From positions 7,040,001 to 7,104,000 of the forward strand of contig NZ_CP022203.1 of the NCBI RefSeq assembly GCF_002305895.1: a stretch of DNA of 64,000 nt. Direction: 5' to 3'. Shown here piece after piece: positions 1 through 64,000 of this stretch; positions within the stretch are counted from its first letter, which is position 1; each line of letters starts with the position of its first letter. The position numbers and the translations under genes are program-made. The notes below the pieces were generated by a model that was not told the origin of the DNA, did no database searches, and was given only the letters and a program-made list of their open reading frames with translations. Origin of the DNA: Corallococcus macrosporus DSM 14697 (GTDB taxonomy: Bacteria > Myxococcota > Myxococcia > Myxococcales > Myxococcaceae).

Positions 1-150
1 ACCAACCCGCTCAACCAGCAGTACCCCCGCGCGGACCCGCTGCCCAAGGAGCTGCTGCCGGACTTCCTCGCCAAGGCGCAGGAGCTGACGGCGCAGATGG
101 AGGCCGTGTCCGTGGCCGCCGTCGCCGGGAAGGCCGCGGCGCTGCCTTGA
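1..150 (+). CDS. C-terminal end of an unidentified protein (partial)
   Basis: Frame 1 is open from the window edge to a TGA at 148-150 and encodes the last 49 residues of a protein whose start lies outside the window. The tail is rich in Ala, Leu, Pro and Glu and looks helical, with no motif I recognise. Codon use matches the neighbours, with G or C at most third positions, which supports real coding. The next gene is convergent and begins about 50 bp away. Function cannot be given from this fragment. Confidence 0.6.
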   Translation, partial: TNPLNQQYPRADPLPKELLPDFLAKAQELTAQMEAVSVAAVAGKAAALP

Positions 151-198
151 GGCCCTGACACCGCGCGCCCCGTTCGCGGGCCGCGCGCCGCGGTGGGC

Positions 199-783
199 CT
201 ACTCCCAGGTGATGACGTAGTCGGCGCCGCTCACGCCACGCGGCGTGCCCACCACCCGGCTCTTGCAGCCGATGACGCTCAGCGCCTCCTGCAAGACGCC
301 CTCGTGGTACTGCACCGGCTGCATGTCCCCGTGGAAGGCCAGGCGCACCTGCTTGTCCCCCAGCACCGCGTATTCACGCCGGCCGTAGCTCACCAGCGTG
401 GAGTACGCGGTGGGCGCGTGGGACAGGAGCCGCTTGGGGTCTCCCTTGCCGATGAGCCGGTTGAGCGTCTGCCCCACCGTGGACTGGAAGAAGTGCGTGA
501 CGGCCGCTGCGCCGCAGGCCCGCACCGCGTCCTCCATGGCGCCGTAGACGGGCGTCAGCGCCTCCGACGTGGCGTACAGCAGGCGCAGGGCGTCCACCGC
601 CGGATAGGAGAAGAAGTCCACCGGCGAGCGCTTGAAGAAGGGCTCCCGCAGCCGCGTGGCCGCCTCCGCGCCGAGCTTCTTCTCCGCCAGGTTGAACACC
701 GCGTTGAAGATGAGCCCGCGCACCGTGTCTTCAGGCCGGATGACAGCCAGCCGTTGTTCAAGGTCGCTCGTCGGAAAACCCAT
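199..783 (-). CDS. DUF2378 / TIGR02265-family protein restricted to Myxococcales
   Basis: This 194-residue soluble protein has no signal peptide. The order of features matches the lineage-restricted family in which myxobacteria carry many paralogues: an N-terminal segment with DTVRGLIFNAVFN (about residues 19-31), a central F-FSYP stretch, and a C-terminal beta-rich half ending in GVSGADYVITWE. The length is close to the usual 180-200 residues. The biochemical role of the family is unknown; some members sit beside regulators. The start at 783 lies only two bases from a perfect 9-bp inverted repeat (786-809), which leaves no obvious Shine-Dalgarno outside that structure, so expression may be controlled there. 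Confidence 0.8.
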   Translation of the reverse strand: MGFPTSDLEQRLAVIRPEDTVRGLIFNAVFNLAEKKLGAEAATRLREPFFKRSPVDFFSYPAVDALRLLYATSEALTPVYGAMEDAVRACGAAAVTHFFQSTVGQTLNRLIGKGDPKRLLSHAPTAYSTLVSYGRREYAVLGDKQVRLAFHGDMQPVQYHEGVLQEALSVIGCKSRVVGTPRGVSGADYVITWE

Positions 784-785
784 GG

Positions 786-809
786 CGGATTGATTTCTAC
801 ATCAATCCG
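786..809. promoter_or_regulatory. Perfect 9-bp inverted repeat abutting the DUF2378 start codon
   Basis: CGGATTGAT at 786-794 and ATCAATCCG at 801-809 are exact inverted copies separated by 6 bp. The element begins two bases upstream of the ATG of the minus-strand gene and is unusually AT-rich for this genome. It could be an operator dyad or, in the mRNA, a hairpin over the ribosome-binding region. The symmetry is seen directly; the function is inferred. Confidence 0.45.
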
Positions 810-1009
810 TCCCCGGGTTGGCGTCCCATCCACCGACAGGCAGTTCGCCGCCCTTCCGGGTGAGCTGCCGCAAGGGCCACGCCGCGCTTTCCCGGTGCGG
901 CGCGAGACACGGCTGCGCTAGCCTGACGCACCTTCGCGTACCCGGGAAACTCCGGGGGTTGCGCGAAACCTTGAACCCGCAGCATCTACGTCCAGAGATA
1001 TCCAGCGAC

Positions 1010-3510
<2,501 letters not shown>

Positions 3511-3514
<4 letters not shown>

Positions 3515-3987
3515 GCGCCGGGCCTGCCTCCCCTCCCCTGACGGCCGGGGACGACACCGGCCGGAGGGCCCTGGAGGACGTGGTGCGGGCCTTCACCGAC
3601 GCCTTCAACCGCGACGACCTGGACGCGGTGATGGCGTACTTCACGCCGGACGCGCTGTACGAGACGTACGACGGGAAGCAGTGCCGGGGCCTCGCGCAGG
3701 TGCGTGAGGCCTTCGAGGCGCAGTTCCGCGGGGACTTCGGGCGCATCCGCTTCCTCACCGAGGACATGGTGGTGGATGCGCCCGCGGGCAAGGTGGTGCT
3801 GCGGTGGCGCTGCCAGCACGAGGTGTCCGCGCGCCGCGGTCCGCGGCAGCTCATGTACCGGCTGCTGTATGGCCAGCACTTCGGCTGGTACGGGCTGGAC
3901 GTCCTGCACTGGGAGGCAGGGCGTCTGCGCGAGAAGCGGACCTACGCCCAGGCAGGGCTGCCCCTGGTACGGCGTGGGAGGCCTTGA
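3511..3987 (+). CDS. NTF2-like / SnoaL-type protein
   Basis: This 158-residue soluble protein starts at a GTG overlapping the glgP stop by four bases (GTGA). Its segments fit the NTF2-like alpha+beta barrel: a helix with FTDAFNRDDLDAVMAYF, then DALYETYDG, the helix REAFEAQF, a strand with VVLRWRCQHE, and a final strand with REKRTYAQAG. Small proteins of this superfamily are enzymes, immunity proteins or ligand-binding modules, and the fold alone does not tell which. The overlap suggests it is made in step with glycogen phosphorylase, but no known functional link supports that. Confidence 0.75.
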
Positions 3988-4155
3988 GGCCCAGGGAGGA
4001 GCGGCTCGGCGGCGCCAGCGGCCCTCCCACCTGCGTCGTGCGGGAAACATCCGCGGTGTCCGCTGAACAGCCGTGGACGTCCACCGCCCCCAATTCCAGC
4101 CACGGAACCGCGGGGTGATTGTCATTGGCGCCGCCAGGGCCGAGGACCTGCAGGC

Positions 4156-5229
4156 ATGCGCACGCACGCCAGATGGGGCCTGGGAACGAGTACCGCCGTG
4201 CTGGGCCTGCTCGTGGGCTGGCGCCTCCTCTCCATGGGGCAGGCGTCCAGCACGCCGCCCGCCCCTGACGCCACGGGCGCCCAGCGCCATGCCGTGTCCG
4301 CCGCCGCCACGGGCGCTCCGGCGAGCCGCCCATCCGCGCCGGGTGCCATCAACGCGCCCGTCCCGGCGCCAGCGGAACCGGACGCGGAGCTGGAGCTGCT
4401 GCGCCTCGCCCTGCTGGAGCGCTTCGGCGCGCGGCTCCACGAGCCGTCCGTCCAGCTCCGGATGCTGGAGCAGCTCATGCGGTACTTCCAGGCGCGCGCG
4501 CCGGACCGCTGGCGCGAGGAGCTCCAGGCGTTCCTCCGGAAGGCCTTCCCCGGCCAGTACGAGGCGCTGGCCACCCTGCTCCGCGACCGTATGGACTACG
4601 AGCGCTGGGTGAAGGCCAACGACGCGTACCTGCGGGGACTGGACTCGAAGCAGCGCCGCTCGGCGGTCTGGGACGCGCGCAACCGCCTCTTCGGGCGGGA
4701 GACGGCGGCGCGCCTGTGGGCCTCGGAGCTGAAGCACCACGCCGTGGTGGACGCGCTGCGGGTGCTCGACGCGAGGGACGACCTGCCCCTCCCGGAGAAG
4801 CTGTCCGCCTACAAGGCGCGCCTGGGTGAAATCCATGGCGACGGGGCCCGGGACGACCTCGCCCGGCATCCACAGGAGACGATGAACCGCTTCCTGGACC
4901 TCCCCTCCGTGCAGCGCGAGCTGACGGGCATGCCGCCCGTGGAGCGGGCCCGGAGCCTGCGGGCCGTGCGGGAGGCGATGGGGCTCGACGACGAGGCCCT
5001 GCGGCGCTGGTCCACCCTGGACCAGCTCCGAGACGCCCGCTGGGAGGCGGGCCGCCGGTACATGGAGGAACGCGAGGCGCTGGCGCGCACGCTCACCGGA
5101 GACCTGCTGGAAGCCAGGCTCCGGGAGGTGCGCGCCCGGTACTTCGGCACCGAGGCGGACATCATCGCCCAGGAAGAAGCCGGTGGCCTCTTCCGCTTCA
5201 CGCGCCCCCGGCAGTGGGGGCGCAACTGA
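4156..5229 (+). CDS. Helical envelope protein resembling lipase secretion chaperone (LifO)
   Basis: The 357-residue protein has one N-terminal membrane segment (about residues 10-30), a Pro/Ala linker, then an almost entirely helical, charged region. The segment with NRLFGRETAARLWASE and the later EREALARTLTGDLLEARLREVRARYFG recall the long-helix architecture of LifO foldases, which are inner-membrane anchored and fold secreted lipases in the periplasm. The usual RxxFDYxLSxxGE motif of the mini-domain is not evident and no lipase gene lies nearby, so the call is tentative. It could be another coiled periplasmic protein. It is convergent with the M3 peptidase gene, 15 bp away. Confidence 0.5.
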   Translation: MRTHARWGLGTSTAVLGLLVGWRLLSMGQASSTPPAPDATGAQRHAVSAAATGAPASRPSAPGAINAPVPAPAEPDAELELLRLALLERFGARLHEPSVQLRMLEQLMRYFQARAPDRWREELQAFLRKAFPGQYEALATLLRDRMDYERWVKANDAYLRGLDSKQRRSAVWDARNRLFGRETAARLWASELKHHAVVDALRVLDARDDLPLPEKLSAYKARLGEIHGDGARDDLARHPQETMNRFLDLPSVQRELTGMPPVERARSLRAVREAMGLDDEALRRWSTLDQLRDARWEAGRRYMEEREALARTLTGDLLEARLREVRARYFGTEADIIAQEEAGGLFRFTRPRQWGRN

Positions 5230-5244
5230 GGCGCGGGCGCGGCG

Positions 5245-7197
5245 TCACGCCGCCTGGTTGAGCCACTCCTCGTAGGCGCGGGAGTCGTAGTCGCGGCCGA
5301 GGAAGGCGCTCACCAGCCGGGCCGCGTCGTCCGAGCCGCCCGGCTCCAGCACCGCGCGCCGGTAGGCCTGGGCGGGCTCCGGCGACAGCAGCCCCTTCTC
5401 CTGGAACACCGTGAACAGGTCCTTCGCGATGACGAGCGACCACATGTACGTGTAGTAGTTGGACGAGTACCCGTCGAGGTGGCCGAAGGAGAGGTGGAAG
5501 TAGGTGCCCTCCACGTACGGGAAGGGGGTGAACTTCCCCTGGAGCTCGCGCACCAGCGACACCGCGTCCACGCCCTCCGGCTTGCGGCGGTACAGCTCCA
5601 GGCTGAGCGCCGCGTAGAACATCTGCTGGCGCACCCACAGCCCCTTGCCGAACTCCTCCGCGCGGCGCATGCGCTCCACCACGTCCGCGGGGATGGGCTC
5701 GTTCGTCTGGTAGTGCTTCGCGAACGTCTGGAGGCTGGCGGTGTCCCGCGCCCACTCCTCCAGCATCTGCGACGGCGCCTCCACGAAGTCCCACTCCGTG
5801 CGCACGCCGGACACGCCCGCCCAGCGCGTGTGGCCGCCGAAGATGTGGTGCAGCAGGTGGCCGAACTCGTGGAAGAAGGTCTCCACGTCGCTGTGCTGGA
5901 GCAGCGCCGGCTCCGCGCCTGGACGGGGGAAGTTGCAGACGAGCACCCCTTCCGGCAGCCGCCGCCCCGACTTCCCGCTGGCGAGCGTGAACTGGGCCGC
6001 GTGCTTGTACTTGTCGTCGCGCGGGTGCATGTCCAGGTAGAAGCGGCCACGCAGCCGGGCGCCCTCGAACACGTCGTAGGCCTCCACGTCCGGGTGCCAC
6101 ACGGGCGCGTCCGGGACGCGGCGGTAGGTGACGCCGAACAGGCGCGCCGTCAGGTCGAGCACGCCCTGCTTCACGCGCGTGTACTCGTAGTAGGGCCGCA
6201 CCACCTGCGAGTCGAAGGCGTACTGCTCCGCCTTCACGCGGTCCTCCAGGTACGCCTGGTCCCACGGGTTGACGCGCTCGGCGCCGGGGACGTCGCGGCG
6301 CTTGCGCTCCAGCAGCGTGGCGTAGTCGCGCTCCATGCGCGCGCCGGACGCGGCGGCGATCTTCTCGATGAAGTCCGAGGCCGCCCCCTCGTCCCGAATC
6401 ATCTTGTCCTCGGTCGCGTAGGCCGCCCAGTTCCGGTAGCCCAGCAGCGTGGCCAGCTCGTTGCGACGGGAGACCATGCGCTGCAGGACGTCCCCGTTGG
6501 CGGGGTGGCCGCGCTGGCGGAAGACACGCCACATCTGCTCGCGGGCCTGGGCGTCGCGCGAGTACGTCATGAAGGGGACGATGTCCGGGTAGTCCGTGGT
6601 GATGCGCACCTTGCCGTCTGGCCCGGGCGGGTGGGCGCGCACGTAGTCGTCAGGCAGGCCCTGCAGCGCGGACGGCGGCAGCGCCTCCGTGCGCGTGTCC
6701 TGGCGGATGTTGCGGCTGAACTCCTGGCCGATGCGGACCAGCTCCTCCTGGAGCGCCTTCACCCGGGCGCGGGTGGCGTCGTCCCGGTCCACGCCGGCGC
6801 GGCGGAACTCGCGGAGCACCTTCTCCATCCACTTGCGCGTGGCGGCGTCCTCTCCGGACAGGTCCAACGCGGCCAGCACGTCATAGACGCCCCGGTCCAT
6901 GCGGATGTCGTTGCTGAGCGTCTCCAGCGCCTGCTCGGCGGCCTCGGCGGCCTCGCGCATGGCCGCGTCCGGGTGCGCGTGGCGGGCGACGCTGGCCCGG
7001 GCCCCGGCGTCATCGAGCGCGGCCGTGGCCTCGTCGTAGAGCTCCAGCACCTCACGCGTGACATAGGGGGGACGGAGGGCCTTGAGCTGGGCGATTCCCG
7101 CCCGGGCGGTGGCCATGGCCTCCTCACCGGCGCGCGTGAATTCGGCCGGTGGGCAGGTGACGAGGCGGGCGGCGTCGGGGACTTGGCTCTCTGACAC
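5245..7197 (-). CDS. M3 family zinc oligopeptidase
   Basis: The 650-residue protein is a peptidase of the thimet oligopeptidase/neurolysin type, which cleaves short peptides. The zinc motif FFHEFGHLLHH lies near residues 440-450, with the following Glu ligand in the helix around WDFVEAPSQMLEEWA. The N-terminal part is helical, as in M3A enzymes, and the C-terminal FGHLDGYSSNYYTY matches the substrate-binding region. No signal peptide is seen, so it is probably cytoplasmic. I chose the GTG at 7197 because AGGAG lies six bases upstream; the open frame extends further but without coding character. An intrinsic terminator for the upstream gene separates it from the big lipoprotein gene, so it should have its own promoter. 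Confidence 0.92.
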   Translation of the reverse strand: MSESQVPDAARLVTCPPAEFTRAGEEAMATARAGIAQLKALRPPYVTREVLELYDEATAALDDAGARASVARHAHPDAAMREAAEAAEQALETLSNDIRMDRGVYDVLAALDLSGEDAATRKWMEKVLREFRRAGVDRDDATRARVKALQEELVRIGQEFSRNIRQDTRTEALPPSALQGLPDDYVRAHPPGPDGKVRITTDYPDIVPFMTYSRDAQAREQMWRVFRQRGHPANGDVLQRMVSRRNELATLLGYRNWAAYATEDKMIRDEGAASDFIEKIAAASGARMERDYATLLERKRRDVPGAERVNPWDQAYLEDRVKAEQYAFDSQVVRPYYEYTRVKQGVLDLTARLFGVTYRRVPDAPVWHPDVEAYDVFEGARLRGRFYLDMHPRDDKYKHAAQFTLASGKSGRRLPEGVLVCNFPRPGAEPALLQHSDVETFFHEFGHLLHHIFGGHTRWAGVSGVRTEWDFVEAPSQMLEEWARDTASLQTFAKHYQTNEPIPADVVERMRRAEEFGKGLWVRQQMFYAALSLELYRRKPEGVDAVSLVRELQGKFTPFPYVEGTYFHLSFGHLDGYSSNYYTYMWSLVIAKDLFTVFQEKGLLSPEPAQAYRRAVLEPGGSDDAARLVSAFLGRDYDSRAYEEWLNQAA

Positions 7198-7283
7198 AGT
7201 CTGCTCCTGGGCGAGGTGACGGCGAAGGTACGGCCGCAAAGGTAATGCGCCGGACGCCGGGGAGCAGCAGGGATTGGCGATGG

Positions 7284-7325
7284 AAAAAGCAGAGGCCGCC
7301 CGGCGCATGCACGCCCGGCGGCCTC
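7284..7325 (-). terminator. Rho-independent terminator after the large lipoprotein gene
   Basis: Arms at 7292-7305 and 7312-7325 pair over 14 bp with one mismatch around a 6-nt loop. Read on the minus strand, the hairpin is followed by TGCTTTTTCC, a T-run that is rare in this GC-rich window. It begins 28 bp after the stop of the 1700-residue lipoprotein gene, confirming where that gene's transcript ends. Confidence 0.8.
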
Positions 7326-7352
7326 CAGGAGCGACGCGCGCCTGACGCCCGG

Positions 7353-10300
7353 CTACGGCTGTTCCGTCGGGCTCTGGGCGTTCTGTGGCTGACGAGCGGC
7401 CCGGGTGACGAAGTCCGCGGGTCCGGTGCCGTTGCCGCCGCTCACCTCGCTGATGACGACGTGGTTGGCCACGGGCGGCGCCACCGCCACCGCCACCGTC
7501 ACCATGCCGTAGTTGCCCGTGCTCCCCTCCGCGACGACGCCGCTCTGGTCGCAGTACACCCACGCCTGGGCCGCCTCGGGCCCCTGGGTGAAGCGGTAGC
7601 GGAAGCCGTAGACGTAGTCGCCCGGCGCCTCGATGTTCAGGGACGCCACGCGCTCATCGTCGTTGCCCGGCCCGGTGAAGCCCGCGTTCGGCTCCGCCGC
7701 CACCCACGTCCACGAGGCCGGTGACGCGGCGTCCGTCCCGTAGCCCAGCTCCGCCACCAGGTGCGGGAAGCCATCGTTGCCGTGCTGGTTCCGGTTGCTC
7801 ACCTGGGCCTCGTAGAACTGGCTGTAGACGGGCGCGTCGCTGCCCGCGGGGATGGGCTCGGTGAAGGACTTCGGGTACTGGATGACGCAGTAGTCCACCG
7901 GGCTGGTGATTTCGACGTCGCAGGATTCGTTGGTGCCGCCCGGCGTGCCCCGGCCTCCGCCCGGAAGCGACGCGTCCGAGTCACACCAGTACCAGACGTG
8001 CTGACTGGCCCGCGTGCCCACCACCACGGACGACAGGTTCATCGAGCGCCCCGTCGTCTGCGGGAAGGAGGCCGTGTACGCCACGTCATCCACCACGGTG
8101 GCGCCCATCTCGACGAAGAGGTGCCCCTCGTGTCCGAGCTCGAAGAGCGTGCTCCCGTAGCCGTACTGCGCCGGCACGCCACCGTTGGTGGCCACGTCCG
8201 CGTTGTTCGCGAGGACGAAGGTCCCCCGCCCCGGGACGATGAGCGGCCGGTCCCCGGTCGTCAGCACGCTGAAGTCCGTCTCGCCGCCCACGCCATGGTC
8301 GAAGCGGATGCGCAGGTTCGCGACGTCGCGCGGCCCGTCCACGGTGCTGGTCAGCTCGATGTACTCGGTGGTGTTCGCGTCGGGGCGGTGCATCACCTCG
8401 CTGATGACCAACTCCCCCGCCACGGGCGCGGGCGCCGTGTCACACGCCCCCGCGATGCAGACGCCGTCCTGGCCCGGGCAGACCTCCGTGGTCTCCGCGT
8501 ACTGGCACTCCGCCAGGCCCGCCGTCACCACACACGCCTCCGCGTAGGTCGTGCGCTGCACGCCGTCCTCGTCGCACTCCGGCGCGCGCGGCTCGCAGAT
8601 GAGGTCGCCGCAGGGGCCCGGCACCTCGATGGAGGCGAAGACCGGGGTGCTGCCGTTGTTCGCGCCGTCGAAGACGCGGAGCCCGAAGTACCAGGTGGCC
8701 GCCTCGTCCGGCGGCAGGGCGTGGACCACCTCCTCCGCCTGTCCCGGCGCCTGGGGCGCCTGGGTGGACACCTCGGTGGCCAGCGCGAAGTTCTGCGCGT
8801 CCAGCGGCTCGGCGCTGTAGCGCAGCTCATAGCGGGTCGCGTTGCCCAGGACGCCGTCATCCCCCGTGGCCAGCCACGACAGGCGGACCGTGGTGTTGTC
8901 CACCAGGCTCGCGCTCAGCGCCGGCTCCGCGGGCGCGACGTTGTCGGTGATGGTCACCAGCACGTCAACGGCCGGCAGCGACGGAGACTCCGTGGTCGCG
9001 GAGAGTACGAAGCTGCCCTCCTGGTCCAGCGTGAGGTCGTTGAAGACAGCCACGCCCGCGACCGGCGCCACCGTCAGGGTGCCGCCCAAGGTCACTCCCG
9101 GGGCGCCCACCAACTGGAGCGTCACGGGAGGCGACGTGACGTCGGCGACATTGCCGAACGCGTCCTGCAACGCCACCCGCGTCTCGGCCAGCGGCTGACG
9201 GACGTCGCCAGACTCCGGCGCTTCCAGGAACACGAGCTGCGAGGGAGCCCCCGCCGCCACGCTGAGGTCGACCGTGCTGGCGAGCGTGGCATCGCCGTCC
9301 GTGAACGTCACCGACTGCGCGCCCGCCGTCTGGAAGGTGATGTCGAAGGCGTGCGTGCCCTGGTCCGCCCCCCCGTACGTGTACGCGGAGAGGGGCGCCG
9401 CATCCGGGTCCGAGGACGTGGGCTGCACCGTCCCCGTGTAGTCCGGCAGCACGTTGCCGAAGCGGTCACGCGCGGTGACGGAGAAGGACTGAAGCTCGCC
9501 AGCGACAATGGCCTCGGAGGGCCCCTCCACGGCCAGCTCCGAGAGGAGGCCGGGCTGCACCGTCACCTCCGCGGACCCCGTCAGCGTGGGCGCCACCGTG
9601 TCCGTGACGACGAGCTGCCTGCTGCCCACCGCGGCGAACGTCACGTTGAAGAGGCGCTGGCCGCCGTCCGACTCGGTGAAGGCGTGGTCCGCGGGCACGG
9701 TGGCCTGTGCGTCCCCAGGAATCTCGAAGTGGACGGTGCCCCGGTACTCCGAGGCGAGGTTGCCGTGCGCGTCGCGCAGCGACACCGTGGCCGCCAGGGG
9801 CTCGCCCGCGAGCGTCGTCGCGGCGGCGAGCTCCACCGTGAGCAGGGCGGCCGGGCCCGCGAGGACCTGGGTGCTCACCGTCGCCGTCAGCCCCGCGTTG
9901 CCCACGTCCCGCACCGTCACCGAGCGCGCGCCGGAGGTCACCAGCGTGACCGGGAACGTGTACTGCCCCGCGTCCTGCCCGGGCACGAAGGTGTGGTCCG
10001 CGGGCAGCGTCGCCTCCGGGTCATCCGACTCGACGCGCACCGTGCCCGTGTAGCCCGTGACGATGTTGCCGTAGCCGTCACGCGCGGTGACGGTGAGGCT
10101 CTGCGCCGCGCCCGCCGCCACCTCGGCGGGGAGCGCGCTCAGCTCCAGCGCGGCCACCGCGCCGGTGCTCACCTCCACCTCCACCGTGGCGGTCAGCTCC
10201 GGCCGCGCCGTGTCCACCACGGTGACGCGCTGGGCCCCCGCGCTCCGCAGCGTCACGCCGGTGAAGGTCCGCTGTCCCTGGTCAGCGGCGGTGAAGGTGT

Positions 10301-12455
10301 AGTCGCCAGGCAGCTCCGCCTCGGCGTCGGTGGACGTGAAGCGCACCTCGCCGGTGTACCCCGTGACCACGTTTTCGTAGGTGTCATGCGCCGTCACCAC
10401 CACGCTGTTCGCGGCGCCCGCGGCCACCGGCGAGACAAGGCCCGTGAGCGACAGACGGACGACCTCCCCCGGCGCGATGGTGAACGCGTCGCTGGGTAGG
10501 GGGTCCAGGCCCGTGGCCGTCGCGATGAAACGGTGCGTGCCCGCCTTCTCCACCACCACGCCGGAGAAGGTCGCCACACCCGCGACCGCGGCCACCTGCA
10601 CCGGCGTGAAGCCGGGCTCGTCTTCCAGCGCGAGCGTCACGGGCGAGGTCGCCGAGGTGACGACCTGCCCGTCCTCATCCAGCAGGGAGACGCGGATGTC
10701 CGGCAGCGCCCCCCCCGCGTCCCCGCCCACCGGCTGCTGCGAGAAGCCGAGCCGAGCCACCCCCTGCACCTGCGTCTGCACCAGCAGGCTGGTGGAGCGG
10801 ACCGCGTTGCCCTGGTTGTCCGCCACGCGCAGCGCCACATGGTAGTTCGTGCCCGGCGTCAGGCCCGTGAGGATGGCGGACTCCGGCGTGCCGGGCTCCG
10901 CGGGCGCGCCCAGGCCGCCCACCGGCGTCGCCAGGTTGAAGTCCGCGTCCGTCAGGATGGGGCTCAGCGAGTAGCGCAGCTCCTGCGACGCCGCCCGCCC
11001 CGCGTCACCGTCGTCGCCCACCGCCGCCCAGGACACCGTGACGCTGTCGGGCGTGGCCGCGCTCGCGGTGAGGACCGGGACGGCGGGGAACACGTCGTCG
11101 ACGATGTCGATGTCCGTACTCGTGGCCGGCGGCAGCCCGTCAGCGGTGGCCTGAAGCTGGAAGCGCCCCTCCTCGTCCACGTGCACGTTGGTGAAGGTCA
11201 CCAGCCCTTCCACCGGCGCCCGCTCGGTGACACCGCGCAGCGGCCCGCTCCCCTCGGGCAGCAGGGACAGCGTCACCGAAGGCGCGCCCACCGGCGTCCG
11301 GTTGCCCTGCGCGTCCTGGAGCACCACCACCACGTCCGTCAGCGCGGCGCGCACGGACACACGCGAAGGCACGCGCGCGAAGGCCAGCGCCGCGGTGGGC
11401 CCGGCCGAGACGCGCACGTCCTGCCGCCCCGCCAGGCCCTCCTGCGCGGCGTCCTGCACGTCGACGCGCTGGGTGCCCGCCTGCCGCAAGGTGATGCCCG
11501 TGAAGCGGAAGCGGCCCGCATCCGCCTCCGTGAAGGCATGCGCGGCCGGCAGCGTGGCCGCGGCATCGGAGGACTGCACGCTCAGCGTGCCGCGGTAGCC
11601 GCTGGCGACGTTGCCGAACGCGTCCCGCACCGTCACGTCCGCGGCGTGCGTGGCGCCCGCCATCACCGTCGCGGGCAGCCCCGTCAGCTCGACGGTCGCG
11701 GCGGCGGCCGGCGTCACGTCGAAGGAAGGGCTGACCGCGCCCTCGACACCTTCGGTGTCGGCCTTGAGCTGATAGCCCAGGCCCGCGCGCGTCAGCACCA
11801 CTTCGGGGAAGCGGGCGACACCTTCCACGGCCTGCGCCCGAAGCGTGCCCCCCAGGGAGGCCCCACCGGGGCCCGCGGCCAGCGAGAGCGTCACCTCCCC
11901 CGTGGCGGACGGCACCAAGCGGCCTTCGGCATCCCGGAACTCGACGTCCAGCCCGCCAATGGGCGCGCCGGCCCGGGCCGACAGCGAGGGCGCCAGGAAG
12001 GCCAGCCGCGAGGCCCGCTGCGCGGTGAAGCCGATGACGGGGCGCGCGCCCAGCACCACCGCGCCGCCCTCCGCGTCCACCGAGGCCGTCACCCGCTTGT
12101 CGCCACCCCGCATGGACACCACGGACGCCGTGGCGACGCCCTGGGCATTCGTCCGGTCCGCGGGCTGCGTCACGGTGTTGCCGTCGCCGGACACCTCCAC
12201 CCGCACCGTGCGGCCTTCCAGGGGCGAGCCGTCCTTCTGCCGCACCGTCACGGTGATGGTGACCCGGTCCACGCCATCCGCTCGCACCTGCTCGGACCGG
12301 TCGACCTGGACCGTGGAGAGAGCGGCGTCAGGCAACACCTTCACGGGTAGTGGGATGGGCGACGTCGAGTCACCACCACATCCCACCAGCACGACGCCGA
12401 GGCACAACACACCCAACCCGAGCAACCGGGAGAGCGCGAGAGGACTACGGAACAT
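7353..12455 (-). CDS. Very large multidomain surface lipoprotein with Ig-like repeats and lamin-tail domain
   Basis: The 1700-residue protein has a lipoprotein signal ending in VVLVGC. In order it shows an invasin-like (Big_1) domain near residues 45-140; about five units built on TVTARDxYGNIVTGYTG with D/E-rich and FTAADQG segments; four interspersed units of the type VSLLDEDGQVVTSATSPVTL; two fibronectin-III-like segments (about 450-550 and 1170-1275); a Cys-rich stretch (about 1281-1340); and a lamin-tail domain beginning VISEVMHRPDANTTEYIEL near 1345. The last 35 residues start a second lamin-tail motif (HVVISEVSGGNG) and then stop. It is probably an outer-membrane or surface lipoprotein for adhesion or matrix contact. 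GGAG lies seven bases before the ATG. Confidence 0.85.
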   Translation of the reverse strand: MFRSPLALSRLLGLGVLCLGVVLVGCGGDSTSPIPLPVKVLPDAALSTVQVDRSEQVRADGVDRVTITVTVRQKDGSPLEGRTVRVEVSGDGNTVTQPADRTNAQGVATASVVSMRGGDKRVTASVDAEGGAVVLGARPVIGFTAQRASRLAFLAPSLSARAGAPIGGLDVEFRDAEGRLVPSATGEVTLSLAAGPGGASLGGTLRAQAVEGVARFPEVVLTRAGLGYQLKADTEGVEGAVSPSFDVTPAAAATVELTGLPATVMAGATHAADVTVRDAFGNVASGYRGTLSVQSSDAAATLPAAHAFTEADAGRFRFTGITLRQAGTQRVDVQDAAQEGLAGRQDVRVSAGPTAALAFARVPSRVSVRAALTDVVVVLQDAQGNRTPVGAPSVTLSLLPEGSGPLRGVTERAPVEGLVTFTNVHVDEEGRFQLQATADGLPPATSTDIDIVDDVFPAVPVLTASAATPDSVTVSWAAVGDDGDAGRAASQELRYSLSPILTDADFNLATPVGGLGAPAEPGTPESAILTGLTPGTNYHVALRVADNQGNAVRSTSLLVQTQVQGVARLGFSQQPVGGDAGGALPDIRVSLLDEDGQVVTSATSPVTLALEDEPGFTPVQVAAVAGVATFSGVVVEKAGTHRFIATATGLDPLPSDAFTIAPGEVVRLSLTGLVSPVAAGAANSVVVTAHDTYENVVTGYTGEVRFTSTDAEAELPGDYTFTAADQGQRTFTGVTLRSAGAQRVTVVDTARPELTATVEVEVSTGAVAALELSALPAEVAAGAAQSLTVTARDGYGNIVTGYTGTVRVESDDPEATLPADHTFVPGQDAGQYTFPVTLVTSGARSVTVRDVGNAGLTATVSTQVLAGPAALLTVELAAATTLAGEPLAATVSLRDAHGNLASEYRGTVHFEIPGDAQATVPADHAFTESDGGQRLFNVTFAAVGSRQLVVTDTVAPTLTGSAEVTVQPGLLSELAVEGPSEAIVAGELQSFSVTARDRFGNVLPDYTGTVQPTSSDPDAAPLSAYTYGGADQGTHAFDITFQTAGAQSVTFTDGDATLASTVDLSVAAGAPSQLVFLEAPESGDVRQPLAETRVALQDAFGNVADVTSPPVTLQLVGAPGVTLGGTLTVAPVAGVAVFNDLTLDQEGSFVLSATTESPSLPAVDVLVTITDNVAPAEPALSASLVDNTTVRLSWLATGDDGVLGNATRYELRYSAEPLDAQNFALATEVSTQAPQAPGQAEEVVHALPPDEAATWYFGLRVFDGANNGSTPVFASIEVPGPCGDLICEPRAPECDEDGVQRTTYAEACVVTAGLAECQYAETTEVCPGQDGVCIAGACDTAPAPVAGELVISEVMHRPDANTTEYIELTSTVDGPRDVANLRIRFDHGVGGETDFSVLTTGDRPLIVPGRGTFVLANNADVATNGGVPAQYGYGSTLFELGHEGHLFVEMGATVVDDVAYTASFPQTTGRSMNLSSVVVGTRASQHVWYWCDSDASLPGGGRGTPGGTNESCDVEITSPVDYCVIQYPKSFTEPIPAGSDAPVYSQFYEAQVSNRNQHGNDGFPHLVAELGYGTDAASPASWTWVAAEPNAGFTGPGNDDERVASLNIEAPGDYVYGFRYRFTQGPEAAQAWVYCDQSGVVAEGSTGNYGMVTVAVAVAPPVANHVVISEVSGGNGTGPADFVTRAARQPQNAQSPTEQP

Positions 12456-12622
12456 GAGCGGCTCCGGGAACGAACGAACCCCGCATGGGAGAGAGCACTC
12501 GCGAGGTCCCAGTGCCTTCTACCAGACAACCCCCTCCATCACGTAGACCCCCACCAGAGCTTTGCATCCCGGGTGGAAACCACGGGGGCTGTCGTGACCC
12601 ATGTCCCGCGTGCCGCGAGCGC

Positions 12623-13429
12623 TCACGCCATGCCGAGCGCCGCCATGAGCGCGCCGCCGCCCAGCAGGGACTGGCCGCCGTCGCAGACCATGATGGAGCC
12701 GGTGATGTAGGCCGAGCCCTCCGACGCGAGGAAGAGCGCGAGCTGAGCGATGTCCTGCTTCTTCCCGAAGCGCTGGAGTGGGAGGACCTGCGCGAGCTTG
12801 TCGCGGCCCTCGTCGCTGGGGGCGAGCCGGCGCATGCCCTCGGTGTCGTCGATGGGGCCGGGGGTAATCGAGTTGACGCGCACGCCGGAGCCGCCCCACT
12901 CGATGGCCAGCACGCGGGTGAGCTGGTCCACGCCGGCCTTGGCCGCGCAGACGTGGGCCTGCATGGCCATGGGGAGATAGGCCTGGGGGGCGGAGATGTT
13001 GATGATGGAGGCGCCCGGCTTGCGCAGGTGCTCGAAGGCGGCGCGGGTGAGGTTGAAGGTGCCCAGCACGTCGATGTCCATCACGGCCTTGAAGCCGTTG
13101 GAGGACATGCCCAGCGCGGGTGCGGGGAAGTTGCCGGCGGCGCCGCACACGACGATGTCCAGCTCACCGTAGGCCTCGCGCACCGTCTGGAGGGCCTTCT
13201 CCACCGCGGCATAGTCCCGGACGTCGGCGGCCACGCCCATGGCGGTGCCGTGCGCCTGGAGCCCCTTCACCGCGCCCTCGAGCTTCTCCACGTTGCGGCC
13301 GTTGATGGCCACCTTGGCGCCCGCCTTCACGAAGGCCTCGGCGATGCCGAGGTTGATGCCACTGCTGCCGCCGGAAATGAACGCCACCTTGCCCGCGAGC
13401 AGCCCGTCCCGGAACACGCCATCAGCCAT
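12623..13429 (-). CDS. 2,4-dienoyl-CoA reductase-like short-chain dehydrogenase
   Basis: This 269-residue SDR has the NAD(P)-binding GGSSGINLG motif near residues 20-28 and CGAAGNFPAP. The catalytic region reads NISAPQAYLPMAMQAHVCAAK: the usual Tyr of YxxxK is replaced and only the Lys is kept. That pattern, with MDIDVLGTFN and TPGPIDDTEGMRRL, matches peroxisomal-type 2,4-dienoyl-CoA reductase (DECR2), which removes double bases of unsaturated acyl-CoAs during beta-oxidation using NADPH. The ATG at 13429 follows AGGAG; longer in-frame starts add Arg-rich non-conserved sequence. A generic SDR role cannot be excluded. It is divergent from the U32 gene. Confidence 0.82.
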   Translation of the reverse strand: MADGVFRDGLLAGKVAFISGGSSGINLGIAEAFVKAGAKVAINGRNVEKLEGAVKGLQAHGTAMGVAADVRDYAAVEKALQTVREAYGELDIVVCGAAGNFPAPALGMSSNGFKAVMDIDVLGTFNLTRAAFEHLRKPGASIINISAPQAYLPMAMQAHVCAAKAGVDQLTRVLAIEWGGSGVRVNSITPGPIDDTEGMRRLAPSDEGRDKLAQVLPLQRFGKKQDIAQLALFLASEGSAYITGSIMVCDGGQSLLGGGALMAALGMA

Positions 13430-13547
13430 TTGGACCCGTCTCCTGTGGAAGCAACCGGGCTGGGACTTGAACAAACCTGCCGCACTGCGTCCATGACGTT
13501 CGCCGGGCGGACAGCGGAAGCGGGGGCCGTGTGTTAGAGGTCGCGCC

Positions 13548-16178
13548 ATGACCCGCCGCCGCCCTGAAATCCTCGCCCCCGCCGGGGACCTCGACTCGAT
13601 GAAGGCCGCGCTGGCCAGCGGCGCGGACGCCATCTATTTCGGGTTGGATGAGGGATTCAACGCACGCGCCCGCGCGGAGAACTTCTCGCTCGCCACCCTG
13701 CCCGGCACGCTGGCGCTCGTGCACCGCGCCGGGGCCCGCGCCTATCTGACGCTGAACACCCTCGTGTTCGAGCCCGAGCTCCCGGTGGTGGAGGACATCC
13801 TGCGCCGCATCGCCGAGGCCGGCGTGGACGCGCTCATCGTCCAGGACCCCGCGGTGGCGCTGGTGGCCCGCGCGGTGTGTCCGCAGATGGAGGTCCACGC
13901 CTCCACGCAGATGACGATTTCCAGCGCGGAGGGCGCGCGCTTCGCGAAGGGGCTGGGCGCCACGCGCGTGGTGGTGCCGCGCGAGCTGTCGGTGGCGGAG
14001 ATTCGCCGGCTGGCGGCGGAGACGGACATCGAGCTGGAGGTCTTCATCCACGGCGCGCTCTGCATGTCCTGGAGCGGCCAGTGCCTCACCAGCGAGGCGT
14101 GGGGTGGACGCTCCGCCAACCGCGGCCAGTGCGCGCAGTCGTGCCGGCTGCCGTATGACCTGGTGGTGGATGGCCAGACGCGGGAGCTGGGCGACGTGCA
14201 GTACCTGCTCAGCCCCAAGGACCTGGCCGGCGTCATGGCGGTGCCGCAGCTCGTGGAGATTGGCGTCCACTCGCTGAAGATTGAAGGCCGCCAGAAGGGG
14301 CCGCAGTACGTGGCCACGGCGGTGCAGGGGTACCGGCGCTGGGTGGATGGCGTGTCCGCGGGGAAGCCGGACACGGGCGCGCTGCGCAAGGACCTGGCGG
14401 ACATGACGCTGTCGTACAGCCGGGGCTTCTCGCACGGCTTCTTCGCGGGCTCGGACCACCAGACGCTGGTGGAGGGGCGCTTCCCCAAGCATCGCGGTGC
14501 GTTCCTGGGCCGCGTGGAGTCCGTGCACGGGCGCGACGTGCGCGTGGTGGACGACGAGGCAGGCCGGCCCTGGACGGGCGCCCTGGGCCAGGAGTCCGCG
14601 CGCCCGGACGCGCCCGTGGGTAAGGTGTCCTCTCCGCTGGAGACGGAGGCGCCGGTGGCGGCGGACCTCTCCCCCCGGCCCGGAATGGGCGTGGTGTTCG
14701 ACGACGGGCACCCCGAGGACAAGCACGAGCCCGGCGGCCCGCTCTTCCGCGTGGAGCGCAAGGGCCGCGGGTGGGTGCTGGGCTTCGGCAACCCAGGGCC
14801 GGACCTGGCGCGGGTGAAGCCGGGCCAGCGCGTCTGGGTGACGAGCGATCCGTCGCTGGCGAAGCGCACCGAGGAGCTGCTGGAGCGCGGCGAGCCCGAA
14901 GGCCGCGTGCCGTTGGAGCTGACCGTCTCCGGCGCCGCGGGCACGCCGCTGACGGTGGTGGGCCGGGCGCGCGGTGGCCATGTCTCCGCGGTGGCCAGCG
15001 AAGTGGCGCTGGCCGAGGCCCGTGGGGGAGGCATCGACGCGGCGCTGCTGAGGGACAAGCTGGCGGCGTTGGGTGGGACGCCCTTCACGCTGACGGGGCT
15101 GGATACGTCGGGGCTGGCGACGGGGCTCCATCTTCCCGTCTCGGAGATGAAGGCGCTGCGCCGCCGGTTGGTGGCGGAGCTGGCGGAGGCCGTGGCGCGC
15201 GGCCCCGTGCGCACGGTGAACGAAGGCTCCACGCTGGAGTCCCTGCGCGCGTCGCTGCGCGAGCGGGTGCAGCCGGCGCCTCGCGCGGGGGAGGACGCGC
15301 GGCTGCTCCCCCTGTGCCGCACGGACGAGCAGTTGGAAGCCGTGATTGCCGCGGGCCTGCCGGAGGTCGAGCTGGACTGGATGGAGCTGGTGGGCCTGCA
15401 ACGCGCCGTGGAGCGGGCGCGCGCGGCGGGGCTGCGCGTGACGATTGCCACCGTGCGGGTGCAGAAGCCGGGCGAGGAGGGCTACGACGCGCGCATCGGG
15501 AAGCTGAAGCCGGACGCGGTGCTGGTGCGACACTGGGGCGCGATGATGCACTTCCTGGAGCGCCCGCCCGCGCCCGGTGAGACGCGCCCTGCCCTGCACG
15601 CGGACTTCTCGTTGAACGTCACCAACTCCGTGACGGCGCTGCACCTGTTGGGGCTCGGGCTGGACACGCTGACATTCGCGCACGACCTGGACGCGGTGCA
15701 GCTGGGCGCCATGTTGGAGCATCTGCCCGCGGAGCGGTTCACCGTGGCGGTGCATCACCACATCTCCACGTTCCACACCGAGCACTGCGTGTACTCCCAC
15801 ACGCTGTCCCACGGGCGTGACTACCGGAGCTGCGGGCGCCCCTGTGAGAAGCACCGGCTGTCCCTGCGGGACCACAAGGGGCTGGAGCACCCGGTGGTGG
15901 TGGACGTGGGGTGCCGCAACACGGTGTTCAACGCGCAGGCGCAGAGCGCGGCGTCGCTCGTCCCGTCGTTGCGCTCGCGCGGTGTCCGGCGCTTCCGGGT
16001 GGAGTTCGTGCGGGAGTCGCGTGAGGAGGCTTCGCGCGTGCTCGCCGCCTACCAGGAGCTGCTCGCGGGCCGGATTTCGCCCGCGGAGGCCATCCGGCGC
16101 GCGGCGGTGCATGAGCAGTTCGGCGTGACGAAGGGCACGATGAAGGTGCTCAACCCCACGTTCACCGAGCAGCGCTGA
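13548..16178 (+). CDS. U32 family peptidase-like protein (RlhA/YdcP type)
   Basis: The 876-residue protein opens with EILAPAGDLDSMKAALASGA, typical of U32 proteins. It carries the family signature EVFIHGALC-(x)6-C followed by GQCAQSCRLPY, a four-cysteine set likely to bind an iron-sulfur cluster. The middle part resembles the DUF3656/collagenase-associated region, and a second Cys-containing segment CGRPCEKHRL lies near residues 763-772. Members such as E. coli RlhA (about 650 residues) are needed for hydroxylation of 23S rRNA C2501; others act on tRNA. This protein is longer, with an extra C-terminal part. An RNA-modification role is likelier than proteolysis. Confidence 0.85.
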   Translation: MTRRRPEILAPAGDLDSMKAALASGADAIYFGLDEGFNARARAENFSLATLPGTLALVHRAGARAYLTLNTLVFEPELPVVEDILRRIAEAGVDALIVQDPAVALVARAVCPQMEVHASTQMTISSAEGARFAKGLGATRVVVPRELSVAEIRRLAAETDIELEVFIHGALCMSWSGQCLTSEAWGGRSANRGQCAQSCRLPYDLVVDGQTRELGDVQYLLSPKDLAGVMAVPQLVEIGVHSLKIEGRQKGPQYVATAVQGYRRWVDGVSAGKPDTGALRKDLADMTLSYSRGFSHGFFAGSDHQTLVEGRFPKHRGAFLGRVESVHGRDVRVVDDEAGRPWTGALGQESARPDAPVGKVSSPLETEAPVAADLSPRPGMGVVFDDGHPEDKHEPGGPLFRVERKGRGWVLGFGNPGPDLARVKPGQRVWVTSDPSLAKRTEELLERGEPEGRVPLELTVSGAAGTPLTVVGRARGGHVSAVASEVALAEARGGGIDAALLRDKLAALGGTPFTLTGLDTSGLATGLHLPVSEMKALRRRLVAELAEAVARGPVRTVNEGSTLESLRASLRERVQPAPRAGEDARLLPLCRTDEQLEAVIAAGLPEVELDWMELVGLQRAVERARAAGLRVTIATVRVQKPGEEGYDARIGKLKPDAVLVRHWGAMMHFLERPPAPGETRPALHADFSLNVTNSVTALHLLGLGLDTLTFAHDLDAVQLGAMLEHLPAERFTVAVHHHISTFHTEHCVYSHTLSHGRDYRSCGRPCEKHRLSLRDHKGLEHPVVVDVGCRNTVFNAQAQSAASLVPSLRSRGVRRFRVEFVRESREEASRVLAAYQELLAGRISPAEAIRRAAVHEQFGVTKGTMKVLNPTFTEQR

Positions 16179-16187
16179 GCCCCAGGT

Positions 16188-17225
16188 TCAGCGGGAGCGC
16201 GCAGGGACCGCGCGCCGCGAGAAGCGCAGGACGGCGCGGAACACGTCTTCCGTGGCGTCCGCGTCCAACCCCTGCTCCGCCGCCCACTGGCGCCGCGTCG
16301 CGAGCAAGCGCGCCTCGCGCTCCGCGTCCGGCAACGGGAGCCCGTGGCCTGCCTTCAGGTGCGCCGCCTGCTCGATGAGCCGCGCGCGGCGCTCCAGGAG
16401 CTGGACGAGCTCATGGTCCAGCGCGTCCACGCGCTCCCGGACATCCGCGAGCCCCGGCGGCGCGGAGATGGACTCCAGCGCGTCCGGGCTCTTGGTGTCG
16501 CAGGCCTGGTGGAGCTGCGTGAGGGCATCCAGCAGCCGCTCGCGGGCATCCCGGGCGTAGGGGTTCTCGGACTGGACGACGCCGAAGAGGTGCGGCACCT
16601 CCAGGCGCGCGTACTCCTCCAGCCGGGCCACCGGCTGGAAGCTGGGCGGCGCGAAGGGCAGGTCCTTCCCGGCCTCCGCCTTGAGCAGCCCGTGCGCCAG
16701 GAAGAAGGTGAGCACGTGCGTGCGGGCCATCAGCGCGTCGTGCGCGTCCGGGGACAGCTCCGTCACCTCACAGCCGATGTGCTCGAACAGCGCCCGGGCC
16801 CGGCGTACGGCCTCCGGGTGCAGCTCGTTCGGACACACCACCGTGCGGCGCGGCAGGTCGCCCCTCGCCAGGCTGGCCGGGCCGAACAGCGGATGCGTGC
16901 CGGCCCAGGGGATGTCTCGCCCCAGCACGGAGGCCAGCACCTGCACGGGCCGCACCTTGACACTGCCGACGTCCAGCACCACCTGCGTGGGCGACAGGTG
17001 CGGGCGCAGCGCCTCCAGCACGGCATGCATCGCGGACACCGGCATGGCCAGCACCACCAGGCCCGCGCCGTCCACGGCTTCCGCGAGCGTCGCGGCCTTC
17101 AGCTCGGCGGGGACGCCGTCCTGGCGTGGCTCGAAGACCCGATGCCGGACGCCTGCGTCCAGGAGGAGGCCCGACAGGGCACGGCCAAAGCGGCCGTACC
17201 CCAGCAGCGCGATGCTTTCCGTCAT
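16188..17225 (-). CDS. tyrA: Prephenate dehydrogenase-chorismate mutase fusion
   Basis: The 345-residue enzyme starts with a Rossmann motif (LLGYGRFG), followed by VLDVGSVK and GTHPLFGPAS of the TyrA/prephenate dehydrogenase family. The last 90 residues form an AroQ-type chorismate mutase helix bundle, with VRERVDALDHELVQLLERR and a second helix around DAEREARLLATRR. It would convert chorismate to prephenate and then to 4-hydroxyphenylpyruvate for tyrosine synthesis. The domain order (dehydrogenase first) is the reverse of enterobacterial TyrA. I chose the ATG at 17225 with GGAG upstream; an in-frame TTG at 17246 is less likely. It lies third in a minus-strand run after dnaE and the crotonase gene. 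Confidence 0.88.
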   Translation of the reverse strand: MTESIALLGYGRFGRALSGLLLDAGVRHRVFEPRQDGVPAELKAATLAEAVDGAGLVVLAMPVSAMHAVLEALRPHLSPTQVVLDVGSVKVRPVQVLASVLGRDIPWAGTHPLFGPASLARGDLPRRTVVCPNELHPEAVRRARALFEHIGCEVTELSPDAHDALMARTHVLTFFLAHGLLKAEAGKDLPFAPPSFQPVARLEEYARLEVPHLFGVVQSENPYARDARERLLDALTQLHQACDTKSPDALESISAPPGLADVRERVDALDHELVQLLERRARLIEQAAHLKAGHGLPLPDAEREARLLATRRQWAAEQGLDADATEDVFRAVLRFSRRAVPARSR

Positions 17226-17306
17226 GTCGCCGGACTCCGAATCCAAGGTGTTCCTGGAATTCTCGCATCGCCGGCGCGCGCGGCGGAAGCCCCTCGGGGC
17301 GGGGTC

Positions 17307-18134
17307 TCAGCGACCCTGGAACCGAGGGGCCCGGCGTTCCATGAATGCGGAGAAGGCTTCGGCCAGGTCATGGGACTGGAGGAACGCGGAGTTCCATACC
17401 GCCACATAACGCAGGCCATCCGCGATGGATTTGTCCGCGCAGTACTCCATGACCTGCTTGGCGCCCTGGACGACGAGCGGGGGATTCTCCGCGATGCGCT
17501 TCGCGGTCGCCCGGGCCTCCTCCAGCAGGGCCTCTGGCGTGGGGAACACGTCGTTCACCAGCCCCATGCGGAGCGCGCGCGCCGAGTCGATGTCGCCGCC
17601 GGTGTAGGCCAGCTCGCGCGTGTTGCCGTCGCCGATGATGCGAGGCAGCCGCTGGAGCGCGCCCAGGTCGGCCACGATGCCGACCTTCACCTCGCGCAGG
17701 GAGAACTTCGCGTCCTGGGAGCAGTAGCGGAAGTCACACGCGGCGATGAGGTCCATGCCGCCGCCGATGCACCAGCCATGCACGGCGGCGATGACGGGCT
17801 TGCGACAGCGGGCCAGGCCCTCGGTGGCCTGCTGCATGTCGCCAATGAGGGCCAGCAGCTTCAAGCGCTCCTGGGCCAGGTTGCCCTCCCCCGTGAGCAG
17901 CGGCCCCAGGGACTCCATCATCCCCACGAGGTCCAGGCCGAAGGTGAAGTGCTTGCCCTCTCCGCGAACGAGCACGACGCGAACGGCGTCATCCGCGTCC
18001 AGCGCGCGGATGGCCTCGGGCATCTCGCGCCAGAAGTCAGGGCCCATGGCGTTGCCCTTGCCGGGGCCGGTGAGCACCAGCTCGGCGACGCCTTCGTTCT
18101 TCTCGATGCGCAGCGACTTGTAGGTCCCGTCCAT
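17307..18134 (-). CDS. Crotonase; delta(3,5)-delta(2,4)-dienoyl-CoA isomerase-like
   Basis: The 275-residue protein is an enoyl-CoA hydratase/isomerase with the oxyanion-hole glycine motif GWCIGGGMDLIAACD. The sequence RYCSQDAKFSLREVKVG and IVADLGALQRLP keeps the acidic residues expected of ECH1 (an Asp in the CD motif, a Glu in REV, an Asp in ADLG), the set used by dienoyl-CoA isomerase rather than hydratase. It would shift conjugated double bonds during degradation of unsaturated fatty acids. It starts 22 bp downstream of dnaE on the same strand, so it may share a transcript with a replication gene, an unrelated partner. Confidence 0.85.
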   Translation of the reverse strand: MDGTYKSLRIEKNEGVAELVLTGPGKGNAMGPDFWREMPEAIRALDADDAVRVVLVRGEGKHFTFGLDLVGMMESLGPLLTGEGNLAQERLKLLALIGDMQQATEGLARCRKPVIAAVHGWCIGGGMDLIAACDFRYCSQDAKFSLREVKVGIVADLGALQRLPRIIGDGNTRELAYTGGDIDSARALRMGLVNDVFPTPEALLEEARATAKRIAENPPLVVQGAKQVMEYCADKSIADGLRYVAVWNSAFLQSHDLAEAFSAFMERRAPRFQGR

Positions 18135-18156
18135 TCAGCCCTCCCGAACCAAGACG

Positions 18157-21100
18157 TCAGCCGAACTCCACCACCCGCATGCCGAACAGGCGGTCCACCG
18201 CCAGGAGCAGGTCGTCACTCACCTGCACCTTGATGGACGTGTTGCCGATGAGCGCCTCGCCCTCGCCCTTGAAGAGCACGCTCACCGCCACGGGCGTGGC
18301 GCCGGCGTACTTCTTCGCCAGCTCGTGCAGCTTCGCCACCCGGTCCTCCGTCAGGAGGTCCGCCGGCACGCGCAGCTCCAGGCGCTTGGTGCGCTTCTCG
18401 CGCACCGCCTTGAGGCTCTGGATGTCGTCGACGATGAGCTCCGGCGTGGGCGCGTCCTCGTCACGCTGGCTGATCTGCACCGTGCCGGACACCAGGATGG
18501 GGTCGTCCGACTTGAGCAGGTGCTCCCAGTGCTCGAAGCCCGGCTTGGGGCCCTGCTTCGCCCACTTGCCGTCCTTGCCCATCACGTTGCGCGTGCCGTC
18601 CTTGCCCGGGAAGCACACCAGCTCGATGGAGCCGGACAAGTCTTCAATCGTCACCCACGCCATGCGCTTGCCCGTCTTCGTGGGCCGCTCGCGCAGCACC
18701 GTGACGATGCCCGCCACCGTGAGCTTGTCGTCCTTGCGCGCGCGCTGCACCGCCGTAATGGGCCGCGCGTAGCGCTTCAGCTCCTTGTCGTACTGGTGCA
18801 GCGGATGGCCGGACACGTAGAAGCCGATGGCCTCCTTCTCCAGCGACAGCCGCTCCTTCTCCGACCAGTCCTCCACCTCGACGTAGTCGTCCTTCAGCCC
18901 GCCGCCGCCACCCGAGGACGGACCGGCCAGCATGCCGAACAGCGAGCTCTGCCCGGCCGCCTTGTCCTTCTGGCTGGCCGAGCCGCGGTTCATCGCCTTC
19001 TCGATGGTGTCGAAGATCTGCCGGCGCGAGCGCTTCTCGAAGTCGAAGGCGCCCGCCTTCACCAGCGCTTCCATCACCTTCCGGTTCACCTTGCGGCTGT
19101 CCACGCGCTCGCAGAAGTCGAACAGGCTCTTGAAGTGGCCGTCCTTGCGCGCCTCCAGGATGGACTCGATGGCGCCCTCGCCCACGCCCTTGATGGCGCC
19201 CAGGCCGAAGCGGATCTTCCCGTCCACCGCGCCGAACTCCATGTCGGACTGATTCACATCCGGCGGCAGCACCTCGAGGCCCGACTCGCGCGCCTCGCCG
19301 ATGTGCTTCACCACCTTGTCCGTGTTGTCCTTCTCGCTGGAGAGAAGGGCCGCCATGAACTCGCAGGGGTAGTGCGCCTTCAGCCAGGCCGTGTGGATGG
19401 TGACCAGGCCGTAGGCCGCCGAGTGGCTTTTGTTGAAGCCGTACTCGGCGAACTTCTCCATCAGGTCGAAGATTTCACCGGCGACCTTGAGGTCGACGTT
19501 GTTCTTCGCGCAGCCCTCGAGGAAGCCGGCCCGCTCGGCCTGCATGACCTCGGCCTTCTTCTTGCCCATGGCGCGGCGAAGCAGGTCCGCGCGGCCCAGG
19601 GTGTAGCCACCCAGGACCTGCGAAATCTGCATCACCTGCTCCTGGTACACGATGACGCCGTAGGTGTCCTTGAGCACCGGCTCCAGCGCGGGGTGCGGGT
19701 ACGACACCTTCTCCCGGCCGTGCTTGCGGTTGATGAAGACGTCCACCATGCCGGAGTCCAGCGGACCCGGGCGGTAGAGCGCGCCGGCGGCGATGACGTC
19801 TTCGAAGCAGTTCGGCTTGAGCTTCACGACCATTTCCGTGAAGCCGCTGGACTCCATCTGGAAGACGCCGGCCGTGTCGCCCTTGGCCATCAGCTCCCAG
19901 GTCTTCTCGTCGTTGAGCGGAATCTCGTGCCGCGGGATGTCCTTGTCGTGGTTGCGCTTCACCAGGTCCAGCGCGTGCTGAATCACCGTGAGCGTCTTCA
20001 GCCCCAGGAAGTCGAACTTCACCAGGCCGGCCGCCTCCACCTCGTCCTTGGCGAACTGGGTGATGAGCGTCTTCTCACCCGGCGGCTGGTAGACGGGCAC
20101 GAACTCCCACAGCGGCTTGTCGGCGATCACCACGCCGGCGGCGTGCATGCCGGGCTGGCGGTGCAGGCCCTCCAGCGCGAGCGCGATTTCCAGCACGTCC
20201 TTGGTGGTGACGGGCTTGCCCTCCACCTCGCCGATGTTGGAGGGCGTCTCCATCATCTCCTTGAGGCGAGGCTCCATCTCGATGGCCTCCTTCAAGGTGA
20301 TGTTGAGCACCTCCGGCACCAGCTTCGCGATGCGGTCACCTTCACTGAAGGGCAGCGCGAACACGCGGCATACGTCGCGCAGCACGCTCTTCGCCTTCAG
20401 CGAGCCGAAGGTGATGATCTGCCCCACGTTCATCTCGCCGTACTTGCGGCCGACGTACTGGATGACCTCGTCCCGGCGGTCCTGGCAGAAGTCGATATCG
20501 AAGTCGGGCATCGACACGCGTTCCGGGTTCAGGAAGCGCTCGAAGAGGAGGTTGTACGGGATGGGGTCCACGTCGGTGATGCGCAGCGCGTAGGCCACCA
20601 GGCTTCCAGCGCCGGAGCCACGGCCCGGGCCCACCGGGATGTTCATCTTCTTCGCCCAGTTGATGAAGTCCTGGACGATGAGGAAGTAGCCGCTGAACCC
20701 CATCTTCTGGATGACGCCAATCTCCAGCGCCAGGCGCGCCTGGTACTGCTCGCGGTCGATGGGGTACGTGACGGTGGCCGCCAGCTCCTTGAAGCGCTCG
20801 CGCAGGCCTTCGTAGGCCAGCTCCGCCATGAAGCTGTCCGGCGTGTGGCTGTCCGGCACCTTGAAGGTGGGCAGCATGGGCTTGCCCAGCTTCAGCTCCA
20901 GGTTGCACTGCTCCGCGATGCGCTGGGTGTTGTGGACCGCCTCGGGCGTGTCCTTGAAGAACTCCAGCATCTCCGTGGGGCTGGTGACGTAGAGCTTGTC
21001 CGTGGAGTGCCTCATGCGCTTGCCGTCCGCCAGCGTCTTGCCGCTGGCGATGCACATGAGCAGCTCGTGCGCCCGCGCGTCCTCGCGCTTGATGTAGTGC

Positions 21101-21711
21101 GCGTCCGCGGTGGCGCACAGCGGGATGTCCAGGTCGCGCGAGAGCTGGAAGAGGTTCTCGTTCGCCTTCTCCTGCTCCGGCATCCCGTTGGACTGCACCT
21201 CCAGGAAGAAGTGCCCGGGCTCGAAGATGTCCTTGTACTCCTGCGCTGCGCGGCGGGCGTGGTCCATGTCGCCGCGGAAGCAGGCGCTGGTGATTTCACC
21301 CCCCAGGCAGGCGGTGAGCGCGAACAGGCCCTTGCTGTGCTCGGCGAGCACCTTCTTGTCGATGCGCGGGTGGTAGTAGAACCCGTGCATGTACGCGGTG
21401 GAGGAGAGGTAGCGCAGGTTGGCGTAGCCCTCCGCGTTCTTCGCCACCAGGATGAGGTGGTGGGAGACCTTCTCGGAGCGGTCCTCGCGCCCCTTCGGCC
21501 CGGCGACGTAGGCCTCCATGCCGAGAATCGGCTTGATGCCCGCGTCCTTCGCCTTCTTGTAGAAGTCGATGGCGCCGAACATGTTGCCGTGGTCCGTCAC
21601 GGCGACGCTGCTCATCCCCTTCTCCTTCACCGTCTTGATGAGGTCCTTCATCCGGATCGCCCCATCGAGGAGCGAGTAGAGGGTGTGCAGGTGGAGGTGG
21701 GTAAAGGACAT
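18157..21711 (-). CDS. dnaE: DNA polymerase III alpha subunit
   Basis: The 1184-residue replicative polymerase begins with the PHP domain (HLHTLYSLLDGAI; DHGNMFG), then the polymerase palm with GPGRGSGAGSLVAY and the catalytic PDFDIDF near residue 400, and RREDLLRRAMGKK-like finger motifs (here RADLLRRAMGKKK). The C-terminal part includes helix-hairpin-helix and OB-fold regions (TVAGIVTVLRERPTKTGKRM). The length is normal for DnaE1. The open frame runs upstream to 21906, but the ATG at 21711 directly precedes SFTHLHLHT, the conserved N-terminus, with GGAG about 11 bases upstream. The crotonase and tyrA genes follow on the same strand. Confidence 0.97.
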   Translation of the reverse strand: MSFTHLHLHTLYSLLDGAIRMKDLIKTVKEKGMSSVAVTDHGNMFGAIDFYKKAKDAGIKPILGMEAYVAGPKGREDRSEKVSHHLILVAKNAEGYANLRYLSSTAYMHGFYYHPRIDKKVLAEHSKGLFALTACLGGEITSACFRGDMDHARRAAQEYKDIFEPGHFFLEVQSNGMPEQEKANENLFQLSRDLDIPLCATADAHYIKREDARAHELLMCIASGKTLADGKRMRHSTDKLYVTSPTEMLEFFKDTPEAVHNTQRIAEQCNLELKLGKPMLPTFKVPDSHTPDSFMAELAYEGLRERFKELAATVTYPIDREQYQARLALEIGVIQKMGFSGYFLIVQDFINWAKKMNIPVGPGRGSGAGSLVAYALRITDVDPIPYNLLFERFLNPERVSMPDFDIDFCQDRRDEVIQYVGRKYGEMNVGQIITFGSLKAKSVLRDVCRVFALPFSEGDRIAKLVPEVLNITLKEAIEMEPRLKEMMETPSNIGEVEGKPVTTKDVLEIALALEGLHRQPGMHAAGVVIADKPLWEFVPVYQPPGEKTLITQFAKDEVEAAGLVKFDFLGLKTLTVIQHALDLVKRNHDKDIPRHEIPLNDEKTWELMAKGDTAGVFQMESSGFTEMVVKLKPNCFEDVIAAGALYRPGPLDSGMVDVFINRKHGREKVSYPHPALEPVLKDTYGVIVYQEQVMQISQVLGGYTLGRADLLRRAMGKKKAEVMQAERAGFLEGCAKNNVDLKVAGEIFDLMEKFAEYGFNKSHSAAYGLVTIHTAWLKAHYPCEFMAALLSSEKDNTDKVVKHIGEARESGLEVLPPDVNQSDMEFGAVDGKIRFGLGAIKGVGEGAIESILEARKDGHFKSLFDFCERVDSRKVNRKVMEALVKAGAFDFEKRSRRQIFDTIEKAMNRGSASQKDKAAGQSSLFGMLAGPSSGGGGGLKDDYVEVEDWSEKERLSLEKEAIGFYVSGHPLHQYDKELKRYARPITAVQRARKDDKLTVAGIVTVLRERPTKTGKRMAWVTIEDLSGSIELVCFPGKDGTRNVMGKDGKWAKQGPKPGFEHWEHLLKSDDPILVSGTVQISQRDEDAPTPELIVDDIQSLKAVREKRTKRLELRVPADLLTEDRVAKLHELAKKYAGATPVAVSVLFKGEGEALIGNTSIKVQVSDDLLLAVDRLFGMRVVEFG

Positions 21712-22020
21712 AAGCGCGTTCCGCTCCTGGAGGCCGGGGTGCTGCCGCCGAACACTAGGGCCCTCATCCCCTGCTCGCCAGTCCAGTGTTGCGGCTTCCT
21801 GGCCAGCGCGCGCGGGGCCGGAAAATCGGCCCTTTGCGACGTTCCGCCATGGGCGGAAGCCCTGGACAAGCCGCTGGAAGCCCGCTGGGCGTGCAGGCGG
21901 CTTCATACTTCTTCACGGCGGGTACAAGTCCCTGCAACGGAGGGCCGGCACATTGGCCACCGTCGCCCATTGGGGGGCGACGTCACGTGGAGCCCTCCCG
22001 CGCTCCACCAGGAGAAAGCC
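21712..22020. promoter_or_regulatory. Divergent intergenic region with two short inverted repeats
   Basis: This 309-bp stretch separates divergent dnaE and the Spy-like gene and should hold both promoters. I see no convincing gene in it. TTCCGCC at 21842-21848 and GGCGGAA at 21852-21858 form a 7-bp dyad with a 3-bp spacer. CGTCGCCC at 21961-21968 and GGGCGACG at 21975-21982 form an 8-bp dyad about 40 bp before the Spy-like start. A good ribosome site (AGGAG) precedes position 22021. The dyads are seen directly; a regulator-binding role is a guess. Confidence 0.4.
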
Positions 22021-22464
22021 ATGATGAAGCGGTTCGCCGTGGTCGGTTCCGCGCTGCTCGCCGTCGCCCTGCTCAGCGGCTTCGCGCTGCGTGGCGGCCC
22101 CCGCTGGGGCAAGGACCCGGAGCGCGTGAAGCAGTTTGTCACGTGGAAGCTCGACGACAAGCTGGACACCCTGGACGCCACCCAGGCGCAGCGCCAGTCC
22201 ATCCACGCCGTGAAGGACCGGCTGTTCGCCGACGGCATGCAGTTGATGAAGGAGCACCACGCGGTGCGCGAGGAGGCCTTCCAGCAGCTCGCGTCGGACA
22301 CGCCGGACCGGCAGCGGCTCCACGCCCTGGTGGACGCGCGCATCGAGGCCATGCGCGCCTTCGCTCACAAGGCGACAGACGCCGCCCTGGAGGTCCACGG
22401 CACGTTGACGCCGCGGCAGCGCCAGGAGCTGGCCGAGCGGTACCGCGAGCACGTCAGCCCCTGA
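22021..22464 (+). CDS. Spy/CpxP-like periplasmic protein
   Basis: The 147-residue protein has a signal peptide (about residues 1-25) and a mature helical part. Two LTxxQ-like motifs, LDATQAQRQ and LTPRQRQEL, bracket the helices, as in Spy/CpxP and metal-sensing periplasmic proteins. Such proteins act as small periplasmic chaperones or dampen envelope-stress signalling. It is short, and no sensor kinase or efflux genes lie beside it. AGGAG lies six bases before the ATG at 22021. Confidence 0.75.
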   Translation: MMKRFAVVGSALLAVALLSGFALRGGPRWGKDPERVKQFVTWKLDDKLDTLDATQAQRQSIHAVKDRLFADGMQLMKEHHAVREEAFQQLASDTPDRQRLHALVDARIEAMRAFAHKATDAALEVHGTLTPRQRQELAERYREHVSP

Positions 22465-22558
22465 GGCGCCCACACGCCACCGGTGCGCCCGGGACAGGTG
22501 GGGTGTGTGCTTGCGGGAAAGGGTGGGCGTGGCGGCGCGCCACGGCTAGTTTAGATGC

Positions 22559-23356
22559 GTGAATTACACCGACTACGCAAAGCGGATCCGCGCCCACGCC
22601 CACCTCGCGGACGTCTCCGAATACGGCCGCGTCATGGAGGGGGAGCGGGACTATCCGCTCTTCCGGCTCGTCGTTCCCGGAGAGCGTTGGCTGGTCATCA
22701 CCTCCGGCTTCCACGGCGAGGAGCCCGCCGGGCCGCTGACGCTGGCGGAGCACTTCGCGCAAGTGGCGGCCTACGCGGTGGAGCGCGGCGTGGGCCTGCG
22801 CGTCTACCCCTGCATCAACCCGTCTGGCTTCGAGGACGGCACCCGCTACAACCGCGGCGGCGAGAAGCCCAACAACGACTTCATGCGCTACGAGGTGGCG
22901 CCCGGCGAATGGGTGGGCGAGCTGAACGTCGCGCGGCCCATCCTGCGCTGGGCGCTGTACGACGGCGGCCCCAAGGAGACGCGGGCCATCCGCGGCGAGC
23001 TGGCGCGCTACCCCGCCCCGGCCGCCGCGCTCGACATCCACCAGGACAACTACCTGGGCGGGACCGCGACGTACGCATACACCTTCGGAGACAAGGCCGC
23101 CTACCGCCCGCTGGTGGAGGCCAGCGCGAAGCACCTGACCGTCGTGCGCAGCCAGAAGGTGGACGACCACAGCTTCACCGACGCGGACGGCCTCATCGAG
23201 TACCACGACGGCAGCGTCACCGACTGGTACTCGCGCCAGGGCGTGCCCTACACGGCCGCGCTGGAGACGACGACGGCGACGCCGCAGGCCGTGTGTGACA
23301 CGGTCAACCTCCTCTGGATTCGCGGCTTCATCGACCTGGCCGCGCGCGGCGGCTGA
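22559..23356 (+). CDS. M14-family / succinylglutamate desuccinylase-like zinc hydrolase
   Basis: The 265-residue soluble protein has the zinc ligands of carboxypeptidase-like hydrolases: HGEE near residue 52 (H-x-x-E), the third His in LDIHQDNYLGG, and a catalytic Glu in AALETTTATP near the end. RYNRGG near residue 97 may bind the substrate carboxylate. Members remove a terminal amino acid or an N-acyl group from peptides or amino acids; the substrate is unclear here. The start is GTG at 22559; an overlapping ATG at 22555 is in the wrong frame. It is convergent with the next gene by 18 bp. Confidence 0.75.
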   Translation: MNYTDYAKRIRAHAHLADVSEYGRVMEGERDYPLFRLVVPGERWLVITSGFHGEEPAGPLTLAEHFAQVAAYAVERGVGLRVYPCINPSGFEDGTRYNRGGEKPNNDFMRYEVAPGEWVGELNVARPILRWALYDGGPKETRAIRGELARYPAPAAALDIHQDNYLGGTATYAYTFGDKAAYRPLVEASAKHLTVVRSQKVDDHSFTDADGLIEYHDGSVTDWYSRQGVPYTAALETTTATPQAVCDTVNLLWIRGFIDLAARGG

Positions 23357-23374
23357 CGGCGGGGCGGCGGCGGG

Positions 23375-24580
23375 CTACGGCGAGCGCGCGCTGCCCACCC
23401 GCCGCGACCACAGCGTGAGGAGGTTGCGGACCACCGAGCCCTCCGGCACCTCCGCCCCGGGAGGCACCTCCGCCTGGATGCCGTGCGCGGACAGCGGATG
23501 GAACGGGTTGTTCTCCTCGGGCGACGTCAGCGGCACGGACGCGTCCGCGGGGCGGAAGCCGAAGGCCAGCGCGCGCTGCTGCACCGGCCGGCTGTGCAGG
23601 TAGCGGAGCCACTCCAGCGCGGCCTCCCGCTGGCGGGGCAACACCCAGTCGCCTTCCAGCACCGCCGCCGGATGGTCGCTCCAGGACGTGAGCGTCGGGT
23701 AGAGCACCTTCAGCGCCCCCCAGTTGCCCGGCGGCTGGGAGAGCTGGGCGATGGCCAGGTTCTCGTACACCACCGCGATGTCGTAGCGGGACGGGCCGAA
23801 GCGGACCATGTCCGCCATCAGCGTGCCGGTGGATTGAGGGAAGCGTCCCGCGCCCCGCTCCAACTGGCTGAGCCACGTCTGGAACCGGGGCTCCAGCAGG
23901 TCCGCCACCGTCAACCCGCTTTGCTTGCCATGGAACTCCAGCGACGCCAGCAGCAGCGCCTGGAGCCCGGAGTTGGAGCGCGTGGGGTCCGTGTGGCCCA
24001 GCTTCACGAAGCCCCACTCCGGCTGACCGCCCACCGCCGGCCAGCCCTGGTCGCTGGCCACCGCGCCGTGGAGGACCTTCCAGGACACCGGGCCCCCGCC
24101 GCTGGCGCGCTGGAGCACCTCCGCCCGGCCCTCCCACGCCACGAACACCAGCGGCGTCTTCACCAGGGGCCGCGGCGCCGCCTCGCCCGCCGCGGCGAAC
24201 AGCGGCGCACGCGCGGCATCCGTGGCCCAGTCCGACTCCAACATCCGCAGCACCGCGCTGTCCGCGGGGCTCCACACCGTGGGCCGCTCACGGCCTTCGA
24301 GGATGCCCTGCGCCGCCTCCAGCGAGCCCCGGCCCACCAGGTTCACCCGGATGTGCGGATGCGCCTTCTGGAAGTCCGCCGCCGCCGCCTCCACCCACGC
24401 CTTCTTCTCCGTGCTGTAGAGGAAGGTGATCTCCGTCCGCACCGCGCGCGTGGAGACGGGCGCCGGCGCCGCGGGGCGCGCCGCGCCCCCCTCGCGTTCG
24501 GAGGCTCGCCGCGCGGACAGGTAGAGGGCTCCACCCAACGCCGTGAGCACTCCGATGATGATGAGGACCGCGGGCTTCAT
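23375..24580 (-). CDS. Membrane-anchored extracellular solute-binding protein
   Basis: The 401-residue protein has an N-terminal membrane segment (residues 4-23) that is probably not cleaved, a short Ala/Pro linker, and a periplasmic-binding fold. It begins TEITFLYSTEKKAWVEAAAADFQKAHP and includes TRSNSGLQALLLAS and a VVYENLAIAQL segment typical of family-1/molybdate-type binding proteins. Near the C-terminus is LHSRPVQQRALAFGFRPAD. No ABC permease or ATPase lies next to it, so it may deliver ligand to a distant transporter or act as a receptor domain. It is divergent from the following lipoprotein gene. Confidence 0.7.
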   Translation of the reverse strand: MKPAVLIIIGVLTALGGALYLSARRASEREGGAARPAAPAPVSTRAVRTEITFLYSTEKKAWVEAAAADFQKAHPHIRVNLVGRGSLEAAQGILEGRERPTVWSPADSAVLRMLESDWATDAARAPLFAAAGEAAPRPLVKTPLVFVAWEGRAEVLQRASGGGPVSWKVLHGAVASDQGWPAVGGQPEWGFVKLGHTDPTRSNSGLQALLLASLEFHGKQSGLTVADLLEPRFQTWLSQLERGAGRFPQSTGTLMADMVRFGPSRYDIAVVYENLAIAQLSQPPGNWGALKVLYPTLTSWSDHPAAVLEGDWVLPRQREAALEWLRYLHSRPVQQRALAFGFRPADASVPLTSPEENNPFHPLSAHGIQAEVPPGAEVPEGSVVRNLLTLWSRRVGSARSP

Positions 24581-24748
24581 GTACCGGCTCGCACTTCTGG
24601 AACGGGGCTCGGCTCCGGGTCAGCCTTGTAGGCAACCTCCGTGACGCCGTACAGGGGCGGCCCCGCCATCCCGGAATCCGCGCCCCGAAACTCGAGCGTC
24701 CGCTTCTGTACGTTTGTTTGAACTCAAATGACATGCCAGAATGGGCGG

Positions 24749-25588
24749 ATGACGGCAAACATTCGGCGGCTCGTGCTTGCGGGCCTGGGCACGGCGCTGA
24801 GCGCGTGCGCGACCAAGCCCGCTCCTCCCGTGGAGCTCTATTCGCTCGGCATGTCCCGAGCGGAGTACCGGGACTACAAGAAGGCGAAGGCGGACCCCTG
24901 TGCGTCCTCGGAACCGCGGTGGTTGGCGGACGAGCTGACGACGGTGAACGGGGCGATGGCGCGCTTCCTCCGGGAGACGGAGGAGCTCTCCAACCTGGAC
25001 GCACCGGGCCATGCCAGGAAGCTGGCGCTCCTGCGGGAAGCCACGGAGAGCCTCCCCCCCATCATGGAGGTGCACCGCTACACGCTCAACCGCCTGAAGG
25101 ACTGCGGCTTCCGCAACACCGGGGCCTTCCCGGAGATTGCCCGCCGGGGCCGCGAGCTGTTGGGAGAGGTCGAGGCCCGGTTCGAGGAGGGCCCCAAGGC
25201 CCTGGCGGCGGTGGCGCTGCGGGATGCCCAGCGGCAGTGGCAGGCGGAGAAGCCGGAGCGGGAGGCGGCCGCTCGCCGGACCTGGTGCCCGCCCAATCCG
25301 CAGATGGGCCAGACGGACCTGTACTACGCGCGGCAGGAGGTGAACGGCCTCAAGATGTGGCGCTTCTGCGACGGGCACCTGGTGGAGCAGCGCGCCGACG
25401 GCGAGCCCGTGCTCATCCAGCCCGACGGCCTGACGTGGCGCATGCGACGGCGCATCAAGCCCCAGTCCTACCTGGACGCCGCGCGCAACTACCCGCCAGC
25501 GGAGATGGACCGGCTGCCCACCAGCCTGCCGACCTCCGGCCAGGGCGCCGCCAAGAAGTCGTCCACGCCCAGCGGCGGGCCGGGCTAG
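24749..25588 (+). CDS. Hypothetical lipoprotein
   Basis: The 279-residue protein has a lipoprotein signal with the lipobox LSAC at residues 15-18 of the start I chose. An ATG at 24728 would add seven residues before the charged n-region and is less likely. The mature part has charged helical segments (REATESLPPIMEVHRY) and a small domain with WCPPNPQMGQTDLYYARQE and WRFCDGHLVE, with Cys residues that could form a disulfide. I do not recognise the family. It is probably envelope-anchored. The end is convergent with the WGR gene across a hairpin. Confidence 0.65.
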   Translation: MTANIRRLVLAGLGTALSACATKPAPPVELYSLGMSRAEYRDYKKAKADPCASSEPRWLADELTTVNGAMARFLRETEELSNLDAPGHARKLALLREATESLPPIMEVHRYTLNRLKDCGFRNTGAFPEIARRGRELLGEVEARFEEGPKALAAVALRDAQRQWQAEKPEREAAARRTWCPPNPQMGQTDLYYARQEVNGLKMWRFCDGHLVEQRADGEPVLIQPDGLTWRMRRRIKPQSYLDAARNYPPAEMDRLPTSLPTSGQGAAKKSSTPSGGPG

Positions 25589-25608
25589 TCAGGCACGGCC
25601 GGTCCGGA

Positions 25609-25633
25609 AGCGCGTGGGCCCACCCCACGCGCT
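25609..25633. terminator. Hairpin between convergent genes (candidate bidirectional terminator)
   Basis: AGCGCGTGGG at 25609-25618 and CCCACGCGCT at 25624-25633 form a perfect 10-bp stem with a 5-nt loop in the 54-bp gap between the convergent lipoprotein and WGR genes. No T-run follows on either strand, so termination is inferred from stem strength and position. Confidence 0.5.
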
Positions 25634-25642
25634 CCCGGCGCC

Positions 25643-26509
25643 TCAGGCGCCCAGGCGAGCCAGGCGCCCGGCGAGGTGCGTGTCCTTCGAGGCATCCACC
25701 GACTGGGCCCAGGTGGCCAGCGAACCCCCGCGGGAGGACAGTTGGTCCTCCACGTGCGGCCTGAGCCGCGTCCACCGCTTCGCCCAGCCCTCCTCGGAGG
25801 GCGCCCCCGCCTGCCCGGGGCGCTCCGCCAGCAGCAGCCCCAGGCGCAGCGCCAGCTCCGGCTGCCCCAGCGCCGAGGCCTGCCGGGCCACCTGCGTCGC
25901 AGCGGGGACGGCGTCAGGCGCGGCGAGCCACACCTCGGCCGCGCGGGCGAAGGCCGCCACGTCCAGTTCGCCCAGCAGCGCCAGCGCGTGGCGCAGCGGG
26001 AGCCGGCCGTCCTTCCCCGGGGAGACGACGCGCGCCATCAGCGCGTCGAAGGTGCCCGCCAGCTCCGGGTGGGCCGCCGGATCCACGCCGCCCAGGGCGC
26101 GCAACGCCCGCCTCGCGCGCCGGGCCCGGGACGTCACCTCCCAGCTTCGCCACCCCAGGCGGGCCCGCAGCGCGGCCAGCGCCTCGGCGGCGGCCTTCAC
26201 CGTTTCGGGCGTGGGCGTGGCGGCGGGGACGCGGCGCGGCAGCTCGGGCTTCTTCGGCGCGGGCGGCGGCGCGGGCGTGGGCGCGGCCTCGGCGGCGCCG
26301 CCCTCCGTCACCTCGCGGTAGCCCTCCCGCAGCTTCTCCGCGACCTTCTTCTCGTATTCCTTCCGAGCGCCCGCCTCGTCCGCGAACGCCTTCTCCCGCC
26401 GCTGGCCGGCGGTGCCGATGCGGCCGAAGGTGACGATGAAGGTGTTGCCCTTGAGCTCCGGCTCCCAGAACTTGGAGCTGGAGCCTTCCACGAACTCGAA
26501 CCTTCGCAT
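25643..26509 (-). CDS. WGR-domain protein
   Basis: The 288-residue protein opens with a WGR domain (about residues 1-75): FEFVEGSSSKFWEPELKGNT, then FGRIGTAGQ in place of the usual WGRIG core, and a Lys-rich helix with KEYEKKVAEKLREGY. A Pro/Ala linker follows, then about 190 residues of helical repeats (LPLRHALALLGELD; AAATQVARQAS-like). WGR domains bind DNA or nucleic acids in PARPs and MolR-like regulators; there is no PARP or other catalytic domain here. It starts 3 bp after the epimerase gene ends, so the two are almost certainly cotranscribed. Confidence 0.75.
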   Translation of the reverse strand: MRRFEFVEGSSSKFWEPELKGNTFIVTFGRIGTAGQRREKAFADEAGARKEYEKKVAEKLREGYREVTEGGAAEAAPTPAPPPAPKKPELPRRVPAATPTPETVKAAAEALAALRARLGWRSWEVTSRARRARRALRALGGVDPAAHPELAGTFDALMARVVSPGKDGRLPLRHALALLGELDVAAFARAAEVWLAAPDAVPAATQVARQASALGQPELALRLGLLLAERPGQAGAPSEEGWAKRWTRLRPHVEDQLSSRGGSLATWAQSVDASKDTHLAGRLARLGA

Positions 26510-26512
26510 GCC

Positions 26513-27508
26513 TCAGAGCATACGCGACGCCGTGCTCCGGTGCTCCGCCTTCAGCTCCCGGAGGCCTTCTTCTCGGGAGCGGCGGCCCTCGTAACCCAGC
26601 TCCCCGCGGGCCTTGTCATCCCGCACCGTCACCTCCCGCCCCATGAGCAGCACCTCGGCGCGGGTGAGCGGCGGGCGGCCGCCCAGGCCCAGGGTGCCCC
26701 ACAGCAGGTCCCCCACCGTGGCCACCGTCGCGGCCACGCCGTACGGCAGGGTGCGCTGGCCCGCGTCCACGCCCTGCGTGGCGAGCATGTCGGTGATGAA
26801 GCGCCGGAACTCCACGGGCGCTCCGTCGGTGAGGAAGTACGCCTCGCCGCCGCGCCCCTTCTCCGCCGCCAGCAGCATGCCCTCCACGCAGTTGGCCACG
26901 TGGCAGGTGGACGTCAGGTAGCGGCCACCGCTGAACCACCGGAAGCGCCCCGCCCGCACCGCCTCCAGGAACTGCGGGAGCAGCGACGTGTCGCCCGCGC
27001 CCCACACGAAGCGGGGCCGCACGGCCACGGTGACGAAGTCCGGGGCATTCACGCTCAGCACCCGCCGCTCCGCCTCGCCCTTGGTGGAGGGGTAGTCGCC
27101 GATGGGGCGCTCGGGCAGGGGCATCGTCTCGTCCACGCCCACCAGCGGCGAGCCATCCGCCAGCACCGCCTCCGTGCTGACGTGGACCAGCCGCTTGACG
27201 CCCGCGGCGCGCGCCGCCTCCAGCACCCGTTCGGTGCCGCGCACGTTCGTCTCGAAGAACTCGCTGCGCGCGCCCCAGCCCTTCACCAGCGCGGCGGCGT
27301 GGAAGACGGTGTCACAGCCCTCCATGCCCGCCTTGAGCCGCTCCACGTCCGACAGGTCGCCTTCGAAGGGCTCCGCGCCAGCCTCCGTCACCGCGGTCAT
27401 GGACGCGGTGGAGCGCGCCAGCGCACGGGCGGGCGTCCCCCGCACCTTCAGCGCGGCGAGGAGGTTCCTGCCCACGAAGCCTGAACCGCCGGTGACGAAT
27501 GCCCGCAT
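26513..27508 (-). CDS. NAD(P)-dependent epimerase/dehydratase (3-beta-HSD-like extended SDR)
   Basis: The 331-residue enzyme has the extended-SDR nucleotide motif TGGSGFVGRNL at residues 5-15 and DTVFHAAALVKGWG, plus the catalytic YPSTK motif around residue 140. VAVRPRFVWGAGD matches the 3-beta-hydroxysteroid dehydrogenase and sterol/NSDHL-like branch, which oxidises or reduces sterol-type or sugar substrates. The ATG at 27508 is preferred because AGGAG lies ten bases upstream; the GTG at 27517 is too close to it. The gene sits between the Eis-like acetyltransferase and the WGR gene in one direction. Confidence 0.85.
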   Translation of the reverse strand: MRAFVTGGSGFVGRNLLAALKVRGTPARALARSTASMTAVTEAGAEPFEGDLSDVERLKAGMEGCDTVFHAAALVKGWGARSEFFETNVRGTERVLEAARAAGVKRLVHVSTEAVLADGSPLVGVDETMPLPERPIGDYPSTKGEAERRVLSVNAPDFVTVAVRPRFVWGAGDTSLLPQFLEAVRAGRFRWFSGGRYLTSTCHVANCVEGMLLAAEKGRGGEAYFLTDGAPVEFRRFITDMLATQGVDAGQRTLPYGVAATVATVGDLLWGTLGLGGRPPLTRAEVLLMGREVTVRDDKARGELGYEGRRSREEGLRELKAEHRSTASRML

Positions 27509-27589
27509 GGCCTGCACGCTCCTGTGAAGGACTGCTCGCGCTCTAGCACTCCCGCGCCGGGCCCGATAGGGCGGGGCCCGGCGCGGGAC

Positions 27590-28777
27590 TCAGAACATGT
27601 CGCGCAGCGAAGGCGGCGGCCCGGCGAAGAGGCTGTCCGCCGCGCGCACCGAGGCCTCCTCCCCGTGCAGCGCGCCCATGGCCCGCAGCGCCTGGGCGGA
27701 CAGGTGGCCGGTGTACAGCGGGGCCAGCTCCCGCACGTGCAGCCGCAGGCGGCCCTCGCCGCCGCGGCGGACGCGCGCCTGGCCTTCCGACACCTCCAGC
27801 ACGAAGCGCCCCTGGTTCTCCGGGAAGAGGTCGTCCTCCACCTCCAGGTGCAGCGCGCCGGAGAGCCCCTCCGACCAGCCGCGCGCTCCCAACGCGGAGG
27901 CCACGTCCAGCACCCGCACCATCCAGTGCATGTACAGCTTCACCGAGTACGTCTGTTCGCGCAGCAGCAGGAGCAGCGGGTCATCCACCCCGCCGTACCA
28001 GAAGGCCTCCGTGGCCAGGGAGCGGTGGTCCCCCAGGAAGCTCAGGATGCGCCGCGCCGCCGCGGGGGTGTGGGCCACGACGTCGGTGAGGAACAGCTCC
28101 TGCTTGAAGTCCTTGAGCGCCCGGCGGATGACGTAGACGTGGCCCTCCACCCCCGCGCTGCCCTCCACCAGGTAGCCCTGCGCCACCTCGCCGCGCATGT
28201 TGCGCACGCGGCCCCAGGAGAAGTCGCCCCGGTCCAGCCAGCCCGGCCGGTGCCGCGCGTGGCGCTGGTAGCTCAGGACGATGGCCGCCGTGTCCGCCTC
28301 CCGGATGGGCCGCAGCGACAGCGTCCGCTCGCTGAAGTCCAGCGACGGCACCTGGAGTCGAATCTCCTGCCGCGTGCCCGCGTGTTCGTAACCGACGCGC
28401 CGGTAGAGCGGCTGGGTCGCGGGGTAGAGCACCGACAAGGGGGCTCCCGTCGCGCGCGCCTCGCGCAGCAGGTGCTGCATCAGCCGGGTGGCGGTGCCGC
28501 GTCCCCGGTGGACGGGCGACACGCCCACGCCGCCCACGCCGATGACGGGCACGCTGCGCCCGCCGTACCACTGCCCCATGCGGATGAGCACGAGCGAGGC
28601 CGCCACCTCGCCGCCCTCGCGCAGGAGGCGCAGGTCCGACCGCGTCGTGCGCTGCATCCAGGCGGCGCCGTCCGCGGGCGACATGGCATACGACTGCATC
28701 ATGATGTCCGCGACGGCGGACATCTCACGTTCGTCTCGCGGCGGTCCGAAGTCGCCAGGCTGCGTCTCCATGCGCAT
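27590..28777 (-). CDS. Eis-like N-acetyltransferase
   Basis: The 395-residue protein has a GNAT N-terminal domain with the acetyl-CoA loop VSPVHRGRGTATRLM, followed by a second GNAT-like half (RPIREADTAAIVLSYQ) and a C-terminal sterol-carrier-like domain. This is the three-part layout of Eis proteins (about 400 residues). The last residue is Phe (SLRDMF), as in Eis, where the C-terminal carboxylate serves as general base. Eis enzymes acetylate multiple amines of aminoglycosides or protein lysines; the natural substrate here is unknown. The start at 28777 has AGGGG upstream; an ATG six bases later is equally plausible. Confidence 0.82.
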   Translation of the reverse strand: MRMETQPGDFGPPRDEREMSAVADIMMQSYAMSPADGAAWMQRTTRSDLRLLREGGEVAASLVLIRMGQWYGGRSVPVIGVGGVGVSPVHRGRGTATRLMQHLLREARATGAPLSVLYPATQPLYRRVGYEHAGTRQEIRLQVPSLDFSERTLSLRPIREADTAAIVLSYQRHARHRPGWLDRGDFSWGRVRNMRGEVAQGYLVEGSAGVEGHVYVIRRALKDFKQELFLTDVVAHTPAAARRILSFLGDHRSLATEAFWYGGVDDPLLLLLREQTYSVKLYMHWMVRVLDVASALGARGWSEGLSGALHLEVEDDLFPENQGRFVLEVSEGQARVRRGGEGRLRLHVRELAPLYTGHLSAQALRAMGALHGEEASVRAADSLFAGPPPSLRDMF

Positions 28778-29072
28778 CTCCGTTCCCCTGATGGCGCGCG
28801 CGGGCGCCTCGGGCGCCGGCATTCTCATGACGCCTTGGGTGGCCTGTCGAGCCACAAGCCGCGGCCCGGCCAGGCCCCGTGCGCCTCGCGACGCGGCTCC
28901 CCGCTGCGCCGGCCATGACGCTTGAGCTGGGCTCGCTCGTCGCCGCGCCCGCGCGGGTCCACTGCCCTCCAGTGCCAGTCGGACGTCCGCCATGGACAGC
29001 GCCCCCGCACGGCGGAACGCCCGCGACACCCCAGCGCTACGATTCCCGCCAACACACCTCAGGGGGGACCTC

Positions 29073-29900
29073 ATGGCAGAGAGCGTGCCTGTGGCTGGCA
29101 GTGGGGCTGGCAATCGCGGCGGAGAAATCGTCGGCGCCATTCCCCGCTCGGAGTACGGACGGATGGCGGTGCTCACCACGGCCATGCCCATGGCCGTCCT
29201 CGCGGCCACCTGGTACCTGCCGCCGGGATGGAACCTGCTGGGGACGGCCGCCATGCTCACCGGCTTCCTGCTGGTGCTGGGCAAGGCCATCGTGGGCGTG
29301 CCGCTGGCCCTGCTCATCAGCGAGCGCAACCTGATGAGCCTCTCCCGCTTCCAGGCGCTGGTGTGGACCGTGGTGGTGATGGCGGGATACCTGACGATGA
29401 CGCTCGCCCGAGTGAAGACCGGCGCGTCCAATGCCGGGGGCGTGAGCATCCCCCAGGAACTCTGGATTGCCATGGGCATCTCCACCACGTCCCTGCTGGG
29501 CACACCGCTGGTGCTGGGTGGCAAGCGCGCGCGCAGCCCGGATGAGAAGCTGGTACGGAACACCTCCGTGCAGCTCGCGGAGGAGGCCACGGACATCGAC
29601 GCGCACCGCCAGGGCGTGCTCTACGCCAACGCGAACATGACCGACGCGCGCATGGCGGACATGTTCCAGGGAGACGAGGTGGGCAACACCGCGCACATCG
29701 ACCTGGCCAAGGTGCAGATGTTCTATTTCACGCTCATCGCCGCGGTGGGCTACTTCATGGACGTGGCCATGTCGGTGGCGCGCGGAGCCAACAGCGCGCT
29801 GCCCGCGCTGTCGCAAGGCATGCTCGCCCTGCTGGCCATCAGCCACGGCGGATACCTGCTAGGCAAGACAGGCGACCACTCGAACTCCAAGCCAGCCTGA
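29073..29900 (+). CDS. Hypothetical integral membrane protein
   Basis: The 275-residue protein has about five hydrophobic segments: near 32-50, 55-77, 85-105 (after SRFQALVWTVVV), 122-138 and 217-235, with a shorter one near the C-terminus. The motif LISERNLMSLSRFQALVWT recurs in uncharacterised bacterial membrane proteins that I recognise only by that pattern. A central soluble part (about 140-215) carries EEATDIDAHRQGVLYAN. No function can be given. I chose the ATG at 29073, after a G-rich ribosome site, over an upstream in-frame start. The 295 bp to the divergent Eis-like gene hold no other gene. Confidence 0.7.
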   Translation: MAESVPVAGSGAGNRGGEIVGAIPRSEYGRMAVLTTAMPMAVLAATWYLPPGWNLLGTAAMLTGFLLVLGKAIVGVPLALLISERNLMSLSRFQALVWTVVVMAGYLTMTLARVKTGASNAGGVSIPQELWIAMGISTTSLLGTPLVLGGKRARSPDEKLVRNTSVQLAEEATDIDAHRQGVLYANANMTDARMADMFQGDEVGNTAHIDLAKVQMFYFTLIAAVGYFMDVAMSVARGANSALPALSQGMLALLAISHGGYLLGKTGDHSNSKPA

Positions 29901-30056
29901 TGCCGCGCGCGAAGCGTCACCTTCGGCGACGCCCTGACGCGCCGAACCAGGCTGCAACGTCTTGAAGCTCCGCCTGGCGTCATCACCATCCCCCAGGTCT
30001 TCGTGGTGGGCGCGGCGTTTGGTTCCCAAGGGACACGGGTGGCCTACACTGGCCCC

Positions 30057-30884
<828 letters not shown>

Positions 30885-31005
30885 GTGCGCCTCCGCCTGC
30901 TCCACGAGCCAGCGGCCAGGCGCTGGCGGCCGTCTCCAGCCAATCCCTTCCAGCGGGTGAATCTTATCCGTGGAGCCCTGGCTCCCGGATGCCCTGGAGG
31001 GAATC

Positions 31006-31743
31006 ATGCTCTTCCGCCAGCTCTTCGACACGACGTCGTCGACGTACACCTATCTGCTCGGGGACGAGGAGCGCGGCACGGCCCTGCTCATCGACCCCGT
31101 CGCTGAGCGGGTCGAGCGGGACCTGACGTTGATGCGAGAGCTGGGCCTCTCCCTCACCCATGTGCTGGACACACACGTCCACGCGGACCATGTCACGGCG
31201 TCCGGCCTGCTCCGGGCTCGCACGGGCGCCAGGGTGGTGGGCGGCGCGGCCGGGGCACCGTGCGCCGACATTCATGTGAAGCACGGCGACACGCTGCGGG
31301 CAGGGGCCTTCACGTTCCAGGTCCTCGCGACACCGGGCCACACGGATGACAGCGTGAGCTACCTGCTGGGCGACCGCGTCTTCACCGGGGATGCCCTGCT
31401 CATCCGTGGCAATGGCAGGACGGACTTCCAGAATGGCAATGCCGGCACCCTGTATGACTCCATCACCCGGGTGCTGTTCGCGTTGCCGGACGAGACGCTC
31501 GTGTACCCGGCCCATGACTACAAGGGGCTGACGGTGACGACCATCGGCGAGGAGAAGCGGCACAACCCGCGCGTGGCGGGCCGGAGCCGCGAGGGCTTCA
31601 TCCAGCTCATGAACAACCTGGGCCTGCCGAAGCCCAAGCTGATGGACGTGGCGGTTCCGGCCAACCGTGCGTGTGGACTGGCGTCACCGGACAACGCTCA
31701 AGACAGACATCAAGCATCTGCGACTCCAGGGCAGGTCTGTTGA
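31006..31743 (+). CDS. Persulfide dioxygenase (ETHE1-type MBL protein)
   Basis: The 245-residue metallo-beta-lactamase-fold protein has the iron-binding THVHADH motif near residues 56-62, GHTDDSVSYL, the distal Asp in FTGDAL, and the ETHE1-like GNGRTDFQNGNAGTLYDSI. YPAHDYKGLTVTTIGEEK supplies the final His. These enzymes oxidise glutathione persulfide to sulfite in sulfide detoxification. The tail MNNLGLPKPKLMDVAVPANR matches the family; the last 20 residues are non-conserved. No rhodanese or SQR gene lies beside it. GGAGG lies just before the ATG at 31006. Confidence 0.92.
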   Translation: MLFRQLFDTTSSTYTYLLGDEERGTALLIDPVAERVERDLTLMRELGLSLTHVLDTHVHADHVTASGLLRARTGARVVGGAAGAPCADIHVKHGDTLRAGAFTFQVLATPGHTDDSVSYLLGDRVFTGDALLIRGNGRTDFQNGNAGTLYDSITRVLFALPDETLVYPAHDYKGLTVTTIGEEKRHNPRVAGRSREGFIQLMNNLGLPKPKLMDVAVPANRACGLASPDNAQDRHQASATPGQVC

Positions 31744-31830
31744 TGCCAAGCACACAACTCGCTGAAACATCCAGCCAGAACGCAGGCCCCGGGCGTTCAC
31801 TCCGCACCACGCCAGGTAGGATGCGGGGCC

Positions 31831-33399
31831 ATGCCTCGCACCGCGCATAGGCCGCTGGAAGTGGATGAGGAGAAGCTCGTCCTTCAATTCCCCAGCCTGG
31901 ACCGCAAGGCCGTGGGTGCGTTCTTCACGCCAGCGCCGCTGGCGGAACGCACACTGGCGCTCGCGCTCCGGCACGTGGGCGAAGGGCCCCTCACGGTGGT
32001 GGACCCCTCGTGCGGCGCGGGAGCGTTCCTCACCGCCGCCTCCCGGCTGAGACCCGGCGTCCGGCTCTGCGGTCTGGAGCTGGACCCCGAGGTCGCACGC
32101 CTCTGCCAGGCCCGCGTCCCGGAGGCCCACGTGCACGCCGGGGACGCCCTGCGAGACGGCCTGGCCCCGGTGCTCGCCACCACGCCCCCGGACCACATGG
32201 AGCTGTGGGTGGGCAACCCGCCCTACAACGGCACCTCGTCCGTGCTCAAGGACCCGGGCACCTACGCCCGGCTGCGCGCCCTGCTCCCGCTGGCGCTGAT
32301 GCCCGGCACCAGCCTGCGCGACGACTTCGCCTTCTTCCTCCTCGTCGCCGCGCACCGGCTGGCCACCCGGCCCGGCGCGCTCGCCTTCATCACCCCGGCG
32401 AGCTTCCTCGACGCCTTCATGTACGCGCCGCTGCGCCAGTCGCTCCTGGAGACGCTCTCCCTGCGCGAGGTGGTGGACCTGGGCCCGGGCGCCTTCGCCG
32501 GCACCCAGGTGCGGACCTGCATCACCGTATGGAGTTCCCTCCCCGGCCCCCACCCCGCCCCGCGCTTCGAGCGGCGCGGCATGGGCCAGCACTTCACCCC
32601 CGAGGCCCCCGAGTGGCGGCTCGCCCCCACCGCGCCCGAGGCCTCCGCCCTGGACGCCCGCTGGCGACAGAGCGGCGAGCCCCTGACGCGGCTCGTCCCC
32701 GTCAGCCTGCCCGGCGTCAAGACACGCTTCGACGAGCTGCTGGTGGACGCCGACCCGGAGCGGCTCCTCACCCGCGTGAGGGACTTCGCGGCCACGCCCG
32801 AGGACGCCCTGCCCGAGTTCGCCAAGGCCCACGGCCTGCCCGACGACTTGATGCCCAAGCTGCGTGCGCTGAAGGCCGGCCCGCCGCTGGAGGTGGACGC
32901 GAGCTACGTGCGGCCCTTCTACCGCTATGGCGGCGCGCGCCACCGCGGCAGCGTGCCCCCCGAGGCCCGCGCGTACTGCTACCTGGACCGGCGGCTCGTC
33001 CCCCGCGGGGACCACCGGCTGCGCGGGCCCTATGACCCGCACCTGGGCGCGGTGAAGCTGCTCTTCAACGTGCGCGAGCTGCCCCTGTCGGCCGCGCTGC
33101 TGGAGGACGAGGGCTGTGTCCACGACCACCGCCACGCGCGCTTCGCTCCGCTCTACGTCCCGCAGCGCCTGCGCGACGAGGGCCTGGGCCTCACCCGCTC
33201 CGTGAAGAGTCGCGACGAGCTGGGCCCCCTGGTGCCCAACCTCTCCCCCAGGGGATTGGAATGGGCCGAACGCCTGGGCGGCCCCCTGCCCGCCTTCCGG
33301 GCCCTGGTGCGCTTCCTCAACAGCCCGGAGGTCCAGGGCATCTGGGCCCCCGCCTTCGGCGCCTCCCGTGTCGTGCCCGTGCCGCTCACCGATGAGTGA
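31831..33399 (+). CDS. Orphan N6-adenine DNA methyltransferase (type IIG/Eco57I-like M domain)
   Basis: The 522-residue protein has the AdoMet-binding motif DPSCGAGAFL near residues 55-64 and the catalytic NPPYNGTSS near residues 129-137, with the preceding GAFFTP motif X. ITPASFLDAFMYAPLRQSL completes the amino-methylase core. The C-terminal half, with FYRYGGARHRG and the final FRALVRFLNSPEVQGIWAPAFG, should be the target-recognition part. The length is that of an M subunit alone; no PD-(D/E)XK motif and no restriction gene is nearby. It probably methylates adenine in a specific site without a cognate nuclease. Confidence 0.85.
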   Translation: MPRTAHRPLEVDEEKLVLQFPSLDRKAVGAFFTPAPLAERTLALALRHVGEGPLTVVDPSCGAGAFLTAASRLRPGVRLCGLELDPEVARLCQARVPEAHVHAGDALRDGLAPVLATTPPDHMELWVGNPPYNGTSSVLKDPGTYARLRALLPLALMPGTSLRDDFAFFLLVAAHRLATRPGALAFITPASFLDAFMYAPLRQSLLETLSLREVVDLGPGAFAGTQVRTCITVWSSLPGPHPAPRFERRGMGQHFTPEAPEWRLAPTAPEASALDARWRQSGEPLTRLVPVSLPGVKTRFDELLVDADPERLLTRVRDFAATPEDALPEFAKAHGLPDDLMPKLRALKAGPPLEVDASYVRPFYRYGGARHRGSVPPEARAYCYLDRRLVPRGDHRLRGPYDPHLGAVKLLFNVRELPLSAALLEDEGCVHDHRHARFAPLYVPQRLRDEGLGLTRSVKSRDELGPLVPNLSPRGLEWAERLGGPLPAFRALVRFLNSPEVQGIWAPAFGASRVVPVPLTDE

Positions 33400-33514
33400 G
33401 CGTTACAGAGCAGATGGGCCGGCTGCCCGCTTGCTTTCTCCTGCGGCGGGCGCGAGCAACCGGTAGTGTCCACCTTCGCTCCGTAGCGCACGACCTCAGG
33501 AGGAAGACACACCC

Positions 33515-34087
33515 ATGAAGATTCGAGCCCTGCTCACCGCCGCCGCACTGACCGCCGCCCTCCCCGCCCTGGCTCAGGAGAACGCGGGCACGCCGCCGGC
33601 CAAGGGCACCGCGCCGGCGACGGACAAGAAGACGCCGCCCAAGCACCAGACGGCCAAGGCCCAGGTGAAGGACTCCCAGGGCAAGGACGTGGGCGACATC
33701 ACCCTGGAGCAGACCAAGCAGGGCATCCTCATCAAGGGCAAGCTGAGCAACCTGCCGCCGGGCCAGCACGCCTTCCACATCCACGAGGTGGGCAAGTGCG
33801 AGGCGCCCGGCTTCACCACGGCGGGCGGCCACTTCAACCCCACGAAGAAGGCCCACGGCCTGCTGGCGCCCAAGGGCAAGCACCACGGCGACCTGCCCAA
33901 CCTCTACGTGGCGAAGGACGGCACGGTGCAGTTCGACATCTTTTCGCAGAACGGCCTCACCGTGAAGTCGCTGTTCGACAAGGACGGCTCCGCGGTGGTC
34001 ATCCACGCCCAGGAGGACGACTACCACACCGACCCGACGGGCGACGCCGGTGGCCGCATCGCCTGCGGCGTGGTGGAGAAGACGTAG
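33515..34087 (+). CDS. sodC: Cu/Zn superoxide dismutase
   Basis: The 190-residue protein has a signal peptide (about residues 1-20), a Lys/Pro/Ala-rich linker of about 25 residues, and a complete Cu/Zn SOD barrel. Metal ligands are HIHEVGKC (two Cu His plus the disulfide Cys), GGHFNP (bridging His), HHGDLPN (Zn ligands) and a final IHAQEDDYHTDP (Cu His). The second disulfide Cys is in GRIACGVV. It would dismutate superoxide in the periplasm or outside the cell. AGGAGG lies about ten bases before the ATG. A strong hairpin follows the gene. Confidence 0.95.
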   Translation: MKIRALLTAAALTAALPALAQENAGTPPAKGTAPATDKKTPPKHQTAKAQVKDSQGKDVGDITLEQTKQGILIKGKLSNLPPGQHAFHIHEVGKCEAPGFTTAGGHFNPTKKAHGLLAPKGKHHGDLPNLYVAKDGTVQFDIFSQNGLTVKSLFDKDGSAVVIHAQEDDYHTDPTGDAGGRIACGVVEKT

Positions 34088-34110
34088 GCCGTGACTCGCT
34101 GAAGCAACCG

Positions 34111-34137
34111 GGCCTCTCCCTGTCACCGGGAGAGGCC
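34111..34137. terminator. Hairpin between convergent sodC and the VWA gene
   Basis: GGCCTCTCCC at 34111-34120 and GGGAGAGGCC at 34128-34137 form a perfect 10-bp stem with a 7-nt loop in the 62-bp gap between convergent stop codons. It can act for both genes, though no T-run follows. Confidence 0.6.
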
Positions 34138-34149
34138 GCTGTCACAGCG

Positions 34150-36429
34150 TCACACGTAGCCGAAGCGCCGGCGCGCGAACCACTCCGCGCCCAGCAGCGC
34201 GATGAGCGCCACCAGGTAGTACCAGCGGTCCCACAGCGGCTGGTCCCTGGCGCGCCCCACCTCCACCACCGGCGGGTCCAGCAGCGGCACCTCCGGCAGG
34301 CCGTCCCGCGGCAGCGAGTACGACTTGCCGCCCGTCTCCTTGGCGATCCGCGCCATCAACTCCGGCCGCACGGACGCATCCGACAGCTCGGGGCCCACGG
34401 CGCGCACGGCCACCGCGTCCTCGCCCTTGCCCAGGTCCGTCTCGCCCTTCCTCGCGGAGGCCAGCAGCTTGTAGGGCCCGGGCGCGGGGGGCTCGAACTC
34501 CAGCCGCACCACGCCGTCCGTCCCCGTGGTGCCCGTCTGCACCGCCACCGGCTTCTGCGTGGCCACGGAGAAGAGCTCCACCCGCACCTGCGCGTCCTGC
34601 GCCGGCTGGTAGTCCGCCAGCCGCGCCTGGACCACCACGCCCACGGGCCGGCCCGGCTCCACGGACGGCGGATCCGCCGTCACCTTCAGCGTCGTCAAAT
34701 CCGGGTCCCTCACCAGCCACCGCAGCGCGTTGCCCCAGAAGCGGTCATACGCGCGGCTGGGCGAGCCATCCTTGTGCGCCGCGAAGGCCCAGTACCAGGA
34801 CGCGTCCGTGGCCATCACCAGCGAGCGCCCCCGCCCGTAGTCCCACACCGCCACCAGCGGCGCGTTCTTCCCGCCCACCGTCAGGTGCGGGTGGTCCAGC
34901 AGCACCGTGGCGCCGGGGCGCGCCTGCGTCAGGTTGGCGCCGGGGATGGGCGGCAGCTCCGCCCACGCGGCCTCCGTGCTGGCCGCGCCCATGCCAATGC
35001 CCGTCACCGGGTGGCGCAGGCCCTCCGGCGTCAGGCGCGGCTTGAAGGCGTCCAGGTTGGCGGGCCCCGCGGCGACGACGGGCAGCGCCTCCATCAGCGT
35101 GGGCATGGTGGCGCGGCCCTCGCCCAGCACGCTGTCTCCGCCAATCATCACGAAGGCGCCGCCGTTGTGGACGTAGCGCTCCAGGTTGCGCTCGTACTCG
35201 GCGATGGAGAGCGACGGGTCGGAGTGCCCGAAGTTCTGGAAGATGACGACGTCGAAGGTGTCCAGCTTCGTGTCGAAAATCTCCTCCATGGGGAACGGGA
35301 TGAGGGACAGCTCGCGCTGGTCGTTCACCACGCCCGGGTCGTCCGACAGCGTCCGGAGGATGTAGAAGGACACCAGGTCCACGTTGGCGTCCTGGCGGAG
35401 CAGGCCGCGCAGGTAGCGCTCGTCCCACGAGGGCCGGCCCACCACGAGCAGCACGCGCACGCGGTCCCGAATCACCTTCAGCGTGAAGGAGCGGGTGTTG
35501 TTGTCCGCCACGGCCTCGCCCGGGAAGGTGGGCACCGTCACGGTGTAGACGAAGCGGCCCGTCTGGTCCGGCGTGAAGGTGAAGGCCACGGGCTTCACGT
35601 CGTCCGCGGACTCCAGCCGCACCACCTTGCTGGCGACCGTCTTGCCTTCCTGGCTCAGCACCACGGGGATGTCCTGCCCCGCGAAGCCGCGGCCGTGAAT
35701 CTCCACCTCCACGGTGAGCGAGTTGCGCACGAAGGCGAAGTCATCCACCTTCAGCCCCTCCACGGCCACGTCCTTCAGCGTCTCCTGCCCCACAGTGAAG
35801 GTGGAGACGGGGACGTTCAGGTCCGCCAGCGCCGCGCGGGCCCGGCCCACCACGCCCGCCTTGAGCTCGGCGTTGTCCGCGCCGTCGCTGAACAGCAGCA
35901 CGCCGGACAGCTTGCGCGAGCCCTGCCCCGCCCCCGCCGCGGCGCGCACCGCGGCCAGCAGGTCCGTGGTGCCCGCGCGCGCCGGCGACTTCAGCGCCTC
36001 CGGCGTCACCGGCGCCAGCTCCGGATCGAAGCCGTACAGCTCCACCGTGAAGCGGTCCTGCAGCTCCGCCAGGCGCGGCGCCGCCTGCTCCAGGAAGGCG
36101 GCGACCTCCTCGGAGCGCGAGCGCCCGCCCACCTCCGCGGGGAAGCTCATGGACGCGGAGCGGTCCACCAGCACCGCGACGCGGTTCTTCATCCGCGCCA
36201 CCTGGAGGTGACGGATGCCGGGCTCCAGCAGGAAGAAGAGCGCGGCCACGCCCGCGCCGACGCGCAGGGCCCAGAGGAGGACGCGGCGCCCGCGCGAGGG
36301 CTCACGGCGCACGCCCCAGGCGGCCAGCAGCACGCCCAGCACCAGGCCCAGGGCGAGCAGGACCAGCGCCCACGGTGGCAATGGCGAGAGGGTGACGAGC
36401 TTCCAGGCGTTGAACGTGGGGGAGTTCAT
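34150..36429 (-). CDS. Membrane-anchored VWA-domain protein with glutamine-amidotransferase-like domain
   Basis: The 759-residue protein has two N-terminal membrane segments (about 19-41 and 51-68), a von Willebrand A domain from about residue 83 with the MIDAS motif DRSASMS, GTTDLL and FSDGADN, an Ig-like part (about 250-320), a class-I amidotransferase-like domain (RVRVLLVVGRPSWDERYLRG to about 560) without an evident Cys nucleophile, and a final membrane segment near 735-757. This arrangement recurs with MoxR ATPases and DUF58 genes in envelope operons of unknown function. It follows the DUF4159 gene by 27 bp on the same strand. Confidence 0.85.
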   Translation of the reverse strand: MNSPTFNAWKLVTLSPLPPWALVLLALGLVLGVLLAAWGVRREPSRGRRVLLWALRVGAGVAALFFLLEPGIRHLQVARMKNRVAVLVDRSASMSFPAEVGGRSRSEEVAAFLEQAAPRLAELQDRFTVELYGFDPELAPVTPEALKSPARAGTTDLLAAVRAAAGAGQGSRKLSGVLLFSDGADNAELKAGVVGRARAALADLNVPVSTFTVGQETLKDVAVEGLKVDDFAFVRNSLTVEVEIHGRGFAGQDIPVVLSQEGKTVASKVVRLESADDVKPVAFTFTPDQTGRFVYTVTVPTFPGEAVADNNTRSFTLKVIRDRVRVLLVVGRPSWDERYLRGLLRQDANVDLVSFYILRTLSDDPGVVNDQRELSLIPFPMEEIFDTKLDTFDVVIFQNFGHSDPSLSIAEYERNLERYVHNGGAFVMIGGDSVLGEGRATMPTLMEALPVVAAGPANLDAFKPRLTPEGLRHPVTGIGMGAASTEAAWAELPPIPGANLTQARPGATVLLDHPHLTVGGKNAPLVAVWDYGRGRSLVMATDASWYWAFAAHKDGSPSRAYDRFWGNALRWLVRDPDLTTLKVTADPPSVEPGRPVGVVVQARLADYQPAQDAQVRVELFSVATQKPVAVQTGTTGTDGVVRLEFEPPAPGPYKLLASARKGETDLGKGEDAVAVRAVGPELSDASVRPELMARIAKETGGKSYSLPRDGLPEVPLLDPPVVEVGRARDQPLWDRWYYLVALIALLGAEWFARRRFGYV

Positions 36430-36456
36430 CCAGGCTTTCGGCGGAGGGCCGGTGCT

Positions 36457-37215
36457 TCAGCGCCGCTTGTTGAGGATGAGCGGCAGGTGGACGGCATCGT
36501 CCTTGTAATCCAGGCAGAGGGCGTACATGCACACGTTGATGCCCAGCCGCACCGCCAGCTCGCGCTGGGGCTCACCCCCCGGGGAGACATCGAACTCGAA
36601 GTCACCCGACTCGTTGCGGCTCCACGCCCCGGCCAGGTCGTTCTGCGAGTAGAGCACCGCGGCGCGCTTGCCCAGGTTGCAGCCCATCAACTGGGGCTTG
36701 TTGAGCACCCGCCCGGGCGCCGCGTCCAGCAGGAAGAAGGACTTGAACACCACGTGCTTCGACGGCACCTCCGCCAGCGGGCTCTGCGGCAGCACCCGCG
36801 CCATCTCCCGGCGGAAGGACGCGTCGAAGCCCGCCCCGTCGCTGGCGTCGTTGGCGTCCGCGAGCATGAAGCCGCCGTACGTCAGGTAGCGGCGCAGGTT
36901 GGCCACCTCGGCCTCCTCCAGCGGCGGGAACTCGCCCTCGCCGCCGAAGTAGAGGAACGGGTATTCGAAGAGGTCCGGGGAGCTGAGCGGGAACGGGCGC
37001 GCGTCCGGGACGACCTCCACGGAGGTGCGGCGCTGCAGCTCCCAGGCGATGCGGCGCAGGCCGGACAGCCGCGTGTCCCAGCGCCCCTTGTGGCGGGCCA
37101 CGGCGGGGATGAAGCGGTTCTTCTCACCGAAGGCATGCGCCCGCCGGGACAGCAACGGGGCGAGCGCGGCGGTGCCGAGCAGGAGGTTTCGACGGGTCAG
37201 ACGCCGCGCGGACAT
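36457..37215 (-). CDS. DUF4159-family protein with twin-arginine-like leader
   Basis: The 252-residue protein has a leader with RRLTRRNLLLGTAALAPLL, resembling a Tat signal, so it is probably exported folded. The mature part carries the family core YPFLYFGGEGEFPPLEEAEV, LRRYLTYGGFMLAD and FDASFRREMARVLPQ. In other bacteria such proteins lie beside BatA/VWA and MoxR genes. Here only the VWA gene follows (27 bp), so this may be a shortened version of that operon. Catalytic activity has not been established for the family as far as I know. Confidence 0.82.
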   Translation of the reverse strand: MSARRLTRRNLLLGTAALAPLLSRRAHAFGEKNRFIPAVARHKGRWDTRLSGLRRIAWELQRRTSVEVVPDARPFPLSSPDLFEYPFLYFGGEGEFPPLEEAEVANLRRYLTYGGFMLADANDASDGAGFDASFRREMARVLPQSPLAEVPSKHVVFKSFFLLDAAPGRVLNKPQLMGCNLGKRAAVLYSQNDLAGAWSRNESGDFEFDVSPGGEPQRELAVRLGINVCMYALCLDYKDDAVHLPLILNKRR

Positions 37216-37227
37216 AGGGCGTATCTA

Positions 37228-37262
37228 TATACCGTCGACGGGTACGCGCATTCCCCGGTATA
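37228..37262. promoter_or_regulatory. Inverted repeat between divergent genes
   Basis: TATACCG at 37228-37234 and CGGTATA at 37256-37262 are exact inverted copies with a 21-bp spacer in the 57-bp gap between the DUF4159 gene and the small membrane-protein gene. The arms are the most AT-rich sequence nearby. They may be -10-like boxes of divergent promoters or a regulator site; no good -35 is obvious. Confidence 0.35.
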
Positions 37263-37272
37263 GAGCGGCGTC

Positions 37273-37536
37273 ATGGCGAAAGGCGGACAGACGCCCCCGG
37301 CGCCCGGCTCGGCGGAGGTCCAGGCCGCCTGGGCCCGGAAGGAGGCGGGCGACGTGGCCGGCGCGCGGCGCGACGCCGAGCGCATCCTCGCGGGCAGCCC
37401 GTCCGCCGAGGACCGCGCGGAGGCGGAGGCGCTGCTGCGGCGCACCACCACGCCACGCGCCCTGTATGGTTTCGCCCTGCTTGCCGCTATCGTGTTCGTG
37501 CTCCTGCTCGTACTCGCCATCGTCCGATACGCGTAA
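37273..37536 (+). CDS. Small single-pass membrane protein
   Basis: The 87-residue protein has a hydrophilic N-terminal part with a helix (AEVQAAWARKEAGDVAGARRD) that resembles a TPR-type helix pair, followed by one C-terminal membrane segment (about residues 63-83). It is tail-anchored in appearance. I do not recognise the family. It leads a plus-strand run of membrane proteins and is divergent from the DUF4159 gene. Confidence 0.65.
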   Translation: MAKGGQTPPAPGSAEVQAAWARKEAGDVAGARRDAERILAGSPSAEDRAEAEALLRRTTTPRALYGFALLAAIVFVLLLVLAIVRYA

Positions 37537-37568
37537 GCTTCCGCGGACCGCATCAAGGAGAATCTGCC

Positions 37569-38273
37569 ATGGAAGGCCTCCTCCAGGCCCTCGGGGCGTA
37601 CCAGACGTTCAACCCGCCCGGCTGGGTGGCCATCTACCGGCTGCTGCCCATGTGGGCCGGCATCGTGTGCTGTGTCGCGGGCGTGACGTTGCTCGTGGCC
37701 GGCGGGGGCAAGATGTTCCGCGTGCTCGCGGGCCCCATTGGCGCGGTGCTGGGCCTGCTGTGGACGCCCATCCTCGTCATGAAGCTGGGCCTGCCGGACG
37801 TGGCCCGGATGGCCACCATCGCCGCCGCGGTGCTGATGGCGCTGGGCTTCCTGCTGCCCACGGCCATCACCTTCCTGGGCGTGGGCGTGCCGCTGGGCCT
37901 GGTGGCCGGGCAGATCGCCGGGCAGCAGGACTTCCTGCTGGGCTTCGCGCCGGGCTTCATCATCGGCGGGCTGGTGGGCGCCATGCTCCAGCGCCCGGTG
38001 GCCGCGGTGGTGGCGTCCGCGGTGGGCGCGTGGATGCTCGTCATCGGCGCGCTCGCGGCGCTGCACCAGGTGGGCGGCGTGGTGCAGGCGGTGGCCAGCA
38101 AGCCCTGGGGCGTCATCATCGCCGCGGGCCTCTTCGCGGTGGCCGGCGCGGTGTATCAACTGGCCGTCCGGCCCTCGCCCGAGGAGGCGGACAAGCTCCG
38201 CGGCGAGCGCGAGCGCATCAAGCAGCGGCAGGCGGAGCAACATGCGCTCGAAAAGCGCTGGGGGGTCAAGTAG
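37569..38273 (+). CDS. Multi-pass membrane protein (TMEM198/DUF4203-like)
   Basis: The 234-residue protein has about six to seven Gly/Ala-rich membrane helices between residues 25 and 205, with the paired small-residue pattern of the DUF4203/TMEM198 group. It ends in a charged cytoplasmic tail with a coiled, Arg/Glu-rich helix (EEADKLRGERERIKQRQAEQ). AAGGAG lies eight bases before the ATG. It follows the small membrane protein by 32 bp, suggesting an operon. Function is unknown. Confidence 0.65.
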   Translation: MEGLLQALGAYQTFNPPGWVAIYRLLPMWAGIVCCVAGVTLLVAGGGKMFRVLAGPIGAVLGLLWTPILVMKLGLPDVARMATIAAAVLMALGFLLPTAITFLGVGVPLGLVAGQIAGQQDFLLGFAPGFIIGGLVGAMLQRPVAAVVASAVGAWMLVIGALAALHQVGGVVQAVASKPWGVIIAAGLFAVAGAVYQLAVRPSPEEADKLRGERERIKQRQAEQHALEKRWGVK

Positions 38274-38352
38274 CCCGCAGAGGCAGGTGGCCGTGCTTTA
38301 CGTCCACCTGCCCGGGGCGTAGATTCCGCCGCCTTTCCCCCCGGAAGGATTG

Positions 38353-39786
38353 ATGGGTCAGGCCAGGCGCAAGGAGAAGCAGGACCAGTCCCCCACGGAG
38401 CCCGCTCCCTCGCAGGAGCCGTCCGTGGGCACCGCGTGGGTGAAGCCGGCGGGGCTGACTCGCAAGGGGTGGGCCGTGCTCGTCGGCCTCATCCTCGTCA
38501 TCCAGTTCCCGCTCATCCACTACGCGCTGTTTCGTGGACAGCCGGACGCGAGGGCGACGGTGCCGTATGCCCAGGACTTCTCCGAGCCGGGCGTGGTGCA
38601 GCGCGACTTCTTCTCCACCGGCGGTTACTGGCGTGTGACGCAGGGCGAGCTGCTCGCCCCCGGCGTGAAGAACAACCCGCTGTGGCTCCAGGCCGCGCTT
38701 CCGGATGACGTCGCGGTGGAGTTCGACGTCCGCTCGGAGCTGCCCGCCGGGGACATCCGGGTGGAGCTGTTCGGCAACGGGAGGGACCCGGCCTCCGGCT
38801 ACATCCTGGTGCAGGGCGGGTGGAACAACGCCCTGTCCGTCATCGCCCGGCGCGACCTGAACGCGCCCTCCCTGGACGCGCTGAGGCGCCGCGCCGCCCG
38901 CAAGGGCCAGGCGAACGTGGACCTCAAGGCCAGCGGCTTCTTCAAGGAGGACACCAAGGTCCGCGTGGAGCTGCGCGGCCAGCCGGTGCAGGCCGGCCGC
39001 ACCTACCACTGGCGCATCGAGCGCCGCGGCTCGCTGCTGCGCTGGTTCGTGGACGGCGAGCTGATGCTGGAGCTGGACGACCCGTTCCCCCTCAAGGGCC
39101 CCGGGCAGGACCGGCTGGGCCTGTCCGGCTTCGAGTCCCAGATTTTCTGGGACAACCTGCGGGTGGACACGCCGGACAAGCTGCCCTTCACGGCGGCGCC
39201 GCGCGCGCCCACGCCGCCCCCCGGGCCCTACGCGGACGACTTCAACCGCGACACGCTGGGTGACGCGTGGAGCGCCACCAACCCCTCCGCGGTGAAGCTG
39301 GTGGACGGGGCGCTGGTGGTGGAGCTGATGCACAACCGGCCGATGTGGCTGAAGCAGCCCATCCCCACCAACGCCGTCATCGAGTTCGACGCGTGGACGG
39401 ACAACCCGGAGGGCGACATCAAGGTGGAGGCGTGGGGTGACGGCCGCTCCTTCTACGCGGGCGACCTGCGGCTGCAGTACACCGCCACCGGCTACGTCTT
39501 CATCTTCGGTGGCTGGCGCAACACCCAGTCCGCCATCGCCCGGCAGAACGAGCACACGAATGACCGGGCGGTGCGTGACGGCGCCGCGGTGGTGGCCGGC
39601 AAGCGCCACCACATCAAGATTACCCGCAGCGGCGGCACCCTGACGTGGGAGCTGGACGGCCAGCCCTTCCTGACGCTCAAGGACCCCGCCCCGCTGGAGG
39701 GGCCGCGCAACCAGTACTTCGGCTTCTCCGGTTGGAAGAACCGGGTCCACTTCGACAACTTGAAGATTCAGCCGCTCGCCCCCTAG
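38353..39786 (+). CDS. Membrane-anchored protein with two ConA-like/DUF1080-type domains
   Basis: The 477-residue protein has a Lys/Arg/Pro-rich cytoplasmic start, one membrane segment (about residues 43-60), and two tandem beta-sandwich domains of about 190 residues. Each repeats the same pattern: an opening YAQDFSEPG or YADDFNRDT, WLKQP/WLQAALP, IEFDA with EGDIKVE/AGDIRVE, GYVFIFGGW/GYILVQGGW, and a final DGQPFLTLKDP/DGELMLELDDP then FGFSGWKNRVHFDNL/LGLSGFESQIFWDNL. This indicates an internal duplication. The fold is that of glycan-binding or family-16-hydrolase-like domains; I see no clear catalytic residues, so binding is likelier. It precedes the ketosynthase gene by 19 bp. Confidence 0.75.
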   Translation: MGQARRKEKQDQSPTEPAPSQEPSVGTAWVKPAGLTRKGWAVLVGLILVIQFPLIHYALFRGQPDARATVPYAQDFSEPGVVQRDFFSTGGYWRVTQGELLAPGVKNNPLWLQAALPDDVAVEFDVRSELPAGDIRVELFGNGRDPASGYILVQGGWNNALSVIARRDLNAPSLDALRRRAARKGQANVDLKASGFFKEDTKVRVELRGQPVQAGRTYHWRIERRGSLLRWFVDGELMLELDDPFPLKGPGQDRLGLSGFESQIFWDNLRVDTPDKLPFTAAPRAPTPPPGPYADDFNRDTLGDAWSATNPSAVKLVDGALVVELMHNRPMWLKQPIPTNAVIEFDAWTDNPEGDIKVEAWGDGRSFYAGDLRLQYTATGYVFIFGGWRNTQSAIARQNEHTNDRAVRDGAAVVAGKRHHIKITRSGGTLTWELDGQPFLTLKDPAPLEGPRNQYFGFSGWKNRVHFDNLKIQPLAP

Positions 39787-39805
39787 CGGCGAAGGAAAGT
39801 CACAC

Positions 39806-41377
39806 GTGCGCAGAGTAGGCATCTTCGGCTGGGGCGTGGTCGCCCCCCGGTCCAGGAACATCGAGGCGTTCGAGCGCAACCTCTCGTCGTCCGAAAGCTG
39901 GCTGTCCCCCTTCAACGGCTTCGGCCCCGACAACTTCCTCGTCGGTATGCCGGAGTTCGACCTGGCCGACTACAAGCCGTGGATTGACGCGCGCTTCCCG
40001 GGCAGCCGCTTCTCGCAGTTGGAGCGGAAGATGGGCCAGCCGACCCAGTACGCCATTGGCGCCTTCATCCAGTCGCTGGCGCAGAACCCGGGCCTGGAGC
40101 AGGAGCTGCAGGCGCTGGGGCCCCGCGCGCACGTCTACGTGGGCACGGGCCTGGGCGACCTGCCCACCATCCGCTCCATCTCCCTGGACCTGTACCGCGC
40201 CCAGCGCCGGTGGGACCGCTTCTGGGCCGCGCCGGAGCGCAACAGCGCCCTGCGCCAGTGGCGCGAGACGCAGGAGCCGCTGCCCGGCCTCCCGCCGGAG
40301 CCCTCCACGGTGGACGAGGCCACGCGCGACGAGGCCGAGGACGCGTGGTGGCACTTCTGGGCCGGCCGCTCGCCGGAGCTGCGCGAGTACCTGGACGAGC
40401 TGCGCGAAATCGAAGCCATTGGCGTGCCGGACGACGGCGACGTGGAGTCCGCCAAGCTGGCCGTCATCAAGGAGAAGCGCACCCGCAACGCCCGGCTCCA
40501 GAAGAAGTGGATGTCGCCGGAGCCGCCGTGGAACGCGGTGTCCTCCAACGTGCTGTGGAACATCCACAACACGCCGGCCTCGCAGATTTCGATGATGGGC
40601 CGCATCACCGGCATGACGTTCGCCCCGGTGGCCGCGTGCTCGTCCTTCGGCTACGGACTGCGGCTGGCCCTCAACGCCATCCAACTGGGCCAGGCGAAGG
40701 CCGTGGTCATGGGCATGACGGACCCGCCGCCCATGCCGCTCACCGTGGGCGGCTTCTACAACGCCCGCGTCATCTCCGCGGACGCCGCCCTCTCCAAGCC
40801 GCTCACCGCGCTGCGCGGCACGCACATCGCGGGAGGCTCCGTGGTGTGGGTGCTGGGGGACTTGGAGCACTTCACGGCCAGGGGCTTCAAGCCGCTGGGC
40901 ATGGAGCCCGTCACCGTGGGCGTCACCGCGGACGCGGACCACATCATCACGCCGTCCAAGGAAGGCCCCACGCTGGCCATCCGCGAGGCCCTGGGCGCGG
41001 CCGGCATCGCCCCGGAGGACGTGGGGAGCTGGGACTTGCACGCCACCGCCACCCCGGGTGACTTCCTGGAGGTGCAGAACCTGCGGGACGTGCTGCCCGA
41101 GCAGGTGCTGATCACGGCGCGCAAGGGCACCTTCGGCCACGGCATGTCCGCGGGCGGCGGCTGGGAGCTGACGGCCCAGTACCTGGGCTACGGCCAGGGC
41201 AAGGTGTTCCCCACCCCGCTGCAGGAGGCGGAGCTCAACAAGCAGATCTCCCGCGTCCACGGCCGCTTCGTCTTCGACGAGGCCGTGCCGGCGCCCGCGG
41301 GCTGCGCGGGCAAGCTGTCCATGGGCGTGGGCGGCATCAACGCCTGCGTCATCTCCCGCCCCTGGCCGAAGGAGTAG
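39806..41377 (+). CDS. Beta-ketoacyl synthase with a long internal insertion
   Basis: The 523-residue protein keeps the ketosynthase Cys-His-His set: Cys278 in VAACSSFGYG, His412 in DLHATATPGD and His445 in GTFGHGMSAGG, so condensation of acyl and malonyl thioesters is possible. FabF-type enzymes are about 410-420 residues. The extra 110 or so residues lie between VGTGLGDLPTI and LWNIHNTPAS and are Trp/Arg/Glu-rich (about residues 120-235). The start is GTG with AAGGA nine bases upstream. No acyl-carrier protein, ketoreductase or acyltransferase is adjacent; instead it follows a ConA-like membrane protein. It may act in a lipid or secondary-metabolite pathway. Confidence 0.82.
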   Translation: MRRVGIFGWGVVAPRSRNIEAFERNLSSSESWLSPFNGFGPDNFLVGMPEFDLADYKPWIDARFPGSRFSQLERKMGQPTQYAIGAFIQSLAQNPGLEQELQALGPRAHVYVGTGLGDLPTIRSISLDLYRAQRRWDRFWAAPERNSALRQWRETQEPLPGLPPEPSTVDEATRDEAEDAWWHFWAGRSPELREYLDELREIEAIGVPDDGDVESAKLAVIKEKRTRNARLQKKWMSPEPPWNAVSSNVLWNIHNTPASQISMMGRITGMTFAPVAACSSFGYGLRLALNAIQLGQAKAVVMGMTDPPPMPLTVGGFYNARVISADAALSKPLTALRGTHIAGGSVVWVLGDLEHFTARGFKPLGMEPVTVGVTADADHIITPSKEGPTLAIREALGAAGIAPEDVGSWDLHATATPGDFLEVQNLRDVLPEQVLITARKGTFGHGMSAGGGWELTAQYLGYGQGKVFPTPLQEAELNKQISRVHGRFVFDEAVPAPAGCAGKLSMGVGGINACVISRPWPKE

Positions 41378-41399
41378 GGGCGGAGGCGCGCCGCGGGGC

Positions 41400-41951
41400 T
41401 CAGGGGTGTGCGGCCAGCGCCTCCGCGTCGAGGCGCGCGGCCGCCTCCGGGTCACTCAGGCGCAGAATCTCCAGCTCGATTTCCAAATCCCGGAAGTAGT
41501 TCTGCCGCGTCGGCAGGACGCCGCTGGCCTGGCTGTCGTTGACGGCCTGGGCGTATTCCTCCTCCGTCTTGATTTCCCTGTCCACGTAGCCCACGCCAAT
41601 GGACTGGGTGATGCGGTCGCCGCGCATCACCCGCAGGGCCGTGCCGCCGCTGGCGAGCACGATGCCCTGCACCAGGAAGCGGGACGCCGTGCCGGGCCCC
41701 AGGCTGCCGCCGCCGGAGTCCAGCCACTCCGTCTCCAGCACGTAGCGGCCCGGCATCTCCTTCCAGGAGTAGCCGTGGCTGCGCAGCACCTCCTGGACGT
41801 GGGGCCACAGCTCCGCCAGCTCCTTGCGGTAGACGTGGTCGGCCGCCTTGTCGCGCACGTAGTTCTTGCGCAGCGAGCTGGAACAACCCGTGAGCGTCAG
41901 CAGCGTGGCGACGACGAGACACACTCCCGCGAGGCGGGTGGAGCGGTGCAT
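41400..41951 (-). CDS. Hypothetical lipoprotein
   Basis: The 183-residue protein has a signal peptide with lipobox LTGCSSS near residue 22. The mature domain reads DKAADHVYRKELAELWPHVQEVLRSHGY, then RYVLETEWLDSG and a basic-acidic C-terminal helix. The layout resembles short lipoproteins that contact membrane or cell wall, but I do not recognise the family. It is convergent with the ketosynthase gene, 22 bp away, and 95 bp from the sigma-factor gene. Confidence 0.7.
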   Translation of the reverse strand: MHRSTRLAGVCLVVATLLTLTGCSSSLRKNYVRDKAADHVYRKELAELWPHVQEVLRSHGYSWKEMPGRYVLETEWLDSGGGSLGPGTASRFLVQGIVLASGGTALRVMRGDRITQSIGVGYVDREIKTEEEYAQAVNDSQASGVLPTRQNYFRDLEIELEILRLSDPEAAARLDAEALAAHP

Positions 41952-42046
41952 GGGGGGTCCCCTGAGGGTGCGAGGGCGAACGGCCGGGTGGCCCCCAGCA
42001 TATCGCCAGTGCCCGGCCGCATGCCCGGCCCCCCCTCCCCCAGCCG

Positions 42047-43153
42047 TCAGACCTTGGGGCTGGCCACCAGGTCGAAGTCCGGGATGTGTTCGCGCATGAA
42101 CTCACGCATCCGGTTGATGAGGGCCGCCTCGATTTGCCGGGCCCGCTCCCGGCTGACGCCGTACTTGTCGCCAATGTCCTGGAGCGTGAGGGGCTCGTCG
42201 GAGATGAGGCGGCTTTCGAAGATGTAGCGCTCCTTGCCCTCCAGCGTCCGGGCGAACTCGGAGAGCTTCTCCCGGAAGAGGGCCTTGAGCTGCTCGGCGC
42301 CCAGGCGCTCGTCCGCCGGCATGGAGTTGGACGGCAGGTAGCGGTCCGCCCGGGTGGCCCGGGAGTCGTCGTCGTTGCCCAGGGGCGCGTCAATGGACAT
42401 CTCGTCGTGCCCCAGCCGCTGGTCCATCTCCACCACGTCCTGCTCGGTGACGTTCAGCCGCTCGGCGAGCAGCTTGGGGCTGGCCTCGAAGCCCTGGGCA
42501 ATGAGCTTCTCCTGCTCCTGGCGCAGCTTGAAGAAGAGCTTCCGCTGGGCCTCGGTGGTCCCCAGCTTCACCATCTTCCAGTTGTCCATGATGTAGCGGA
42601 GGATGTACGCGCGAATCCACCACGCGGCGTAGCTGCTCAGCTTCACGCCGCGCTCCGGGTCGTACTTCTTCACCGCCTGCATCAACCCGATGTTCCCCTC
42701 CTGCACCAGGTCCAGCAGGGAGAGCGGGTTGCGGTGGTACTCGTGCGCCAGCTTCACCACCAGGCGCAGGTTGGACGCCACCAGCCGGTAGGCGGCGTTC
42801 ACATCGCCGGATTCCTTGTAGTGCCGGGCGAGCTGGAGCTCCTCCTCCCGGGACAACAGGGGGTGGCGCTGCACCTCGGCCATGTAGGCCTGGAGCGGAT
42901 CCCTCGGGGTGAGCCCCGCCTCGCCAGCACGCACCAGGGCCCGGGGGGGCGCCACGGGGGTGCTCAGGTCCGCCTCTGGCTCCACGTCCTCCAGCTCGGC
43001 CGCGTCCGGTTCCAGGGAATCCGGGTCCGTTTGGGCCTCGACCTCCGCCCCCTCCACCTCGGCGTCCACGGCGTCGCCAGCCCCTGGCGAGGCCGGCCGC
43101 TTCGCGCGGGGTCGGGGGGACGTACCTTTGGTTCTTTTCCTCCCATTCGCCAT
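42047..43153 (-). CDS. Sigma-32-like RNA polymerase sigma factor with acidic N-terminal extension
   Basis: The 368-residue protein has an acidic Pro/Glu/Asp-rich extension (about residues 1-75), then region 1.2 (DPLQAYMAEVQRHPLL), region 2 with NLRLVVKLAHEYHRNPLSLL and WWIRAYILRYIMDNW, an RpoH box (QRKLFFKLR) typical of the sigma-32 group, and region 4 HTH SRERARQIEAAL. It would direct RNA polymerase to a class of promoters, possibly in heat or developmental stress as for other myxobacterial sigma-32-like factors. The ATG at 43153 has GGAG five bases upstream; a longer frame begins at 43243 in non-conserved sequence. It is divergent from the helicase gene. Confidence 0.9.
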   Translation of the reverse strand: MANGRKRTKGTSPRPRAKRPASPGAGDAVDAEVEGAEVEAQTDPDSLEPDAAELEDVEPEADLSTPVAPPRALVRAGEAGLTPRDPLQAYMAEVQRHPLLSREEELQLARHYKESGDVNAAYRLVASNLRLVVKLAHEYHRNPLSLLDLVQEGNIGLMQAVKKYDPERGVKLSSYAAWWIRAYILRYIMDNWKMVKLGTTEAQRKLFFKLRQEQEKLIAQGFEASPKLLAERLNVTEQDVVEMDQRLGHDEMSIDAPLGNDDDSRATRADRYLPSNSMPADERLGAEQLKALFREKLSEFARTLEGKERYIFESRLISDEPLTLQDIGDKYGVSRERARQIEAALINRMREFMREHIPDFDLVASPKV

Positions 43154-43221
43154 GGGGGCTCCATACAGCAAAGTGCCGCGATTGTTGCCACAGGGTAATG
43201 CAGGGGCTATGCCCATGCCCG

Positions 43222-45645
43222 ATGAGCGACATCCAAGAGCCAAACGTGCCGGGGAGTCCGGCGCCTGACGAAGCCCCGACGCGTCCCGCCGAGTACATCG
43301 CGGACATCGGCTTCGACGACATGAACCTGTCAGAGCCCATCCGCCAAGCGCTGGCGGAGCGCGGTTATACCAACCCCACCCCCGTCCAGGCCCGCGCCTT
43401 CCGGCCCGCCATGGAGGGAAAAGACCTCATCGTCCGCAGCAAGACAGGCACCGGAAAGACGGCCGCCTTCGGACTTCCCCTGCTGGAGAAGATTCCCGCC
43501 GACGAGCGCCGCGTGCGGGCGCTCATCCTCTGCCCCACCCGCGAGCTGGCCCTCCAGGTGGCGGACGAGCTGAAGATGCTCGCCAGGCACAAGGGCCTGA
43601 AGGTCGCGGCCATCTACGGCGGCGCCTCCATGAAGCAGCAGGAGGACGCGCTGGAGGAGGGCACGCCCATCATCGTCGGCACGCCGGGCCGCGTGTTCGA
43701 CCACATCAACCGCGGCAACCTGAAGCTCGACGCGTGCGACCACGCCGTCCTGGATGAAGCGGACGAGATGCTCAACCAGGGCTTCTACGAGGAGGTGACG
43801 CGCATCCTCGACCGCCTCCCCAAGACGCGCCAGGTGCTGCTCTTCAGCGCCACCGTCCCCACGGACATCCAGAACCTCATCGCGCGCTACACGACGAACG
43901 CGGAGACGCTGCTGCTGTCCGGCGACGTCTTCACGGTGGAGCACATCCACCACATCCGCTACGACGTGTCGGACGCCTTCCCCAAGCCGCGCAACCTCAT
44001 CTACGTGCTGGAGAAGGAAGAGCCGCAGAACGCCATCATCTTCTGCAACACCCGCGACGACACGGCGCTGGTGACGGCGGTGCTCAACCGCAACGGCTTC
44101 GACGCGGAGCTGCTCAACGGGGACCTGCCGCAGAAGGAGCGCGAGCGGGTGATGGGCAAGGTGAAGCGCGGCGAGGTGGCCTTCATGGTCGCCACGGACA
44201 TCGCGGCGCGCGGCATCGACATCTCCGGCCTGGAGTACGTCATCAACTACTCGCTGCCGGAGGACCCGGCGGTGTACCTGCACCGCGTGGGCCGCACCGG
44301 CCGCATCGGGAACAAGGGCACCGCCATCAACCTCTTCTCCGGGCGCGAGCTGGCCACGTACACCGCGCTGGAGAAGAAGTACGGCATCAAGTTCGACAAG
44401 CGCGAGATGCCGGCCCCGGAAGAGGCCATGCGCCTGTGGACGGAGCGCCACGTGCGCGAAATCCAGGAGGCCGCGGGCGGCTCCGTCTTCGAGGGCTTCC
44501 TGCCGCTGGCCGCGCAGCTCAAGCCGCGCGCGGACGCGGATGACCTCATCGCCTTCCTGCTCAAGTACTTCTTCAGCCACCTGCGCATGGAGAAGGCCGC
44601 CGCGGCGATGGCGGCCGAGGGGCGTGAGCCGCCGCCGGAGCGCAAGTTCGAGAGCCGCGAGGGCGGCCGGCGCGAGCGCGGTGAGCGCAAGGAGCGTGGC
44701 GACCGGCGCGAGCGCGGTGAGCGCGACGACCGGCGCGAGCGGCGCGGTGAGTCCTCGGAGCGCGAGCGCCGGCCCCGCCGTGAGGAGTCGCGGCGCGAGC
44801 GCGGCGGCGAGGCTGGCCGTGGCGCGGCGGCGCTGGAGGCCGGCCCTGGCGAGGCCAAGCTGTGGGTGAACCTGGGCACGGCGGACGGCCTGGGGCCGGG
44901 CAGCATCGCCACCGCCCTGGAAGACGCGGGCGCCCCGGTGGGCAAGGTGGTGCGCGCCGAGCTGCGCCCCACCTTCGCGTACGTCTTCGTGGCGGAGGAG
45001 GACGCCGCCGCCTTCGAGACGCTCAACGGCAAGCAGCACGGCGCCAAGACGCTGCGCGTGGAGAAGAGCAAGCCGCGCACGGAGCGTGACGCCACGCCCC
45101 GCCCGCCCCCGTCCCCGGACGCGGGCCCCGGCGAGGCGAAGCTGTGGATCAACCTGGGCATGGACGACGGCATGGACGAGGCGAAGCTGCCCGCCGCGCT
45201 GGAGGCCGCGGGCGCCCCGGCCGGCAAGGTGCTGCGCGCCCTGCTGCGCCCCACCTACGGCTACGCCTACGTGGCCGAGGACGACGCGCCCGGCTTCGAG
45301 GCCGTCAACGGCAAGCTCCATGGCGAAAAGGCGCTGAAGGTGGAGCGGCACCGTCCGCGCGGTCAGCGGCCTGAGCGCCGCCCCCGCACCGAGGCCCTGC
45401 CGGAGATTGCTGGCCAGACGCGCCTGTGGGTGGGCCTGGGCAAGCAGGACGGGCTGGACGAGGCGGGCGTGGCCGCCGCGCTGGAGGCCGCGGGCGCTCC
45501 GGCCGGCAAGGTGCTGCGCACGGACCTGCGCCCCACCTACGCGTACGTCTTCGTCGCCGACGAGGACGTGGCGGCCTTCGAGGCCACGCACGGCAAGCCC
45601 CACGGCGAGCGCACGCTCAAGGTGGAGCAGGCCAAGCGGAAGTAG
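43222..45645 (+). CDS. DEAD-box RNA helicase with three C-terminal DbpA-type RNA-binding domains
   Basis: The 807-residue protein has a full helicase core: Q motif, RSKTGTGKTAAF (I), PTRELA (Ia), TPGR (Ib), LDEADEML (II), SAT (III) and HRVGRTGRIG (VI) in the first 400 residues. A basic, Arg/Glu-rich linker (about 470-540) with many RRERGER-like steps follows. Then come three repeats of about 75 residues, each opening AKLWVNLG, AKLWINLG or TRLWVGLG and closing on GKQHGAK/GKLHGEK/GKPHGER, that match the DbpA RNA-binding domain. DbpA itself has one. It probably remodels ribosomal RNA or other RNA. The start at 43222 is preferred over 43198. Confidence 0.9.
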   Translation: MSDIQEPNVPGSPAPDEAPTRPAEYIADIGFDDMNLSEPIRQALAERGYTNPTPVQARAFRPAMEGKDLIVRSKTGTGKTAAFGLPLLEKIPADERRVRALILCPTRELALQVADELKMLARHKGLKVAAIYGGASMKQQEDALEEGTPIIVGTPGRVFDHINRGNLKLDACDHAVLDEADEMLNQGFYEEVTRILDRLPKTRQVLLFSATVPTDIQNLIARYTTNAETLLLSGDVFTVEHIHHIRYDVSDAFPKPRNLIYVLEKEEPQNAIIFCNTRDDTALVTAVLNRNGFDAELLNGDLPQKERERVMGKVKRGEVAFMVATDIAARGIDISGLEYVINYSLPEDPAVYLHRVGRTGRIGNKGTAINLFSGRELATYTALEKKYGIKFDKREMPAPEEAMRLWTERHVREIQEAAGGSVFEGFLPLAAQLKPRADADDLIAFLLKYFFSHLRMEKAAAAMAAEGREPPPERKFESREGGRRERGERKERGDRRERGERDDRRERRGESSERERRPRREESRRERGGEAGRGAAALEAGPGEAKLWVNLGTADGLGPGSIATALEDAGAPVGKVVRAELRPTFAYVFVAEEDAAAFETLNGKQHGAKTLRVEKSKPRTERDATPRPPPSPDAGPGEAKLWINLGMDDGMDEAKLPAALEAAGAPAGKVLRALLRPTYGYAYVAEDDAPGFEAVNGKLHGEKALKVERHRPRGQRPERRPRTEALPEIAGQTRLWVGLGKQDGLDEAGVAAALEAAGAPAGKVLRTDLRPTYAYVFVADEDVAAFEATHGKPHGERTLKVEQAKRK

Positions 45646-45649
45646 TCCC

Positions 45650-46162
45650 TCAGGCGCCGCCGGTCCCCGGACCGGCGGCCTTCCTGCGCCGCTCACGGTG
45701 GTAGTGGGCGGCGCACAGGCCCCGGGCGAGCACCGGCTTCTGACAGCCGGGCTCGCCGCAGCGGGCGGGCTCGGGCCGCTCAGGCGCCGTGTCCGCCGCC
45801 GCGGGTGAGGGCTCGCTGAACATCACCTCCGCCACCGACAGCAGCCGGTCCACGTCCGCGCGCGACAGGGCGCGGCCCCGGACGAAGGCCTCCAGCCGGT
45901 GGACGCCCGCGTCCCGCGTGTCCTCCAGCCGCAAGAGCTCCCACAGCGGGAGCTGGAGCGCGGAGGCCACCTGGAGCAGCGTCTCGTAGCTGGGGCTGCG
46001 CTCGCCGCGCTCCAGCAGGGACGCGAAGGACACGGAGATGCCGCAGCGGGCGGCGAGGTCCTCCTGAGTCATGCCCCGCCGCTCCCGCAGCGCCCGGATG
46101 CGCCGGGCCAGTCCCTGGAGGTGTCCACTCACGGTGGAAGCGTCCGGCGGTTCGGGCGGCAT
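45650..46162 (-). CDS. XRE-family transcriptional regulator with C-terminal Cys/His motif
   Basis: The 170-residue protein has an N-terminal helix-turn-helix of the XRE/Cro type (residues 18-75: MTQEDLAARCGISVSFASLL, ERGERSPSYETLLQVAS). The middle is helical. The last 40 residues hold CGEPGCQKPVLARGLCAAHY, a Cys/Cys...Cys/His arrangement likely to bind zinc. It should bind DNA as a dimer, with the tail acting as a metal- or nucleic-acid-binding module. AGGA lies seven bases before the ATG. It ends 4 bp from the helicase stop and is divergent from gdhA. Confidence 0.8.
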   Translation of the reverse strand: MPPEPPDASTVSGHLQGLARRIRALRERRGMTQEDLAARCGISVSFASLLERGERSPSYETLLQVASALQLPLWELLRLEDTRDAGVHRLEAFVRGRALSRADVDRLLSVAEVMFSEPSPAAADTAPERPEPARCGEPGCQKPVLARGLCAAHYHRERRRKAAGPGTGGA

Positions 46163-46233
46163 GGCAGTTTCCTATGGTAGCGCACCCCTTCTGTTAAGGT
46201 CTCGCGCGCCGCCATCCAGGAGTCTGCCGACAC

Positions 46234-47463
46234 ATGAGCGCCGTCGAGGGTACCAACTACTACTTCCGCAAGGCCGCGCGGATCATGGACGTGGGAACCC
46301 CCATCGAGACGCTGCTCGCCACGCCCCTGCGCGAGGTGAAGGTCCAGGTCTCCATCGAGATGGACTCCGGGGAGATTCGCACCTTCCTCGGCTACCGCAT
46401 CCAGCACGACAACAGCCGCGGCCCCATGAAGGGCGGCCTGCGCTACCACCCGCTGGTGGACCAGGACGAGTGCGCGTCGCTCGCGTCGCTGATGACGTGG
46501 AAGACGGCCGTGGTGAACGTCCCCTACGGCGGCGCCAAGGGCGGCATCGCGTGCGACCCGTCCCAGCTCAGCGTCAAGGAGCTGGAGCGCCTCACCCGGA
46601 AGTTCGTGGACCAGGTGCAGGACGTCATCGGCCCCACGCGGGACATCCCCGCCCCCGACGTCAACACCAACCCCCAGGTGATGGCGTGGATCATGGACCA
46701 GTACTCGCGCTACCACGGCCACTCGCCCGCGGTGGTGACGGGCAAGCCGCTGGAGCTCTACGGCTCCAAGGGCCGCGAGGCCGCCACCGGCCGCGGGCTG
46801 CTCTACGTGGCGCGTGAAATCCTGCGGGATTTGGGCCTGCAGGTGCGGGGCACGCGCTTCGCGCTCCAGGGCTTTGGCAACGTGGGCAGCCACACCGCGC
46901 AGCTCCTCTGGGAGGACGGCGGCGTGGTGGTGGCGGTGGCGGACGCGCTGGGCGGCGTGCGCAACCCGCAGGGCCTGGACATCCCCTCCCTCTTCGAGCA
47001 CGTGAAGCGCACCGGCACGGTGACGGGCTTCGGCGGCGGGGCTTCGTGCAGCAACGAGGACGTGCTGGGCGCGGACTGCGAGGTCCTCATCCCCGCCGCG
47101 CTGGGCCACGTGCTCACCCGGGAGAACGCCCACGCGGTGCGCGCCCGGCTCATCATCGAAGGCGCCAACGGCCCCACCCAGCCGGAGGCCGACGAGGTCT
47201 TCGAGAAGCGCGGCATCTTCGTGGTGCCGGACGTGCTGGCCAGCGCGGGCGGCGTGACGGTGAGCTACTTCGAGTGGGTGCAGAACCTCCAGCACCTGTC
47301 GTGGGAGGAGGACCGCGTCAACGCGGAGCTGGAGAAGTCCATGAAGGAGGCCTACGAGCGCGTGGCGCAGGTGGCGCGCTCCCGCAAGGTCTCCATGCGG
47401 ACGGCCGCGTACATCCTGGCCATTGGCCGGGTGGGCAAGGCCACCGTGCTGCGCGGCATCTGA
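46234..47463 (+). CDS. gdhA: Glu/Leu/Phe/Val-type dehydrogenase (probable glutamate dehydrogenase)
   Basis: The 409-residue enzyme has the substrate-binding motif GPMKGGLRYHP, the catalytic-lysine region PYGGAKGGI, PAPDVNT, and a nucleotide fold with LQGFGNVGS. It would convert glutamate and 2-oxoglutarate with NAD(P). The C-terminal EGANGPTQPEADE and VSYFEWVQNLQ are diagnostic of glutamate dehydrogenase. The length is typical (about 410). AGGAG lies upstream at a spacing of about 11. The threonine ammonia-lyase gene follows after 114 bp, linking two amino-acid deaminating enzymes. Confidence 0.93.
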   Translation: MSAVEGTNYYFRKAARIMDVGTPIETLLATPLREVKVQVSIEMDSGEIRTFLGYRIQHDNSRGPMKGGLRYHPLVDQDECASLASLMTWKTAVVNVPYGGAKGGIACDPSQLSVKELERLTRKFVDQVQDVIGPTRDIPAPDVNTNPQVMAWIMDQYSRYHGHSPAVVTGKPLELYGSKGREAATGRGLLYVAREILRDLGLQVRGTRFALQGFGNVGSHTAQLLWEDGGVVVAVADALGGVRNPQGLDIPSLFEHVKRTGTVTGFGGGASCSNEDVLGADCEVLIPAALGHVLTRENAHAVRARLIIEGANGPTQPEADEVFEKRGIFVVPDVLASAGGVTVSYFEWVQNLQHLSWEEDRVNAELEKSMKEAYERVAQVARSRKVSMRTAAYILAIGRVGKATVLRGI

Positions 47464-47577
47464 CGCGGCCGGCCGTGTCACGCGCTGGACGTGGCGCGGC
47501 GCGGCAGGCAGCGGGCGGAGCGGGCTTCCTCCACCTGTCTCTTCCGCGACGGGCGCGCTTCCGATAGAGGCGCGAAC

Positions 47578-48795
47578 ATGGTCACCCTCGAGGACATCCA
47601 GGCCGCGCGCGAGCGCCTTCGCTCGGCCATCCGCCCCACGCCGTGCCCGCAGTCGGACTACTTCACGGAGCGGACGGAGTGCGCCGCGGTGTACTTCAAG
47701 CTGGAGAACCTCCAGCGCACCGGGGCCTTCAAGGAGCGCGGCGCCCTCAACAAGCTGCTGACGCTGACCGAGGACGAGCGGCGCCGGGGCGTCATCGCCG
47801 CGTCGGCCGGCAACCACGCGCAGGGCGTCGCGTACCACGCGCGGCGGCTGGGCGTGAGCGCCACCATCGTCATGCCGGAGCGCACGCCCCTCATCAAGGT
47901 GTCGCGCACGCGGGATGACTACGGCGCGCGCGTGGTGCTCAAGGGCACCAACTACGACGAGGCCTACGCGGAGGCGCTGCGCATCCAGAAGGCGGAGGAC
48001 CGCGTCTTCATCCACCCCTTCAATGACGCGCACGTCATCGCCGGCCAGGGCACCATCGGCCTGGAGCTGCTGGAGCAGTGCCCCGACCTGGAGGTGGTGC
48101 TGGTGCCCATCGGCGGCGGCGGGCTCATCTCCGGCATCGCGTGCGCGCTGAAGGAGACGCGGCCCGGCATCCGCGTGGTGGGCGTGCAGGCGGAGACCAT
48201 CGCCAGCATGAAGGCGTCCATGGAGGCGGGCGAGCGCGTGCTGCTGGCCGCCGCGGGCACCACCATCGCGGACGGCATCGCCGTCAAGCGCGTGGGCGAC
48301 CTCACCTTCCCCATGGTGCAGAAGTACGTGGACGAGGTGGTGGCGGTGGACGAGGAGGAGATTGCCGCCGCCATCCTCACCCTCCTGGAGCAGGAGAAGA
48401 GCGTGGTGGAGGGCGCGGGCGCGGTGGGCGTGGCGGCGCTGCTCAGCGGCGACGTGCCCTCGGCGCGGGGCCGGCGCACCGCCGTCATCCTCAGCGGCGG
48501 CAACATCGACATGAACGTCATCAGCCGCATCATCGAGCGCGGCCTGGTGAAGGCCGGGCGCCTGGTGCAGTTGGAGGTGCGGCTGCCGGACCGGCCCGGC
48601 ATGCTGGCGAAGCTCACCACGCAGGTGGCGGACCTGCGCGCCAACGTGGTGGAGATCCACCACGAGCGCGCCTTCTCCAAGGCGGGGCTGGGGGAGGCCA
48701 TGGTGGAGGTGACGCTGGAGACCACCGGGCCTGCGCACATCGAGGAGCTGGAGCGCGCGCTCCACAAGCTGGGCTGGCAGGTGGCGCGCAAGTAA
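47578..48795 (+). CDS. ilvA: Threonine ammonia-lyase with ACT domain
   Basis: The 405-residue PLP enzyme has ENLQRTGAFKERGA with PLP-lysine about residue 52, ASAGNHAQGVAYHA, and the phosphate loop PIGGGGLISG. The last 80 residues form one ACT domain (EVRLPDRPGMLAKLTTQV), which typically gives allosteric control by isoleucine or other effectors. It would deaminate threonine (or serine) to 2-oxobutyrate, for isoleucine synthesis or catabolism. The ATG at 47578 is chosen over an upstream in-frame start that adds 29 poorly conserved residues. It is near glutamate dehydrogenase. Confidence 0.92.
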   Translation: MVTLEDIQAARERLRSAIRPTPCPQSDYFTERTECAAVYFKLENLQRTGAFKERGALNKLLTLTEDERRRGVIAASAGNHAQGVAYHARRLGVSATIVMPERTPLIKVSRTRDDYGARVVLKGTNYDEAYAEALRIQKAEDRVFIHPFNDAHVIAGQGTIGLELLEQCPDLEVVLVPIGGGGLISGIACALKETRPGIRVVGVQAETIASMKASMEAGERVLLAAAGTTIADGIAVKRVGDLTFPMVQKYVDEVVAVDEEEIAAAILTLLEQEKSVVEGAGAVGVAALLSGDVPSARGRRTAVILSGGNIDMNVISRIIERGLVKAGRLVQLEVRLPDRPGMLAKLTTQVADLRANVVEIHHERAFSKAGLGEAMVEVTLETTGPAHIEELERALHKLGWQVARK

Positions 48796-48853
48796 CAGCC
48801 CTGCCCCGGGAGGGCCTTGCGCCCGTGCGCCCGAGTCCGGCGATACTCAGGGC

Positions 48854-50245
48854 ATGAGTCCCGCTGCCCTGCTCTCCGCCCTCCTGCTGGCCGCCGCCCC
48901 TCCTTCTCCCGCGCAGAAGGCGAAGTCGCTCTCCGCCAGCCGCTCCTGGGAGGAGCTCTACCTGGCCTTCTCGGCCGGTGACGCGGACGACGTGCCCGCC
49001 GCCCAGCGCGGCGCGGTCTCCGCCGCGCTGCACAAGGGCTGCGAGGCCCTGAAGCACGAGGACCCGGTGATGGCGTACTCCCTGGGCGAGCGCGCCGCCG
49101 TCTACGCGGAGTCCGCGGGCGCGCTGCGCTGCCTGGCCCGGTCGGCGCGGAAGACGGACCAGCGGGCCGCCGCGGAGGCGGCGCTGCGCAAGGGGCTGGC
49201 GCTGCACCCCAAGGACGGCGCCTTTGGCCTGGAGCTGGGGCGGCTGCTCATGGAGGAGCAGGACGCGGTGGGCGCGGTGGCCGCGTTGGAGAAGGTGCCC
49301 GCCCGTTCGAAGGAGGCCGCCGACGCGAAGCGGCTGCTCCAGCAGGCTCGCGCGAAGGCGACGGCGGAGCACGCCGCGCGGCGGGAGGCGGAGCGCCTGG
49401 AGCTGCGGATGAACGGCGCCACGAGCGGGCGGCCCACCGTCATGGTCGAAACCGCGCCCGCGGTGGCCGGCCAGGGCCGGGGCTCCACGCGCTCGGCCAG
49501 CCTCAACTACGAGTCGGGGACCAGCGCGGACGGCATGCGGACGCGCTCCAACAGCCGCTTCGTCATCAAGTACTTCAACAACCAGCGCGACTTCGGGCAA
49601 CGCGCGGAGTACGAGGGCCGCATCGTCGCCGCGCTGGACGAGGCGTATGACTTCACCCGCAGCATGCTGGGCGAGGTCCGCCAGGCGCCGGTGGACGTCG
49701 TCCTCTACACCGTCGCGGAGTTCACGACGCACTTCGGCCCCGCGAGGGCGCGGGCCGTCGCCGGGCTCTACTCCGACAACGCCATCCGCATCAACGACGC
49801 CGCGGAGCTGACCCAGCAGACCCGGGCCACCCTGGTCCACGAGTACGTCCACGCCGCGCTGGATGACTTCTGCGGCGGCCATGGCGGCAACCTCCCCGTC
49901 TGGCTCAACGAGGGCCTGGCCGAGTACGTCGAGTGGCGCTACCTGGGAGGCGAGGACCCCGAGCGCTCCGTCCGCGGCTACATGGCCCAGGCCGCCAAGG
50001 CGAACGCCCTGCCGAAGCTGGCGCAGATGGAGGGCTCGTCCCTCATCATGCAGCGCAACCCGACCATCGCCTACGCCACCTCCGCCGTGGCGGTCCGGGA
50101 ACTGGTGAAGCGGGGCGGCACCGGCCGGTTCCTCACCCTGGTCCGCGAGGTGGGACAGGGAAGACCCATCGACGAGGCCCTGACGGAGCACTACGGCAAG
50201 ACGCGGGCGACCCTCGACGAGGACGTCCGGGCCGCTCTCCAGTAG
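48854..50245 (+). CDS. TPR-containing peptidase MA-like metalloprotease
   Basis: The 463-residue protein has a signal peptide (about residues 1-20), tetratricopeptide-like helices (about 45-200), then a zinc-protease domain with VHEYVHAALDDF (HEXXH) near residue 330 and a following NEGLAEYVEW, which supplies the third ligand. It is predicted to act outside the cytoplasm on peptides or proteins. It is the closest upstream neighbour of the giant repeat protein gene (126 bp), on the same strand, so processing or surface handling of that protein is possible, but only proximity supports this. Confidence 0.82.
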   Translation: MSPAALLSALLLAAAPPSPAQKAKSLSASRSWEELYLAFSAGDADDVPAAQRGAVSAALHKGCEALKHEDPVMAYSLGERAAVYAESAGALRCLARSARKTDQRAAAEAALRKGLALHPKDGAFGLELGRLLMEEQDAVGAVAALEKVPARSKEAADAKRLLQQARAKATAEHAARREAERLELRMNGATSGRPTVMVETAPAVAGQGRGSTRSASLNYESGTSADGMRTRSNSRFVIKYFNNQRDFGQRAEYEGRIVAALDEAYDFTRSMLGEVRQAPVDVVLYTVAEFTTHFGPARARAVAGLYSDNAIRINDAAELTQQTRATLVHEYVHAALDDFCGGHGGNLPVWLNEGLAEYVEWRYLGGEDPERSVRGYMAQAAKANALPKLAQMEGSSLIMQRNPTIAYATSAVAVRELVKRGGTGRFLTLVREVGQGRPIDEALTEHYGKTRATLDEDVRAALQ

Positions 50246-50371
50246 GGGAGGCTGCCAGCCGGGCCCGGGCCAATTGGTTTACCCGTTCCCGGGAAGCCCC
50301 TAGACTCGCAGCCCCCTCTATTTACGCTGCGACAGGAGGCCGGTTGTACGCTGTCCGCAGCAAGGTGACGG

Positions 50372-53300
50372 ATGTCGGACACGCGCGCAGCGATGAGAGA
50401 ATTCCGCTTCCTCGATGAAAAGCGGAAGCTGGGAAGCCTGTCTCCGGTGGAGGAGGCTCGCTGGAACGAGCTGCGCGCTCAGTTGGGCGTGGATGACGCT
50501 CCAGCCGCGGACGCAGCCGCATGGCAGCAACAGGCCGCGCCCCAGGGTTACTACGCCGCTGACGGCCAGTGGTACCCCTACCCCGCCGGCTACGAGCAGC
50601 AGCCCCAGGGCTACTACGCCGCTGACGGCCAGTGGTACCCCTACCCCGCTGGCTACGAGCAGCAGCCCCAGGGCTACTACGCCGCCGACGGCCAGTGGTA
50701 CCCCTACCCCGCTGGCTATGACCCCAACCAGGGTTATGCGCAGGGGTACGATCCGAACGCCCAGGCGTATGCGCAGCAGGGTTACGACCCGAACGCGCAG
50801 GCGTATGACCCGAATGCGTACGCACAGCAGGGCTACGACCCGAACGCGCAGGCGTATGACCCGAATGCGTACGCACAGCAGGGCTACGACCCGAACGCGC
50901 AGGCGTACGCGCAGCAGGGTTACGACCCGAACGCGCAGGCGTACGCGCAGCAGGGTTACGACCCGAACGCGCAGGCGTACGACCCGAACGCGCAGGCGTA
51001 CGACCCGAACGCCCAGGTGTACGCGCAGCAGGCACATGACCCGAACGCGGTCCATGCCCCGGGTTACGACTCGAACGCCCAGGGCGATGCCGAAGGGTGG
51101 CAGGCGGATCCGCAGGCCTATGCCGCGGAGGCCGCGCAGCAGCAGCCCTACCCCGTCGCTCCCGCGCCTCAGCCGGCTGCCGAGCCGGACAACCTGAGCC
51201 TCTCGGATGACATCGACATCCCCGCGCTGAGTGAGCCCGCGCCGTGGATGACGCCGGCCGCCAGCGGACAGGCGCCCGCCATCGAGGCGACGGCCGCCGA
51301 CGAGGAGCCGGCCGCCGCGGTTGGGATGGACGACCCGTCCGCGTCGTTCGCGGACGTCACCGCGGACCTTCAGCAGGATGCGCAGCCCGTCGCGGAAGAG
51401 GCGCAGCCGGAAACGCTGAGCGTGGCCGAGGATGACTTCTCGGAGGTTGGGACGGAGGCGTCGGCGACGACCGCCGCCGTTGAGCCCGAGACCTCACTGG
51501 AGGCGTCGTTCGCCGACCTGTCGATGGAGGTCGAATCGGCACCGGATGCGCAAGCGCCGAGCGAGGCCCTGGCTTCGTCGGAGGTGGAGGTACCCTCCTC
51601 CGAGGTCGAGCTGCTGGACGGCGCGGTGGAGAGCGAGCCCGTCCTGGCGCACGAGCAGTCTCCCGCGCCCATTGATGACGCCTGGGCCTCCGCGCCGCTC
51701 GCCATCGAGCCCGAGCAGGCCGACGCCGCCGATGCGGGTGACATCATCGACGTCGCCGCCATGTCGCAGCCGGACGGGGTCCCGGAGGCCGCGGAGATCG
51801 CACTCGATGCCGCCGACGTGGTGGACGCTTCGAATGCGACCTCCGGCGATACGACGGAAGCGTGGAACACGGGCGCGGCGGCGACCGATACGGCGCCAGC
51901 CGCAATCGAAGCGACGGACTTCGAGGCGGTCAGCGCGGACGAAGCCCAGCCCGCCGAGATTGCGCTCGACGCCGCCGAGGTGGCGCCCGCCGAGATCGCG
52001 CTCGACACCGCGGACGTGAGCGACGCCGCGGTTGAAGCGGCGCCCGACGCCGCTGCCGGAACCGAACCGGTTGCCGACCCGCAGCCCGCCGAAATCACGC
52101 TTGATGCCGCAGACGTCAGTGACGCGATCACGGCGGAGGCCTATCCCGAGACGGCGCCCACGGCGCCGGACGCCAGCGTTGCAGCCGCGGCGGAGGCCTA
52201 TCCGGAAACGGCCCTCACGGCGCCGGACACCAGCGATGCGCAGACCTACTCTGAGACAGCGCTCACGGGCTCGGACGCCAGTGATGCGTACACGGAGCAG
52301 GCCTACGCTGAAACTGCGCTCACGGCGTCGGACATCGACGGCGCCGCCTCCGCTGAGGCGTACCCCGAGACGGCGCTCACGGCCCCGGACGTGGGTGGTG
52401 AAGCGGTCGTTGAGGCGTATCCCGAGACTGCGTTCGACGACGCCGCGGCTCCTATCGAAGCCGTGGCCAGCCCCACTGACGTCAGTGAAGCCTCCGCTGC
52501 GGAGGCCTCCCCCGAGGCGGCCTTCGCAGCCGAAGCAGTCGGTGAAACGGATGCGGGCGAGTCCTTCGCCGCAACCGCGCACGACGACGCTGCCGTCAGC
52601 GCGCCAGAGACCGCCGAGTACACCGAGCTGGCCCTCGACGCCTCCGAGGTCAGCGACGCCGAGAGCCAGGCTGCGGAGTACACGGAGCTCGCGCTCGACG
52701 CGGCTGACGTGAGCGAGCCTGAAATCGCCCTGGATGCGTCCGACGTCGCCGACCCGGCGTCCGGAAATCCGCCCGCCGAAATCGCGCTTGACGCCACGGA
52801 CGTCGCGGAGGCCACTCAGGGTGACCAGGCCGCTGAGATTGCACTGGATGCCTCCGATGTCGCCGAGCCGCAGTCGGCCGAGATTGCGCTCGATGCATCG
52901 GAGGTGAGCGACGAGTCTTCCGCGCCGGATGGAAGTGTTCCGACGCTGGAACTCGACTCGACCGAGGTCGCCGCCACGGCGTCCGAGGAGCCTTCGCTCG
53001 ACATCATCGATGTCGAGTCTGCGCCAGCACACGCCGTGGACGATGCTTCGAACCAGGCCACGGATGCGGGGAGCCAGCAGCCCACGCTCGAGGTCCTCGA
53101 CGGAGGGACCGAGGCCGAGGCCGCGCCAGACGTGGCCTTCGCGCAGAGCGCCGCGCCCTTCGCGTCGGCGGACGTCCCGTCGATTGAAGTTCGTCCTGTG
53201 CAGGTAGGCCCGGATCTCCACGCGAACACGCTCGAGGTCGCGGGCGATCCGCCGCGTCACTCCGCGACGGCGCCCTCCGTCGAGGAGATGTTCGACCTGA

Positions 53301-56300
53301 GCGGGAGCCCCGAAGAGGCGGTGCCGCTCGCCGCGGCGAACGAGTTCCTGTCCCAGGGCCACTTCGCGCCGACGGACGAGCGGAGCGTGGCGGTTTCGTC
53401 GGCAGGGGACGCGGGCGCCATTGAATTGCAGCCCGAGTGGGTCTCCACCGCTGACCAGAGCCCGGCCGAAGCGGCGCAGGGCGAATGGGCGGCCACGAGC
53501 GAAACGGCCGCGCCCAGCGAGGCGGATGCGCGCTGGAACTCCCCTGAGTCGGAAGCCGTCGAACTCCAGGCGGAGTGGGCGGAGCCCACCGCTGACGGCG
53601 CTCAGACCGAATGGAACGCTGCCGCCGAAGCCACCAGCGAGCCCCAGCCCGAGTGGGTGACCCCGGAAGACACGGCAGCCGCCGGGGAGGCCCAGGCCGA
53701 GTGGACCGGTACCTCGGAAGGCACCACCGAACTCCAGCCTGAATGGGTCGCGGCTGAAGACGCGACGGCCACCGGGGAGCCCCAGGCCGAGTGGACAACC
53801 GACACGGGCACCCTCCCCGCGGCGACAGCCTCCACCGACGCTCAGGCGCCCTGGACCGGCAGCGCCGCCCCCGTCGATGCCCAGCCGGAGTGGTCCGCGA
53901 ATGCCGCGGAGGCCACACCCGCAGAGGGGCAGGCCGAATGGGCCACTCCCACAGGTGAAGCCGCTCCTGTCGAGGTGCAAGCAGACTGGGCTGAGCCGGC
54001 CACGGAGGAAGGCCAGGCTGCGTGGGCCACACCTGAAGCGACCACGGCCGACGGCTGGAGCACGGCGTCGACGGAAGCGACTCCCGTGGACGGCCAGACT
54101 GAGTGGGACGCTGTCCCGCAGGCTGAGTCCGCGGCGGCACAGACTGACGGGTCGAGCACGCAGTCGGGCGCAGCACCTGTCGAGCTGCAGGCCGAGTGGG
54201 CCGACGCCGCCCCCCAGGAAGACGTCGTCCTGACGGCTGAACCGGAGGAGACCGAAGCTCAGGCGGATGGCATCCCCACGGATGCACAGTCGGGCTGGGC
54301 GACGCCCGAGGCCACGCAGCCCGAGTTGGCCGCAACGCCCGTCGAGGAGCTTGCCCCCGAAGCCGTGCAGGCCGAGTGGGACACGCCGGTCGAAGAGGTC
54401 AGCGCCGAGGAAGTCGAAGCCGACTGGGCGGCTCCCTCCGGTGAAGTCACGGCTCAAGCGGAGTGGGCCACTCCCGCCACTGAATCCGCTGCGCCGGCGG
54501 AGTGGACTTCGCCTGCGGCCGGAGAAGCGCCATCCGCATGGGCTGAGGCCCCCACCGAAGGCACCCAGTCCGAGTGGGCCACGCCCGAGACCGGAGAAGC
54601 GCAGTCCACGTGGACTGCGCCTCCCACTGAGGGCACGCAGTCGGAGTGGGCCGCCTCCGCGGAGGGGACTCAGGCCGAGTGGGCGACGCCCGCTGCCGAA
54701 GGGACTCAAGCCGAGTGGACTGCTCCCGCGGAGGGTGCTGCGTCTGAGTGGGCCACTCCTGCCACCGCGGAAGCTCACCCCGAGTGGGCCACGCCCGCTT
54801 CTGCGGAAACGCAAGCAGAGTGGGCTACGCCTGAGGCCGAGGCGGCACAGCCCGAGTGGACTGCGCCGGCCACGGAAGGCGCGCAGCCCGAGTGGGCCAC
54901 CCCTGAGGCCGAGGCGGCACAGCCCCAGTGGACTGCTCCTGCGGAAGGCGCGCAGACTGAGTGGGCCTCCTCCGAGGGCGAGGCGGCTCAGCCCGAGTGG
55001 GCCACCTCGGCCACGGAAGGCGCGCAGCCGGAGTTGACCGCGTCTGCCACCACGGAGGCTCAGCCTGAGTGGGCCGCTCCCGCCGCCACGGAAGCTCAGC
55101 CGGAATGGGCCGCTTCGGACACGGAAGGCGCGCAGCCGGAGTTGACCGCACCTGCCACCACGGAAGCTCAGCCGGAATGGGCCGCCTCGGCCACGGAAGG
55201 CGCGCAGACTGAGTGGGCCGCTCCCGCCACCGCGGAAGCCCAGCCCGAGTGGGCCACGCCCGCCACCGAGGAAGTCCAGGCCGAGTGGGCGGAGCCAACC
55301 CCCTCCGCACCCGCCGCTTCGGAGTGGGCCTCCCCTGAGGCCGAGGAAGTCCAGGCCGAGTGGGCCACGCCCGAGGCCGAAACGGCGCAATCCGAGTGGG
55401 CCGCCACGCCCGCCGCCCCCGCCCAGCAGGAGTGGGCCACGCCCGAGGCCGAGACAGCGCAATCCGAGTGGGCCGCCGCCCCCGCCCAGCCGGAGTGGGC
55501 CACCCCTGAGACTGAAACGGCGCAATCGGATTGGGCCGCCACGCCCGCCGACGCCCAGCCGGAGTGGGCCGCGCCCACGGCAGGAGCCGAACCCGAATGG
55601 GCCGCCACGCCCGCCGACGCCGCTCAGCCGGAGTGGGCCTCCTCCGAAGCTGAAGGCGCGCAATCGGAGTGGGCCACCACGCCCGCCGACGCTCAGCCGG
55701 AGTGGGCCTCCCCCGAGGCCGAGGAAGTCCAGGCTGAGTGGGCGGAGCCCATCGAGGAAGCCGCGCCGGTCGCCTCGGAATGGAACACGCCCACGAGCAA
55801 CGCCGCCGCGCCGGAGTGGAGCGCACCCGCGAGTGACGCCCCGTCCAGCGAGTGGGCCGCCCCCGCCACGGAGACGCCGCCCGAGGTAGGCGCGGACGGG
55901 TCCGCGTTCAGCCACGACTCCGCCGCGGCCTGGAGCGCCCCCACCCCGGAGGCGTCGCACTGGAACGAAGCCCCCGCCGAAGAGGTCTCCCTCGCGGACA
56001 CGGCCGCGCCCATCGCGGCGGAGTGGAGCGACGCCAGCGTGGACGTGGAGCCGGTCGAGGAGGCCGCCACCTGGGAGGCCGAGCCCATCCAGGACACCAC
56101 GCCCGCCGGGACGTCGCCGTGGGCCGCCACCGAGAGCCCCTTCGCCGCCCAGGCGCAGGACTTCTCCGAGGCCACACCCATCGAGGAAGAAGACGTCTCG
56201 ATGGAGCTCGAGCAGGAAGTCACCGACATCGACGTCGAGGAAGCGCCCGCGGTGCCGCCGCCCGCGCCCCTCGCGGCCATGCCTGTCGTCACCTCCTCCC

Positions 56301-56830
56301 CCGCCCCGTTCGCCCAGGCCGCGGCGCTGGGCTCCGCCGCCACGGCGAGCCACCGCACCGCCGTCGTCGTGCCGCCGGCCGCGCCCGCCAACCGCGTCGC
56401 CGTGGAGCGCGAGCCACTCTTCGACGACACGGCCATCGTCGGGGGCACCGCCCTCACCTCCTTCGTGGAGGGCGAGCACCGCGTCATCATCCACACCGTG
56501 GAAGGCCAGGTGAAGCGCGGCACCATCCGCGACGCGGACCTGCTCGACGACGTCATCTCCCTGGAGCAGCAGAGCGGCTTCGCCGCCGAGCAGATTCCGG
56601 GCAAGCGCGTGAAGGCCATCTTCTTCATGCTCGCCGCCGGTGCGCGTCAGCCGCAGGCGGAGGGCCAGAAGATTCGCGTCACCTTCAACGACGGGCGGCA
56701 GGTCGCCGGCTTCTCCCAGGACTTCCAGGGCAGCACGCCGGGCTTCTTCGTCATCCCCGCCGACCAGCGCACCAACACCGCGCGCATCTTCATCTACCGC
56801 TCCAGCGTGCAGGCGGTGGCCGAGGGCTGA
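50372..56830 (+). CDS. Giant low-complexity repeat protein with compact C-terminal domain
   Basis: The 2152-residue protein has no signal peptide or membrane segment. Residues 1-45 form a charged helical start (REFRFLDEKRKL). Residues about 58-116 hold three 21-residue units (QGYYAADGQWYPYP...), then about 12 DPNAQAY-type steps to about 236. Residues about 475-850 repeat AEIALDAADVSD roughly ten times, interrupted by six ETALTAPD units. Residues about 1015-1920 carry about 60 tryptophans, mostly as QPEWATP or QSEWAA steps. The last 125 residues (about 2028-2152: HRVIIHTVEGQVKRGTI, VKAIFFMLA, VRVTFNDGR-like) form a beta-rich domain resembling the DUF6982-type domain of myxobacterial proteins. 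Very acidic and probably disordered. Function unknown. Confidence 0.85.
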   Translation: MSDTRAAMREFRFLDEKRKLGSLSPVEEARWNELRAQLGVDDAPAADAAAWQQQAAPQGYYAADGQWYPYPAGYEQQPQGYYAADGQWYPYPAGYEQQPQGYYAADGQWYPYPAGYDPNQGYAQGYDPNAQAYAQQGYDPNAQAYDPNAYAQQGYDPNAQAYDPNAYAQQGYDPNAQAYAQQGYDPNAQAYAQQGYDPNAQAYDPNAQAYDPNAQVYAQQAHDPNAVHAPGYDSNAQGDAEGWQADPQAYAAEAAQQQPYPVAPAPQPAAEPDNLSLSDDIDIPALSEPAPWMTPAASGQAPAIEATAADEEPAAAVGMDDPSASFADVTADLQQDAQPVAEEAQPETLSVAEDDFSEVGTEASATTAAVEPETSLEASFADLSMEVESAPDAQAPSEALASSEVEVPSSEVELLDGAVESEPVLAHEQSPAPIDDAWASAPLAIEPEQADAADAGDIIDVAAMSQPDGVPEAAEIALDAADVVDASNATSGDTTEAWNTGAAATDTAPAAIEATDFEAVSADEAQPAEIALDAAEVAPAEIALDTADVSDAAVEAAPDAAAGTEPVADPQPAEITLDAADVSDAITAEAYPETAPTAPDASVAAAAEAYPETALTAPDTSDAQTYSETALTGSDASDAYTEQAYAETALTASDIDGAASAEAYPETALTAPDVGGEAVVEAYPETAFDDAAAPIEAVASPTDVSEASAAEASPEAAFAAEAVGETDAGESFAATAHDDAAVSAPETAEYTELALDASEVSDAESQAAEYTELALDAADVSEPEIALDASDVADPASGNPPAEIALDATDVAEATQGDQAAEIALDASDVAEPQSAEIALDASEVSDESSAPDGSVPTLELDSTEVAATASEEPSLDIIDVESAPAHAVDDASNQATDAGSQQPTLEVLDGGTEAEAAPDVAFAQSAAPFASADVPSIEVRPVQVGPDLHANTLEVAGDPPRHSATAPSVEEMFDLSGSPEEAVPLAAANEFLSQGHFAPTDERSVAVSSAGDAGAIELQPEWVSTADQSPAEAAQGEWAATSETAAPSEADARWNSPESEAVELQAEWAEPTADGAQTEWNAAAEATSEPQPEWVTPEDTAAAGEAQAEWTGTSEGTTELQPEWVAAEDATATGEPQAEWTTDTGTLPAATASTDAQAPWTGSAAPVDAQPEWSANAAEATPAEGQAEWATPTGEAAPVEVQADWAEPATEEGQAAWATPEATTADGWSTASTEATPVDGQTEWDAVPQAESAAAQTDGSSTQSGAAPVELQAEWADAAPQEDVVLTAEPEETEAQADGIPTDAQSGWATPEATQPELAATPVEELAPEAVQAEWDTPVEEVSAEEVEADWAAPSGEVTAQAEWATPATESAAPAEWTSPAAGEAPSAWAEAPTEGTQSEWATPETGEAQSTWTAPPTEGTQSEWAASAEGTQAEWATPAAEGTQAEWTAPAEGAASEWATPATAEAHPEWATPASAETQAEWATPEAEAAQPEWTAPATEGAQPEWATPEAEAAQPQWTAPAEGAQTEWASSEGEAAQPEWATSATEGAQPELTASATTEAQPEWAAPAATEAQPEWAASDTEGAQPELTAPATTEAQPEWAASATEGAQTEWAAPATAEAQPEWATPATEEVQAEWAEPTPSAPAASEWASPEAEEVQAEWATPEAETAQSEWAATPAAPAQQEWATPEAETAQSEWAAAPAQPEWATPETETAQSDWAATPADAQPEWAAPTAGAEPEWAATPADAAQPEWASSEAEGAQSEWATTPADAQPEWASPEAEEVQAEWAEPIEEAAPVASEWNTPTSNAAAPEWSAPASDAPSSEWAAPATETPPEVGADGSAFSHDSAAAWSAPTPEASHWNEAPAEEVSLADTAAPIAAEWSDASVDVEPVEEAATWEAEPIQDTTPAGTSPWAATESPFAAQAQDFSEATPIEEEDVSMELEQEVTDIDVEEAPAVPPPAPLAAMPVVTSSPAPFAQAAALGSAATASHRTAVVVPPAAPANRVAVEREPLFDDTAIVGGTALTSFVEGEHRVIIHTVEGQVKRGTIRDADLLDDVISLEQQSGFAAEQIPGKRVKAIFFMLAAGARQPQAEGQKIRVTFNDGRQVAGFSQDFQGSTPGFFVIPADQRTNTARIFIYRSSVQAVAEG
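50543..50719 (+). repeat. Three 21-codon tandem repeats, Tyr/Trp-rich
   Basis: Units start at 50543, 50606 and 50669, each about 63 bp and nearly identical at DNA level, encoding QGYYAADGQWYPYPAGYEQQ. The third unit breaks off after GY. Near-identical DNA suggests recent duplication by slippage or unequal exchange. Confidence 0.9.
50714..51081 (+). repeat. DPNAQAYAQQG tandem repeat array
   Basis: About 12 DPN and one DSN unit, in two alternating forms (DPNAQAYAQQGY and DPNAQAY), cover roughly 120 codons. The DNA is highly repetitive and should be prone to copy-number change. It is Asn/Gln/Tyr-rich, a composition seen in phase-separating or aggregation-prone domains. Confidence 0.9.
51794..52917 (+). 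repeat. AEIALDAADVSD and ETALTAPD repeat region
   Basis: About ten imperfect copies of AEIALDAADVSD (variants LALDASEVSD, IALDATDVAE) and six copies of AYPETALTAPD (nt about 52138-52440). The copies are degenerate at DNA level, so this region is older or under less frequent exchange than the 5' arrays. Confidence 0.85.
53418..55860 (+). repeat. Trp-punctuated acidic repeat region (QPEWATP type)
   Basis: About 60 tryptophans occur at an average spacing near 14-15 codons, mostly within EWAT, EWAA, EWTA or EWAS followed by Pro/Glu-rich linkers. The repeat is imperfect at first (53418-54500) and more uniform from about 54540 on. Tryptophan at this density in an acidic, disordered context is unusual. 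Confidence 0.85.
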
Positions 56831-56882
56831 GCGGGCGCCCCGCGCGAAGGACGGGCGGGGCCACCGTGCCCCGTAAATGAAA

Positions 56883-56914
56883 GAGGGGCCCCCACCACCG
56901 TGGGAGCCCCTCTC
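56883..56914. terminator. Bidirectional terminator between the repeat-protein and YceI genes
   Basis: Arms 56883-56896 and 56901-56914 pair over 14 bp with one mismatch and a 4-nt loop, and short T-rich stretches follow on both strands (CTCATTTC and TTTCATTTAC). It lies 52 bp after the repeat-protein stop and 36 bp after the YceI stop on the other strand. Confidence 0.8.
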
Positions 56915-56950
56915 TCATTTCAGCCCGGCGCGCGCCGGGAGGAACGCTGA

Positions 56951-57574
56951 CTACTTCTTGTCCGCGGCGGCCGGAGCGGCGGCGTCCGCCTGCTTCACCA
57001 GCGACAGGTCCAGATTCACCGTGACTTCCTCACCCACCGCGACGCCGCCCGTCTCCAGCGCCTGGTTGTAGGCCAGGCCGAAGTCCTTGCGGTTCAGCTT
57101 GGTGCTCGCCGTCACGCCCGTGCGGGTGTTGCCCCAGGGGTCCTTGGACTCCTTCGACGGGCCCGTGACGTCCAGGACGACGGGCTTGGTGACGCCGTGC
57201 ATGGTCAGGTCGCCGGTGACCTTCAGCTTGCCCGCGCCGGCCTTCTGGACCTTGGTGGACTTGAAGGTGATCTCCGGGAACTTGGCCGTGTCGAAGAAGT
57301 CAGGGGCCTTGAGGTGCTCGTCGCGCTTCGCGTTGCCCGTGTTGACGGAGGACGCGTCCAGCACGGCCTCGACCTTGGACTTGGTGATGTCCTTGTCGTC
57401 CAGGTTCACCGTGCCGCTCTTCACGTTGAAGGAGCCGGTGACGTTCGACACCATCATGTGACGGACGGAGAAGCCGGCGCTGGAGTGCGAGTCATCCACC
57501 TTCCAGGTGGAGGCCAGCGCGATGGACGGGAGGGCGAAAAACAGGGCAACGGCGCTCTTCATGGACGTCTTCAT
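56951..57574 (-). CDS. YceI family periplasmic protein
   Basis: The 207-residue protein has a signal peptide (about residues 1-21) and the YceI lipocalin-like barrel: WKVDDSHSSAGFSVRHMM, GSFNVKSGTVNLD, HLKAPDFFDTAKFPEITFKS, LTMHGVTKPVVLD and FGLAYNQALETGG. YceI proteins bind isoprenoid or amide lipids in the periplasm. An Ala-rich tail ends the protein. AAGGAG lies about ten bases before the ATG. The DODA-type dioxygenase gene is 31 bp upstream on the same strand, so they likely form an operon. Confidence 0.92.
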   Translation of the reverse strand: MKTSMKSAVALFFALPSIALASTWKVDDSHSSAGFSVRHMMVSNVTGSFNVKSGTVNLDDKDITKSKVEAVLDASSVNTGNAKRDEHLKAPDFFDTAKFPEITFKSTKVQKAGAGKLKVTGDLTMHGVTKPVVLDVTGPSKESKDPWGNTRTGVTASTKLNRKDFGLAYNQALETGGVAVGEEVTVNLDLSLVKQADAAAPAAADKK

Positions 57575-57605
57575 GGGGAGTGTGCTCCTTCGAGATACAG
57601 CGAAG

Positions 57606-58481
57606 TCAGGCGCACAGCGCGAAGCTGCGCATGGACAAGGTTCCGTGATGGAAGCCCTCGAATACGGGAGTGAGGCGGTCCTCGGGGAGGGCGGCTCCGA
57701 GGACGAAATAGAGCGGCATCAGATGTTCGGCCCTTGGATGCGCGAGCCGCGCGTTCGGTGCATCCAACCATGCTTGAGCGCCGGTGAAGTCTCGCGCCGC
57801 CAGCTTCTGCGCAATCCACGCATCGAAGGCCGCGGCCCATGGCTCGACGGACGCCGCCTTCTCGTGGAAATTCAGCCGGCGCAAGTTGTGGACGATGCCG
57901 CCGCTGCCCATCAGCAGCACGCCCTGCGCGCGCAGGGGCCGCAGCAGCTCGCCCATCCGCGCGATGTCCGCGGGATTCGCGCCCAGCGGCATGGACACCT
58001 GCACCACGGGGAGCTTCGCCTGCGGGAAGGCATGCAGCAGCGGCACCCACGCGCCGTGGTCCAAGCCCCGCTCCGCGTCGGCCACCGCCGGCAGGCCGCC
58101 CGCCTTCAGCCGGGCCACCACGTCCTCGGCCAGGGACGGCGCACCGGGCGCGCCGTAGCGCAGGCGGTAGAGCGGCTCGGGAAAGCCGTAGAAGTCATGG
58201 ATGAGGGGCGGCTGCGCGCTGGCCGTGACGCGGACCTCCCCGGGCGTCTCCCAGTGGGCGGACACCACCACCAGGGCCCGCGCCGGTGCTCCGTCACCGA
58301 AGCGCCTGAGCGCCTGCGGATACGCATCCGAGTCCAGCGCCACCATGGGCGAGCCATGGGAGATGAACACCGCGGGGGACGCGGCCTGACCGCCGCCGGG
58401 GCCACCCGCCCCCAGCACGCCCACCACCCCGGCCGCCGCCGCGCCCTGAAGCACCACGCGTCTGTCCAGTTCGTCGCCCAT
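57606..58481 (-). CDS. Class III extradiol ring-cleavage dioxygenase (DODA/YgiD type)
   Basis: The 291-residue protein has a twin-arginine-like leader (RRVVLQGAAAAGVVGVLGAG), then a catalytic domain with metal ligands in ISHGSPM, VSAHWET, HDFYGFP and LDHGAWVPLL, and GGIVHNLRRLNF. This is the pattern of the aromatic-ring-opening dioxygenase LigB/DODA superfamily, which uses a single metal to cleave catechol-like substrates. The substrate is unknown. Export by Tat would place it in the periplasm, unusual for this mostly cytoplasmic group. It is upstream of the YceI gene. Confidence 0.85.
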   Translation of the reverse strand: MGDELDRRVVLQGAAAAGVVGVLGAGGPGGGQAASPAVFISHGSPMVALDSDAYPQALRRFGDGAPARALVVVSAHWETPGEVRVTASAQPPLIHDFYGFPEPLYRLRYGAPGAPSLAEDVVARLKAGGLPAVADAERGLDHGAWVPLLHAFPQAKLPVVQVSMPLGANPADIARMGELLRPLRAQGVLLMGSGGIVHNLRRLNFHEKAASVEPWAAAFDAWIAQKLAARDFTGAQAWLDAPNARLAHPRAEHLMPLYFVLGAALPEDRLTPVFEGFHHGTLSMRSFALCA

Positions 58482-58518
58482 GACGGCCGCCTTCTAATGC
58501 AACCGGAAGACCAGGACA

Positions 58519-58585
58519 CTCAAAACTCCAACCTATTGGATTTGCTCCACTCCTCAAACCACGCGTGCAACGGGGCTCTCAAAAC
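58519..58585. promoter_or_regulatory. CTCAAAAC-type direct repeats in a divergent promoter region
   Basis: CTCAAAAC occurs at 58519-58526 and 58578-58585, with a related CTCAAACC at 58553-58560, in the 142-bp gap between the DODA gene and the enhancer-binding-protein gene. AAGGAG is 10 bp before the GTG of the latter. The repeats may be regulator sites; no clear -24/-12 promoter (TGGC...TGC) was seen. Confidence 0.3.
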
Positions 58586-58623
58586 GATAGAGACTCAGCT
58601 CATTTTGGAAGGAGCCGTACAGC

Positions 58624-60261
58624 GTGGCTGGCCGTTTCGAGCTGGACTTGAGTGAGCTGCTGTCCTTCGAGCCGGGAGGCGGGCTCATCCACTTCGGGGG
58701 CCAGCGGGTGCTGCTGATGGACCCGGTGGCCATGGGGATGCTCCGCAAGGAGCTCGTCGGGCTGATGGGGATGACGGCGGCGCGCGGCACCTTCACGCGC
58801 CTGGGCTATGCGCATGGCTGGCGTACGGCCGAGGCGATGAAGGGCGCGGTGCCCTGGAAGGATGAGTCGCTGTGGCGCCGGGCCGGCGGGCGGCTGCACA
58901 CCCTCCAGGGGCAGGTCCGGGTGGAGCCCGTCCAGCGCCGCGCGGACGAAGGCCCGGAGCCCTTCGCCGAGGCGCAGTGGCGTGACTCCTATGAGGCCGA
59001 GCAGCACCTGCTGCACCTGGGCCAGGCGGACCAGCCGGTGTGCTGGAGCCTCACCGGCTTCGCGTCCGGCTACATGAGCTACGTCAACGGCAAGCCCATC
59101 TACGGCACGGAGCTGCGCTGCGTGGGCAAGGGCGACGCGACGTGCCACTACGTGGGCCGGCCCGCCGAGGAGTGGAGCACCGAGTGCACGGAGGTGCTGC
59201 GCCTCTACGAAACCCAGTGCATGGAGGGGATGCTGGCGCAGGTGACGGAGGCGCTGCGGCAGGCGGAGCGCAAGCTGCGCGCGAAGCGGCAGTCGCTGGC
59301 GCGCGCGGGCGTGACGGAGGACCCGGCGGGCATGGTGGCGCGCTCGGAGGCCATGCAGCGGGTCATCAACCTGGCCCGGCGGGCGGCGAAGGTGGACTCC
59401 ACGGTGCTCGTCACCGGAGAGAGCGGCGTGGGCAAGGAGCGCATCGCCCGCCTCATCCATGATGAGTCCGGCCGCGCGCACCAGGCCTTCGTCGCCGTCA
59501 ACTGCGCCGCCGTCACGGAGAGCCTGCTGGAGAGCGAGCTGTTCGGCCACGCGCGCGGCGCCTTCACCGGCGCCACCAGCGACAGGGCGGGCCTCTTCGA
59601 GGCGGCCCACGGCGGCACCCTCTTCCTGGACGAGGTGGGCGAGGTGCCCCCGTCCATGCAGGCCAAGCTGCTGCGCGTGCTGCAGGAGCGGGAGGTGCGC
59701 CGCGTGGGGGAGAACGCCAGCCGCAAGGTGGACGTGCGGCTGGTGGCCGCCACCAACCGGGAGCTCGCGGAGGAGGTGCGGCAGGGCCGCTTCCGCCAGG
59801 ACCTCTACTACCGGCTGCGCGTCATCGAGCTGAAGATTCCGCCGCTGCGTGAGCGCCGCGACGACGTGCTGCCCCTGGCGCGGCTGCTGCTCGCCGAGGC
59901 CGCGGAGCGGCTGGGCCGCCGGGTGTCGGGCCTGTCCCCGGACGCGGCGGACCAGCTCTTGCGCTACGCGTGGCCGGGCAACGTGCGCGAGCTGGGCAAC
60001 GCCGTGGAGCGCGCGGTGGCGCTGTGCGAGGGCACGCGCGTGGAGCGGGAAGACCTGCCCGAGGAGGTCCGCGCCGCGCCCCCCAACCTGGGGCCCACCG
60101 GCGGCCCGCAGCGGCTGGAGGACATGGAGAAGCACTACATCCTGGCGGTGCTGGCCCAGAATGGCGGCAACCGCGCGCGCACCGCCGAGCAGTTGGACAT
60201 CGGCGTGGCGACGCTCTACCGCAAGCTCAAGCAGTACGGCCACCCGGAGGCGGCCCACTGA
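58624..60261 (+). CDS. Sigma-54-dependent enhancer-binding protein with XylR_N and V4R sensory domains
   Basis: The 545-residue regulator starts with an XylR_N-type domain (about 1-110) and a V4R domain (about 125-190: FASGYMSYVNGKPIYGTELRC, KGDATCHY), a short coiled linker, an AAA+ domain with Walker A GESGVGKE near residue 265, intact GAFTGA near residues 311-316 (the sigma-54 contact loop) and LFLDEVGE (Walker B), and a Fis-type HTH at the C-terminus (AEQLDIGVATLYRKL). The V4R domain suggests it senses a small aromatic or hydrophobic ligand and activates sigma-54 promoters. The start is GTG. There is no receiver domain. Confidence 0.93.
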   Translation: MAGRFELDLSELLSFEPGGGLIHFGGQRVLLMDPVAMGMLRKELVGLMGMTAARGTFTRLGYAHGWRTAEAMKGAVPWKDESLWRRAGGRLHTLQGQVRVEPVQRRADEGPEPFAEAQWRDSYEAEQHLLHLGQADQPVCWSLTGFASGYMSYVNGKPIYGTELRCVGKGDATCHYVGRPAEEWSTECTEVLRLYETQCMEGMLAQVTEALRQAERKLRAKRQSLARAGVTEDPAGMVARSEAMQRVINLARRAAKVDSTVLVTGESGVGKERIARLIHDESGRAHQAFVAVNCAAVTESLLESELFGHARGAFTGATSDRAGLFEAAHGGTLFLDEVGEVPPSMQAKLLRVLQEREVRRVGENASRKVDVRLVAATNRELAEEVRQGRFRQDLYYRLRVIELKIPPLRERRDDVLPLARLLLAEAAERLGRRVSGLSPDAADQLLRYAWPGNVRELGNAVERAVALCEGTRVEREDLPEEVRAAPPNLGPTGGPQRLEDMEKHYILAVLAQNGGNRARTAEQLDIGVATLYRKLKQYGHPEAAH

Positions 60262-60282
60262 GCCGCCGCGAAGGGGCCAGCG

Positions 60283-61011
60283 TCAGTTGAGGTACTGGTC
60301 CCGGTCCGGCCGGTCCTGCCGCACCACCTGCAGGTGCTTGGAGCGGCCCTTCAACTGACGCTGCAACCGCCAGTGCTGGAAGTGCAGCAACAGCCGGCGC
60401 GGGCTCGCGCCGCGCACGTAGGCGAACGCCAGGCACAGGCCGAGCAGGTCGGGCACCTGGGACTGCCAGCCCGCGGTGATGGCGGAGAGGACGACGAAGC
60501 CCGCGCCAATGCCCGCCAGCGCGTTGCCCGACAGCGGCAGGCCCCAGAAGTTCGTCTGCCCGCGGCCAATGGTGAGCCCGTAGGACACCCACAGCACGGA
60601 CGTCATCACGTTGCCGCCCGCGTACGCCGACACCGTCGCCCCCGGCACCAGCATGGCCAGCAGCGAGGTGATGAGGCCCGCGCTCACCGCGATGCCCAGC
60701 GCCACCATCAACAGCCGCCTGCCGCCCCAGACGGACTCCAGGTAGCCGCCAATGGACCAGGTGATGATGGCCCCGAAGATGATGCCAATGGGGCTGGACT
60801 CAATGAAGGCGTACGTCAGCGGCTGCCAGAGGTAGAGCCTCCCGAACACCAGGTCCGGGAACAGCAGCAGCAGTCCGCCTGACGCTCCCTTCGTCAGGTG
60901 GAACATCACGGAGCCAGCCACCAGCGCCACCGCCAGCTTGGACGCCGTGGTCTCCAGGCCGGGCAGGCCCATGCCGCCGCCCCCGCCGCCGAAGCTCCGC
61001 ATCGGTCGCAT
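60283..61011 (-). CDS. Rhomboid-like membrane protein lacking the catalytic serine
   Basis: The 242-residue protein has a Gly-rich start and six membrane helices. The layout recalls rhomboid/derlin/TMEM115 proteins: WQPLTYAFIESSPIGIIFG, and AYAGGNVMTSVLWVSYG where a rhomboid protease would have GASGA with the active Ser. The catalytic Ser and His are missing, so it is probably a pseudoprotease involved in membrane-protein handling. A cytoplasmic basic tail (HWRLQRQLKGRSKHL) follows. AGGAAGG lies nine bases before the ATG. Confidence 0.75.
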   Translation of the reverse strand: MRPMRSFGGGGGGMGLPGLETTASKLAVALVAGSVMFHLTKGASGGLLLLFPDLVFGRLYLWQPLTYAFIESSPIGIIFGAIITWSIGGYLESVWGGRRLLMVALGIAVSAGLITSLLAMLVPGATVSAYAGGNVMTSVLWVSYGLTIGRGQTNFWGLPLSGNALAGIGAGFVVLSAITAGWQSQVPDLLGLCLAFAYVRGASPRRLLLHFQHWRLQRQLKGRSKHLQVVRQDRPDRDQYLN

Positions 61012-61090
61012 TCAGTACACCTTCCTCTCGTTGCTCCAGAGCCGTCCAAAGGTGGTGGAACACCGCTCGCTTCGCAACCCCAAATGACGA

Positions 61091-61125
61091 AGGGCGCCCA
61101 CCCCCGACACCAGGGAGAGCGCCCT
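61091..61125 (-). terminator. Possible hairpin terminator upstream of the rhomboid-like gene
   Basis: AGGGCGC at 61091-61097 and GCGCCCT at 61119-61125 pair over 7 bp with an internal CCC/GGG extension, between the small 65-codon gene and the rhomboid-like gene on the minus strand. No clear T-run follows; low confidence. Confidence 0.35.
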
Positions 61126-61161
61126 CGAACACCCACACTTCTCCAGCCGGCTCGCGGCCGC

Positions 61162-61359
61162 TCAGGCCTTCGGCTTGTAGAAGAGCGTGATGGTCAGGCA
61201 GTGGAACTCCTTGTCGGAGGACTGCGTCACCACCCTGTCGACCACCTCGAGGTTGGAGTTCTCCTTGAGCCACTTGGTGATGTTCTCACCCATGTTCTCG
61301 CGGTCACGCGCGAGCGTGGTGGAGAACACCTTGACGCCCGTGAAGCTGATAACGCCCAT
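61162..61359 (-). CDS. Small hypothetical protein (65 residues)
   Basis: The small protein is soluble, with a beta-alpha-beta-like pattern: GVISFTGVKVFSTTLARD, a helix ENMGENITKWLKENS, and final strands DRVVTQSSDKEFHCLTITLFY. It reads like a small domain or a hypothetical myxobacterial protein. Codon use fits and GAGG lies about seven bases before the ATG. I do not recognise the family. Confidence 0.65.
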   Translation of the reverse strand: MGVISFTGVKVFSTTLARDRENMGENITKWLKENSNLEVVDRVVTQSSDKEFHCLTITLFYKPKA

Positions 61360-61459
61360 TCCGACCCTCGTCTAAACCAGAGATTCTGGACGTTTACCCC
61401 GAGACGATTCCGCCATCAAGAATCGGGCCCGACTATCCCGCCCTCGCGCGTCCTGAAGC

Positions 61460-61510
61460 GCCCACCCGTGGGGTGGGCCCGCCGGGCCTCGCACGGAGCG
61501 CGGCGGGCCC
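61460..61510 (-). terminator. Two overlapping GC-rich hairpins downstream of the thiolase unit
   Basis: GCCCACCC (61460-61467) with GGGTGGGC (61471-61478) makes an 8-bp stem. GGGCCCGCC (61475-61483) with GGCGGGCCC (61502-61510) makes a 9-bp stem that cannot form at the same time. They lie just after the last gene of the minus-strand unit at 61522. No T-run is present, so this may be a processing or protective structure rather than an intrinsic terminator. Confidence 0.4.
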
Positions 61511-61521
61511 GGGGGGGAGGC

Positions 61522-61737
61522 TCACCGGCCGCTGGCGGCCTTGCGCGACAGGCAGGTGACCTCGTCCTTGCAGGCCGGGCCAATGCCCTCGGGGTGGGCC
61601 GTGAGGGGCGTCTTGTCGCTCTCCTCCACACCACACACCACGCACTTGCGCTTGCGGTTGCGACGCTCGGCGCGGCGCTGCTCCGCGATGGCCTTGGCCC
61701 GCTCACGCGCCGTCTTCGCGTCCACCTCGTTGCTCAT
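61522..61737 (-). CDS. Small Cys-rich basic protein (71 residues)
   Basis: The protein has a long basic helix (TARERAKAIAEQRRAERRNR) and a Cys-rich end, KCVVCGVEES and ACKDEVTC, with C-x2-C plus C-x6-C that could bind zinc. AGGA lies six bases before the ATG at 61737. An in-frame ATG at 61767 overlaps the thiolase stop by one base (TGATG) and would add ten residues, so either start is possible. It is almost certainly cotranscribed with the thiolase gene. Function is unknown. Confidence 0.7.
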   Translation of the reverse strand: MSNEVDAKTARERAKAIAEQRRAERRNRKRKCVVCGVEESDKTPLTAHPEGIGPACKDEVTCLSRKAASGR

Positions 61738-61766
61738 CTCGCGTCCTGGTTGGAGGTCCTGTGCCA

Positions 61767-62963
61767 TCAGAGCGCCTCGACGAGCACCGCGATGCCCTGG
61801 CCGCCACCGATGCAGGCGGACCCGATACCATAGCGGGCGCCGCGCCGCTTCAGCTCGTACACCAGCGTGGTGGTGATGCGCGCGCCGGACGCGCCCAGCG
61901 GGTGCCCCACGGCGATGGCGCCGCCGTTGACGTTGGTGCGCTCGCGCGGCAGGCCCAGCTCCTTCTCCACCGCCAGGTACTGCGGCGCGAAGGCCTCGTT
62001 GACCTCGAAGAGGTCGATGTCCGACAACTGACACTGGGCGCGCGCCAGGAGCTGGCGGATGGCCGGCGCGGGGCCGATGCCCATGACCTTGGGGTCGCAC
62101 CCGGAGATGCCCCAGTTGACGAGCCGGGCGATGGGCTTGAGGCCGTGCTGCTTCACGTAGCTGCCGGTGGCCATCACCATGGAGCCGGCGCCGTCGCAGA
62201 TGCCGCTGGCGGCGCCCGCGTGCACCACGCCGTCCTTCTTGAAGACCTTGGGCAGCTTGCGCAGGCCCTCCACCGTCGTCTCCGGGCGGTTGTGCTCGTC
62301 CCGGGACACCACCGTCTCCCCCTTCTTCGTCTTCAGCGTCACGGGGGCGATTTCATCCTGGAAGCGGCCCGCCTCCTGCGCGGCGGCGAAGCGCTGCTGG
62401 GTGAGGACGGCGTACGCGTCCACCTGCTCCTGCGTGAGCGAGTAGTCCACCGCGAGCTGCTCGGCGGTGAGCGCCATGGCTTGGCCGGTGTAGCTGTCGG
62501 TGAGGGCCGTCCACAGCATGTCCTCCAGGCTGCCCTTGCCCAGCGGCAGGCCCCAGCGGGCGCCGCGGATGACGTGGGGCGCCTGGCTCATGGACTCGGT
62601 GCCGCCGGCCAGCACGACGGAGGCCTGCTCGGTGAGCATCAGCTCCGCCGCCGTGACGAAGGCCTGGAAGCCGGACCCGCACAGCCGGTTCACCCCCAGG
62701 GCGGGCACCGGGACGGGCACGCCGGTGCGCAGGCCCACGTGGCGCGGCAGGTAGATGGCGTCCGCGCTGGTCTGCACCACGTTGCCGTAGACGACGTGCT
62801 GGACGTCCTCCGGCGACACCTTCGCCTGGGCCAGCGCGGCCTTCGCCGACTCCACGGCGAGGTCGGTGGCGCTGAGGTCCTTCAGGCTTCCCCCATAGGT
62901 ACCGAACGGGGTGCGCTTGCCGGACAGGAAGTAGATTTCCTCGTTCTTGGACACGCTCTTCAT
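61767..62963 (-). CDS. Acetyl-CoA acyltransferase (thiolase)
   Basis: The 398-residue enzyme has the active-site Cys95 in [10 protein letters not shown], His354 in [10 protein letters not shown] and Cys384 in [10 protein letters not shown], the catalytic triad of thiolases. It would cleave 3-ketoacyl-CoA in beta-oxidation or condense acetyl-CoA. The conserved [17 protein letters not shown] and [12 protein letters not shown] point to the biosynthetic/degradative acetyl-CoA acetyltransferase group. The gene after it overlaps or abuts it, and a membrane-protein gene lies 76 bp upstream. The dienoyl-CoA reductase and isomerase genes of the same pathway are 40-50 kb away. Confidence 0.93.
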
Positions 62964-63039
62964 GGTGGTCGTCTACCTACTCTCATGGGGCGCGCGGTGC
63001 ACGCGCGCCGTGACGTCGTGACGTGTGGGACGGACGGCC

Positions 63040-63687
63040 CTAGGGCCCGCGCTGCCCGAAAAAGGCGCTGGCGACGATGGCAAGCGCGATGACGGTCCAC
63101 AACAAACCTTGGAGGTTCTGTTTCCGGATTTCCTTGCGGCCGAGCCCCTGGTACCAGGAACGCCCGGCGGCCACCCTGCCTTCCCAGGTGAACTCCCCGG
63201 CGGGCCGCAGCCCCTCCAGGCGGCGCAGGTGCGCGCGCAGCAGGCGTTCGGGCGGGGCGTCCTCCAGTGAACCCGACAGGTAGACGCCGGGGCGCTCCAC
63301 GGCCGGGCGCCGGTAGTCGGCGGTGATGACGAAGCCGCCGGAGGCCAGGGGGGTGAGGAGGTACAGGCGGGGCACGTCGCCCTGCCCCACGTGGAGCGTG
63401 GCGAAGACGCGCTCCCCCGGGTGCGCCCAGTCATACGAGCGCGTGGCGCGCTGCAGGCGCGGCTTCTCCTCGTGGCTGCCCAGCGGCACGAAGCCCAGCG
63501 CCTGGAGCTGGTTGGCGCGCCCCGACAGCTCCAGCGGCAGGTCCATCTGGTCCGCGGGGGCCTCCGGCTCCACCCGCACGCTGGACGGGAAGAGGAAGAG
63601 GATGCCGCGCCAGACGTTCATCCACAGCAGCACCAGCGCCAGCACCAGGCCGGCGACGGCGATGCCCAACTCGACGAGGATGTTCAT
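63040..63687 (-). CDS. Hypothetical membrane-anchored protein
   Basis: The 215-residue protein has a membrane segment at residues 5-35 (GIAVAGLVLALVLLWMNVW), a soluble middle (about 45-190) with VPLGSHEEKPRLQRATRSY and GVYLSGSLEDAPPERLLRAHL, and a C-terminal hydrophobic segment (WTVIALAIVASAFFG). I do not recognise the family. GGAGG lies about ten bases before the ATG. It is upstream of the thiolase gene by 76 bp on the same strand. Confidence 0.65.
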   Translation of the reverse strand: MNILVELGIAVAGLVLALVLLWMNVWRGILFLFPSSVRVEPEAPADQMDLPLELSGRANQLQALGFVPLGSHEEKPRLQRATRSYDWAHPGERVFATLHVGQGDVPRLYLLTPLASGGFVITADYRRPAVERPGVYLSGSLEDAPPERLLRAHLRRLEGLRPAGEFTWEGRVAAGRSWYQGLGRKEIRKQNLQGLLWTVIALAIVASAFFGQRGP

Positions 63688-63823
63688 TGCGGAGAGACCT
63701 CCCGGCGCACCCGCCCCCACGCCGCGTGCGCGAGGGGCCGGATGAAGGAGGTCGACAAGGCGGGCCGACCGGAGACCATGGCTCCGGGACCCTAGCGGAA
63801 AGCGGCGCCCGCGTGCGCTGGCT

Positions 63824-64000
63824 TCAGCGCCGGGACGCGCTCGCAGGCAGGGTGCGCCAGCGCTCGACGGCCTCCGGGGTGAGCGGGTCCTCCCCGCGCA
63901 GGAACTGCTCCAGGTGCCCCAGCGAGTCCACGCCGAAGAACAGCTCGTCGTCCGCCAGGTAGGTGGGCACGCCAAAGGCCCCGGCGGCCACCGCGGCCTC
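63824..64000 (-). CDS. DsbA-family / 2-hydroxychromene-2-carboxylate isomerase-like protein (partial)
   Basis: Only the last 58 codons lie in the window; the start is beyond position 64000. The segment GAFGVPTYLADDELFFGVDSL matches the conserved FGVPTF...FFGxDRL end of 2-hydroxychromene-2-carboxylate isomerase and related GST-kappa/DsbA-fold proteins, with the cis-Pro after GV. These isomerases act in naphthalene-type aromatic degradation, but many homologues have other roles. The stop is TGA read from 63824-63826. Confidence 0.75.
   Translation of the reverse strand, partial: EAAVAAGAFGVPTYLADDELFFGVDSLGHLEQFLRGEDPLTPEAVERWRTLPASASRR

Follow-up and report, generated by a model that had tools for sequence, protein, structure and literature searches.

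A Corallococcus DEAD-box RNA helicase with three tandem DbpA-type domains that carry canonical RRM aromatics

Introduction

Does a DEAD-box helicase with three DbpA-type RNA-binding domains read hairpin 92 of the 23S rRNA, as DbpA does with one, or have its domains been turned to another use? The question is raised by a gene at 43222..45645 (+) in a 64,000-nucleotide stretch of the Corallococcus macrosporus DSM 14697 genome, hereafter the window. A single RRM is the organisation of DbpA described in the available part of PMC7973409. In the literature covered, which took in few subscription papers, we found no bacterial DEAD-box helicase with tandem or three RRMs (or tandem DbpA domains), and no experimental work on the Myxococcus xanthus orthologue; the available parts of PMC6627406 and PMC9100584 treat helicases in general terms only.

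Results

Layout of the gene and its protein

The open reading frame is intact and encodes 807 aa counted from the ATG at 43222, the mechanically called frame beginning at an in-frame ATG at 43198. Pfam finds DEAD (4.6e-48), Helicase_C (1.4e-35) and, in three stretches, DbpA (1.7e-17) in the whole protein. The helicase core (residues 28-397, 43303..44412, +) was delimited by Pfam, translation and PDB sequence match, and SKTGTGKT, DEAD, SAT and HRVGRTGR, which we take to be the named motifs of such cores, were all read in its translation; with both domains and the conserved motifs present, the protein is a DEAD-box RNA helicase. The near relatives that could be named belong to Myxococcus, with Myxococcus sp. 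CA023 at 97%.

The C-terminal part holds three RRM units with limits set by our unit profile, all on the + strand: U1 (residues 542-617, 44845..45072), U2 (residues 636-711, 45127..45354) and U3 (residues 730-805, 45409..45636). A Pro/Arg-rich spacer (45073..45126, +) separates U1 from U2 and a basic spacer (45355..45408, +) separates U2 from U3, both seen in the translation and the AlphaFold2 model. Scanned singly against PF03880 (cutoff 25.6 bits), U1 (35.7 bits) and U3 (28.2 bits) pass and U2 (15.8 bits, E 0.014) falls below, although the whole protein passes. The original prediction of three tandem DbpA-type domains at the helicase C-terminus is thus borne out by the three Pfam stretches, by three predicted RRM folds and by the identity among the units; its statement that each unit matches the DbpA pattern is right, with the proviso that U2 by itself stays under the cutoff. 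The refuting outcome that it named, a profile search missing the second and third units, did not occur: U3 passes and U2 matches weakly. Mutual identity among the three units is 59-61% in protein and 74-75% in DNA, which establishes the homology of U2 independently of Pfam; U2 is a clear homologue despite its sub-cutoff score.

The units are predicted to fold as RRMs and carry aromatics at canonical RNP positions

An AlphaFold2 model of the tail (29 alignment rows) contains three beta-alpha-beta-beta-alpha-beta domains, with pLDDT of at least 90 at 176 of 274 residues; the spacers between the RRMs are of low confidence, and a pTM of 0.40 gives no confident mutual arrangement. The top structural match of this model was the E. 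coli DbpA RRM 7pmq (Z 10.7, rmsd 2.0, 79 aligned). DbpA RRMs rank first by structure (Z 10.7, 10.6 and 9.9), slightly above canonical RRMs (9.0-9.7), with YxiN 3moj at 8.9, in a comparison that covers chiefly U2 and U3 and barely tests U1.

The RNP positions of the units follow another pattern. The combination W/F/Y, F/Y and F/Y at unit positions 7, 44 and 46, which we take to be RNP2 position 2 and RNP1 positions 3 and 5, is present in 147 of 151 units, and positions 44 and 46 align with the beta3 aromatics of the canonical RRMs of hnRNP Q and RBM14. The four exceptions are the U2 units of loci L067-L070, which lack the beta1 Trp. The set occurs in 0/28 other DbpA-domain helicases and in 0/7 units of distant orthologues, and is absent from YxiN, E. 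coli DbpA and DeaD in our alignment. In the model of each unit W7 lies in beta1, Y46 in beta3 and position 44 just before beta3; that the aromatics are surface-exposed is read from strand position and alignment. Since single-unit relatives within the family also carry the aromatics, their gain predates the copying of the unit.

A profile built from 17 units was compared with PDB sequences. It matched hnRNP Q (6kor, whole-sequence E 0.0014) and RBM14 (2dnp, E 0.0028), and unit positions 44 and 46 fall on the beta3 aromatics of canonical RRMs in its alignment; the best single stretch of 6kor reached E 0.13, a weak match by sequence. Neither DbpA nor YxiN appears among the 33 PDB matches listed with E up to 10. 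None of the units had Pfam RRM_1 among its matches with E of 10 or less, in a HMMER search whose filters drop weak matches. Together, structure and residues suggest that the units probably descend from the DbpA type yet acquired surface features of canonical RRMs.

The most natural reading of three such units would be multivalent RNA binding, as the original prediction suggested. Counting against it, U1-U3 have a net acidic composition, with pI values of 5.6-5.8 where the DbpA-like domain encoded elsewhere in the genome has 10.1, which is unusual for RNA binders; two single-unit relatives have pI values of 8.8 (basic) and 6.8 (near neutral). This acidity would suit RRMs that serve chiefly as protein-protein modules docking partners such as a degradosome or ribosome factor, with RNA bound by the core and the basic linkers, and the Foldseek and VIA structural match lists do include protein-contacting RRMs such as NONO/SFPQ and raver1. 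RRMs that dock proteins often lose their RNP aromatics, however, and here the set is nearly invariant, so that we regard a mainly protein-docking role as unlikely and continue with RNA binding by the units as the preferred reading.

Copy number rose within one lineage and probably more than once

The unit profile was searched over 195 genomes of the phylum, 96 of them in the family Myxococcaceae, where the tail search gave a match in 94 of the 96 genomes. Of the family genomes, 64 contain three unit matches, 3 contain two, 27 a single one and 2 none at all; in at least 5 of the 64 three-match genomes the matches are split over two contigs. Every one of the 20 family genomes assembled into at most three contigs shows the three-unit state, and the genomes with two matches (G060, G062 and G098) are drafts of at least 820 contigs. 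By locus, 69 were taken for counting, 30 of them from the tail search, and 67 with a core identity of at least 70% remained after two contig fragments (L090, L099) were dropped; 41 have three units, 24 have one and 2 have two.

The two-unit genes belong to Corallococcus llansteffanensis and C. exercitus (L102/L132 and L103/L126), and the unit tree identifies U1 as the missing one in each. We think that they probably reflect assembly collapse rather than real loss of U1, because both genomes are drafts (G062 with 1240 contigs, G060 with 960) and five other drafts (G064, G065, G067, G115 and G119) split the gene over two contigs at the U1/U2 junction. No 31-mer is repeated among the window's own units, which share few long words, and collapse is thus unproven. 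In draft assemblies of Myxococcus and Corallococcus (L115/L137, L118/L136, L119/L139, L120 and L121/L140) the break lies at the junction of U1 with U2, and gene annotations based on drafts of this kind will be cut short or lack a unit.

Beyond the family, the search at E 1e-6 gave matches in 38 genomes. In 37 of them the match is single; the remaining genome, G163, has two matches 69 bases apart in a single 746-aa helicase frame. This locus (L158, G163:C11:28900-32500), which belongs to the same class but a different family, encodes two very similar tandem units and a long Arg/Asp-rich linker, and is probably a separate and younger duplication. A PF03880 scan of 16 other genomes of the order found no two matches together in one gene.

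Phylogeny places 63 of the 64 three-match genomes in one lineage. A core tree computed with a quick method gives SH-aLRT 95 to the main three-unit clade, which comprises 15 three-unit and 2 two-unit rows, and leaves the three-unit gene of G086 outside it. In the two unit trees, main-clade U1 and U2 units join in a single common group (support 96/93 in the first tree and 97/94 in the second), the U3 units lie outside this U1/U2 group among single units, and the second and third units of G086 are sisters (97/90 in the first tree). An AU test rejected the joining of the first and second G086 units to the main U1/U2 clade (p-AU 0.022) and did not reject the grouping together of all three G086 units (p 0.092); the groups compared were named after the first tree was seen, and the unit alignment of 76 columns has limited resolution. 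A single origin of all three-unit genes is accordingly disfavoured for G086, and there were probably three independent increases, in the main clade, in G086 and in G163. Concerted evolution was ruled out for the main clade, where units cluster according to position, U1 with U1 and U2 with U2. In 9 of the 10 other three-unit loci compared, units at the same position in different genomes are more alike than the units of one genome are to each other; the exception is L071 of G086, and U2 of L070 is also low.

The units are under purifying selection and keep their own residues

In seven pairs of loci, dN/dS was 0.05-0.29 for U1, 0.20-0.64 for U2 and 0.09-0.45 for U3; every unit in every pair lies below 1, and 6 of the 7 pairs have their highest value in U2. 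The units are under purifying selection. Position 39 is acidic in U1 (41/41), aliphatic in U2 (41/41) and acidic in U3 (40/41) of the 41 three-unit loci, many of which are close relatives. As each unit keeps residues of its own, the units are probably not interchangeable.

These data bear on constructive neutral expansion, in which a tandem duplication in the flexible tail was fixed with no functional gain. Its appeal is that there were seemingly several expansions in the phylum and that U2 evolves faster. The persistence of three units in every family genome of few contigs, and of three matches in two thirds of the family, the conserved unit-specific residues and the constraint on every unit nevertheless make such an origin quite unlikely, and we retain multivalent RNA binding as the preferred function of the array.

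The hairpin-92 contact glycines are missing from the units

In the available part of PMC3695512, the main-chain amides of YxiN I436, G437 and I439 contact a guanine, G423 and T424 provide the packing site for a later nucleotide, and K427 makes a contact with a uridine; the guanine site of Hera is the same (V461, G462, V464). The original prediction mentioned the 23S rRNA hairpin read by standard DbpA proteins and named loss of RNA-contacting residues as a refuting outcome, which is what we find at two YxiN contact positions. In a MAFFT alignment, glycine stands at the YxiN G423 and G437 positions in 0/151 units and in 28/28 comparison DbpA-domain helicases; the latter were chosen by high PF03880 score, so that glycine conservation is expected among them and the informative part is the zero in the units. 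The comparison set comprised 31 loci (L001, L002 and L007-L035), of which 28 were used: L030 is not among the aligned sequences, and two others, L021 and L024, were left out as their aligned tail is not the domain. As contacts 436, 437 and 439 are made by the main chain, a changed side chain is no proof by itself of lost binding. Single-unit relatives in the family also lack the glycines, so their loss predates triplication. Among the seven units of distant orthologues, glycine occurs at the G437 position in two, both of G163, and at the G423 position in none.

The loss at G437 depends on the alignment, and that at G423 does not. MAFFT places no gap near G437, which corresponds to unit position 36; a hand alignment that paired the glycine of the unit 'GKV' motif with G437 needed a 4-residue gap and was dropped. 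Under it, the position-33 glycine present in 136/151 units would count as a kept G437. YxiN K427 was left out as evidence because it is not conserved in E. coli DbpA. In the loop that is a run of basic residues in YxiN and DbpA, the units have K/R at position 12 in 61/151 and at position 13 in 1/151.

Two further genes of the genome clearly encode a DbpA domain, with one unit each: a frame of 604 aa lies at C1:4755919 and one of 480 aa at C1:7872253. There is also a weak DbpA-domain match of 14.6 bits. The domain of the 480-aa frame matches E. coli DbpA 7pli (E 1.5e-16), and this gene is likely the true DbpA of the genome; the window helicase is a third helicase, different from both. Transfer of the hairpin-92 role to the units is not supported, with the glycines gone, the units acidic and loop K/R few, and recognition of the hairpin by all three units was ruled out on contact residues. 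A ribosome-assembly helicase of the DbpA type in which each unit reads hairpin 92, the role implied by the original prediction, would agree with DbpA RRMs as best structural match and with the Pfam assignment of PF03880, but is very unlikely given the missing glycines, the separate DbpA-like gene and a score of 390.7 bits against the 524-bit cutoff of the DbpA equivalog NF008744, whose best stretch is the core only.

Linker and post-core helices

Between core and units lie three predicted helices (residues 399-465, 44416..44616, +; block pLDDT 55-75), tentatively a CshA-type dimerisation domain, and an Arg/Glu-rich linker (residues 466-541, 44617..44844, +) recognised by composition. The NCBIfam CshA model spans residues 31-452 of the helicase. 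Among the 50 entries of the VIA structure comparison, the CshA structures 9a76 (an integrative model) and 5ivl reach 1..426 and 3..419, and the other 48 end at or before 382. This extension of the CshA entries past the core suggests, for the modelled helices, a dimerisation domain of the CshA/Hera type; the helicase would then perhaps be a dimer with six RRMs.

Of 82 aa in the linker region, 25 are R and 20 are E, and no Pfam match lies within 44542-44850. It had been called strongly Arg/Glu alternating; the alternation is real and modest, with 22 opposite-charge neighbours in residues 463-541 against a shuffled mean of 15.0, a value equalled or exceeded in 52 of 5000 shuffles. At 44661-44746 the linker is encoded by short DNA repeats, with periods of 36 and 9 bases, which may give rise to variation in linker length.

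A conserved sigma-factor neighbour

A sigma-32-type sigma factor gene (42047..43153, -) diverges from the helicase; it scores above the cutoff of NF005143 and below that of the RpoH equivalog model. The sigma gene lies upstream of the helicase in 28/28 named loci with enough upstream DNA, among one-unit (L129, L130, L131 and L133) and three-unit relatives alike. The other eight of the 36 loci stand outside this count: L116 and L126 have short upstream DNA, L136-L140 hold the 3' part only, and L141 is a non-orthologue. This old pairing suggests that the two genes may share stress-related regulation. On the other side, a convergent HTH_3 (Cro/C1-type) protein is encoded at 45650-46162 (-), and its C-terminal Cys/His stretch matches a WRKY19 zinc-finger model below cutoff. 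No Rfam element reached the gathering threshold within 41300-47600. A record titled Comamonas sp. KCTC 72670 (L107) contains a 96% identical helicase in conserved Myxococcus gene order, and its title is probably a mislabel.

Discussion

On balance we favour, with somewhat better than even confidence, a CshA/DeaD-like helicase, perhaps dimeric, whose flexible multivalent RRMs would take single-stranded RNA on their canonical face. In this account, a lone ancestral RRM of the DbpA type would have lost the glycines that recognise hairpin 92, and in the Myxococcaceae lineage would have gained the canonical RNP set, a Trp on beta1 and two aromatics on beta3; the altered RRM would then have been copied to three. 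We propose that single-stranded RNA may bind to the canonical beta-sheet face of the units, and that avidity would keep long RNA segments, or several of them, in place as duplexes close by are unwound by the core. Sequence, model and phylogeny establish the domain layout, the lost and gained residues, the distribution of copy number and the purifying selection; RNA binding, the face used, dimerisation, avidity and the role in the cell belong to the proposal. The helicase would act as a general high-affinity RNA chaperone or unwindase, and not as a 23S hairpin-92 factor.

A bolder extension is conceivable but doubtful: that myxobacteria turned a ribosome-specific DbpA-type RRM into a canonical single-strand binder and amplified it more than once, making a bacterial counterpart of the eukaryotic multi-RRM mRNP proteins that acts on many mRNAs, possibly in condensates aided by the Arg/Glu linker, in stress or multicellular development. 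The annotation 'DbpA RNA-binding domain' need not mean 23S hairpin 92, and the series of one, two and three units on related cores is a natural set for the effect of RRM number on affinity, processivity and targeting.

The characterised bacterial helicases compared here (DbpA, YxiN, DeaD/CsdA and Hera) have one RRM-type domain each. DbpA and YxiN share the RRM fold of the window units (7pmq Z 10.7, 3moj Z 8.9) but, in the available literature, have one RRM that reads hairpin 92, and the two contact glycines of that RRM are missing from the window units. E. coli DeaD/CsdA resembles the window protein in its core (37% identical over 413 aa), an Arg-rich region and a DbpA-type tail domain; it differs in having one unit, which keeps glycine at the G423 and G437 positions and which the unit profile barely matches (-1.9 bits). 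The window protein also stays under the CsdA/DeaD equivalog cutoffs (NF008642, 326.3 against 989 bits; NF053636, 303.9 against 890).

CshA supplies the best PDB match of the core (5ivl, E 8.5e-90) and the best NCBIfam model (412 bits), named 'degradosome RNA helicase CshA', and the post-core helices align; the 412 bits remain under the 646-bit cutoff of CshA model NF053631. In the available part of PMC8190605, CshA has no DbpA domain, against three in the window protein, and DeaD has one DbpA-type domain in its tail. Thermus Hera, which has a core, a dimerisation domain and a modified RRM in the available part of PMC3695512, is similar in plan, and its structure 4kbf is a PDB match of the core; however, as described there, it has one RRM that takes RNA on the face opposite to that of classical RRMs, whereas the window units carry the classical-face aromatics three times over.

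Tandem RRMs with RNP-type aromatics are also a feature of Prp24, U2AF65 and the hnRNPs, eukaryotic multi-RRM proteins that to our knowledge lack a DEAD-box core; the likeness of the window helicase to them may be convergence on a common fold.
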